From Vulcanimicrobiota bacterium (GTDB lineage Bacteria > Vulcanimicrobiota > Vulcanimicrobiia > Vulcanimicrobiales > Vulcanimicrobiaceae): 37,922 nucleotides of DNA. The stretch spans positions 1 through 37,922 of the forward strand of contig JASHXG010000020.1 of assembly GCA_030043675.1 (NCBI GenBank), in the 5' to 3' direction. The position numbers and the translations under genes are program-made. Below the pieces are notes generated by a model. It searched no databases, was not told the origin of the DNA, and saw only the letters and a program-made list of their open reading frames with translations. Of the stretch, positions 1-37,922 are shown one piece after another. Within the stretch, counting starts at the first letter, position 1; each line of letters starts with the position of its first letter.

Positions 1-1610
1 GTCAGTTCGACGGCTTGACGCTTGTAGCGCGAGTTCCCCGTGATCCGCCCGGCGAAGCTGTAGGTGTCGCGCAGCAGCGGAACCGAACGCAGACGTTCCG
101 CGGCCGGCAGCGTGGCTTCGATCAATGCCCCAGCGACACGCCGATGTTCGAGTTCGTGCGCCGACGCGGCCGCGATGAGCCGCTTACGCACCCCGAGGCC
201 GACGTAATTGCCGGTCTCGTCACGCGTGAGATTCCAGGCGTCCCGGAATGCTCGGCGCCGGAACGCGCGTTCGGCGGAGAAGTAGGCGGCCAACTCGCGA
301 TGATAGACGTCGCAGGCATCGAGCCGCTGCGTGACGGGAAGAAACGAGCGCGCGCGATCCCAGTGTCGCGTCCACAACAAGAGCATCGCAACCTGTATCG
401 AGATTTGAGTCCGCAGCCTTTCACTTGGCTCTTGTTTCGCGAGTGAGAGGGCGGCTCGGGCGGTTCGCAACGTCTCGTCGTCGTTCCCCGCAAAGGCGTA
501 GTGCTCGGCCAGAGCTGCGAGCGCCGTCGCCGCCTCGAAAAATGCGCCGGCAGCGTAGGCCTGCTCGTAGGCCGTGATCAGGCCCTTGCGTCGCTGCCAG
601 GACGGATACCAGCTTTTCGAGTTCATCAGCAGATAGTTACGCATCTGCCAAATCTCCACCGTCACGCGTATGCGCAAATGTGGTGACGCCAAGCGCAGGC
701 GCGCGAAGTGTGCTTCGGCATCGGCAACGTGCTCGTAGCCGCGCTCGAAGTCGCCGAGGTTCCAGTAGGCCGCGCCGAGTTCGTAGAGGCTTTCGCCGTA
801 GAGCTGCGCCACGCGCTGCTCCTCTTGAATGGGCGCGAGGCGTTCGGTCGCGCGTTGCGCCATCGCGAGCGCCTGGGACGGGTCGGCGCGATGGTACGCG
901 AGTTTGGCATCCATCAACTCGATGCACGCTCGCGCGACCTCCCGTGAAGATGACGGGCCGGCTGCCAGATGTTCGACCCACAGCGCCTGAGCTTCGCGGC
1001 GCGCACGTTCCGCGCGCTTGACGTCACCAAACCGCGTCGCTATCAACGCTCCGAGGCGTAAAGCCTCGATTTTCTGTTGCGGGGATGCGGCGGCGCGGAC
1101 GAGGTCGTCGCCTTCGCGAAAGGCTGTTTCCGGAGGCAAACACGCAGCCCGCTGCATCGCCCGGTCGGCGAGCGAGGCAAACTCGTCGAGCTCAGGAAAC
1201 GCGTCGAGGGCCGGTGCGTCATCGCGCTCGAGGATATAACGCGCCACGCGCCGGCAGATCTCGGCACGTTGGCGGTAACAGTGGTAGTACGATATTCCAA
1301 GGGCGGCCGCCACTTCGCGCATCGGCCGCTGCTCGAGACATTGCTGGGTGACGATCGCGTACTGGCGCGCGGCACGCTCCTCTCGTCCGGCGGCGATGTC
1401 GGCGTCGCGGCAGTACTCGGCCCCGAGACGAACGAGTTCGTGCACGCGATCCAATGCCGCGCGCTCGTGCACCCCGCCGAGACGGGCTCCGCGCAGATTT
1501 TCAAAGACGTGCCGGACCAAGAGATTGGAGCGCAGGACATGCGGCTCGTGCAAGTGACGAAAGAGATGCTTAACGGCTACATTGAAGTTGGCACTTGAAA
1601 AGGTAGGCAA
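1..1610 (-). CDS. HTH-containing TPR-like regulatory protein, C-terminus cut by window edge; probable TTG start near 1610
   Basis: Not in the ORF track because it is open at the window edge. Minus-frame translation reads FSSANFNVAVKHLFRHLHEPHVLRSNLLVRHVFENLRGARLGGVHER...AIVTQQCLEQRPMREVAAALGISYYHCYRQRAEICRRVARYILERDD..., followed by TPR-like helices, with no stop seen down to position ~3. Purine-rich SD-like GAGAGGGGGG precedes the TTG. Confidence 0.7.
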   Translation of the reverse strand, partial: MPTFSSANFNVAVKHLFRHLHEPHVLRSNLLVRHVFENLRGARLGGVHERAALDRVHELVRLGAEYCRDADIAAGREERAARQYAIVTQQCLEQRPMREVAAALGISYYHCYRQRAEICRRVARYILERDDAPALDAFPELDEFASLADRAMQRAACLPPETAFREGDDLVRAAASPQQKIEALRLGALIATRFGDVKRAERARREAQALWVEHLAAGPSSSREVARACIELMDAKLAYHRADPSQALAMAQRATERLAPIQEEQRVAQLYGESLYELGAAYWNLGDFERGYEHVADAEAHFARLRLASPHLRIRVTVEIWQMRNYLLMNSKSWYPSWQRRKGLITAYEQAYAAGAFFEAATALAALAEHYAFAGNDDETLRTARAALSLAKQEPSERLRTQISIQVAMLLLWTRHWDRARSFLPVTQRLDACDVYHRELAAYFSAERAFRRRAFRDAWNLTRDETGNYVGLGVRKRLIAAASAHELEHRRVAGALIEATLPAAERLRSVPLLRDTYSFAGRITGNSRYKRQAVEL

Positions 1611-1692
1611 GGCAACCCCCCCTCTCAGCTCGAGAGCCGTCACCCGCGGCGGCTCTCATGGCTTCGACGGCGTGGGAGAGCTTCTTTGCTCG

Positions 1693-2697
1693 CTACGTTT
1701 TTGGCGCCAGGCTGACGGTCGTACCAAACGGAGCACTCAGTCCGCCCACGGTCTTAGTCGAATCCCCGCCTGCCGGATAGTCGTAGTAGAAGACGTCGGC
1801 AGCGAACTGCTGCGGAGCGATCACCCGTTTACCTTGAATCCAGCCCTGGTCGACTTGGTCCGAGCCGTTCAGCACGGTCGAGCCGACCACTTTGCCCGTC
1901 GTCCCCTTCATCTTAAAGCGGTAGACCGTTCCATCGATGTCCGCAAACGTGATGTAGGTTCCGTCCCACTGCACGTTGCCGATGCCGCTTCCAAAGTTCT
2001 GCTCGAGCGTGATGTTTTCGGTGCTGCTCGCGCCCTTGGGCAGCTCACCAAAAACGTTGGCGTCCGGATAACCGTGCCCGGCGAAGAACACGTTCCCCTT
2101 GTCGTCGTAACCGCAGGTGTTGACCGAGCCCCATACCGCGCCGGCGCCCGTGCTTCCGGGAGCGGCATAACTCGTCGGCGTGCCCTTGGCGTGTTTGAAG
2201 ATCAGCAAGTTGCCCACATCGAAGTAGTCGGTGATGATGTTCGAAACCGCGAGGTTGCCGCTTGCCGGGTCGACGGAGCAGCCGCCGGGCTCGTAACCGG
2301 GATCGCTCAACGACTCGATCGCCGTCGTTCCGCCGTGCGCGTACTCGACGATGTGCCCGCCGCCATAGAGCTGCGTCACGAAGACGTCGCCCTTCTTGTC
2401 GACGCACAAGCCCCCGGGATTGTTTTGATCCGTGAGCGTCCCGACGAGCTTGCCGCGTGGGTAGGAGTACATGTAGACGTCGTACGTGTCCGCGTCGCTC
2501 ACGTAGAGCAGGTTATCCTTTTTCGCGTCGGGAGCCGCCCAGGACCGCGCTCGGTCGGGATGCGCGATTCGTGTCGCGCCGTTGCTCTGAGCCGTCGCCG
2601 GAGCGAACGTGGGCGACGCTCCGCCGCCACACCCGGTAAGAATGGCCATTCCGGCGAGCACGCCCATGACGCTCCCAAGACAACGGCGAGTTCTCAT
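1693..2697 (-). CDS. Secreted lipoprotein with repeated beta-propeller-like strands (propeller paralog 1)
   Basis: 334-aa ORF; N-terminal signal and lipobox MRTRRCLGSVMGVLAGMAILTGCGGG; 'LLYVSDADTYDVYMYSYPRGKLVGTL...VDKKGDVFVTQLYGGGHIVEYAHG'; SD GGAGG upstream. Confidence 0.85.
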   Translation of the reverse strand: MRTRRCLGSVMGVLAGMAILTGCGGGASPTFAPATAQSNGATRIAHPDRARSWAAPDAKKDNLLYVSDADTYDVYMYSYPRGKLVGTLTDQNNPGGLCVDKKGDVFVTQLYGGGHIVEYAHGGTTAIESLSDPGYEPGGCSVDPASGNLAVSNIITDYFDVGNLLIFKHAKGTPTSYAAPGSTGAGAVWGSVNTCGYDDKGNVFFAGHGYPDANVFGELPKGASSTENITLEQNFGSGIGNVQWDGTYITFADIDGTVYRFKMKGTTGKVVGSTVLNGSDQVDQGWIQGKRVIAPQQFAADVFYYDYPAGGDSTKTVGGLSAPFGTTVSLAPKT

Positions 2698-2772
2698 ACC
2701 AGCGTTCTAACCTCCAATAAGCGAATATTGCGCCTCGGTCTCGCTCGATGGTACCATGGCTGCGACAAAGCC

Positions 2773-4143
2773 ATGCGTGAGTTTTTGGCAAGTTTTTGGC
2801 ATTCGACCTCTACGCCGCGCCGGTTTACCGGCCTCGCACTTTCGCTGGCGTTCACCGCGTGTTCTGCCGGCTTGCAGCCGTCAACGCCCATGCAAAGCGA
2901 CGGCGTCATGCGAGCGCTCGCGTCGACCGGCGCCGGCAAGATCGATCACATCGTCTACATCGTTCAAGAGAACCGCAGCTTCAATAGCATTTTCGAGGGC
3001 TATCCGGGCGCCGACACCGTCTCAAGCGGCAAAAACTCGAAGGGACAGATCATCGAGCTCACGCCCGTAAGCCTCAAGACCGTGTACGAAATCGATCACT
3101 CGGCTGCGGCGATGTTTGCCGCGTGCAACGGCAGAGGCAGCCTTCCGGGGACTCGCTGCCGCATGGATGGATTCAACAACGAAGAAGCATCGTACGGCAG
3201 TCCGAACAACCCGCAGTACGTCTACGTGCAGCATCGTGAAACGAAACCATACTTCGATATGGCTCATGAGTGGGTCTTGGCCGATCGAATGTTCGCATCG
3301 CAGCTCGATGAGAGCTTCGTGGCCCACCAATACATTATCGCGGCGCAGGCGCATTCGAGCGTGAACGTTCCCGACGGCCCGTGGGGCTGCCCGGGAGGCG
3401 CGTACGATGCGGTTTCCACGATCACGCACCTGCGAACGGTAGGCCCGGCTCAAGAGCCTTGCTTCGATTATCAGACGCTCGGTGACGAGCTCGACCGGGC
3501 CGGGCTCTCCTGGCGCTTCTACACGAGCCAGTATTTGGTTCCGACGAGCGGCCTTTGGTCGGGATATCAGGCGGTGAAGCACATCTACGACGGACCCGAC
3601 TGGACTAAGGACATCATCGTGCCGCAGAGGCGATTCCTCATCGACGTGGCCGCCGGAAAACTTGCGAACTTTACCTGGATTACGCCGCTTTGCGTAAATT
3701 CCGACCATGTGTCCTGCGGCGGCGGCTACGGGCCGTCGTGGGTTTCGACGGTGGTCAATGCAATCGGCGAGAGCAAGTTCTGGAAGAGGACGGCGATCTT
3801 CGTTCAGTGGGATGACTGGGGCGGGCTCTACGACAACATTCCCCCGCCGTTCAAAGACTACGACAGCTTAGGCTTTCGCGTGCCGTTGCTGGTGATTTCG
3901 CCGTACGCCAAGCACGACTACGTTTCGCACGTGCAGTACGAGACCGCGAGCGTTCTGCGCTTTGCCGAAGATCTTTTCGGCCTGGGCCGGCTAGCTGCGG
4001 CCGACGCGCGTGCCGCTTCACCGGCAGAGGACTGTTTCGACTTCTCGCAACGGCCACGCGCGTTCGTCCCGATCCAAGCGCCTAAAGGCCGCCGCTTCTT
4101 CCTCCATCAACCCAACGACGACCGCATCCCCGACGACGAATAG
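2773..4143 (+). CDS. Phosphoesterase family protein (phospholipase C/acid phosphatase type), predicted lipoprotein
   Basis: Track ORF 1582..4143 trimmed to ATG at 2773; lipobox LAFTACS; 'KIDHIVYIVQENRSFNSIFEGYPGADTV', 'WDDWGGLYDNIPPP', 'GFRVPLLVISPYAKHDYVSH' are typical of the bacterial phosphoesterase family. Confidence 0.88.
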   Translation: MREFLASFWHSTSTPRRFTGLALSLAFTACSAGLQPSTPMQSDGVMRALASTGAGKIDHIVYIVQENRSFNSIFEGYPGADTVSSGKNSKGQIIELTPVSLKTVYEIDHSAAAMFAACNGRGSLPGTRCRMDGFNNEEASYGSPNNPQYVYVQHRETKPYFDMAHEWVLADRMFASQLDESFVAHQYIIAAQAHSSVNVPDGPWGCPGGAYDAVSTITHLRTVGPAQEPCFDYQTLGDELDRAGLSWRFYTSQYLVPTSGLWSGYQAVKHIYDGPDWTKDIIVPQRRFLIDVAAGKLANFTWITPLCVNSDHVSCGGGYGPSWVSTVVNAIGESKFWKRTAIFVQWDDWGGLYDNIPPPFKDYDSLGFRVPLLVISPYAKHDYVSHVQYETASVLRFAEDLFGLGRLAAADARAASPAEDCFDFSQRPRAFVPIQAPKGRRFFLHQPNDDRIPDDE

Positions 4144-4219
4144 CGTCTCAAGGCGGGCTTTTTGGCAAGTTTTTTGCGTTCCGCCATCGCGCCTGCGTCG
4201 TCATGCTACCATTTACGCC

Positions 4220-5209
4220 ATGAGTACCCTCAGTTTGCCAAAGCACGTCTTGAGCTTTTGTGCCGTTTCGGCAGTTCTGGCCGGCTGCGGCGGCGCCTCG
4301 TCCTCGCCGGCGCTCGGGCCGGCCCCAGCGATTCGGCAAACCGCCGCACGGATCGTGCATCCCGATCGGGGACGCTCGTGGATGTCCCCCGACGCCAAGA
4401 AGAAGCGCGACCTGCTCTACGTCAGCGACTCGTCGACGTACGACGTGTATGTCTTCACATTTCCGCGTGGGAAACTGGTCGGAACGTTGACCAATCAAAA
4501 TAATCCGGCGGGTCTGTGCACGGACAAAAAGGGCGACGTCTTCGTGACGCAACTCTATGGCGGCGGGCACATCGTCGAGTACGCGCATGGCAAGACGACG
4601 CCGATCGAGACGCTGAGCGATTCCGGTTACGAACCCGGGGCGTGTTCCGTCGATCCAAAGACGGGCAATCTGGCCGTGGCCAACATCGTAAGCGACTACT
4701 TCGGCGAAGGCGACCTGTTGGTTTTCGCGCACGCTTCCGGAACCCCGACCAGCTATCAGCCTCCCGCGAGCGGAAGTTGGTTTTCGGTCAACACGATCGG
4801 TTACGACGACGAGAGCAACCTCTTCTTTGCCGGCAGCTGCAACAGCGCATTCTGCGCGGGCGAGCTACCCAAAGGCAGCAGCGTAACCGAAAACGTGACA
4901 CTCAGTAAGAGCCCAACGAACTGCGGCACCGTTCAGTGGGACGGCAAGTACATTACGTTCGACGATCAGAGCGACGGGACCGTCTATCGCTATACGTTCA
5001 AAGGAACGACCGGCACGGAAGTCGGCGACACGACGCTATCGGGTTCGTCTGACGTCGACGGCTCGTGGATCGCCGGCGGGCGCATGGCCGCGCCACAGCA
5101 AAATGCGGCGGACGTGTTGGTTTATTCGTATCCGGCCGGTGGGAGCGCAACCAACACGATCACCGGCATGACTCAGCCCTTCGGCACCGCCATCAGCGTA
5201 AAGAGGTAG
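4220..5209 (+). CDS. Secreted propeller-like lipoprotein (propeller paralog 2)
   Basis: Start trimmed to ATG 4220 (MSTLSLPKHVLSFCAVSAVLAGCGG); nearly co-linear with paralog 1 (RSWMSPDAKKKRDLLYVSDSSTYDVYVFTFPRGKLVGTLTNQNNPAGLCTDKKGDVFVTQLYGGGHIVEYAHG). Confidence 0.85.
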   Translation: MSTLSLPKHVLSFCAVSAVLAGCGGASSSPALGPAPAIRQTAARIVHPDRGRSWMSPDAKKKRDLLYVSDSSTYDVYVFTFPRGKLVGTLTNQNNPAGLCTDKKGDVFVTQLYGGGHIVEYAHGKTTPIETLSDSGYEPGACSVDPKTGNLAVANIVSDYFGEGDLLVFAHASGTPTSYQPPASGSWFSVNTIGYDDESNLFFAGSCNSAFCAGELPKGSSVTENVTLSKSPTNCGTVQWDGKYITFDDQSDGTVYRYTFKGTTGTEVGDTTLSGSSDVDGSWIAGGRMAAPQQNAADVLVYSYPAGGSATNTITGMTQPFGTAISVKR

Positions 5210-5306
5210 GGGGCCTCGAGCTATCGCCGAATCAGCCCGATGGTAGGCTGACGCCAGTCCATCGAAGGTCGACCCGGGTTGATTTCGCTGATGGGGGGCT
5301 CGACGT

Positions 5307-6539
5307 ATGCGCATATCCTCTGACATCGCCGGTCGCAGTTTGCTTGTTGTGCTTGCGGCACTGTTGGCAAGCTGTTCAAGCGCTTCGCAAGGCTTGACCA
5401 CACCCTCCGGTGTGGGCGCCCCGCCTGCGGGCTCAAGCCGATCCGGCGGCGCGATGATACTGGCAAAAGGTCGCATGGCGCCAATAGAGCTGCTTAAGCT
5501 GCAGGCCGCCGGGAAGCTCCCTGCACCCTTCCCGCGGGCCATCGTCCGACGGGAGCTCCAGCAGATCGAGAGCCGCCCGCGCCTTCATCTCGTTCGTCAG
5601 CGCAACGCTGGGAGCGTGGCGATCTGGGTGGCAGACAACGCCGAGAACTATCTCGTCGGAATGAATGCAGCCGTAACGAAGGTTGTCGACGACATCGACG
5701 TTGAGTCAAACAACTGCTATTATCCGGTCACCCTCAAGATCGATGGCTCCCAGAACATCTGGGTCGCCTGCGAGACGGACACTGCGTTCACGGCGAGTTC
5801 GGCGCAGGAATACAGCAGCAAGGGCACGTTTCTGAAAGCGTACGACGCAGCCTGCCCCGCGCCGGTTAGCGAGTGTGAGTCTTTCTTCGCCGAGTCTGAA
5901 GACGAGGCTTTCGACTCCCGCCACGTCTTCCTCGGCATTTCGTATTACGAGCTCGAGACCTCGAGCGGCACGACCACCGGCAGCGGCTTTGAATGGTGGC
6001 CGGCAAAATCGCCATCTGCGACGCCGACGATGATCGCGCTGCCGTACGGCGATCCCGTCGAGTCGGTCTATTACCTGGACCTCGATCCGTCGGGCAATAT
6101 CTGGTTCGAGTACGCCGGTTATAACTCCAACGATCGAATTGGTTATGGACTCGCCGAGATCACGAATCCAACGAAAGACCCGCAGATGGTCTCGATCCTG
6201 CCGGTCGGTTCGATCATCGACGGCGGTGGGGTGGACGTCAGCGATCAGGGTAAGGTGCTGAACGTAGACGACTGGGGGGAGCACTTGACCAAGCAGTACA
6301 AACTGCCGCTCTCACCGGGCGGAAGCCCGTTCAATATCCTTGGACCGACGGTTTTGAACCGCTGGGGCTTCGGCGAGCCTTTGGCGGGCGGCTTCAACAA
6401 GGGCGAGACGAGGCTTGTCTACGCCGATCTCTATAACTGGCTCGACCTCGGCGTTGTCGCCACCAATAAGTGGTCGACCAAACAGAATATCGGCATCATT
6501 CAACCGGCGAGTGCGGCCTACACTCCTTCGGATCGGTAG
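5307..6539 (+). CDS. Secreted lipoprotein, propeller-like (paralog 3)
   Basis: 410-aa ORF; lipobox LAALLASCSSAS; 'GSVAIWVADNAENYLVGMN...DGSQNIWVACETD'. Confidence 0.8.
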   Translation: MRISSDIAGRSLLVVLAALLASCSSASQGLTTPSGVGAPPAGSSRSGGAMILAKGRMAPIELLKLQAAGKLPAPFPRAIVRRELQQIESRPRLHLVRQRNAGSVAIWVADNAENYLVGMNAAVTKVVDDIDVESNNCYYPVTLKIDGSQNIWVACETDTAFTASSAQEYSSKGTFLKAYDAACPAPVSECESFFAESEDEAFDSRHVFLGISYYELETSSGTTTGSGFEWWPAKSPSATPTMIALPYGDPVESVYYLDLDPSGNIWFEYAGYNSNDRIGYGLAEITNPTKDPQMVSILPVGSIIDGGGVDVSDQGKVLNVDDWGEHLTKQYKLPLSPGGSPFNILGPTVLNRWGFGEPLAGGFNKGETRLVYADLYNWLDLGVVATNKWSTKQNIGIIQPASAAYTPSDR

Positions 6540-6551
6540 CCGGTCAGCGGT

Positions 6552-7775
6552 CTATCGGTCTGAGGGCGTGTAGCCGGCGCCTTCGGGTAACCAGAAGTTG
6601 ATGTTCTGGACCACCTTCCACTTATTGTCCGCCACTCGGCCCAGGTCAAGCCAGCCGTAACCGTCGCCGAAGACCAGGTTCGTTTCGGCTTTATTGAAGC
6701 CGCCCGAAACCGGATCGCCGAAGCCGATAGCATCCGCCGGCGTCGGACCGAGCTTGTTGAACGGCTTGCCGCTGGGCGAGAGCGGCAGTTTGTACTGTTT
6801 GGTGATACGCGTCTCTTGATCGGTAACGTTCAATACCTTCCCGTGGTCGCCGATGTAGACGCCGCCTGCCTCTTCAATCGAGCCGATCGGGAGGATCGAG
6901 ACCATCTTCGGGTCCTTCGTTGGTTTGGTAATTTCGGCGAGACCGTAACCGCACGAGCTTCCGCTGCACCCGTAGTAATCGAACCAGATGTTGCCCGACG
7001 TATCGAGGTCCATGAAATTGACCTCTTCTACGGGATCGTCGTAGGGAAGTGCGATTAGCGTCGGCGTCGCGGACGGAGTGCTTGCAGGCCACCATTCGAA
7101 TCCGGTGCCGATCGTCGTTCCGCTCGTCGTCTCAATTTCGTCAAGGGCGACACCGGCGAAGACGTCGCTCGAATTGGCGGACTCATCGAACGAGGCGCTA
7201 AAATACTCCTCGCACTCGCTTACCGGCGCCGGACAGCCTCCATCGTACGTCTTCTCCAACACGCCGTCCTTGCTGTACTCCTGGACGTTGTTGTCGATCT
7301 CACACGAGCTCCAGATGTTCTGCGAACTGTCGATTTTGACGGTTGTGGGCAGCGAGCAACCCGAGCTTCCCTCGTCGATGGCGGCGACGATCTTCTTTGC
7401 CCCGGTGTCTAATCCAATGAGCGTTCCGCCTAAGAGAAACGTCGTGGCCCATAACGCAACGCTGCCGACGTCGTGGGGGAGGTGAAGGCGGTGGCGCGGC
7501 CGCTCCTCGAACTGCTCGAGCTGTCGACGGACGACGGCTAGCGGGACTGGAGCGGGAAGCTTTCCTGCGGCTTGCAGCTTAAGCACTTTTAGCGGCGTCA
7601 CGTGGCCCTTCAAAAGCACCGCCGCGTCGATGAGCCGGCTCGCGGCTGAAGCGGGTGCGCCTCCGGGAGCTAAGGGTGTCGTTTGCAAGTCTTGGGATGC
7701 GTTTGAACAGCTCGCCAAAAGTACCGCAAAAACAAGAAGCAAGCTGCGACCGGCCGTGCCCGAGAATGTGCGCAT
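6552..7775 (-). CDS. Secreted lipoprotein, propeller-like (paralog 4)
   Basis: 407-aa ORF similar to 5307..6539 along its length (MRTFSGTAGRSLLLVFAVLLASCSNASQ...; shared C-terminus AYTPSDR/GYTPSDR). Confidence 0.8.
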   Translation of the reverse strand: MRTFSGTAGRSLLLVFAVLLASCSNASQDLQTTPLAPGGAPASAASRLIDAAVLLKGHVTPLKVLKLQAAGKLPAPVPLAVVRRQLEQFEERPRHRLHLPHDVGSVALWATTFLLGGTLIGLDTGAKKIVAAIDEGSSGCSLPTTVKIDSSQNIWSSCEIDNNVQEYSKDGVLEKTYDGGCPAPVSECEEYFSASFDESANSSDVFAGVALDEIETTSGTTIGTGFEWWPASTPSATPTLIALPYDDPVEEVNFMDLDTSGNIWFDYYGCSGSSCGYGLAEITKPTKDPKMVSILPIGSIEEAGGVYIGDHGKVLNVTDQETRITKQYKLPLSPSGKPFNKLGPTPADAIGFGDPVSGGFNKAETNLVFGDGYGWLDLGRVADNKWKVVQNINFWLPEGAGYTPSDR

Positions 7776-8029
7776 GTGTCGAGCCCCCTATCGCGAAAGC
7801 GAACCGCGTCGATTATCGAGATGGAGCGGCTTCAGCCTACGGCGGCTTCAGCCCAAGAGCCGTAATTCGGGGACAGCTGAGGGCACCCCCGCGTGGCACA
7901 CCAAGCGGCGGCGCAACAGGCTACGTTCGGAGAGAGACGAAAGCTACACACATCGCAGCGAGTGAGCTAGGCCACTGTTTGCAGCCGTGCCAGCCGGCAC
8001 CGCATTCAAGGATAAGGAGCGGTCGGATC

Positions 8030-9121
8030 ATGAGCATCTTTCATACGGCCACACGCGCCCTGGGAGTTGCAGTTGCGGTCGTCTTATTTGCCGGCTGCAG
8101 CGCGGCGATGGCGCCGGTCGCTCCGGGAGCGCAGACCGGTGCGCCAGGCTCCTCCGCAAAGCAAGTGCCGCCGCCGCTGGCGATGCGCCTGACCAACGCG
8201 CTCGGGCTCGCCCCCGTGCCGCGCCGAAACGCTCGCGCGTCCTGGATGTCGGCGAACGCGAAGGCTACGGGTCCTCTCCTCTATAGTTCCAACCAAGACT
8301 TCAGTGAGATCGACGTCTACGGCTACAAAAGCAGAAAGCTCGTTGGGCAGATCACGAGCGGGGTTGTTTATCCTTACGGAGAGTGTGCGGATGCCTCGGG
8401 CAACGTATGGGTCGCCGATTTAGAGGGTTTCGACCTCGTCGAATACGCGCATGGCGCGACGAAGGCCACCACGCAGCTGACGGACGATTACGGGAACCCG
8501 ATCGGCTGCTCGGTCGACCCCAAGACCGGAGACCTCGCCGTCGCCAACTTCGAAGGAAGTCCAAGCGGATACGGCGGGAATATCGTCATCTACCGCAACG
8601 CCGCAGGCGCCGGAAAAGTGTACACGCCGGCGAGCACGTTCTTGTGGCCTCCCAGCTACGACGATAAGGACAATCTCTTCATCGAGGGTGAAAGTGCCGT
8701 CTCGGGCGATCATGAGCTGTTCGAACTCGCAAAGGGAGGCAAATCGCTGACAGAAATCTCGCTGCCCTTCACCATCTATTTCCCGGCAGGCGTCAACTGG
8801 GACGGAAAGTACGTCGACGCCAACGATCAGGCTTACGAGGATACCGACACGACGGGCGTATACCGGCTTACGATCTCGGGTTCGACCGCTAAGCTTGTAA
8901 GCCAGACCGGTTACACTGATACCTGTTACGACGACTACGTCGACGTGGTACAGGCCGTCATCGACGGCAACACGTATATCGGCGGAAACCTCTTCTGCCA
9001 AGATGCGGCCAAGTACCGCATCGACTACTGGGGGTACTCGAGCGGAGGCAACGCGCGCGAGTACATCAACGGCCAGTCGAACTTCAGCGATACCTCGTAC
9101 GGACAAGCGCTCAGCAAATAA
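8030..9121 (+). CDS. Secreted propeller-like lipoprotein (paralog 5)
   Basis: Start trimmed to ATG 8030 with AAGGAG upstream; MSIFHTATRALGVAVAVVLFAGCSAAM lipobox; 'RASWMSANAKATGPLLYSSNQDFSEIDVYGYKSRKLVGQI'. Confidence 0.83.
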   Translation: MSIFHTATRALGVAVAVVLFAGCSAAMAPVAPGAQTGAPGSSAKQVPPPLAMRLTNALGLAPVPRRNARASWMSANAKATGPLLYSSNQDFSEIDVYGYKSRKLVGQITSGVVYPYGECADASGNVWVADLEGFDLVEYAHGATKATTQLTDDYGNPIGCSVDPKTGDLAVANFEGSPSGYGGNIVIYRNAAGAGKVYTPASTFLWPPSYDDKDNLFIEGESAVSGDHELFELAKGGKSLTEISLPFTIYFPAGVNWDGKYVDANDQAYEDTDTTGVYRLTISGSTAKLVSQTGYTDTCYDDYVDVVQAVIDGNTYIGGNLFCQDAAKYRIDYWGYSSGGNAREYINGQSNFSDTSYGQALSK

Positions 9122-9183
9122 AGCTCGGGCGTTCGGACGTATTCCTTCAGACTTTCTTCATATGATGTGGCCATGCTCGGGCT

Positions 9184-9453
9184 ATGTCATTAGCGCGAAT
9201 CGTCTTCCTCAGAGGCATCGTGGTACTGCCCGCTGCAGGCCTGCTTCCGCAAGAAGCGTTTGCCGACGCCTCAAAGGCCTCGCAGTCGTCGATGCATTAT
9301 CAAAGCACGCCGAACGACGGCAAGCACTGCTCGCTCTGTCAGTTCTTCGTGCCGGGGCAAGATGCGACGTCCAACGGCACCTGTCAGGTCGTCGATGGAT
9401 CGATCTCGCCCAACGGCTACTGCATAGCATTTAACGCAAAAGCGTCTCAGTAA
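9184..9453 (+). CDS. High-potential iron-sulfur protein (HiPIP)-like, exported
   Basis: 89 aa; signal-like N-terminus; four-Cys pattern HCSLCQFF...GTCQVVDGSISPNGYCIAF matches the HiPIP family. Confidence 0.8.
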   Translation: MSLARIVFLRGIVVLPAAGLLPQEAFADASKASQSSMHYQSTPNDGKHCSLCQFFVPGQDATSNGTCQVVDGSISPNGYCIAFNAKASQ

Positions 9454-9504
9454 GCATTCGCGCGCTCGCCGGGGCGGGCTCCGCAATCGTGGTACGATGG
9501 CGGC

Positions 9505-10179
9505 GTGATTTTCCTGAGGGCAGCCGACGTCAGACTGCTCTACGCCTTCCTCGCATCGGCGGTCCTCAACATCTTCATCTGGACTATGGTGGCGTGGGTG
9601 GCGCAGCTCGATTTCTACCGATCGGTTAAAGGGCAGCCGCGTGAGCAGCTTGCCGTTACGTCGTCGGTGCGGATCGAGCACCGCGTCCGGCTTCAGCCGC
9701 AACCGGCAAAATCACGTCGTCGTGCGCGCGCGGAGCCGGGGGTCGAGGAGGGGCCGTCGCTCGCAGTACCGTCGGGCTGGGAGAAACACGATATCGGGCA
9801 CGAGGGCACGCAGGACGCCGCATTGTGGCTCGACTGGTCGAAGCAGACCGCCGAATTCGTACCGCGCGTCTTTCTCTGGCAGAAGCCGATGATCGCTGAA
9901 GACGGGCGCCGCCTATCGCTGCGCGAGGCCGTACACGACGTAGTTGCGTACTTGAATGATGAAGGCGACAAGCTCTTCGAGAACCGAGCCCAGCGCGTCT
10001 GCGGCGGCAGGCGTCTCGGCTGGTTCTTGTCCTACGACAAGCCCGAAGACGATCCGCCGGTGCATATCGACGACGTCTTTTTGATGGATGGCAGCACGGT
10101 CTACCGCGCGACCTACGCTCGCCCGATCGAACAGAGAGAAGACGTGAGAACCCGGCGAGCTTTGAATAGCCTCTGCTAG
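9505..10179 (+). CDS. Hypothetical protein with an N-terminal transmembrane anchor
   Basis: 224-aa ORF from GTG 9505; hydrophobic N-terminal segment LLYAFLASAVLNIFIWTMVAWVAQL; basic/proline linker then folded-looking C-terminus. Confidence 0.65.
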   Translation: MIFLRAADVRLLYAFLASAVLNIFIWTMVAWVAQLDFYRSVKGQPREQLAVTSSVRIEHRVRLQPQPAKSRRRARAEPGVEEGPSLAVPSGWEKHDIGHEGTQDAALWLDWSKQTAEFVPRVFLWQKPMIAEDGRRLSLREAVHDVVAYLNDEGDKLFENRAQRVCGGRRLGWFLSYDKPEDDPPVHIDDVFLMDGSTVYRATYARPIEQREDVRTRRALNSLC

Positions 10180-10847
10180 CACGAGCGTCCCTGCCCAACA
10201 GCCTCACGGACGAGCGCGACATCGAGTCCGTCGAGATTCGGAATCACACGCGAGGCAAGCGCGAGCGAGCCGGCATCGGGCGGAAACTCGCGATTTGGGA
10301 TCGCGATTACGGCAAGTCCGGCCGCATGTGCCGAGCGGATGCCGTTGGCGGAATCTTCGACGGCGGCCGTCTGCCCGGGCTCCGCGCCCATCAGGTGCAA
10401 CGCCCGCTGGTAGACGTCGGGCGCGGGCTTGCCGCGCTTTACGCCGTCGGCCGAGACGACCGCCTCGAAGAATCGCCTCCAGCCAGTCTTCTCGAGGATC
10501 GCCGTCGCGACCGGTAAAGAGGCCGCGGTCGCCAGGCCGAGCGGAAATGCCGCGGCGAGCCGCTCGAGCGCGCCCGGCGCGCCGGGTAGAATGGGGACGT
10601 TCTGCAAGCGCGCGATGACGCCGGCCACGACGGCCTCGGCGATCTGGCCAGGCGGCATCGCGACGCCCAGCTCGGCGTGAATATAATCGGCCCACTCGCT
10701 GGTCCGCATCCCGATCATGGCGGCCGCCGCCGAATCGTTCCAGCGGCCGCCGTGCGTCGCGACGAATTCGCGCCGCACGTCGCGCCAGACTTGCTCGGTC
10801 TCGACCAGGGTGCCGTCCAAGTCAAAGATGACCGAGAGACGCTCCAA
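10176..10847 (-). CDS. HAD-superfamily hydrolase, phosphoglucomutase/2-deoxyglucose-6-phosphatase-like
   Basis: N-terminal FDLDGTLVETE; later 'KRGKPAPDVYQRALHLMGAEPGQTAAVEDSANGIRSAHAAGLAVIAI'. Confidence 0.92.
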   Translation of the reverse strand: MERLSVIFDLDGTLVETEQVWRDVRREFVATHGGRWNDSAAAAMIGMRTSEWADYIHAELGVAMPPGQIAEAVVAGVIARLQNVPILPGAPGALERLAAAFPLGLATAASLPVATAILEKTGWRRFFEAVVSADGVKRGKPAPDVYQRALHLMGAEPGQTAAVEDSANGIRSAHAAGLAVIAIPNREFPPDAGSLALASRVIPNLDGLDVALVREAVGQGRSC

Positions 10848-10865
10848 GATACTGCTCCCTTGAAT

Positions 10866-11036
10866 CTACGGCCGGTGGACGAGATGGGCGAGCAGCGGCC
10901 AAAGCCGCTGGCCGAAAAACATCCCGATCAGTCCGATCAATCCCAGCATCGGCGGGGCGGGCGAAGGCAGTTTTACTAAGCTGAAGACGATCCCGATCGC
11001 CAAGCCGGTGAAAAAAGCCAACGTTATACGTTCCAT
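10866..11036 (-). CDS. XapX-domain small membrane protein
   Basis: MERITLAFFTGLAIGIVFSLVKLPSPAPPMLGLIGLIGMFFGQRLWPLLAHLVHRP; two hydrophobic helices with the XapX-like P-x-P-x-P-P-x-L-G-L-I-G-L-x-G pattern. Confidence 0.75.
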   Translation of the reverse strand: MERITLAFFTGLAIGIVFSLVKLPSPAPPMLGLIGLIGMFFGQRLWPLLAHLVHRP

Positions 11037-11135
11037 TTCGGAATTCTTCCGCATGCGCGCCCCGGCGTCAAGGCGGCGAAACACTTGCGAGAATCACGGG
11101 TACGTTCCCTATCGAGAAAGGAGCTGTGCCGCAAT

Positions 11136-11555
11136 ATGCCTCTCGTACGAATAGACCTGGCAGCCGGGAAACCTCCGGAGTATCGCCGGACGATCGGAGA
11201 GATCGTTTCCCAGGCACTCTTGGCGTGCGCGGGCGTTCCCGAGCACGATCGCTTCCAGATCATCAGCCAGCACGATCGCGATGATTTCATCTTCGATCGG
11301 GAGTACCTCGGCATCGAGCGCAGCGACGATCTGGTGATGATCCAAGTCTTCTTCAACCAGGGGCGCACGACGCAGCAAAAGGAGAGTCTCTACAAAGAGA
11401 TCGCCGACGGGCTTGCACGTTCGTTGAATCTGCGCCGCGAGGACGTCTTCATCACCCTTGTCGAAGTCGACAAGGTCAACTGGTCGTTCGGCAATGGTGT
11501 CGCGCAGTACGCCTCCATGTCACAGACCGCCGGCCTCACGAGTCCTAGTAGTTGA
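11136..11555 (+). CDS. Tautomerase-family protein
   Basis: Start trimmed to ATG 11136: MPLVRIDLAAGKPPEYRRTIGEIVSQALL..., Pro after Met as expected of tautomerases, '...REDVFITLVEVDKVNWSFGNGVAQY'. Confidence 0.85.
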   Translation: MPLVRIDLAAGKPPEYRRTIGEIVSQALLACAGVPEHDRFQIISQHDRDDFIFDREYLGIERSDDLVMIQVFFNQGRTTQQKESLYKEIADGLARSLNLRREDVFITLVEVDKVNWSFGNGVAQYASMSQTAGLTSPSS

Positions 11556-11600
11556 GATGAGGACAACCATCGCCCGCCTGCCAGCATTGGAGGATGCTCC

Positions 11601-11972
11601 ATGAGAACCGACTTCGACCTCTTCGTAACCCTCAAGCGCTTCGATCAGCCCGACGAAACGCGCACCTTCACTAAAGGACGCTTCGATCTGGTTAAGCTCG
11701 GCAACATGACGCTCGGTCGCGCCAGCTACGAGCCGGGCTGGAGATGGTCGGAGCACGTCGGCAAGGGGACGGGGCAGGCATTCTGCGAGGTCGAGCACGT
11801 TGGCCTGGTCCTCTCCGGACGCGCGACCGCTGCAATGAGCGATGGAACCGTCATCGAGTTGGCGCCGGGTGACCTCTTCCATATCCCGCCCGGCCACGAT
11901 AGCTGGGTCATCGGCAACGAGCCCTACGTCTCGCTGCACTTTCTCGGCTCGGATAGGTACGCGAGGCGTTAG
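11601..11972 (+). CDS. Cupin-domain protein
   Basis: 123 aa; 'EVEHVGLVLSGRATAAMSDGTVIELAPGDLFHIPPGHDSWVIGNEPYVSLHF'. Confidence 0.85.
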   Translation: MRTDFDLFVTLKRFDQPDETRTFTKGRFDLVKLGNMTLGRASYEPGWRWSEHVGKGTGQAFCEVEHVGLVLSGRATAAMSDGTVIELAPGDLFHIPPGHDSWVIGNEPYVSLHFLGSDRYARR

Positions 11973-11977
11973 GCGGC

Positions 11978-12430
11978 TTGTTGAACGTCGTTCGCGCGGC
12001 TGCTTACACGCTGGGTGCGATTGCATTGTCGCTGACCATCCCGGCCCGTCTCAGCGCGCAAGCGAAACCCGCGTACAGCCTATTCAACAATTCCGTCGAT
12101 CTCTATCTGCAGCAAACGTGCACGGATACACCGAACGGAGCAACGTTCACTGGGACGATCGGCGCCGCCAGCCACGCGTCGGGAAACGGCGAGTCGAGTC
12201 TCTATTACACGTTCGACGCGTCGGGCAACAAGACGGGGTACGAATCGGCTTCAGCGGTGAACACGTTGAATGTCGGCGCCGCGCCCGCACGCTTTCGCTT
12301 TGTTGCCGTCAGCGCCGACTGCAACGGTGAAAGCCTCTACGTCTGGTCGGGCAGCACGCAATCCGTAGCGGATCCGGACGGCACGTACGGCTTTCCCTTC
12401 AGCCAGGCAGCCGAAGAGCCGCTCCACTGA
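11978..12430 (+). CDS. Exported hypothetical protein
   Basis: 150-aa ORF (TTG start in track) with signal peptide AAAYTLGAIALSLTIPARLSAQA. Confidence 0.6.
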   Translation: MLNVVRAAAYTLGAIALSLTIPARLSAQAKPAYSLFNNSVDLYLQQTCTDTPNGATFTGTIGAASHASGNGESSLYYTFDASGNKTGYESASAVNTLNVGAAPARFRFVAVSADCNGESLYVWSGSTQSVADPDGTYGFPFSQAAEEPLH

Positions 12431-12440
12431 TGCTCGCGCG

Positions 12441-13589
12441 ATGAAGCCGTTGGATCTTCGCACTCGCCCGCCGCGCGGTCCGCGCGAGACGATGCTGGGA
12501 TTCTATTTCTTGCCGCGCACGGTCGATAAGTTGCGCGCCGAACTTTCCGGAGGCAACCTCGGCGACTACCTGAACCACGACGCGGGCTTCAGCGCTTACG
12601 TCGTGCGGCGCTTGGGATTGGACATGAACGAGTTTCGCGACGCGGTCGCGCGCGCATCCGACGATGCTGGAGTCATTGCCTGGCTCGCCCCGCGACTTGA
12701 CCCCGCATTCGCGCCGGCCCTGAACGCGAAGCTCGAAACGTTTGTGGTGGAGAGAATGTCGCCCGACGATCGAGCCCTGATGCGCGGGCGGCACCCCGTG
12801 ATGGCGAGCCGCCCGGATCTCTCGAAGTTGCTCGACGTCCTCGAAGCCGACGATGCGCGCGTTACGATCCGCACTCGCGACGGCAGCGCTCCCGCGCTGC
12901 TCTTTCGGCCCGAGGGCGAAGCTCGAGCGTGGCCCGCGATCATCCTTTACACGGACGCCTTCGGCATCCGTCCGGCGTCCGAGCAGATGAGCCGGCGCCT
13001 GGCTCAGGGCGGGTATCTCGTGTTGCTTCCCGACCTCTTCTACCGCTCGGGGCCGAGCGCGCCGATGATTCCCGCCGAAGTGCTGGGCGATCCCAATCGG
13101 CGCGAAGCGCTGATGCAGCGCCTCGGCAGTCTCGACCGCGACGCCAAGGTCTCCGACGCGGGCGCCTTCATCGCGTTTCTCTCCTCGCATCCCGACGTGC
13201 GCGGCGATCGCTTCGGCATCACCGGCTACTGCTTCGGCGGTAACGCGAGCCTGACGGCGGCCGGCGCGTTCGGGGACCGGTTTGCGGCGGTCGCGTCGTT
13301 CCACGGCGGCAACTTAGCCACCGACGAACCAGAGAGCCCGCACCGCTTCGTAGCAGATATCGGCGGCCGCGTTTACGTCGCGGGCGCGGTCGAAGATGCG
13401 TCGTTTCCGGAGGAACAAAAACAGCGCCTCGAAGCGGCGCTCACGCAGGCCGGCGTCGACCATGTCGTCACGACGTACGCGGGCGCACATCACGGCTTCG
13501 CGGTTCCCGACCATCCCGCGTACAATCCCGAGGCAGCCGAACGCCACTGGCGAGCCTCGTTCGAGCTCTTCAGCGAGACGCTACGGTAA
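12441..13589 (+). CDS. DUF5069-like domain fused to a dienelactone hydrolase-family domain
   Basis: N-terminus 'MKPLDLRTRPPRGPRETMLGFYFLPRTVDKLRAELSGGNLGDYLN' DUF5069-like; C-terminal half alpha/beta hydrolase with 'GITGYCFGGNAS' nucleophile elbow (Cys) and 'GAHHGFAVPDHPAYNPEAAERHW'. Confidence 0.85.
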   Translation: MKPLDLRTRPPRGPRETMLGFYFLPRTVDKLRAELSGGNLGDYLNHDAGFSAYVVRRLGLDMNEFRDAVARASDDAGVIAWLAPRLDPAFAPALNAKLETFVVERMSPDDRALMRGRHPVMASRPDLSKLLDVLEADDARVTIRTRDGSAPALLFRPEGEARAWPAIILYTDAFGIRPASEQMSRRLAQGGYLVLLPDLFYRSGPSAPMIPAEVLGDPNRREALMQRLGSLDRDAKVSDAGAFIAFLSSHPDVRGDRFGITGYCFGGNASLTAAGAFGDRFAAVASFHGGNLATDEPESPHRFVADIGGRVYVAGAVEDASFPEEQKQRLEAALTQAGVDHVVTTYAGAHHGFAVPDHPAYNPEAAERHWRASFELFSETLR

Positions 13590-15291
13590 GGGAATACCGC
13601 CGGCGCGCGCGCTCGGCTTCGACATGGTCGTAGGCTCGCGCCGCTTCGCGCGCGAGCTCCTCGAGCAGCCCCACCTCCTCGGGGTCGAGCTCCGCTCCAT
13701 TGGCGTGCGCGCCGTAGAGCGTAAAACTGACCAGCTCGTGGCGGACCGTCACCGGAACGGCCAGCGTGTAGATCCTGGCGCTCTCGGGATCGAGATGCGA
13801 GCGTACGTCGTTGAGCCAGACGTTCGTCTCGTCGGCCAGCAGCATCCGGACCAGCAGATCGTTGGCGTCGAAGCCGGCAGGAGCGATGTGCGTTTGCCGC
13901 GCGGTCGCGACGCCTTCGAACCGTTCGCCTTGCGCATCTCTGCGATAGAGCGCGGCCGCCGTGAGCTCGAGTGCATCGACCGGCACCTGCACGAGTCCGT
14001 CCACGATCGCGCTCTCGTCGGTCGCATACGGTAGTGCCGACGCCGCTCGGCGCAGCATCTGCTCGGCGAGCCGCCGGTGCCGGAAGAAGACCGCTTCAAC
14101 GAACGCTTCGACGGCGTGATTGATGCGGTCCAGGAGGACGCCGATCGCGATCGTCGCCAGCAGCTCGAGGCCGATCGCCAGACGTCCGAACGCGACGACG
14201 CGCGAAAAGAACCAGTCCAAGATGGAGACGAATGCGATCACGCTCAACGACAAGACGCCGTAGACCAGCGCGCGGTTGAGGACGAAGTTCACGTCGAGCA
14301 CGCGGAGTCTGAAGACGGCATAGGCGATGCAGATCGGCATCAGCACGACGGCGAAGCCCACCACTTGTCCCACCGCGAACGGGATGCCGGGCACGAAGTA
14401 GACCGCGTATGCCAGAAACGATGCGAGCGTGCCGATTGCGAGAAACCCCGAGCGCTGCCGGACGCTCGGCGACGCCGTGGCTTGCTTCTTGGCCAGAATC
14501 AGACCGGCGAGCAGGAATCCACCGAGCGGAATCACCGCGCTCGTAACAACGTCCCACGCCGGAAGCGATTCGGTCGTCGCGTAGATCCGCCACTCGACGA
14601 CGTACAGCGCGTAGGTCAGAGCAAGCAGGATCCATATCAGCGGATCGATTCGGCGCTGCCAGCCGCGAACGTCGCCGGCGGGAAAGCGCAAGACAAACGG
14701 CAGCAGCGGCAGGACGCTCCATGCGCCGAACACGGTGCTGAGCAGAAACGTGAGCGCCATGTACGGCCCCCGCGAGAGCACGTGCGACCAGTACGCGAAG
14801 ACCGGACCGGTGCCGAAGTAACCGATGGCAAACACGTAGAGCGACCACGACATAACCGATGGCCGCAAAAAGACGAGCAGGAACGCGACCACTAAAAAGA
14901 CCGTCGGCGGGAGATAGGCGAGCACGCCGCCGACGCGTTGCCACGTGCCAAAATCGGCTTCGGCGACCGCCGTTAGCCTCACCGTTCGCGATACGCCGGC
15001 GCGCGCGAAGGTGGGCGTCTCGCGTTCGCCGGCGTAGGGCGCGCGCAGGCGCGAGGAGACTTCGTAGTCTCCCCCGTCGACGAGAACGTCGCCCGGCCGC
15101 AGGCCGGCTCGATCGGCGGGCGAACCGCGAACGACGGCGACGACGATCCGGCTTTCCGGCGGAATCGTCATGCCGAACGTGCCTTCGCCCCATTTCTCCG
15201 CGAAGTCGACGTGCCCGATCGGCAGATAGTAGAGCGCGACGACAAACAGCGTTACAACGATGAGGCAGCCGCGCGCCAGGTTCTTGCGCAT
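13570..15291 (-). CDS. Membrane sensor-like protein: N-terminal PDZ, multi-TM region, C-terminal GAF-like domain
   Basis: 573 aa; 'ESRIVVAVVRGSPADRAGLRPGDVLVDGG' PDZ; several hydrophobic segments; C-terminal 'FFRHRRLAEQMLRRAASALPYATDESAIVDGLVQ...' GAF-like; no HisKA/HATPase motifs seen. Confidence 0.75.
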   Translation of the reverse strand: MRKNLARGCLIVVTLFVVALYYLPIGHVDFAEKWGEGTFGMTIPPESRIVVAVVRGSPADRAGLRPGDVLVDGGDYEVSSRLRAPYAGERETPTFARAGVSRTVRLTAVAEADFGTWQRVGGVLAYLPPTVFLVVAFLLVFLRPSVMSWSLYVFAIGYFGTGPVFAYWSHVLSRGPYMALTFLLSTVFGAWSVLPLLPFVLRFPAGDVRGWQRRIDPLIWILLALTYALYVVEWRIYATTESLPAWDVVTSAVIPLGGFLLAGLILAKKQATASPSVRQRSGFLAIGTLASFLAYAVYFVPGIPFAVGQVVGFAVVLMPICIAYAVFRLRVLDVNFVLNRALVYGVLSLSVIAFVSILDWFFSRVVAFGRLAIGLELLATIAIGVLLDRINHAVEAFVEAVFFRHRRLAEQMLRRAASALPYATDESAIVDGLVQVPVDALELTAAALYRRDAQGERFEGVATARQTHIAPAGFDANDLLVRMLLADETNVWLNDVRSHLDPESARIYTLAVPVTVRHELVSFTLYGAHANGAELDPEEVGLLEELAREAARAYDHVEAERARRRYSLTVASR

Positions 15292-15294
15292 CGC

Positions 15295-16851
15295 TCACTC
15301 TGCGGCGCGCTTGGGTAACGACCCTCCAACACCGGCGATGCGGCGGTCGGGTCGCGCGACTGCTTCGTACATCGCGCCGGCCACCACGATGACCGCCATC
15401 ACCAGCAGCGTCACCCAGCCGTAGTTGAAGATCGCACGGCCACTCGATAACGAGCTCGGCCAGACGATGTTCAGCAGCATGAGCAACAAGTAAGCGCCGC
15501 CGACTGCCGTCACCGGCATGCCCCAGTTTCCAAGCGTGAACGTCCCGCCCGGTTTCCATCCGCGCAGGCGCGCAGTCAGCGCGCCGAAGACGGTGAGAAA
15601 GAAGGCCAGGTAGATTCCCGAAGTCGCGAACGATACGAGCGCGTAGAGTGCGGTGACGTTCGCCGGATAGTCGAACCACAGGATGTGAACCGGCTTGCTC
15701 GGATTGATCAGCACGAGCAGCAAGAACAGGAATGGAACGACGGTTCCGACCAGGATCGCATTGACCGGAGTTTGATGGCGTTGCGAGATGCGCGCGATCC
15801 AGTTGCTGCCCGGCAGCGCGCCGTCGCGGGCGAGGGCGAAGGCGACGCGGGCGCCGGCGCCTTGCACCGCTGTGCCGCAGCTGAAGAACGCAACGATCAC
15901 CATCACTAGGAAAAAGTCTTGCATCCAAGGCGGGAGCATCGCGAAGAGGCTGCTGATGCCGCCATTGACGACCGAACCGATGCCCGCCGCCGGCGTCGCG
16001 AGCAGCAGCCCGAGCACCAAGACGAACGACGCGATGCCTCCGTAGACCAGCGAGTTGCGCATCGCTTTGGGAACCTGACGTTGGGCGTCGGTGGTCTCTT
16101 CCGCAATGGCGCCGGCCGACTCGAAGCCGTAGAAGATATAGACGTTGGCGAGTATCGCGATCAATGCTGCGCCGGTCCACCAACGGCCGCCGAAGTCGAG
16201 GTTCAGCGGGCTACCCTTGAGATACTCGACGTGTTGGGTCGAGAAAATGAACCCGAGATGCTGATGAAAGCCCGCAATCGCGAACGCCGCAAAGACGCCA
16301 AACGTGCCGAGCGTTTCGACGTAGACACCGTAACGCGCCACGCGTCCCAGGATCTTCGCGCCGATCGAGTTCAGAATCGCCGAGAACACGATGACGCCGC
16401 CGGCAATCACGAAGATCGTCGCGTGATCGTCCGGCTTGAGGTGCGTTTTGAACCAGATGTTCGAGAGCGAGGTCACATAGCCGACCGCACCCGAGTCGAC
16501 CGATGCGACCGTTGCCAAGAGCGCGAAGCCGTAGATCCAGCCGATGAACCAGCCGTAGCGCGCGCCCACCGTGTACTTACCGTACTGATAGAGGCCGCCC
16601 GCGAGCGGATACTCGCTGGCGAGCTCGCCGAAGACGAGCGCGACCGTCAGCATGAAACCTACGACCACCGGAATCGTCCAAATATAGCGGGGTCCGCCGG
16701 TGCCCAGGCCCAACGTGTAGAGCGAGTAGATGCCCACCACCGGGCTCAAATAACTGAAGGCGACCGCGAAGTTATCAAAGAGCGAGAGAACGCGCGCGAG
16801 CTCTTGCCGATAGCCGAGCGCGCGTAAGCGATCGTCCTTCGACTGGCTCAG
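15295..16851 (-). CDS. APC-superfamily amino acid permease; likely start upstream of the track call
   Basis: Track ORF 15295..16749; frame stays open upstream and encodes SQSKDDRLRALGYRQELARVLSLFDNFAVAFSYLSPVVGIYSLYTLG..., typical APC N-terminus. Only CTG/TTG start candidates; CTG at 16851 sits next to the upstream stop. Confidence 0.8.
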   Translation of the reverse strand: MSQSKDDRLRALGYRQELARVLSLFDNFAVAFSYLSPVVGIYSLYTLGLGTGGPRYIWTIPVVVGFMLTVALVFGELASEYPLAGGLYQYGKYTVGARYGWFIGWIYGFALLATVASVDSGAVGYVTSLSNIWFKTHLKPDDHATIFVIAGGVIVFSAILNSIGAKILGRVARYGVYVETLGTFGVFAAFAIAGFHQHLGFIFSTQHVEYLKGSPLNLDFGGRWWTGAALIAILANVYIFYGFESAGAIAEETTDAQRQVPKAMRNSLVYGGIASFVLVLGLLLATPAAGIGSVVNGGISSLFAMLPPWMQDFFLVMVIVAFFSCGTAVQGAGARVAFALARDGALPGSNWIARISQRHQTPVNAILVGTVVPFLFLLLVLINPSKPVHILWFDYPANVTALYALVSFATSGIYLAFFLTVFGALTARLRGWKPGGTFTLGNWGMPVTAVGGAYLLLMLLNIVWPSSLSSGRAIFNYGWVTLLVMAVIVVAGAMYEAVARPDRRIAGVGGSLPKRAAE

Positions 16852-16853
16852 GA

Positions 16854-17333
16854 TCAGTGTTTAGCCCAAGACCAGGCGACGATGCGCCACCCGGCGGGCG
16901 TCGTCTTCAGCGCGAGCGTGAAGATCGAGCCCGACTCTTTCTGGGACACGCCGTGCACCTGGTACGCGTACGAAGCCGGAATGACGACGTAGGCGTAGTT
17001 GCCGTTGCGGTCGCCGGACACGTCGAGGATCCAAGGCCGGCCTAAGGTGACGATCCCGCCGGTGACCCCGGCTTGCTTATCCGCCGCAGCCAGGTCGCGC
17101 GCCCACTCGGCGCACGCGTTCGGCCCGTCCCAGTGATGCGGCGCGAACTCGTCGATGATCGACGCAGGCGAAGCGCAGGCCGCCAGCGCCGTTTTCGTAT
17201 CGCCTCGATTGAAGCCGTCGATGAACTGGTGGACGACTGCCATCACGGCGGCGGGCCCCGACTGGGCGGCCGGTGCCGCGGCCGGCGTTACAACGGCCGC
17301 GACGAGGAGCGCAAGGATGAACTTGAGAGCCAT
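16854..17333 (-). CDS. Exported SnoaL/DUF4440-like protein
   Basis: 159 aa; signal peptide MALKFILALLVAAVVTPAAAPAAQS; 'AVVHQFIDGFNRGDTKTALAACASPASIIDEFAPHHW' NTF2-like pattern. Confidence 0.7.
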   Translation of the reverse strand: MALKFILALLVAAVVTPAAAPAAQSGPAAVMAVVHQFIDGFNRGDTKTALAACASPASIIDEFAPHHWDGPNACAEWARDLAAADKQAGVTGGIVTLGRPWILDVSGDRNGNYAYVVIPASYAYQVHGVSQKESGSIFTLALKTTPAGWRIVAWSWAKH

Positions 17334-17372
17334 GGGCCCTCTCGTTCTCCGATCAAGGCTGGCTTGCCCGCT

Positions 17373-18245
17373 TTATCTGTGCGGCGGCGACCACGCTTCG
17401 GCGGCGCTGAGAACATCGAGCTTCGCGTGCGCGTCAGGCGGCAACTGCAAGACGGCCGCTTGGAGGTTCTCGCGCAAATGTTCGCGCGTCGAAGTGCCCG
17501 GAATAAGCAAGACGTTGGGCGCTCGGTGCAGCAGCCACGCAAGAGCCGTCTGCATCGGCGTGGCGTGAACCGAGGCCGCGATCTCGTCGAGTGCCGAGAA
17601 CTGCAGCGGATTAAAACCGCCGAGCGGAAAGAACGGCACGTAAGCGATTCCCTGGTGTGCCAGTTCGTCGATTAAAGCATCGTCTTCCCGATGCGCCACA
17701 TTGTAAAGATTCTGAACGCAGACGACGCTCGCGATCTGCTGAGCCTCCGAAACTTGTGCCGGCGTCGCGCTGCTGATGCCAAGTGACTGAATGAGTCCCT
17801 GTTGCTGCAGCTCCGCTAACGCCGTGAACGGCTCCTCGATGGAATAGTTCTCCGAATCGCTCCTGATGCGCAGATTCACGACGTGCAGCCGGTCGAGCCC
17901 GAGGTTGCGCAAGTTGTCCTGGACGGCGCCTTCGATATCTTGTCGTGAGCAGGCGGGGTTCCACGAGCCGTCGCTTCCGCGCCGAACTCCGACCTTGGTC
18001 GCGATGACGAGGTCATCGGGATACGGGTGAAGGGCCTCGCGAATGATTTGATTCGTGAGATGAGGACCGTAGATGTCGGACGTGTCGATGTGGTTGACTC
18101 CGGCAGCGACCGCTTCGCGCAGCACTGCGATGCATTCGCCGCGATCGCGCGGCGGCCCGAAAACGCCCCGCCCGGCGAGTTGCATGGCGCCGTAACCCAT
18201 GCGATCGACGGTCAAGCTCGTCCCGGGGAACGTGAAAGCGCGCAT
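17373..18245 (-). CDS. Aldo/keto reductase
   Basis: 290 aa; 'GVNHIDTSDIYGPHLTNQIIREAL', 'LVIATKVG', 'QTALAWLLHRAPNVLLIPGTSTREHLRENL'. Confidence 0.93.
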   Translation of the reverse strand: MRAFTFPGTSLTVDRMGYGAMQLAGRGVFGPPRDRGECIAVLREAVAAGVNHIDTSDIYGPHLTNQIIREALHPYPDDLVIATKVGVRRGSDGSWNPACSRQDIEGAVQDNLRNLGLDRLHVVNLRIRSDSENYSIEEPFTALAELQQQGLIQSLGISSATPAQVSEAQQIASVVCVQNLYNVAHREDDALIDELAHQGIAYVPFFPLGGFNPLQFSALDEIAASVHATPMQTALAWLLHRAPNVLLIPGTSTREHLRENLQAAVLQLPPDAHAKLDVLSAAEAWSPPHR

Positions 18246-18563
18246 TTAGCTTGCCCGCTTCAGCTCGACGTGTGACGCAAGCAAGTCCGCGTTCTCTGCG
18301 ACGAACTGTCGCAGCGAGAGCAAAGCCGGCGAACGATCCAGATTCACCTCGTCACAGACGGCGAGAAAGTGCCCCAGGCTCTCGATCGCCTCGGACCAAA
18401 GCGGATCTTTGGGAAGGCCGGCGGCGTGATGGAAGGCAGCGGCAAGATCGCGCGTCGCGAACGCGGCCGCGTAGGCGCCGCGCACCGAAGAACGCGGCGG
18501 GAAGTCGAGCAGCAGGCGCGAGATGTCGTCGCAGATGCGATCGCAGGCCACTTCAAATTGCAT
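18246..18563 (-). CDS. Small hypothetical helical protein
   Basis: 105 aa in an apparent operon between the MFS transporter and the AKR; stop abuts the AKR start. Confidence 0.65.
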   Translation of the reverse strand: MQFEVACDRICDDISRLLLDFPPRSSVRGAYAAAFATRDLAAAFHHAAGLPKDPLWSEAIESLGHFLAVCDEVNLDRSPALLSLRQFVAENADLLASHVELKRAS

Positions 18564-18577
18564 GTGATGGAAACTCC

Positions 18578-20152
18578 TTAAGTACGTTTACGCCCTAAAA
18601 GCAGGACGCTGGGGATTGCGATGTAGGCGAGAACGCCGGTCACGAGAAAGGCGTCCGCGTACGAGAGCGCGGCGGCTTGCGCGACGACCTGTTCGGCCAG
18701 TTGCGCGGGGCTGCCGTGTTGTAAGAACTGCACGACCGGCAGGCTCGCGAGCGTCGTCTGCGCGGCGAGTACCGTTTGATGGAACTGCTCGCGCCGGTCG
18801 ACGAACGCAACGATTCCGGCCGACGAGATCGAGCCGCCCAGCTGGAAGGCCAGCACGATGAACGAGGCCGCTTTGGGCGCCGCCTGCGGCACAACCGCGC
18901 GCATCGTCGCGACCAGCAGCGGCGAGTAGACGAACGCCGATCCCGTGCCAACCACCAAAAGCGGCAGCACGAAAGTGCCGAGATCGCTTTGCGTGGTCGT
19001 GACGTTGCCTAGCCATACCAATCCGATCCCGGCCACCGCCAAACCCGCGCCGATCAATGGACGCAGGTCGGCACTAGGAAGACCGGTGAGCCGCGCGACC
19101 GGCATCGTCAGCAGCAGCACGGGCAGCGCGCGAATGCCGATCAACAAGCCGGCCAGCGTGCTGGTAAAGCCGAGATCCTCGACCGTGAACTGCGGCAAGA
19201 GCAGCAACGGCGGGAAGACGATTCCGGCCAGCGTGCCGGCGATTCCGATCGCTGCGGCCACCGCCGGCTGGCGCAGGACGCGCAAGTCCACGATCGGCTC
19301 GGCCACACGCAGCTCCCACCAGACGAACACCCCGGTCGCGATCACCGCCAGCCAAGTGCACAGCACGATCGATCGATCGGAGAACCAGTCGTCGTGTTGA
19401 CCCTGGTCGAGCACGTATTGCATGCAGCTGACTGCGAGGATCAGCAGCCCAATGCCGATGACGTCGACGCGCGCTTTCTGGCGTTGTCCGTTGTCTCGCA
19501 TGTAGCGCCACAACAAGACCAGTGCAACGATGCCCGGGACGAGATTCACGTCGAAGACCCACGGCCACGAGAAGTTATCGACCAGGACGCCGCCGAGCGT
19601 CGGTCCTACCGAAGGCCCGAGGATCGTGCCGAGCGCGAAGATCGATTGGCTCATGCCGAGCTGCTCGGGCGGAAAGGTGTCGCGCAATACCACTTGCGCG
19701 ACCGCGAGCAAGCCACCGCCGAACGCGCCTTGCACTACGCGAAAGAGAATCAGCGCGGTCAACGAGGTCGCCAGGCCGCAGAGCATCGATGCGAACGTGA
19801 ATCCCGCAATAGAGATAAGAAAGTAGTTCTTGCGCCCGAAGCGTAGCTGGAGCCACGGCGTCATCGGAATCACGACGACGTTGGCGATCACGTAACCGGT
19901 GAGCACCCAAGTCGCCTCGTCAACGGTCGCTCCCAAGTTGCCTTGAATCGTCGGCAACGCGACATTCACGATCGTCAGATCGATCGTCTGCAACAGCGCC
20001 GCCAGCATCACGCCGGCCACCACCAAGTAGCGGCGCGCGCCGTATTCGACGAGTGAGGGCGCAGCCGAAGCCGGCCTCGGCGTCGTTACGGGCGGGCGGG
20101 GGCGTGCGGGAATAACGCCGGTGACTGCGCCGGCTCTTTCGGCAACTGACAT
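18578..20152 (-). CDS. DHA2-family MFS multidrug transporter (EmrB/QacA type)
   Basis: 524 aa; 'LLQTIDLTIVNVALPTIQGNLGATVDEATWVLTGYVIANVVVIPMTPWLQLRFGRKNYF'. Confidence 0.93.
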   Translation of the reverse strand: MSVAERAGAVTGVIPARPRPPVTTPRPASAAPSLVEYGARRYLVVAGVMLAALLQTIDLTIVNVALPTIQGNLGATVDEATWVLTGYVIANVVVIPMTPWLQLRFGRKNYFLISIAGFTFASMLCGLATSLTALILFRVVQGAFGGGLLAVAQVVLRDTFPPEQLGMSQSIFALGTILGPSVGPTLGGVLVDNFSWPWVFDVNLVPGIVALVLLWRYMRDNGQRQKARVDVIGIGLLILAVSCMQYVLDQGQHDDWFSDRSIVLCTWLAVIATGVFVWWELRVAEPIVDLRVLRQPAVAAAIGIAGTLAGIVFPPLLLLPQFTVEDLGFTSTLAGLLIGIRALPVLLLTMPVARLTGLPSADLRPLIGAGLAVAGIGLVWLGNVTTTQSDLGTFVLPLLVVGTGSAFVYSPLLVATMRAVVPQAAPKAASFIVLAFQLGGSISSAGIVAFVDRREQFHQTVLAAQTTLASLPVVQFLQHGSPAQLAEQVVAQAAALSYADAFLVTGVLAYIAIPSVLLLGRKRT

Positions 20153-20224
20153 AAATAGCAGGTTGTTATGTGAGGAAAGCGGCTTGCGTTCAGAGTAGCC
20201 TCTATGCGATACTATGACTAGAGC

Positions 20225-20243
20225 CTAGGTTATCCTAGTACTA
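20225..20243. promoter_or_regulatory. Candidate operator: CTAGG-TTAT-CCTAG inverted repeat plus overlapping TAGTACTA palindrome
   Basis: Located between divergent MFS (start 20152, -) and HTH regulator (start 20274, +); direct read CTAGG 20225-20229, CCTAG 20234-20238, TAGTACTA 20236-20243. Confidence 0.4.
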
Positions 20244-20273
20244 AGCCTGCTACCCTTCCAGAGGCGCCCAACC

Positions 20274-21113
20274 ATGAACAATCCCATCGAACGCCGGCCC
20301 GAGCTCAGCGACTTCCTGCGCACGCGTCGCGCGAAGATCATGCCCTCGGACGTCGGCCTGGCCGACGGCGCTCGTCGCCGCACGCCCGGCTTGCGGCGCG
20401 AAGAGGTCGCGCTGCTCGCCAACATCGGCACCACCTGGTACACGCGCCTCGAGCAGGGGCTGCCGATCAACGTCTCGGCCGACGTGCTCGCCTCGATCGC
20501 GCGGGCGCTGCGTCTGACCTCGGACGAACGTCGCCATCTCTATCTGCTCGCCGGTTTGGCGCTCTCGTTCGCGCCGCAAGACGAGGAACGTGTCAGTGAG
20601 CTCGTGCAACGCGTGCTCGACTCGCTCGATCCGTCGCCCGCGTACGTGCGCGGCCGGCGCTGGGACGTCCTGGCCTGGAACCGCAGCGCGAACGCGCTCT
20701 ACGATTTCTCTTCGCAGACCGGTCCGGCACGCAACATGGTATGGCGCCTCTTCAGACACCACACGATGCCCTGCAAGCTCGGTGATCCGGAGGCCACGAT
20801 GCGCCGCTGCGCGGCACAGTTCCGCGCCATCGCTGCGAAGTATCCCAGCGATCCGGCGTTCGTCGAGCTGATCGACGACTTGCGCGCCAATTCGCTCGAC
20901 TTCAAGCGCCTGTGGGCCGAGCACGACGTCCTCGGCTCGACCGACGGCCTCAAGCAGTTCATTCATCCGGAGTTGGGCCAAATGATTCTGGACTACACGA
21001 GCTTCGATCTCCCGGGCGACAACGACATGCGGATGAACGTTCTCACAGCTGAGCCGGGCTCGGAGACCGAACGCAAACTGAAGCTTCTAACGCCGGCGGC
21101 TGTTACCGCGTAG
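20274..21113 (+). CDS. HTH transcriptional regulator, XRE/MmyB type
   Basis: 279 aa; 'ELSDFLRTRRAKIMPSDVGLADGARRRTPGLRREEVALLANIGTTWYTRLEQGLPINVS' and C-terminal MmyB-like ligand-binding region. Confidence 0.93.
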   Translation: MNNPIERRPELSDFLRTRRAKIMPSDVGLADGARRRTPGLRREEVALLANIGTTWYTRLEQGLPINVSADVLASIARALRLTSDERRHLYLLAGLALSFAPQDEERVSELVQRVLDSLDPSPAYVRGRRWDVLAWNRSANALYDFSSQTGPARNMVWRLFRHHTMPCKLGDPEATMRRCAAQFRAIAAKYPSDPAFVELIDDLRANSLDFKRLWAEHDVLGSTDGLKQFIHPELGQMILDYTSFDLPGDNDMRMNVLTAEPGSETERKLKLLTPAAVTA

Positions 21114-21848
21114 TTAGTGCGACATGGCGCGGCGGATGGCGGCCAGCTGTTCGGCGCTGAGCACTCCCGGCGGGCTGATGAGATCGATCCGCGTTCCACG
21201 CACGATCCAGGTCAGCGGCTGCAGACGAACCCGGCGCATGACCTGACCGTTACGGCCGAACTGCACGAGGGCGTGCTCGCCCAAGGCCGCATTTGGTAAC
21301 GGCGGCGGGGCCGGGGGTGGCGACAGGCCTCTGACGCTCTGCGTCATCCAGAGGCGCATCGAGGATTGAGGCGTCGCTCCCCGCGCCGCGCTCTCCATGA
21401 TCGTCAGTCCCGGCCCGCGATCGCCGCTCTGGTACGCAAACAGCAAGCGCGAATCCAGGCGCGACGAGCCGACGTTCAGTTCGTTTATCGTCACGTCGAA
21501 TCCAGCTGGAATGGCGGCCGGCGCGATCACCGCGAACGGCATGTCGCTGCGTGCCTGCTCCAGGCTCACCGTGCTGACGGCGACCGGGACGGCCTGCCCG
21601 CCGATCGTGGCAAAGGCTTGCAGCATGCGTTCGACCTGCGCCACCACCGCGCGGCTGCCAAGCGCGAACCCCACGATGAGAAGCGCCGTCGCCAACGCGG
21701 CACCCGCCCAACGCCACGCGAAGCCTGCCGGCGCGGCAATGGGCATCCGCGCGCGCACCGCAGCCCCCTTGAAGCGGGGCACCTCGATCGCTTCGGCATA
21801 CGCATGCGCGACTCGGCGTAGAGGTTCAACTCGTTGCGACCGATTCAT
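21114..21848 (-). CDS. Single-TM membrane protein, probable anti-sigma-type partner of the upstream ECF sigma factor
   Basis: Frame of track ORF 21114..21896; internal ATG near 21848 avoids most overlap with sigma; one TM segment 'FAWRWAGAALATALLIVGFALGSRAVVAQVERML'; position immediately downstream of sigma gene. Confidence 0.55.
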   Translation of the reverse strand: MNRSQRVEPLRRVAHAYAEAIEVPRFKGAAVRARMPIAAPAGFAWRWAGAALATALLIVGFALGSRAVVAQVERMLQAFATIGGQAVPVAVSTVSLEQARSDMPFAVIAPAAIPAGFDVTINELNVGSSRLDSRLLFAYQSGDRGPGLTIMESAARGATPQSSMRLWMTQSVRGLSPPPAPPPLPNAALGEHALVQFGRNGQVMRRVRLQPLTWIVRGTRIDLISPPGVLSAEQLAAIRRAMSH

Positions 21849-22395
21849 CTCCATACCTTTCATCATTGTGCGTTGGCGAGGGCGATGACGATGCATACTC
21901 TTCGAGCAAGCTGCGAAGCCGGCGATGGGCGAGCATGAGCCGCCAACGCACCGTCACCGGAGAAGCGCCGACTACGCGGGCAATTTCGCTGCTGTTGAGC
22001 TCGAAGTAATAACGCAGCAACACGGCCAACCGCAGCTGCGAGTCGAGGGAATCGATGGCCGCGCGGACGTCGAGCCGTTGCGCGAGCGCGCCGCTCTCGG
22101 AATATGCGACGAGCTCGGCAACCGGCTCCCGCGGACGCGCGCGCAGGAGCCGCCGGGACTCGTTCACGACGATGCGATAGAACCAGACCGGGAAACGCTC
22201 GGGCCGCCGTAGCTGCGTCATCGCACACCACGCGCGGGCGCAGCCTTCCTGCGCCGCGTCCTCGGCTGCGGAACGATCTTTGAGGATCGACCAAGCGAGG
22301 CGATAGGCATCCGGCCAGACCGCTGCAATCAGTTCGGCGGTCGCGACGGCGTCGCCGGCCGCGGCGCGCGCGATCAGCGCTTGGCTGCACTCCAT
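21826..22395 (-). CDS. ECF RNA polymerase sigma factor
   Basis: 189 aa; region 2 'AYRLAWSILKDRSAAEDAAQEGCARAWCAM', region 4 'LAVLLRYYFELNSSEIARVVGASPVTVRWRLMLAHRRLRSLL'. Confidence 0.93.
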   Translation of the reverse strand: MECSQALIARAAAGDAVATAELIAAVWPDAYRLAWSILKDRSAAEDAAQEGCARAWCAMTQLRRPERFPVWFYRIVVNESRRLLRARPREPVAELVAYSESGALAQRLDVRAAIDSLDSQLRLAVLLRYYFELNSSEIARVVGASPVTVRWRLMLAHRRLRSLLEEYASSSPSPTHNDERYGDESVATS

Positions 22396-22455
22396 GAATA
22401 GTAGATACTTCCAACGGCCCTAAGTGTTGGAACCGTGGGCCGGCCGGCAGCCGCC

Positions 22456-23181
22456 TTACTGCTTGGCCATCGAGTCGGAGACGAGGTTCAACGTCGTCTG
22501 GTAGATCGTTTCCGCATTGGCTTTTACGCCGATATTCTGCTGCTCGGTCGTGTATTCGTCAATCGAGGTCGGAAGCAAACGGTTGTAGTTGTAGTCGACC
22601 TTCGTCTCCACGCTCGTCGTCGTGGCACCGATCGTCGTGTCCTCGGTGTGGCGAGTCTCTTCGATCGTCATGACGCCGCCATCGTTCGTCTTAATCGTGT
22701 AGTCGGCGCTCAGCCTCGTGGCGCCACTGCTCTGCGCAATCGACCAGTGCTGCTTGTCATCGACGTGGCTTGGATCGATGAAGTTCGCACCGAGAAAGCG
22801 CAGAAGCGTGTACTCTTCGCTATTCACCGTCTTGCTCTGGTCACAGATGACGGTCGTGTTACCGTAGACCGCGCACGTCGCCGGCGCCGCGCTGCGGACG
22901 TAATCGGCCTGCTCGCTCACCACCACGACCAGACCCCGATCCTGAGCTTCCCGCAACACGTCGACGGTAATGGTGCCCTTGTCGTCGAGGTTGCCGTTGT
23001 AGCCGCTCCCACTGCCTTCACCGGGATCGTTGGTCTTGAGGCCGCGCTGGCGCGACTGGTAGCTGAATGCGTAAACCAGGTGGCGAAGCGGCGGCGTATC
23101 GGCGGCGGCAGCCAGGGCGGCGCACCCGAAGGCGCAGAACATCGCCAAGGCGAGAGGGCGAATCAGATATGCGTGTCGCAT
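22456..23181 (-). CDS. Exported hypothetical protein
   Basis: Start trimmed to ATG 23181 (MRHAYLIRPLALAMFCAFGCAALAAAADT...) with strong SD GGAGGGAG. Confidence 0.75.
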   Translation of the reverse strand: MRHAYLIRPLALAMFCAFGCAALAAAADTPPLRHLVYAFSYQSRQRGLKTNDPGEGSGSGYNGNLDDKGTITVDVLREAQDRGLVVVVSEQADYVRSAAPATCAVYGNTTVICDQSKTVNSEEYTLLRFLGANFIDPSHVDDKQHWSIAQSSGATRLSADYTIKTNDGGVMTIEETRHTEDTTIGATTTSVETKVDYNYNRLLPTSIDEYTTEQQNIGVKANAETIYQTTLNLVSDSMAKQ

Positions 23182-24446
23182 TGCAACTCCCTCCGGTCGC
23201 TTCACCGCTTCATCGGCGAGCAGGCGCGGTCCTTGGAGCGATCCTAGCCGTTGCGGCCGCTGCTGCAATCGCGGCCGGCGCGCGCGCTCAGAGCGGCCTG
23301 CCCGAAGGCAACGGCAAAGCGATCGTGCAGGCAACTTGCGGAGAGTGCCACGGGCTCGGCCAGGTGGTCAACTCCGGTTACACGCGGCGAGGCTGGGCCA
23401 ATGTCGTCGCGATGATGATCAACGCCGGCGCGAAGCTTTCACCGAGTCAGGTGAGCACCGTCGTCGACTACCTCGCCAAGAACTTTCCGGAAAAGGCAGC
23501 GCCGGCCGCCGTCATCGTGCCCGGCGCGATACGCGTGACGATACGCGAGTGGCCGGTGCCGATTCCGGGCTCGCGTCCGCACGATCCGCTCGCGATGCCG
23601 GATGGATCGATCTGGTATACCGGCCAGATGGCCAACGTTCTCGGCCGGCTCGATCCGGCGACCGGCGAGTTTCGGCAGTATTCTCTGCCGCCTGACTCGG
23701 GACCGCACGGCCTGGTGGCCGACAAGGACGGCAACATCTGGTACACCGCGAACTTCGGTGCATACATCGGGAAACTCGATCCGCGGACCGGACACGTCAC
23801 GCGCTATCCGATGCCCGACCCGGCGGCACGCGACCCGCACACGCCGCTCTTCGATCAACACGGCACGCTCTGGTTCACGGTGCAAGGCGGGAACTTCGTC
23901 GGCCGCCTCGATCCCGCGACGGGCGCGATCAAGCTGGTGCGGCTGCCTTCGCCGCATTCGCTGCCCTACGGCATGGTGATCAGCTCGAAAGGCGTTCCAT
24001 TCTTCGCCGAGTTCGGCGCAAATCGCATAGGCCGAATCGATCCGCAGACGATGCAGATCCACGAATACACGCTTCCGAATCCGGCCGCGCGGCCGCGACG
24101 CATCGCCAAGACGAGCGACGATATCATTTGGTATACCGACTACGCTCGCGGCTATCTCGGGCGGCTCGATCCCGTTTCGGGAGCCGTCAGCGAGTGGCCG
24201 TCGCCGGGCGGTGAGAACTCCCAACCCTACGGGATCGGCGTGATTCGCGGCGCGATCTGGTACAGCGAATCGGGCGTCCAGCCCAACACAATCGTGCGCT
24301 TCGATCCGGCGACCCACCGCTTTCAGACGTGGCCGATTCCCTCCGGCGGCGGTGTCGTCCGCAACGTGTCACCGACCTTCGACGGAAACCTCGCAATCGC
24401 GTGCAGCGGCGTCAATCGGATTGGGTTGGTCGAAATCCAGCACTAA
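23169..24446 (+). CDS. Cytochrome c domain fused to a virginiamycin B lyase-like (Vgb) beta-propeller, exported
   Basis: Start trimmed to ATG 23169; signal peptide; heme motif CGECH; repeated 'GNIWYTANFGAYIGKLDPRTG...' propeller blades. Confidence 0.85.
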   Translation: MRVALQLPPVASPLHRRAGAVLGAILAVAAAAAIAAGARAQSGLPEGNGKAIVQATCGECHGLGQVVNSGYTRRGWANVVAMMINAGAKLSPSQVSTVVDYLAKNFPEKAAPAAVIVPGAIRVTIREWPVPIPGSRPHDPLAMPDGSIWYTGQMANVLGRLDPATGEFRQYSLPPDSGPHGLVADKDGNIWYTANFGAYIGKLDPRTGHVTRYPMPDPAARDPHTPLFDQHGTLWFTVQGGNFVGRLDPATGAIKLVRLPSPHSLPYGMVISSKGVPFFAEFGANRIGRIDPQTMQIHEYTLPNPAARPRRIAKTSDDIIWYTDYARGYLGRLDPVSGAVSEWPSPGGENSQPYGIGVIRGAIWYSESGVQPNTIVRFDPATHRFQTWPIPSGGGVVRNVSPTFDGNLAIACSGVNRIGLVEIQH

Positions 24447-24567
24447 GGTTTGACCGACCCGCGAACGAGCGCGTTCGATCTTCGGTCGCCGCACGGCTTT
24501 CACAGCGATATCCTAGGCGCAGCTGTCACGCTCAAACACCTGCAATTGGCGGGACGAGGCGAGCAGC

Positions 24568-24969
24568 ATGGACGAATCTATCGCGCATTTCGAGAACGAT
24601 CTCTCGCAGGCCGGTATCGGTGCGCGCGCAGTTGCCACGCTCGCATCCCTCTATCGCGATGCGTTGCTGGAAACATCCGGCCGGGCCTGGAGCCGTCTCT
24701 ACCGCGCGACCTTCTCGACCTTGCGGGCACTCGCGCGCCGGCCGCCGAGCCGACAGTCGCACGCGGCTCTCGAGTCGATGCTCCGATTGTTGGAGGATGA
24801 TCTCGGAATGGCGCTCTTCGGCGCGTCCGCAGTCCGCCGGCTGCGCGTCTCGCTCGCGCTCGACTCGACCTCAGCGTACTTGACGCTGCAGAAGCCTTCG
24901 GATCGATCGGAGACCGGCGTCGTCGCTGCGGGACGTATCGTATGCGGCGTAACCGTCGGGCCTGAGTAG
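24568..24969 (+). CDS. Hypothetical helical protein
   Basis: 133-aa ORF with normal amino acid composition; 3' end overlaps the convergent monooxygenase by 99 bp. Confidence 0.5.
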   Translation: MDESIAHFENDLSQAGIGARAVATLASLYRDALLETSGRAWSRLYRATFSTLRALARRPPSRQSHAALESMLRLLEDDLGMALFGASAVRRLRVSLALDSTSAYLTLQKPSDRSETGVVAAGRIVCGVTVGPE

Positions 24970-26331
24970 CAGCATACCGCGGCGCGCAAACGTCCGCAGC
25001 TCGAGCACGTCTGGGAAGTCCATCACCAGACGCGTCGCGGCAGCGAAGGCGGCTTCGTTGGCGCCGGCGCCCAGCAGCAGCGCAAAGCGGCTCTTGATCC
25101 CTTCGCCGCCGCGCAGCGATTCGTCCAAGTAGCGCCGCCCGGCGCCCTCGACGATTGGGCTGCCCCGATACGAACTCGCCAAGCCGGAGAGCCTCGCGAC
25201 GAACGCACGCTGAAACGACGGAAGGCGCGAGACGACGGGGAGCATCGCGTCACGCGCAGTCTGCGCGAGGTTGCTGCGCGTGCCGAAAACCTTGGTCATT
25301 AAATCGGTAACCTCGATCACGCCTTTGACGACGCGCAGACGCTCCACGCTGTAACTCGTCAACAACTCATTCGCCGCATGGCCGCGGAGTGCGAGGTCCA
25401 GCTTCCACGCCAGGTTCCATGCATCTTGGAGTCCGGTGTTCATCCCCTGACCGCCGAACGGGCTATGGATATGCGCGGCATCGCCGGCCAGAAATATCCG
25501 GCCCACGCTCATCTGCGACACGCACCGGTGATGGATGCGAAAGAAGCTCGACCAAACCAACGACTCCGCCTCCAGGCCGGCCGGCGCGCGCTGCGCCAGC
25601 GTCTCTCGTACCAACTCGAACGATGGTGCGTCCCCTTGCGCATTCTCGAACATCGCGACGACCCTGCGATGGGCGGCGTTCATCGGGAAAATCGCCAGCG
25701 GACCATCGGCATTCGGGCAGATCTGCAATTCGTCGCCCGGGAGGGTTTGGTTGGTCACGATATCGGCCAGCATGAACGAATCGGCATATTCCGCGCCCTC
25801 GAACGTTAGCGCCAAACCGTGACGCACCGCGCTGTGCGCACCGTCGCATCCGACCACGAAAGCGGCTCGCACGGCCGACGTCTCACCGTGCCGGTCGAGG
25901 GTAACCTGGACGCGATCGGGCTGTTGCGCCGCCGATACGAATGCAGTCTCGTACTCAACGCTGCCGCCGCGGTCCACGAGCTGCTCGAGGAGCAGCCGTT
26001 CGGTCACGTCCTGCGCAACCATCGCGACGAATGGGTAAGGCGTCCTGGGCGGCGCGAACCGCAGGCGCGCGAGGGTACGCTGCGGCGAACGCAGAGCGAC
26101 CCACGCGACGCGATTGGCGGCTTCCAAGAACGGCGCCGCGACCCCGGCCATATCGAAGACTTCTAGCGTCCGGGGAAAGATCGCGAGAGCTTTCGAGTGC
26201 TCCGATTGTCCTGCGCGACTTTCGACGATCCGAAAGCGCAGCTTCCGGCGCGCGCATTCATTGGCCAGGAAGAGACCGACCGGACCGGCGCCGACGATGA
26301 GGACGTCAACGTCGCCGCCCGCATTCTGCAT
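24871..26331 (-). CDS. FAD-dependent aromatic monooxygenase (PheA/TfdB/UbiH-like)
   Basis: 486 aa; 'VDVLIVGAGPVGLFLANECARRKL' dinucleotide fold, 'GCDGAHSAVRHGL', 'RIFLAGDAAHIHSPFGGQGMNTGLQDAWNLAWKL'. Confidence 0.95.
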   Translation of the reverse strand: MQNAGGDVDVLIVGAGPVGLFLANECARRKLRFRIVESRAGQSEHSKALAIFPRTLEVFDMAGVAAPFLEAANRVAWVALRSPQRTLARLRFAPPRTPYPFVAMVAQDVTERLLLEQLVDRGGSVEYETAFVSAAQQPDRVQVTLDRHGETSAVRAAFVVGCDGAHSAVRHGLALTFEGAEYADSFMLADIVTNQTLPGDELQICPNADGPLAIFPMNAAHRRVVAMFENAQGDAPSFELVRETLAQRAPAGLEAESLVWSSFFRIHHRCVSQMSVGRIFLAGDAAHIHSPFGGQGMNTGLQDAWNLAWKLDLALRGHAANELLTSYSVERLRVVKGVIEVTDLMTKVFGTRSNLAQTARDAMLPVVSRLPSFQRAFVARLSGLASSYRGSPIVEGAGRRYLDESLRGGEGIKSRFALLLGAGANEAAFAAATRLVMDFPDVLELRTFARRGMLLLRPDGYAAYDTSRSDDAGLRSIRRLLQRQVR

Positions 26332-26357
26332 GAATCCCTCTTACCCGGGTAAGAGCA

Positions 26358-27371
26358 GTGGAAATGCGAGCAGCGGTCGTACCATCGGCAGGCGATGCAC
26401 GTTTGGAGCTGCGCGATCTCCCGCTGCCCGAACCTGTCCGCGGCCAGGCGCGGGTGAAAGTCGAAGCGTGCGGCGTCTGCCACAGTGACGTTCTCACCGT
26501 CCAAAACATCTGGCCCGGTCTTTCCTTTCCCCGCGCGCCGGGACACGAGGTGGCCGGCACGATCGATGCCCTCGGGCCCGACACGGACGGGTGGAAGGTC
26601 GGCGAACGCATCGGTGTGGGTTGGCATGGAGGGCATGACGGCACCTGCGATCGTTGCCGTCGCGGCGACTTTATCACGTGCCGCAACCTGCAAATCCCCG
26701 GCATCTCTTACGACGGCGGATACCAGCAGTTCATGGTGACTCCCGTCGTTGGGATGGCGCGCATCCCCGACGCGCTCACCGCGGTCGAAGCCGCTCCATT
26801 GATGTGTGCCGGGATCACGACCTTCAACTCGCTGCGCAACAGCGACGCGCGGGCCGGCGATCTGGTCGCGATTCTGGGAATCGGCGGCCTCGGCCACCTC
26901 GCCGTGCAGTACGCAGCGAAAATGGGGTTTCGCACGGCCGCAATCGCCCGCGGAAGCGACAAAGAGCAGCTGGCGCGATCGCTCGGCGCGGCGCACTATA
27001 TCGACAGCAGCCGCGCCGACGTCGCAGCCGAGCTTCAACGTTTGGGCGGCGCCAAGCTCGTCCTCTCGACCGTGACCGCCGCCGATGCGATGGAGCCGGT
27101 CTTCGGGGGACTCGGCGTCGACGGAGAGCTGCTCGTCGTAGGCGCCTCGTTTGCGCCCCTGCCGGTGAACACGGCAGCGATGATCGGCGCACGTCAGTCG
27201 ATCCAAGCCTGGCCCTCGGGCACCTCGGCCGACTCGGAAGACGCGATGAACTTCAGCGCGCAGACGGGCGTTCGCGCGATGGTCGAAACGATGCCGCTCG
27301 AACGCGCGCAGGACGCCTACGACCGCATGCTGAGCGGCGCGGCGCGCTTCCGCATGGTCTTGACGATCTAG
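26358..27371 (+). CDS. Zinc-dependent alcohol dehydrogenase (MDR family)
   Basis: 337 aa; 'VEACGVCHSDVLTVQNIWPGLSFPRAPGHEVAGTID', 'GHDGTCDRCRRGDFITCRN', 'ILGIGGLGHLAVQYAAKMG'. Confidence 0.95.
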   Translation: MEMRAAVVPSAGDARLELRDLPLPEPVRGQARVKVEACGVCHSDVLTVQNIWPGLSFPRAPGHEVAGTIDALGPDTDGWKVGERIGVGWHGGHDGTCDRCRRGDFITCRNLQIPGISYDGGYQQFMVTPVVGMARIPDALTAVEAAPLMCAGITTFNSLRNSDARAGDLVAILGIGGLGHLAVQYAAKMGFRTAAIARGSDKEQLARSLGAAHYIDSSRADVAAELQRLGGAKLVLSTVTAADAMEPVFGGLGVDGELLVVGASFAPLPVNTAAMIGARQSIQAWPSGTSADSEDAMNFSAQTGVRAMVETMPLERAQDAYDRMLSGAARFRMVLTI

Positions 27372-27374
27372 CCG

Positions 27375-27884
27375 TTAGGAGCCGAGCAGCGACTCTACGG
27401 TCGCGCGAACGTCGTCGTCTTGAGAGTCGCCCACGATCGTTCGGTGCAGCGCGCCCCGCCGATCGAAGATGAGCTCGGTAGGCCAGGCTTGGACGTCATA
27501 GGCGTGCCAGAGCGCAAAATCGTTGTCGATCGCGACCGGCCAGACGATGCCTTGGCTGGCGAGGCTCTGCTCGACGTAAGGCCGCGAACGTTCCACCGGC
27601 GTCTCCGGTGCGTGGATGCCGATGATCCTCAAGCCACGCGCGCGGTCGCGAGCATAAAGCGCGCGTAGGGTGGGCACGACGTTTCGGCAGTTGAAGCAGT
27701 CGACGGTAAAGACGTCGAGGACCACGACGTCACCTGACAGATCCCGGGCCGAAACGCGGCCGTTGATCCAATCGCCGGCTCCGTCGAGCCGGTCGAGCGA
27801 CACTGACGCGGCGCTTGCCGGCTGACGGGCAGGCATGCACGCCGCGGCTATGCAGCATGCGACCGCGAGCAGCCACCATCGCAT
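27375..27884 (-). CDS. Thioredoxin-fold (TlpA/redoxin-like) lipoprotein
   Basis: Start likely at internal ATG (MRWWLLAVACCIAAACMPARQ); CxxC-type 'FTVDCFNCRNVVPTLRALYARDR', 'WPTELIFDRRG'. Confidence 0.85.
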   Translation of the reverse strand: MRWWLLAVACCIAAACMPARQPASAASVSLDRLDGAGDWINGRVSARDLSGDVVVLDVFTVDCFNCRNVVPTLRALYARDRARGLRIIGIHAPETPVERSRPYVEQSLASQGIVWPVAIDNDFALWHAYDVQAWPTELIFDRRGALHRTIVGDSQDDDVRATVESLLGS

Positions 27885-27922
27885 GATCGTTGTACGCCAC
27901 CACTTGCCGATTGGATGAGTCC

Positions 27923-29914
27923 TCACTGGAAATGCTGGCCGATGAAACCGAGCCAGTAATGGTAGACGTCAACGGTCCGCACCGGATCGCGCGGGAAATG
28001 GCCGTCGACCGGCCAAACGCGCAGCGTCGCATCCTTGTGGTTGTCGCGCAGCGCGCGCCAGTACATCGATGAAGTGGCGAACGGATCGCGGTTGTCGCCG
28101 ACGTCGGAGAGGATCAGCACCGGCGTCGTCACGTCGCCGGCGTAGCTGATCGCCGAAGCGCGCCGCCATTCATCCACGTTGGCGCTCATGAACGGCGAGC
28201 CGTGAAAAAGATCCGCGTCGGCTAGACTGTCATCGGCCGTGCCGTAATCGGTGATCCAATCGTTGACCGAAGCACCCGACACCGCCGCCTTCCAAATATG
28301 GTACTTCGAGATCATCCACGCCGTCATGATTCCGCCGTACGACCAGCCCGAGACGGCGATGCGGCTGTCGTCGACGATGCCGCGCGCACGCACCGCGTCG
28401 ATCGCGGCCATGATGTCCTTGCCGGGTCCTAGCTCGGGGTCGTAAAGCACGGCGCGTTGATAGGCGAGGCCGAGGTTGTTGCTGCCGCGATAGTTGGGCC
28501 GCAGCACCAGCCATCCACGCGCGGCCATGACCTGCGACCAGAAATCAAAACCCAGTGTCGACGATGAGGTCGGGCCGCCGTGAATGAAGACGCTCAGCGG
28601 ATAGCGGCGCCCTTCGACAAAGCCGGGCGGCGTGTAGAGCACGGCATCGCCGGTGATACCGAGGCTAGTGGGAAAGGTAATGCGTTGCGCCGAGGCGAGA
28701 TTCAGCGCCGCGATCGATGCATTGTAGTCGGTTAAACGCGTCGTCGCGCCGGCGGCCGCGCGGAAAAAGAGTTCGGGCGGCTGTTTTGGCGAGGAAGCGA
28801 TGAAGAGCAGCGTTCCGTCCGGCCCGAGCGCATTCGCAAGCTCGGGCGCCATGGTTAGATCGCCGAGCTCGACGCGTTCCGGCCGCCCTTCGAGCGGCAC
28901 CCGAAAGAGCGCCGTCGTAGCGTCATAGGGCGCGGTGAAGTAGAGGCTCTTCGAGTCGCGTGCCCAGGCGAAGTCTGCCACCGTGCGATCGACCGGCGTC
29001 GAGACCGGCGTACCGTTTCCGCCGGCCGGCGTCGTCACGTAGACCTGCACCAGATTGACTTGCGAATCGCCGTCGGAATACGCGTAGGCGATGTGGCGAC
29101 CATCGGGCGAGAAGAGCGCGTTACTCTCCCATGCAGTATGCGTTGTAAGGGGACGCACGGCGCGAGTGGCGACGTCGAGCAGCACGACGTGCGAATAGCT
29201 TTCGTCGTTGAGGATCGCGTCGGGCGCGAGGGTGAAAACGATGCTCTTTCCGTCTGGGGACCACGAGAGCGTCGACTGCGCTTCGCCGGTGACGATGCTC
29301 TGCGCGCCGAAGGTCAGCTGCGTCATCGTTCCGTCGCGCAGCGAGACGAGGAAGAGGTGCGCGGGATGTGCCGGCCGGCGCGCCACGATCGGCTGGGTCG
29401 TGAAAACGAAGCTGTCGCGGAAGCGGTCGGCTCCCTTGGGTTCCGGCGGTGGATCCGCAGAAACGAACGCGATCGCCGCTCCGTCCGGGCGCCAGGCGAA
29501 CTGTTCGACGCCGCCCTTCGCATGCGTGACCGGGTGCGCGTCGCCGCCGTTGAGCGGCATGACGAAGACCTGACTCTGCGCGTCGGCTCCGGTGCCGTCT
29601 TCGGCGAGGAACGCCAGGCGCGTCCCATCAGGCGAGAAGGCCGGATCCGAAAGTCCCTTGCGTTGATAAGTGAGCGTCCGTTGCGCGTGCGTGGCGAGGT
29701 CGATCAGAACCAGCTCGTTGTCGCGGCGGTCTTCGTCCCACGCGATGCGCGAGACCAGCACGACCGCCGCTTTTCCGTCGGGCGAGAGTACCGGAGACGC
29801 CAGGCCAACCAGGCGCTGATAGTCGTCCTCGCCGATCGTTCCGGCCGGCTGCGCGGCCGCCCAAGTCAACGTCGCGAACAGCATGAGGAGAACGGCCAGG
29901 GATCGGACCGGCAT
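27923..29914 (-). CDS. S9-family prolyl oligopeptidase-like peptidase, exported
   Basis: 663 aa; signal peptide; WD40/TolB-like repeats; 'SRIAVSGWSYGGIMTAWMISKYH' Ser motif; C-terminal 'VWPVDGHFPRDP'. Confidence 0.93.
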   Translation of the reverse strand: MPVRSLAVLLMLFATLTWAAAQPAGTIGEDDYQRLVGLASPVLSPDGKAAVVLVSRIAWDEDRRDNELVLIDLATHAQRTLTYQRKGLSDPAFSPDGTRLAFLAEDGTGADAQSQVFVMPLNGGDAHPVTHAKGGVEQFAWRPDGAAIAFVSADPPPEPKGADRFRDSFVFTTQPIVARRPAHPAHLFLVSLRDGTMTQLTFGAQSIVTGEAQSTLSWSPDGKSIVFTLAPDAILNDESYSHVVLLDVATRAVRPLTTHTAWESNALFSPDGRHIAYAYSDGDSQVNLVQVYVTTPAGGNGTPVSTPVDRTVADFAWARDSKSLYFTAPYDATTALFRVPLEGRPERVELGDLTMAPELANALGPDGTLLFIASSPKQPPELFFRAAAGATTRLTDYNASIAALNLASAQRITFPTSLGITGDAVLYTPPGFVEGRRYPLSVFIHGGPTSSSTLGFDFWSQVMAARGWLVLRPNYRGSNNLGLAYQRAVLYDPELGPGKDIMAAIDAVRARGIVDDSRIAVSGWSYGGIMTAWMISKYHIWKAAVSGASVNDWITDYGTADDSLADADLFHGSPFMSANVDEWRRASAISYAGDVTTPVLILSDVGDNRDPFATSSMYWRALRDNHKDATLRVWPVDGHFPRDPVRTVDVYHYWLGFIGQHFQ

Positions 29915-29929
29915 AAGGGGCGCACCTCC

Positions 29930-31354
29930 TTAGGCGAGTCTCCTTCGTCGGATGCGGGCGGCTTCATCCGGCTCGCCGAGATTCGGGGCGGCGTAGTGCA
30001 CGAGCCGTCGCGTCGCGAGATCGACGGTCACCGAATCGTCTGGTGTTTTGGCGTCGCCGCCGTCGCTGGCTGGATGGTATTCGATGAGCAGCTGCTTGGG
30101 ATCGGCGACGATGCGCAGATAGCCGTAGTCACCATCGTCGTAGTTCTCGAGCGCGACCTGTCCGACGACCTGTCCCGGCCGATTGCCCTGCGCGGCGGTC
30201 TGAATGATCTGCGGTGCGCGCAGGGCGCTCCCGCCTTGACCGCGGATCTTCTGCAGCGCATGGCCGCCATTGCCGCAGACCACATACGGAATCTGCGCGT
30301 TCGCGAAGGTTCGGCCACTGGTTTCGATCGGGCGCGTGCGCGTGAAACGTTGGTAGTTGTGCGCGTGTCCCGAAAGATCGGCGTGCGGCCAGAAGCCGAC
30401 CTTTTCACAAACTGCGTCGATCTGGCGCTGCATTTGCTCGCTCCAGCCGTGCCGCGATCCGGCGCAGAACGACGGGTGGTGGTGCGCGATAATGACGGCG
30501 CCGCTGTACGTGCCGTTCTCGGCATCGTCGCGCGCTCGGGTTAGAGCCGCCGCAAGGTATGTCAGCTGGGCGGTGCCGATTTTCGTGCCGGGCGTCGGAT
30601 CCGCGATGACGCCCGGATCCTCGAGCGTGTTGCTGTAGAGCGAGATGATCCGCACGAAGGGCGCTTCGAACGTGTAATAGACGCCCGGCTGGATTTGCGC
30701 CGTACGCGAAAGGCCGCCCGCCTCGGGCAGCACGACGAAGCCGGGCGTACAGAAGTTTCGCAAGTAGCCGCGCAAGCTCGGAATCGGCTCGCCGGGCGGC
30801 ACCATGCCGTCGTGATTGCCCGCGGCCGCCAAAATCGGCGCCGGGTAGTTGCGATATGGCTCGTAGAACTGATCGTAATAGTATTCGACCTCACCGAAGT
30901 TATAGACGACGTCGCCCAGAAGAAATTGAAACTGCGGGATCTCGCGCTCTTGCGACTCGTCAAAGTCGGCGACGAGTTTGTCGGTGACCTCGTCCTCCGT
31001 CTTGGGCCCGCGCGTGCTGCCGCAATCGCCACACGAGTGAAAGACGATTTGCCCGTGCTGCTCGATCTTCTTAAGCGCCGCCGTATCGTTGCCAAGCACC
31101 TCCAAGAGCGTGAGTACCGGCTCGTCGGCACTGCCTTTTTGCGTGGGGCGCGGCGACGGAATGACGGTCGCGTACAGTTTGTGCTCTTTGTTGAGCTTGT
31201 CGATCTCGTAGTAGGTTTCTTTGTCCGAAGCGTGTTTGATTCGAAAGCGCTTCGGATCCGGCGTGGGCTCGGGTTGCGCGAAAACCGGGCGTCCTATCGC
31301 GCGTCCCGATGGAGCGTGCTGCTTCATCGCGTTCCTCACTAATCGTTCGTTCAT
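29930..31354 (-). CDS. Metallophosphoesterase (purple acid phosphatase-like)
   Basis: 474 aa; 'FLLGDVVYNFGEVEYYYDQFYEPYRNYPAPILAAAGNHDG', 'VIIAHHHPSFCAGSRHG', 'DLSGHAHNYQRF'. Confidence 0.9.
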   Translation of the reverse strand: MNERLVRNAMKQHAPSGRAIGRPVFAQPEPTPDPKRFRIKHASDKETYYEIDKLNKEHKLYATVIPSPRPTQKGSADEPVLTLLEVLGNDTAALKKIEQHGQIVFHSCGDCGSTRGPKTEDEVTDKLVADFDESQEREIPQFQFLLGDVVYNFGEVEYYYDQFYEPYRNYPAPILAAAGNHDGMVPPGEPIPSLRGYLRNFCTPGFVVLPEAGGLSRTAQIQPGVYYTFEAPFVRIISLYSNTLEDPGVIADPTPGTKIGTAQLTYLAAALTRARDDAENGTYSGAVIIAHHHPSFCAGSRHGWSEQMQRQIDAVCEKVGFWPHADLSGHAHNYQRFTRTRPIETSGRTFANAQIPYVVCGNGGHALQKIRGQGGSALRAPQIIQTAAQGNRPGQVVGQVALENYDDGDYGYLRIVADPKQLLIEYHPASDGGDAKTPDDSVTVDLATRRLVHYAAPNLGEPDEAARIRRRRLA

Positions 31355-31398
31355 CTCAAACTCAGCGCACGCGCAGCCGCGGGCGCCAAAATGGAGCC

Positions 31399-31824
31399 AT
31401 GACGTTCTTCAAATCGTGGTATACCCTGCCGGCCGCGATCCTCGCGCTGGCCGCGACCGTCGCCCCCGCGCTCGCCGTGACCACCGGCATCGAGAGCGCG
31501 GCGCCGGCCGCCTACGTCGCCGCCTTTACGCCTGCTTTCGGGTTCTCGCGCGTGCCCCACGCCGGAACGATGGAGCTCGTGGTGCGCGACGGCACGATCA
31601 GCGGTCAGTATACCGGGATATCCGTGCGCCCCGATCGGCTCAACGACCACATTTCACCGGTCACGGGAACGCTCGCGAGCGACGGCCACGTTCAACTCTA
31701 CGTCGGCAACGCGCTCTCGGTGAACGGCACCATGGACGCGGACGGGACCATTTCGGGGACCGCGGCGTACGACGGTCACCTCTACGACTTCGTCGCCGAG
31801 CCCGGCTCGCCGGGACAACGCTAA
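31399..31824 (+). CDS. Exported hypothetical protein
   Basis: Start trimmed to ATG 31399; signal peptide MTFFKSWYTLPAAILALAATVAPALA; Gly/Thr-rich beta pattern. Confidence 0.65.
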   Translation: MTFFKSWYTLPAAILALAATVAPALAVTTGIESAAPAAYVAAFTPAFGFSRVPHAGTMELVVRDGTISGQYTGISVRPDRLNDHISPVTGTLASDGHVQLYVGNALSVNGTMDADGTISGTAAYDGHLYDFVAEPGSPGQR

Positions 31825-31828
31825 ATCG

Positions 31829-32446
31829 TTACGAGTTGCCCGCGCCGCTGGTCACCGGCGACTTGAACCGCACCTCGAGAATCGTTCCCGCGGGAACGGC
31901 GATGTCGGTTTTTAGCTGCTGCGAAAGGGCGTAGCCGCCGGCCGCTCCCAACAGCGCACCGTGGTGGCTTCCGGTGTGCACCGCAACCTCGTGACCGGCG
32001 ACCGCGCCCCCGATCATCAAGCCGATCGTGCGAAGATGATGGGTCTTCGGTGAGAAGGCGTGGAGCGTGAGCAACTGCACGTTGACCGGCGCCTTCGTTC
32101 CATCGGCCAGGCGGATGTCGTCGAAGACGATCGTCATCTTCGGATTGCGCATCGGGCCGGCCGCCTGAACGCCCTCGAGGTGACCGTCGATGGTTGCGCC
32201 CTTCAGCGCCGGATCGCTCGATCGCATCTCGTCGATCGCGAACGTGTCCCCGTCTTTGCTCGTTTTCGAGCCCATCGGCTGTTCGAGCTTGCCGTAGTAA
32301 TCGGTGCCGGCAGCCACGATCGTTGTACCGCCGGCCGGCTGCTGCCCGGCGCCGGCACTCTGCGTCGTAACGTTGCCGGCGTGATGGCCGCATCCGCCCA
32401 AGCACAACAACGCCACACCGATCGCGACCGCCGGCAGACGCTTCAT
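31829..32446 (-). CDS. Lipoprotein, hypothetical
   Basis: 205 aa; lipobox LLCLGGCGHHAG; 4-bp ATGA overlap with upstream 32443..32766. Confidence 0.7.
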   Translation of the reverse strand: MKRLPAVAIGVALLCLGGCGHHAGNVTTQSAGAGQQPAGGTTIVAAGTDYYGKLEQPMGSKTSKDGDTFAIDEMRSSDPALKGATIDGHLEGVQAAGPMRNPKMTIVFDDIRLADGTKAPVNVQLLTLHAFSPKTHHLRTIGLMIGGAVAGHEVAVHTGSHHGALLGAAGGYALSQQLKTDIAVPAGTILEVRFKSPVTSGAGNS

Positions 32447-32766
32447 AGGCCGAGCCTCGACGTGATGCCCTGCGCGAACTCCGGCGCGAAGTGCTGGAGC
32501 ACCGACGGATTATTGGTTACGAACGAAACGATCGTGTCGCGTGCACCGGACGGATTCGAGCTAACCTGCTCCACGAGGCCCGTGACTTGCTGCGCAAGAT
32601 CGTCTTGCCCGTTCTGCTGTAGGTTCGAAGCTGCGGTTTGCAGATGATCGCTGAGCTGATCGTCGCTGACGGTGTTGACATGATCGCTCACCGCTTGACT
32701 GACTTGAGAAGAATCGAGATTCCCCGAAGTGGCTTGCTCCGCGAAACTCTTGATCACGTCGAACAT
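32443..32766 (-). CDS. Hypothetical Gln/Ser/Asp-rich protein
   Basis: 107 aa: MFDVIKSFAEQATSGNLDSSQVSQAVSDHVNTVSDDQLSDHLQTAASNLQQNGQDDLAQQVTG...; overlaps downstream lipoprotein start. Confidence 0.7.
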   Translation of the reverse strand: MFDVIKSFAEQATSGNLDSSQVSQAVSDHVNTVSDDQLSDHLQTAASNLQQNGQDDLAQQVTGLVEQVSSNPSGARDTIVSFVTNNPSVLQHFAPEFAQGITSRLGL

Positions 32767-32783
32767 GGGAGAAGACTCCTTTC

Positions 32784-32798
32784 GCCGCGTAGCGCGGC
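32784..32798. repeat. Perfect 6-bp inverted repeat GCCGCG-TAG-CGCGGC
   Basis: Direct read in intergenic region between divergent 32766(-) and 32883(+). Confidence 0.45.
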
Positions 32799-32882
32799 CG
32801 ACGAACGGACCGGCCTGCTTCGACGCTCCCGCGCTTGCGCCTCGCGGCAGGCATGCAAGCTATTCCTCGCAAAGCTTAGTCA

Positions 32883-33536
32883 ATGGCTTCATCAGGGAGC
32901 CTCGCCGTATTTTGCGGTCCCTCGCTGGCGCCTGAAGACCGGCTACCCGTTGCGGAGGTTTCCTATCTGCCGCCGGCTGCGCGCGGCGACATCGAGCGCG
33001 CAGCTGCGAGCTTCGATAACCTTCTCTTAATAGACGGCGTCTTTCATCACGACCTCGCGCCTTCGCCCAAGGAGTGCTACAAGGCCGCGCAACGGGTTTG
33101 CTGTTTCGGGGCCGCGAGCTTGGGCGCGCTGCGAGCCGCAGAGTGCGCGCCCTACGGCTTCGCGCCGCTCGGCATCATCGCGCGCTGGTATATTTGCGAG
33201 GTCATCGACGGCGACGACGAGGTCGCGGTGGCCGTCGATCCGCGGACCCAATCGGCGCTAAGCGTTCCCTCGGTAAACGTTCGTTTCGTGGCACGGCTGG
33301 CGGTGCGGCGCGGCATCATCTCGTGCTCCGAAGCCGGTCGGCTTGTCGCGCAAGCGCGCGAGGTCTACTACGCGGATCGAACCTGGGAGGACGTGCTGGC
33401 GCTTGCGCCCGCGAAGGCTCGCGCGGCGCTCGGGGCGCTGGCGGCGAGACGCGGCGATCTGAAGCGCCTCGACGCGCGGTTTGCGCTGAATAGCGTCCTG
33501 CGCGCCCTTGCTCGGCGCGAGCACGCCCATGCTTGA
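32883..33536 (+). CDS. TfuA-domain protein (YcaO partner)
   Basis: 217 aa; 'AVFCGPSLAPEDR', 'LLLIDGVFHHDLAPSPKECYKAAQRVCCFGAASLGALRAAECAPYGFAPLGIIARWY...GDDEVAVAVD' matches the TfuA-like core. Confidence 0.92.
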   Translation: MASSGSLAVFCGPSLAPEDRLPVAEVSYLPPAARGDIERAAASFDNLLLIDGVFHHDLAPSPKECYKAAQRVCCFGAASLGALRAAECAPYGFAPLGIIARWYICEVIDGDDEVAVAVDPRTQSALSVPSVNVRFVARLAVRRGIISCSEAGRLVAQAREVYYADRTWEDVLALAPAKARAALGALAARRGDLKRLDARFALNSVLRALARREHAHA

Positions 33537-34728
33537 CCAGACGGCCTCTCACCGCAAGGCGTCCGGATCGTACGATCGTTGCGTTCCGCTCGAACGAACG
33601 CTCGAGCTCGTTGCGGAGCTTCGCGCGCGTTGCGCAATCACGCGCATCGGCGACATCACGCGCCTCGATCGCATCGGCATTCCCACTTTCTGCGCGATCG
33701 TCCCAACTTCGGGCGCCGGACTGACCGTCTTCAATGGCAAGGGTGCGACGAAGGAGGCGGCGCGCGCGAGCGCGGTATTCGAGGCCGTCGAACGCGTGAC
33801 CGCCGCTTCACCGTGGCTACAGTCTCGCACGCGCGCTCTCGCCGGTGTGGAGTGTATCGAGGGCCACGATCTCCTCAACGGACGCAGCGTGCACGTGCCG
33901 CTCGACTCAGTGCATCTCCGCCGCCCCAAAGACCCGAGCTTTCCGGTTCCGACTTCGAACGGTTTGGCCTCGGGAAACACGCTCACCGAGGCGACCTATC
34001 ACGCGCTCTGCGAGCTGATCGAACGCCACAGCTGGTCGCTCTACCAGATGCGATGTGAACGCCTGCCCCGGATGCTTGGTGGACGAGGTGCGCACGATAT
34101 AGCGTTTGCGCCCGAGCTTCGAATCCCAAGCGGGAATGCGGACCTCGATCGACTGGCCGAGCGTGTCACGGCTCAAGGCTTGCGGTTGCGGATTCTCTAC
34201 TTGTACGAGCCGCATCTGCCTGCAGTGATGCTGTCAAGCATCGTCGAGGAAGGATCCGTTCCGCCGATGTCCCATATCGGCTTGGGCTGTTCGCTCTCGC
34301 CCGCTCATGCCGCCATTCGGGCCATCACTGAGGCGGCGCAAAGCAGGCTGACCGATATTCACGGCGCTCGCGATGATGCATTACGCGCGAGCGACGCGCC
34401 GACGCGCGCCACGGAGCACACCCGTCGGCTTTCCAAAGCGCCGAAGAAGGTTTGGTTTTACGATCTTCCGGCGCGCTCGATCGGGTTGGGACCAATACCC
34501 GACCTCTCGACAAACGACGTGGCCGAGGACGTGAGGCGCATCCTATCGGCCCTGGCACTTTTCGGCGCCTCGTCTGCAACGATTGTCGACCTGTCACCGC
34601 CGGATCTGCCGGTAACGGTCGTTCGCGCGATCGTTCCGGAGCTCGAAACGACCTGCGTCGACGGACGAATCGGTCCCAAGGCCAGAGAGGCCTTAAATCC
34701 CTTCAGCATGTTCAAAGTACCTTTTTGA
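33529..34728 (+). CDS. YcaO-domain peptide cyclodehydratase/thioamidase-type protein
   Basis: Track starts at TTG 33508; ATG at 33529 overlaps the TfuA stop by 8 nt. YcaO ATP-binding signatures: 'SAVFEAVERV', 'ALCELIERHSWSLYQ', 'AIRAITEAAQSRLTDIHGARDD'. Confidence 0.95.
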   Translation: MLDQTASHRKASGSYDRCVPLERTLELVAELRARCAITRIGDITRLDRIGIPTFCAIVPTSGAGLTVFNGKGATKEAARASAVFEAVERVTAASPWLQSRTRALAGVECIEGHDLLNGRSVHVPLDSVHLRRPKDPSFPVPTSNGLASGNTLTEATYHALCELIERHSWSLYQMRCERLPRMLGGRGAHDIAFAPELRIPSGNADLDRLAERVTAQGLRLRILYLYEPHLPAVMLSSIVEEGSVPPMSHIGLGCSLSPAHAAIRAITEAAQSRLTDIHGARDDALRASDAPTRATEHTRRLSKAPKKVWFYDLPARSIGLGPIPDLSTNDVAEDVRRILSALALFGASSATIVDLSPPDLPVTVVRAIVPELETTCVDGRIGPKAREALNPFSMFKVPF

Positions 34729-34737
34729 GAGGACGTC

Positions 34738-35031
34738 ATGAACCCGACACAACAGAATGCCGCGGCAGCCGGCTTCATCCAAGCCCTGTACGACTCGGCC
34801 ACCCTGCGCGCCCAATGGGTTGAGATACAGAGCAACGGCTGGGAGGGCTTGGGCGCCCTCATCCAGTCGACGCTTGGGCTGGCGGTAACTCCGAGCAACG
34901 CGGATCTCACCGCGATGCGCGCCTACTCCGAAAACTATACGCCGGCTTCGCCAGCAGATCTCGCGGGAGAAGATCCCAGCGTCAATCCCATCTGTATCTT
35001 CAACGGTGCGAACGGACCCGCAAACGACTAA
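34738..35031 (+). CDS. Candidate RiPP precursor peptide (Nif11/NHLP-like leader, single-Cys tail)
   Basis: 97 aa starting 9 nt after the YcaO stop with SD GAGAGG; 'AAGFIQALYDSATLRAQWVEIQSNGWEGLGALIQSTLGLAVTPSNADLTAM' leader-like; tail 'AGEDPSVNPICIFNGANGPAND'. Confidence 0.8.
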   Translation: MNPTQQNAAAAGFIQALYDSATLRAQWVEIQSNGWEGLGALIQSTLGLAVTPSNADLTAMRAYSENYTPASPADLAGEDPSVNPICIFNGANGPAND

Positions 35032-35049
35032 CGGCTGCGTGGCCCGCGC

Positions 35050-37539
35050 TCAGATCTCGCGAGCCTCGGCCACCACCTCTTGATTCGACCAGCGACCGCC
35101 CTCCGCGAGGCGAGCATCTAGGTCGCCCGCGCCGAGGGTGCCGCGCAACAGCGCCAGCAGCGCCGTGTACTCCTGCTGCTCGGTGTATTTTCGCGTGGTG
35201 TCGAGCGCCGCTAGCCGAGCATCGACGAAGCCGAGTATTCGGGCGGCGCGGCGACGAGCGTTGATCGCTCGCCGGTCATCGTCGGCATAGCGCAGCGCGG
35301 CGATGGCCGCCAGGTGTTGCAGCGCCCAAGTGGCGGGCACCTCCATCTGCCGTTCCAACGCCATGTTGAGCCCTTTCCAAGCCTGTACGCGTCCATCGTC
35401 GAATCGCCCGAGCGCCACCAGATAGGCAGCGATATTGCAGACGACCAGCACTTCGCGAGGATTGTGGAGCGCCTGGTATTTCCCAAGCGCGCCGGTCGCA
35501 AGGCGCAGCGCCGTTTCCGCGTCGCCCCCACGAAACTCCGCGCCCGCGAGATTGACCGTCGCGTTGAAGAGCGACTGCTCGGCGCCGATCGGCTCGAGCA
35601 CGGCTATTGCCTCTGCATACAATGGGCGCGAGCCTGCAACGTCGCCCGCCGTCATGCGTGCCATCGCCAGACTCTCCAGCGCGAGCCCGGTAAGCCGCGG
35701 CTTACCCAACGCACGGCAAGCGTCGAGGGACGGTGCCAACAGCCTCTCGCTCTCCCGCGCGTCGCCGAGCAGCGCCAGTGCGCGGCCCGCGACGATGCGG
35801 CTTTCGGCGGCTCCCGCGGCATCACCGGCTCGTTCGAAGAGTTCCAGCGCCCGTTGAGCTGCCGCCAGCATCGGTTTCCAGAACGTCAGATACATCGCGA
35901 TCTTTGCGTCGGCGAGTTCGAGGCGCGCGTCGGTGCCGAGCGGCGTTCGCTCGTCGATCGTGTTCATGGCCAGCCGGATCCACCGACGGCCTTCAACCGC
36001 GGCCTGCGTGGCCCACATCGGGCTCAACGCTACCGTAAGCCGTTGGCCGAGCGGAACGTCACGCTGCGAGCCGAGCGACCATTCCAGCGCCGCTCTCCAG
36101 TTCTCCAGCTCCGGCTCCGCGAGCGCCTTCCAGGCCCGGTCCGGCATTGTTTCGTAGGCGACCTCCAGCCGCTCGGCCAGTTCCAGCATCGCCGCCGCGT
36201 GCGCGGCGCTCACCGAATCCAATTCGTCCCGTTCGATCAACCGCTCGCGCGCGAACAGGCGCGTCGACTCGAGCAGACGATAGCGCGGAGTGTCGCCGGC
36301 AACCTCGGTTTGCACCAGCGACTTCTTCACGAGCGAACCCAAGACGTCGAGCGCATCGCGCTCGCCGCCCTCGTTCCAAATCGCCGTCGCAAGATCGACC
36401 GTGAAGCCGCCCGCGAAGATCGCCAAACGGCAGAATAGCGACCGCTCCGGCTCGGAGAGCAAATTGTAGCTCCAGTCGATCAGCGCCTGGAGCGTCTGCT
36501 GACGGCGGGGACCGGCACGATTTCCGTACGTAAGCAGGCGAAAGCGTTCGTCGAGCTTCTCGGCCAGCGTTTTCACCGGCATCGTGCCTACGCGTGCCGC
36601 CGCGAGCTCGACGGCAAGCGCGATTCCGTCCAAACGCCGGCATAGGTTACCGACGACCGGCGCATAGGCGTCGGTCAGCTCGAAACTCGCATTCGCCGCC
36701 TGCGCGCGATCGGCAAAGAGCGCGACCGATGCGTAACCGAGCGCTTCGGGCGCCGTAAGTGCGGACGTGACGTTGCGTGCCGGCGCCGGCAACGACGGCG
36801 TGGGGTAAACGTGTTCGCCGGCAATGCCGAGCGGCTCGATGCTCGTGCAGAGCACGCGAAGCTGGGCACAGCTGCGCAGCATCGCGTCGACGGCGACAGC
36901 GAGGGACCCCAGAACGTGCTCGCAGTTGTCGAGAATCAGTAGCAGCGCCTTGCTCTTGAGGTGAGCGTTGATCGTCTCGCGCAGCGCGCGTCCCGGATCC
37001 TCTTGCACACCCAACACCGTCGCAATCGCGCCGGAAACCAGAGCGCCGTCGGTCAACGGCGCCAACTCGACGAGCCATGCGCCGTCTTCAAACGCGCCGA
37101 GCATCTCGGAGGCCACCTCCAGGGCAAGGCGCGTCTTGCCGATCCCGCCGGCCCCCGTCAAGGTCACCAAACGATACCTGCGCAGCAAGGCTTCGACGTT
37201 GGCTCGCTCTTGGGCGCGATCCACGAACGACGTCAGCTGCAGCGGAAGGTTATTCGGCACGCTGGGCAGCGGCGCGACGCGACCCGGCAGCGCCCGGGCC
37301 TTACGCCGGCGCTGCGCCAGCGAGTGAAGCCGGGCGCGCGCCTCGCCGTCGATACCGAGACCGTCGGCTAAGAGGTCGACGGTGCTGCGGTACGGAGCCT
37401 GCCGGCTACCGCGCTCGATCGCGCTGATCGCCGCGACGCTCATGCGGGCGCGTTCGGCCAGCTCTTCTTGTGAGAGCCGCCGTTCCAACCGTAACTGTCG
37501 TAAGAGCGAGCCAAAGCTCGACTCGACCGGATCCTTCAC
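35050..37539 (-). CDS. XRE-HTH / STAND ATPase / TPR transcriptional regulator
   Basis: 829 aa; N-terminal HTH 'FGSLLRQLRLERRLSQEELAERARMSVAAISAIERGSR', P-loop 'LVTLTGAGGIGKTRLALEVA', 'ALLLILDNCEHVLG', C-terminal TPR-like repeats. Confidence 0.93.
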   Translation of the reverse strand: MKDPVESSFGSLLRQLRLERRLSQEELAERARMSVAAISAIERGSRQAPYRSTVDLLADGLGIDGEARARLHSLAQRRRKARALPGRVAPLPSVPNNLPLQLTSFVDRAQERANVEALLRRYRLVTLTGAGGIGKTRLALEVASEMLGAFEDGAWLVELAPLTDGALVSGAIATVLGVQEDPGRALRETINAHLKSKALLLILDNCEHVLGSLAVAVDAMLRSCAQLRVLCTSIEPLGIAGEHVYPTPSLPAPARNVTSALTAPEALGYASVALFADRAQAANASFELTDAYAPVVGNLCRRLDGIALAVELAAARVGTMPVKTLAEKLDERFRLLTYGNRAGPRRQQTLQALIDWSYNLLSEPERSLFCRLAIFAGGFTVDLATAIWNEGGERDALDVLGSLVKKSLVQTEVAGDTPRYRLLESTRLFARERLIERDELDSVSAAHAAAMLELAERLEVAYETMPDRAWKALAEPELENWRAALEWSLGSQRDVPLGQRLTVALSPMWATQAAVEGRRWIRLAMNTIDERTPLGTDARLELADAKIAMYLTFWKPMLAAAQRALELFERAGDAAGAAESRIVAGRALALLGDARESERLLAPSLDACRALGKPRLTGLALESLAMARMTAGDVAGSRPLYAEAIAVLEPIGAEQSLFNATVNLAGAEFRGGDAETALRLATGALGKYQALHNPREVLVVCNIAAYLVALGRFDDGRVQAWKGLNMALERQMEVPATWALQHLAAIAALRYADDDRRAINARRRAARILGFVDARLAALDTTRKYTEQQEYTALLALLRGTLGAGDLDARLAEGGRWSNQEVVAEAREI

Positions 37540-37686
37540 GCCTCACCTGCGCGACCTGTACGTGCCGCTGACCGCGCAGGCGTTCGAGTCCGGCGCCGAC
37601 GCGCCCTGGTCGAACTGTACAAATGAACTGTCACAGTGTCGCTGTCGGCCGCGCCGGCGCGCTTTCATAATCGATGCACGGAGGAA

Positions 37687-37922
37687 ATGACCGTGCAACG
37701 CATCGACGAGAGAGAGCAGCTCAACACCCGCAATCCCGCAGGCCCCGAGGACGACGCCGCCGTTGCCGCCCTAAAGCGGTTCCCCGGTCGGGTTTTCCGC
37801 GGCTGGGGCCCGCAACTCATGGTGGCGGCGCTCGCCGTCGCCTCCGCCCTCGCGCCTCGGCCGGCAACGGCCAACGTCGTCGCGGTCTCCGCGTGCGAAG
37901 ACCACGGCGCTCGGCTCATCGA
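37687..37922 (+). CDS. Hypothetical protein, probably membrane/exported, 3' truncated by window
   Basis: Open to edge: MTVQRIDEREQLNTRNPAGPEDDAAVAALKRFPGRVFRGWGPQLMVAALAVASALAPRPATANVVAVSACEDHGARLI; GGAGG just upstream. Confidence 0.45.
   Translation, partial: MTVQRIDEREQLNTRNPAGPEDDAAVAALKRFPGRVFRGWGPQLMVAALAVASALAPRPATANVVAVSACEDHGARLI

Follow-up and report, generated by a model that had tools for sequence, protein, structure and literature searches.

What do a TfuA protein, a YcaO protein and a short peptide make when they are encoded side by side in a bacterium of the Candidatus Eremiobacterota? The three genes lie in a window of 37,922 nucleotides (i.e. the whole stretch of DNA analysed), which belongs to contig C293 of a MAG with 63 % completeness. 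Candidatus Eremiobacterota corresponds to Vulcanimicrobiota at NCBI and is a mostly uncultured phylum, with almost no cultured members. We considered it probable (roughly 75 %) that the genes constitute a RiPP cassette of the thioamide-forming TfuA-YcaO type, the precursor representing a separate family and being modified in its C-terminal core.

The original prediction had described three consecutive plus-strand genes with almost no spacing, and these were indeed found as a tight operon in the order TfuA, YcaO and 97-aa peptide (Table 1). The peptide gene starts 9 bp past the YcaO stop codon and is preceded by a ribosome-binding-site-like stretch, AGAGGACG. The longest YcaO frame opens at a TTG codon (33508), and the ATG codon at 33529 fits the relatives. 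The full syntenic block was retrieved from a genome of the same genus (G015), with identities of 89 % for TfuA, 84 % for YcaO and 50 % for the peptide. The dN/dS values between the window and G015 were ~0.18, ~0.15 and ~0.33, respectively, which indicates that purifying selection acts on all three genes. Taken together with the synteny in G015, this selection excludes a chance origin of the three ORFs.

Table 1 Position and main characteristics of the cassette features in the window
Feature	Position	Strand	Characteristics
TfuA protein, 217 aa	32883..33536	+	Pfam/NCBIfam matches; S79 (GAASLGALR) and K194 (DLKR) as in the solved TfuA 6XP8
YcaO protein, 399 aa	33529..34728	+	8-bp overlap with tfuA at the ATG start; intact ATP-binding positions; shorter variable loop
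97-aa precursor peptide	34738..35031	+	Helical leader (~residues 1-80), then the core region at the C-terminus ...VNPICIFNGANGPAND
Putative core region (NPICIFNGANGPAND)	34984..35028	+	Same position as HVGxxxxMQQ of relatives; tandem cores in L032 and L043
STAND regulator (HTH_31, AAA/NB-ARC, TPR), 829 aa	35050..37539	-	Convergent with the peptide gene; cassette membership inferred from position

Relatives were gathered by a TfuA alignment scan, as a scan for close relatives using YcaO alone gave nothing. The TfuA protein matched Pfam TfuA (6e-28) and NF033432 (6e-43), the latter with 147 bits for an equivalog cut-off of 235, and it aligned with 6XP8 over ~200 residues. Both S79 and K194, which are also present in 6XP8, were invariant across 20 TfuA relatives. 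TfuA is reported to hydrolyse ThiS-COSH by means of a Ser-Lys pair (PMC13185837), to which these two residues may correspond in the window. ThiS is encoded in the window genome and in 92 of the 99 genomes of the family, TfuA being present in 24 of these 99 and in 29 of the 149 genomes of the phylum. No TfuA relative was found in IMG/VR.

Regarding YcaO, matches were obtained with Pfam YcaO (8e-56) and with TIGR03266 (2e-58; 198 bits for an equivalog cut-off of 365). Its nucleotide-binding signatures had been described as intact and proved to be so: nine positions (E85, E88, N150, E154, E162, E165, E268, Q271 and R273) were invariant (alignment A2), and the ATP-site stretches SAVFEAVER, SNGLASGNTLTEATYHALCELIERH and TEAAQSR were kept in the aligned relatives and in MJ1094 (6PE3). 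The Pfam match is split, and a domain gap (Pfam positions 27-75) was considered and rejected: only the variable loop is shorter, by ~20 aa compared with that of relatives, and no catalytic position is missing. The protein ends in NPFSMFKVPF, without a PxPxP tail. Natural TfuA-YcaO fusions of ~650 aa were found in 11 genomes.

Backbone thioamidation of the peptide tail is likely, because YcaO has a TfuA partner in which the Ser and Lys positions are kept, because YcaO lacks a PxPxP-like tail and because the genome encodes ThiS. By analogy with the chemistry of these families, TfuA and YcaO would bind the 97-aa peptide by its helical leader, YcaO would use ATP to phosphorylate one or more backbone amides of the core, and TfuA would supply sulfide, probably from thiocarboxylated ThiS (ThiS-COSH), so that sulfur would take the place of the amide oxygen. 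Finally, an unlinked housekeeping protease might free a short, mostly hydrophobic core. Alternatively, YcaO could form an azoline, an amidine or a macrocycle, as YcaO proteins are versatile (PMC13063428) and the window core contains one Cys. We regard this as distinctly unlikely, considering that TfuA is fused to YcaO or lies next to it in almost every locus, that the cores share no common Cys, Ser or Thr, that neither E1/ocin-ThiF nor dehydrogenase genes were found beside the cassette and that the PxPxP tail is missing.

Among known thioamide-forming systems, the thiovarsolin cluster (var; VarA-VarY-VarT; PMC6511847) has in common with the cassette a TfuA-YcaO pair, a ribosomal precursor and a thioamide (inferred for the cassette), as well as repeated cores within the precursor family and a simple linear product (predicted for the cassette). 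However, ATP-grasp, amidinotransferase and heme-oxygenase-like genes were not found linked to the cassette, its leader and core differ, without an APR-type core, and it is accompanied by a convergent STAND regulator. Thioamitides (thioviridamide and thiostreptamide S4; PMC8153245) are likewise thioamidated by TfuA-YcaO, as is supposed here, on a short, C-terminal and partly hydrophobic core, but the cassette lacks the AviMeCys/dehydration enzymes and most of its cores lack the Ser/Thr and Cys that these need. The methanogen pair forming the McrA thioglycine (PMC5589413) provides the nearest curated models for both enzymes, and Gly is conserved in most cores; in contrast, McrA is a large enzyme substrate and the cassette proteins score below the equivalog cut-offs.

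The absence of partner and tailoring enzymes, of a peptidase and of an exporter, which had also been claimed, held true for the genes adjoining the cassette: no leader peptidase, exporter or recognition-element protein was found linked to it. An S9 prolyl-oligopeptidase-type gene does lie 3 kb upstream (27923-29914), but it was discarded as a cassette part, being syntenic in the same-genus G015 alone and missing in the other cassette loci. The term ‘minimal’ applied to the cassette suits the window and some branches, not the group as a whole: in 17 of 28 genomes a SAM methyltransferase is encoded inside the cassette, flanked either by the YcaO and peptide genes or by the two enzyme genes. It is missing in the window, G015, G024, G041 and G052.

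Other genes were recorded in the surroundings. Upstream of tfuA, and on the same strand, an AhpC-type peroxiredoxin and a ResA-like redoxin are encoded in L029, L030, L031, L036, L040, L042-L047 and L049; a redoxin paralogue is located in the window at 27375-27926, on the opposite strand. The window also encodes a virginiamycin B lyase family beta-propeller protein (23067-24446) and an MFS transporter (18578-20152), both probably unrelated to the cassette. A defence system was considered and rejected, since PADLOC gave no match for TfuA, YcaO or the peptide and recognised only helix-turn-helix parts of regulators.

The original prediction held the tail peptide to be the substrate, and its co-inheritance with the TfuA-YcaO pair across the order supports this. 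The downstream peptide proved to be conserved beside homologous pairs: a profile of the peptide had matches in 26 of the 149 phylum genomes, of which 24 also encode TfuA, and 118 genomes contain neither (Fisher 1e-20, a p-value that overstates the evidence because genomes, not independent events, were counted). Rearranged and divergent cases weigh more than such p-values. In both peptide-only genomes (G030 and G038), the contig end that bears the peptide also holds a truncated YcaO. Five genomes appeared as TfuA-only by profile (G025, G047, G090, G103 and G132); in G025 and G047, a divergent peptide is encoded close to YcaO or TfuA, the TfuA of G090 falls outside the cassette clade in the TfuA tree, and G103 and G132 represent other families of the phylum. 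All three genes are present, in a rearranged order, in three order-mates from another family (G127, G129 and G130). Including divergent ones, peptide-bearing genomes amount to 28. In the tree, the 25 cassette TfuAs form a single clade (support 100/100) with a long stem.

Searching the TfuA loci of other phyla with the peptide profile gave nothing convincing; as judged from these comparisons, the peptide family is restricted to one Eremiobacterota order among the genomes searched. An accessory role could still be imagined for the peptide, the pair modifying another target such as a ribosomal protein, in the way that other YcaO proteins act on large proteins (PMC5589413, PMC13063428). This seems highly improbable given the co-inheritance across the order, the fast evolution of the tails and their tandem arrangement in paralogues, and the absence of the cassette TfuA clade from peptide-less genomes.

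The peptide matched no family in Pfam or NCBIfam, and a fold search with its AlphaFold model gave no match. The leader-plus-tail organisation proposed for these 97 aa was recovered in that model, as a helical leader (four helices, residues 3-66) followed by a disordered tail; pLDDT was 84-95 for residues 1-60 and ~46-54 for the last 27 residues. In most relatives, the tail consists of [AP]xxVG, 4-5 mostly hydrophobic residues and MQ[QH], then a few residues at most. The tails of the window (...VNPICIFNGANGPAND) and of G015 (...VNAVVVFNGMNGPLPGADPTNSSP) deviate from this pattern, and the window core is devoid of the VG...MQ motif common to most relatives; its putative position was deduced from the alignment and one close relative. 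Between species of genus g11, residues 1-60 are 94 % identical and the five residues after VG 63 %.

Two paralogues carry repeated cores. The locus L032 (G064) encodes two YcaO proteins and two distinct precursors; its peptide gene at 8097-8564, which separates tfuA from the first ycaO gene, carries five tandem HVGxxFVVQ cores on a single leader. In L043 (G029, 3171-3515), a second peptide with two cores on one leader is encoded directly after the fused TfuA-YcaO gene. Thiovarsolin precursors similarly form a family with one to five repeated cores (PMC6511847). Tandem repetition of the segment in paralogues is the strongest evidence for a short C-terminal core of ~10 residues, and it makes the ‘large peptide’ product suggested earlier the less likely of the two; the core modified by YcaO would comprise ~10-15 residues at the C-terminus. 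The MQQ end was also considered as a mere by-product of the overlap with the regulator gene, an explanation that was rejected: this end is kept in the first and second peptides of L048, which do not overlap, and the Q is also retained in the repeats of L032.

These data bear on another reading, namely that the product is an uncut small intracellular protein with a thioamidated tail, comparable to McrA or uL16 and serving e.g. as the STAND regulator's ligand. No peptidase or exporter is linked and conserved across cassettes, the closest curated models are those of the McrA glycine thioamidation pair, and the leader is folded and well conserved, all of which would suit such a protein. Nevertheless, the five tandem cores of L032 and the two of L043 suggest that a single precursor gives rise to several units of product, and the tail varies faster than the leader; we hold this reading to be unlikely.

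We further compared the leader with precursors of known types. In silico surveys have delineated 613 TfuA-YcaO cluster families, including fused enzymes and Nif11-type as well as other precursors (PMC8120280). The cassette leader displays a helix and spacing pattern similar to that of TfuA clusters with Nif11-type precursors (PMC8120280), but the peptide has weak Nif11 matches and no GG cleavage motif. Membership of Nif11 (PF07862) was rejected, the matches being below the Pfam cut-off (best E 0.0089 and 0.096; profile-comparison P 0.026). Nif11 peptides were also met elsewhere, i.e. two Nif11-type peptides just upstream of TfuA in a Planctomycetota locus (L144, G157:C1:411677-412273) and seven consecutive Nif11 peptides on one contig of Hyella (G149:C74). 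Additionally, a 105-aa peptide is encoded ahead of a second YcaO gene at L121:5321-5638 (G054:C57) and could be distantly related to the cassette family (E 0.27).

The other constant companion of the peptide gene is a regulator gene, which the original prediction had not mentioned. All 28 peptide genes (27 genomes) with an assembled downstream side face a large convergent regulator ORF, the two 3' ends ranging from a 23 bp overlap to 129 bp apart, most commonly a 14-17 bp overlap; they are 18 bp apart in the window and 3 bp apart in G015. Regulators of type F2 combine AAA_16 with a LuxR helix-turn-helix and are MalT-like. F2 was detected in 26 of the 28 peptide genomes vs 3 of the 121 others (Fisher 1.7e-23, again from counts of genomes) and, in the first nine cassette genomes searched, at the cassette only. 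No recognisable peptide was found alongside the F2-like regulators of G043 and G090. F2 is absent from the window genus, in which a HTH_31/NB-ARC/TPR STAND protein fills the slot, so that both core motif and regulator type differ from those of other genera. The family of this protein is much expanded, with 3-23 matches per genome, and a functional tie of the window's STAND protein to the cassette is suggested by its position only. The expansion of XRE/NB-ARC/TPR STAND proteins in the window genus (g1) reaches 23 matches per genome, e.g. in G020.

Most simply, the STAND regulator controls the cassette, and it may sense its product. The pairing suggests a modified peptide acting as a signal with its own receptor, and an ordinary pathway regulator fits as well. 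The regulator could indeed be only pathway-specific, or an unrelated neighbour in the window, with no peptide sensing, which is compatible with a thioamide-forming cassette and which we favour slightly: biosynthetic clusters often contain large LuxR/STAND regulators, and the neighbour in the window genus comes from a large paralogue family. Against this stand the tail-to-tail position, mostly overlapping, at every examinable peptide gene, its persistence where YcaO has been relocated (L112-L114 and L120), and the near confinement of F2 to cassette genomes. We put forward only as a tentative and rather doubtful proposal that the cassette yields a short backbone-thioamidated pheromone sensed by the tail-to-tail MalT-like STAND ATPase regulator.

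The SHP/Rgg systems of streptococci (PMC3679016) offer a parallel in layout, i.e. a short hydrophobic C-terminal peptide whose gene lies beside that of a regulator, convergently in SHP/Rgg group III, where the short peptide is the regulator's ligand (PMC3679016). The cassette differs in having a STAND ATPase in place of Rgg, as well as a folded leader and modifying enzymes, and the likeness is one of layout rather than of membership. Across the family, the regulator gene adjoining the peptide gene is inherited together with it; for the window, the likeness is one of position only.

While the TfuA-YcaO kind of cassette is itself already known (PMC8120280), three aspects are new: the family to which the precursor belongs, the confinement of this family to a single Eremiobacterota order within the genomes searched, and the invariable tail-to-tail arrangement with a STAND regulator gene. 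Among open-licence papers, none was found that joins Eremiobacterota with TfuA or YcaO, and no TfuA product is known from this phylum in the literature searched. With two enzymes, one substrate and natural fusions, the cassette would represent a compact thioamide-forming system that should be easy to rebuild. To our knowledge, no signal role has been demonstrated so far for backbone thioamides, and the conserved STAND pairing provides a testable case for such a role.

Follow-up and report, generated by a model that had tools for sequence, protein, structure and literature searches.

The 97-codon open reading frame that follows adjacent tfuA and ycaO genes in this 37,922-nucleotide stretch of DNA (the window) very probably encodes a RiPP precursor whose core, we infer, is thioamidated on its backbone by the upstream TfuA-YcaO pair. 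The best reading of the locus is a minimal TfuA-YcaO thioamidated RiPP cluster with a lineage-specific precursor family. The tfuA and ycaO genes lie side by side and a short precursor with a conserved leader and a variable or repeated core is found close by, the combination that defines a TfuA-YcaO cluster (Table 1). Gene order is TfuA, YcaO, precursor; the first YcaO codons overlap the 3' end of the TfuA gene, 9 bp separate the YcaO stop from the precursor start, and a purine-rich, Shine-Dalgarno-like GAGAGG stands immediately 5' of the precursor ATG. None of the three genes departs from the window's usual G+C content.

Table 1. Features of the cluster and its convergent neighbour (positions in the window).
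Feature	Position	Strand	Basis
TfuA (PF07812)	32883..33536	+	Pfam, 6.4e-28
YcaO (PF02624), thioamide-forming type	33508..34728	+	PF02624, 7.8e-56
Precursor peptide gene	34738..35031	+	ATG start, 97 aa + stop
Leader, residues 1-66	34738..34935	+	Conserved columns in 24-row alignment; four predicted helices
Variable linker, residues 67-81 (approximate boundary)	34936..34980	+	Low identity; pLDDT 57 (residues 71-80)
Predicted core, residues 82-97, VNPICIFNGANGPAND	34981..35028	+	Alignment to relatives' tandem-repeated cores
Convergent regulator, HTH_31/HTH_3 + AAA/NB-ARC + TPR, STAND type	35050..37539	-	Pfam; 829 aa

The precursor has a conserved leader and a variable core

The precursor frame is a genuine coding sequence, beyond chance: its product is 55% identical in amino acids to the copy in a sister genome (G011), the pair has a pN/pS of 0.53 (dN 0.40, dS 1.13), and homologues are present in 28 genomes of the phylum. 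As the sequence-only reading of this DNA had claimed, the translation holds a single Cys and an Asn/Gly/Pro-rich tail, with the terminus ...NPICIFNGANGPAND. Of two periodic patterns described in the same reading, L-G-x3-T-x5-L matches the peptide and the other had been misspaced at L-x-x-D; FIQALYDSATLRAQW reads F-x3-L-x-D-x3-L-R-x2-W.

AlphaFold2 predicts four helices in the leader (residues 3-19, 21-32, 38-46 and 54-66). Taken in 10-residue blocks, pLDDT is 82-95 up to residue 60 and 70 in residues 61-70; the predicted core is disordered in the model, at low confidence. Mean pairwise identity across the family alignment is 0.47 for residues 1-66 against 0.30 for the remainder, and in the best-sampled genus the corresponding values are 0.92 and 0.69. 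Between the window and G011, pN is 0.31 for the precursor, 0.09 for YcaO and 0.056 for TfuA; of the three, the precursor is the fastest-evolving. Assignment of the conserved N-terminal ~66 residues as a probable leader, and of the variable C-terminal ~15-20 as a putative core, is supported by these comparisons.

Relatives with one core usually show the form APxxVGxxxxMQ. The core of the window's genus reads VNPICIFNGANGP or VNAVVVFNGMNGP (the VNxxxxFNGxNGP type), and the counterpart of the window's core in G011 is VNAVVVFNGMNGPLPGADPTNSSP. The window's Cys is replaced by Val in the G011 core (NAVVVFNG) and is missing from most relatives' cores; it is therefore not conserved, and the orthologues rule it out as a conserved chemical handle. 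Leader removal had been proposed around LAGEDPS, a segment with no counterpart in G011.

Cores are repeated in tandem in some relatives, which points to the C-terminal segment as the core. The deciding case is G068, where a precursor lying between TfuA and YcaO (L046, 5097-5561) has a leader followed by five tandem cores: GSAGHVGMAFVVQS directly after the leader, then four copies of DAPSHVGxxFVVQx (the first core is also given as GSAGHVGMAFVVQ, with 4x DAPSHVGxxFVVQ). The precursor of G033 has two cores, and G028 carries three precursor genes in succession. Tandem cores behind a leader, in five and in two copies, are strong evidence that the family consists of RiPP precursors. The claim of a leader-plus-core precursor beside a YcaO gene has thus been borne out by the conserved leader, the variable C-terminus and the tandem cores of relatives; the contrary outcome named beforehand, a globular domain conserved throughout and lacking a variable core, was not found among the orthologues. 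The G068 cluster also contains a further YcaO gene (7808-9049) and another precursor, with one core (9065-9352).

The nearest curated models of the enzymes are those of McrA thioamidation

The nearest NCBIfam models of both enzymes describe archaeal McrA-glycine thioamidation, although the scores fall under the curated cut-offs (YcaO against TIGR03266, 198 bits, cut-off 365; TfuA against NF033432, 146.7 bits, cut-off 235.2). The closest solved structure in the PDB to the window's YcaO is MJ1094 (9e-34), with which it shares the motifs GKG, EAxER, NGLASGN, ELIER/EIIER and TExAQSR. MCR alpha is found in none of the 18 genomes of the window's genus and, with both enzymes below their cut-offs, an McrA thioamidation system was rejected. 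The closest named relative of the window's YcaO is that of G011, a Candidatus Eremiobacterota MAG (83% identity over residues 1-399). In the YcaO tree the window falls inside a clade of 17 Eremiobacterota rows that has full support; under midpoint rooting this clade sides with Acidobacteria and Actinobacteria, not with methanogens. One of the 17 rows is the YcaO of L091 (SCRB01000185.1), filed under the Rhizobiaceae MAG FW021_bin.52 and sister to another bin from the same sample; the contig is probably mis-binned.

In at least three genera a single ORF encodes TfuA fused to YcaO. At the fusion loci (L032, L033, L034, L036, L038-L042, L044 and L045) a methyltransferase usually stands between the TfuA-YcaO ORF and the precursor. 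A scan of genome contigs with a single YcaO sequence gave no match; a scan with a YcaO alignment succeeded.

The precursor family is confined to one order and linked to TfuA

A family profile built from 24 relatives was searched in 149 genomes of Candidatus Eremiobacterota / Vulcanimicrobiota. All 28 genomes with precursor homologues belong to a single order; the rest of the phylum yielded no member of the leader family, nor was any found near 63 YcaO loci from outside the Eremiobacterota. The family is lineage-specific, so far in one Eremiobacterota order. TfuA was detected in 32 of the phylum's genomes, 30 of which belong to the precursor's order, and accompanies the precursor in 28 of 28 genomes, while 28 of the 30 TfuA genomes of the order hold the precursor. 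This co-occurrence has a hypergeometric P of 3e-23, a value that treats genomes as independent despite their shared ancestry, but physical linkage agrees with the association. Across the window and 22 further contig regions that were sampled, TfuA and/or YcaO lie near the precursor in all but one, the sole exception being a 3 kb contig that carries the precursor and its convergent neighbour only. In G058, which lies outside this linkage sample, the precursor and TfuA matches are on separate contigs.

A large convergent protein lies beside the precursor

In the window the precursor and a STAND-type regulator gene meet at their 3' ends, and a convergent ORF of >750 aa is found -16 to +136 bp past the last precursor in 22/22 loci (the window included), counted over the sampled loci whose contig continues beyond that point. 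In most genera this slot is occupied by an AAA_16-LuxR STAND type (one assigned by Pfam, the others by sequence family) and in the window's genus by the HTH-NB-ARC-TPR type. The convergent STAND protein is a candidate pathway regulator. The window's regulator has 3-20 strong matches in each genome of its genus, with or without the cluster, and with so many paralogues the position of the gene no more than suggests a specific link between regulator and peptide.

Beside the window's cluster, nothing was identified as a dedicated protease, a transporter or an RRE domain. AhpC/thioredoxin-like genes lie upstream of the cluster in several genera, and a methyltransferase gene found in the clusters of several genera is absent from the cluster in the window's genus. 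On the minus strand of the window (27926-29914) a secreted-looking S9 prolyl oligopeptidase is encoded beside a thioredoxin/AhpC-type gene (27378-27926). It was discarded as the cluster protease: it is present in G011, yet also in 7 more genomes of the genus that lack TfuA, and the other cluster loci sampled are all without it.

Alternative explanations

YcaO might instead convert the core to an azoline or azole at its single Cys, or to an amidine, as the superfamily catalyses several chemistries (PMC13063428); azolines and amidines are further products of YcaO enzymes. We regard this as improbable. The Cys/Ser/Thr-rich core that marks azol(in)e (TOMM/LAP) precursors is replaced here by one non-conserved Cys, which gives way to Val in the sister precursor (55% identical, from a cluster of the same make-up) and is missing from the cores of most relatives; TfuA occurs in every precursor-holding genome, and among the neighbouring genes that were scanned none was recognised as a cyclodehydratase or dehydrogenase partner. 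The earlier argument against an azole-rich product is upheld both by the absence of the Cys from these cores and by the identity of the enzymes, TfuA and a YcaO whose nearest kin are of the McrA-thioamidating type. Slightly less probable again is that the small protein is no precursor at all and works as a stand-alone helical protein, for example as an accessory subunit of YcaO/TfuA. The confident four-helix prediction for residues 1-66 would suit such a role; a variable, low-confidence tail that is tandemly repeated in relatives, together with gene duplication and fast evolution, argues against it.

Two further proposals are compatible with a thioamidated RiPP precursor and concern its leader and its function. 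The peptide's leader had been called Nif11/NHLP-like, but membership of these families is not supported by Pfam or NCBIfam: the peptide matches neither Nif11 (PF07862 / TIGR03798) at E<=10 in either collection nor the NHLP/proteusin leader model TIGR03793 at E<=10 in NCBIfam. Searches of both collections with the peptide and its relatives gave nothing convincing, Nif11 being hit in Pfam by 1 of 24 family members (E=0.0089), and neither a PDB profile search nor Foldseek with the leader model found a significant match for the leader. The likeness to Nif11 leaders, as distinct from membership, stands only in part: profile-profile comparison suggests a weak similarity above chance. Aligned by hhalign with a set of Nif11 sequences drawn from Hyella patelloides and Eremiobacterota genomes, the leader scores 15.6, in register, against a maximum of 14.8 among 300 column-shuffled controls (a lenient control, because shuffling columns breaks helix periodicity) and of 12.1 among 49 YcaO windows; rotating the template is uninformative, since a local alignment survives rotation. 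The same comparison gives E values of 0.065 at full length and 0.012 for leaders alone, at a probability <4%. The window peptide has no GG for a double-Gly cleavage site, and only L042 and L047 of the 24 alignment rows contain GG, at unrelated positions. Nif11 precursors do accompany TfuA elsewhere (G107 of this phylum; Hyella; PMC8120280), and remote common ancestry of the two leaders is possible on these alignments; that the leader is a true Nif11-family member diverged past the curated models is a minority view that we entertain without favouring it. Somewhat more doubtful is the proposal that the mature core is a thioamidated peptide signal which the STAND regulator detects through its TPR part. 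The tail-to-tail ORF at every sampled continuing locus, and the occupation of one slot by two distinct regulator types, would fit such a signal, but the clusters share ancestry, so that the 22 loci cannot be counted as independent, the window's regulator comes from a large paralogous family, and ordinary pathway regulators would look alike. The broadest version, in which the Eremiobacterota have a class of thioamidated peptides peculiar to them, with a separate leader family and multi-core precursors, that signals through the tail-to-tail STAND/TPR regulator, seems to us unlikely.

A proposed route to a thioamidated peptide

In the favoured reading, a thioamidated RiPP, the leader would dock the precursor on the YcaO-TfuA pair, in line with the logic published for TfuA-YcaO thioamidation (PMC6511847, PMC8120280, PMC13063428). 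TfuA, which according to PMC13063428 hydrolyses a thiocarboxylated ThiS carrier, would free sulphide from a ThiS-type carrier of this kind; the window's genome has two ThiS-like genes. YcaO would use ATP to activate one or a few backbone amides of the core, and sulphide would displace oxygen to leave one or more thioamides within the core segment, most plausibly at or beside Gly (NG in the window, VG in most relatives). VG is common elsewhere but VN stands in the window's genus, so a Gly-centred site is a guess. Host peptidases could then cut off leader and linker to give a short hydrophobic thioamidated peptide. As to its role, our nearest guess is that the peptide is secreted and acts as a bioactive compound or a signal, with the cluster under the convergent STAND regulator.

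Discussion

TfuA-YcaO thioamidated RiPPs, repeated cores and Nif11-type precursors are all already published. The precursor family itself appears to be undescribed until now: word searches of the literature turned up no account of the leader family, and Eremiobacterota are not mentioned in the main text of Malit 2021, although the family may already have been detected in the supplementary peptide networks of that paper. The leader family lies beyond the coverage of Pfam and NCBIfam. Three genes in 2.1 kb provide a small, testable thioamidation system from an uncultivated phylum, in which natural variation between one, two and five cores could reveal the substrate requirements of TfuA-YcaO. Published genome mining has found many TfuA clusters whose modified residues are unknown; the repeats described here narrow the candidate segment to ~14 residues.

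Among known systems, the thiovarsolin cluster (VarA/VarY/VarT; PMC6511847) likewise combines TfuA, YcaO and a precursor, in a family that spans one core to five tandem core repeats, and has no dedicated protease. It differs in its APR/GPR cores and its actinobacterial hosts, the Eremiobacterota cores being longer and hydrophobic (APxxVGxxxxMQ or VNxxxxFNGxNGP), and its seven genes add heme-oxygenase-like, ATP-grasp, MFS and amidinotransferase functions. Many Eremiobacterota clusters carry a methyltransferase in comparison, although the window's does not. The methanogen McrA-glycine YcaO and TfuA (TIGR03266, NF033432, MJ1094) provide the closest curated models and structure for the window's enzymes, which differ in their sub-threshold scores, separate YcaO clade and lack of MCR alpha in the genus. 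Proteusin maturases differ from the TfuA-YcaO pair found here. Proteusins (NHLP), such as pythonamide of Ca. Eudoremicrobium from the same phylum (PMC9259500), are also Eremiobacterota RiPPs with long-leader precursors, but the window peptide matches no NHLP model.

Nif11-led TfuA-YcaO clusters (PMC8120280, Fig. 4D; Hyella patelloides, G107) have leaders of similar length, TfuA-YcaO neighbours and a C-terminal core that varies but contains an xG motif, YG for Hyella and VG for G107. Their leaders match PF07862 and most carry a GG cleavage site, two features missing from the window peptide. The precursors of Hyella and the one beside TfuA in G107 were recovered with the same Pfam model. The latter (L172, G107:C3:327084), from another family of the phylum, ends in SVTVGAAAAAF and lies ~0.4 kb from the TfuA gene. 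In Hyella patelloides (L151 / NZ_LR213839.1) seven Nif11 precursors share a contig with a TfuA-type YcaO, and each carries its YG motif near the C-terminus.
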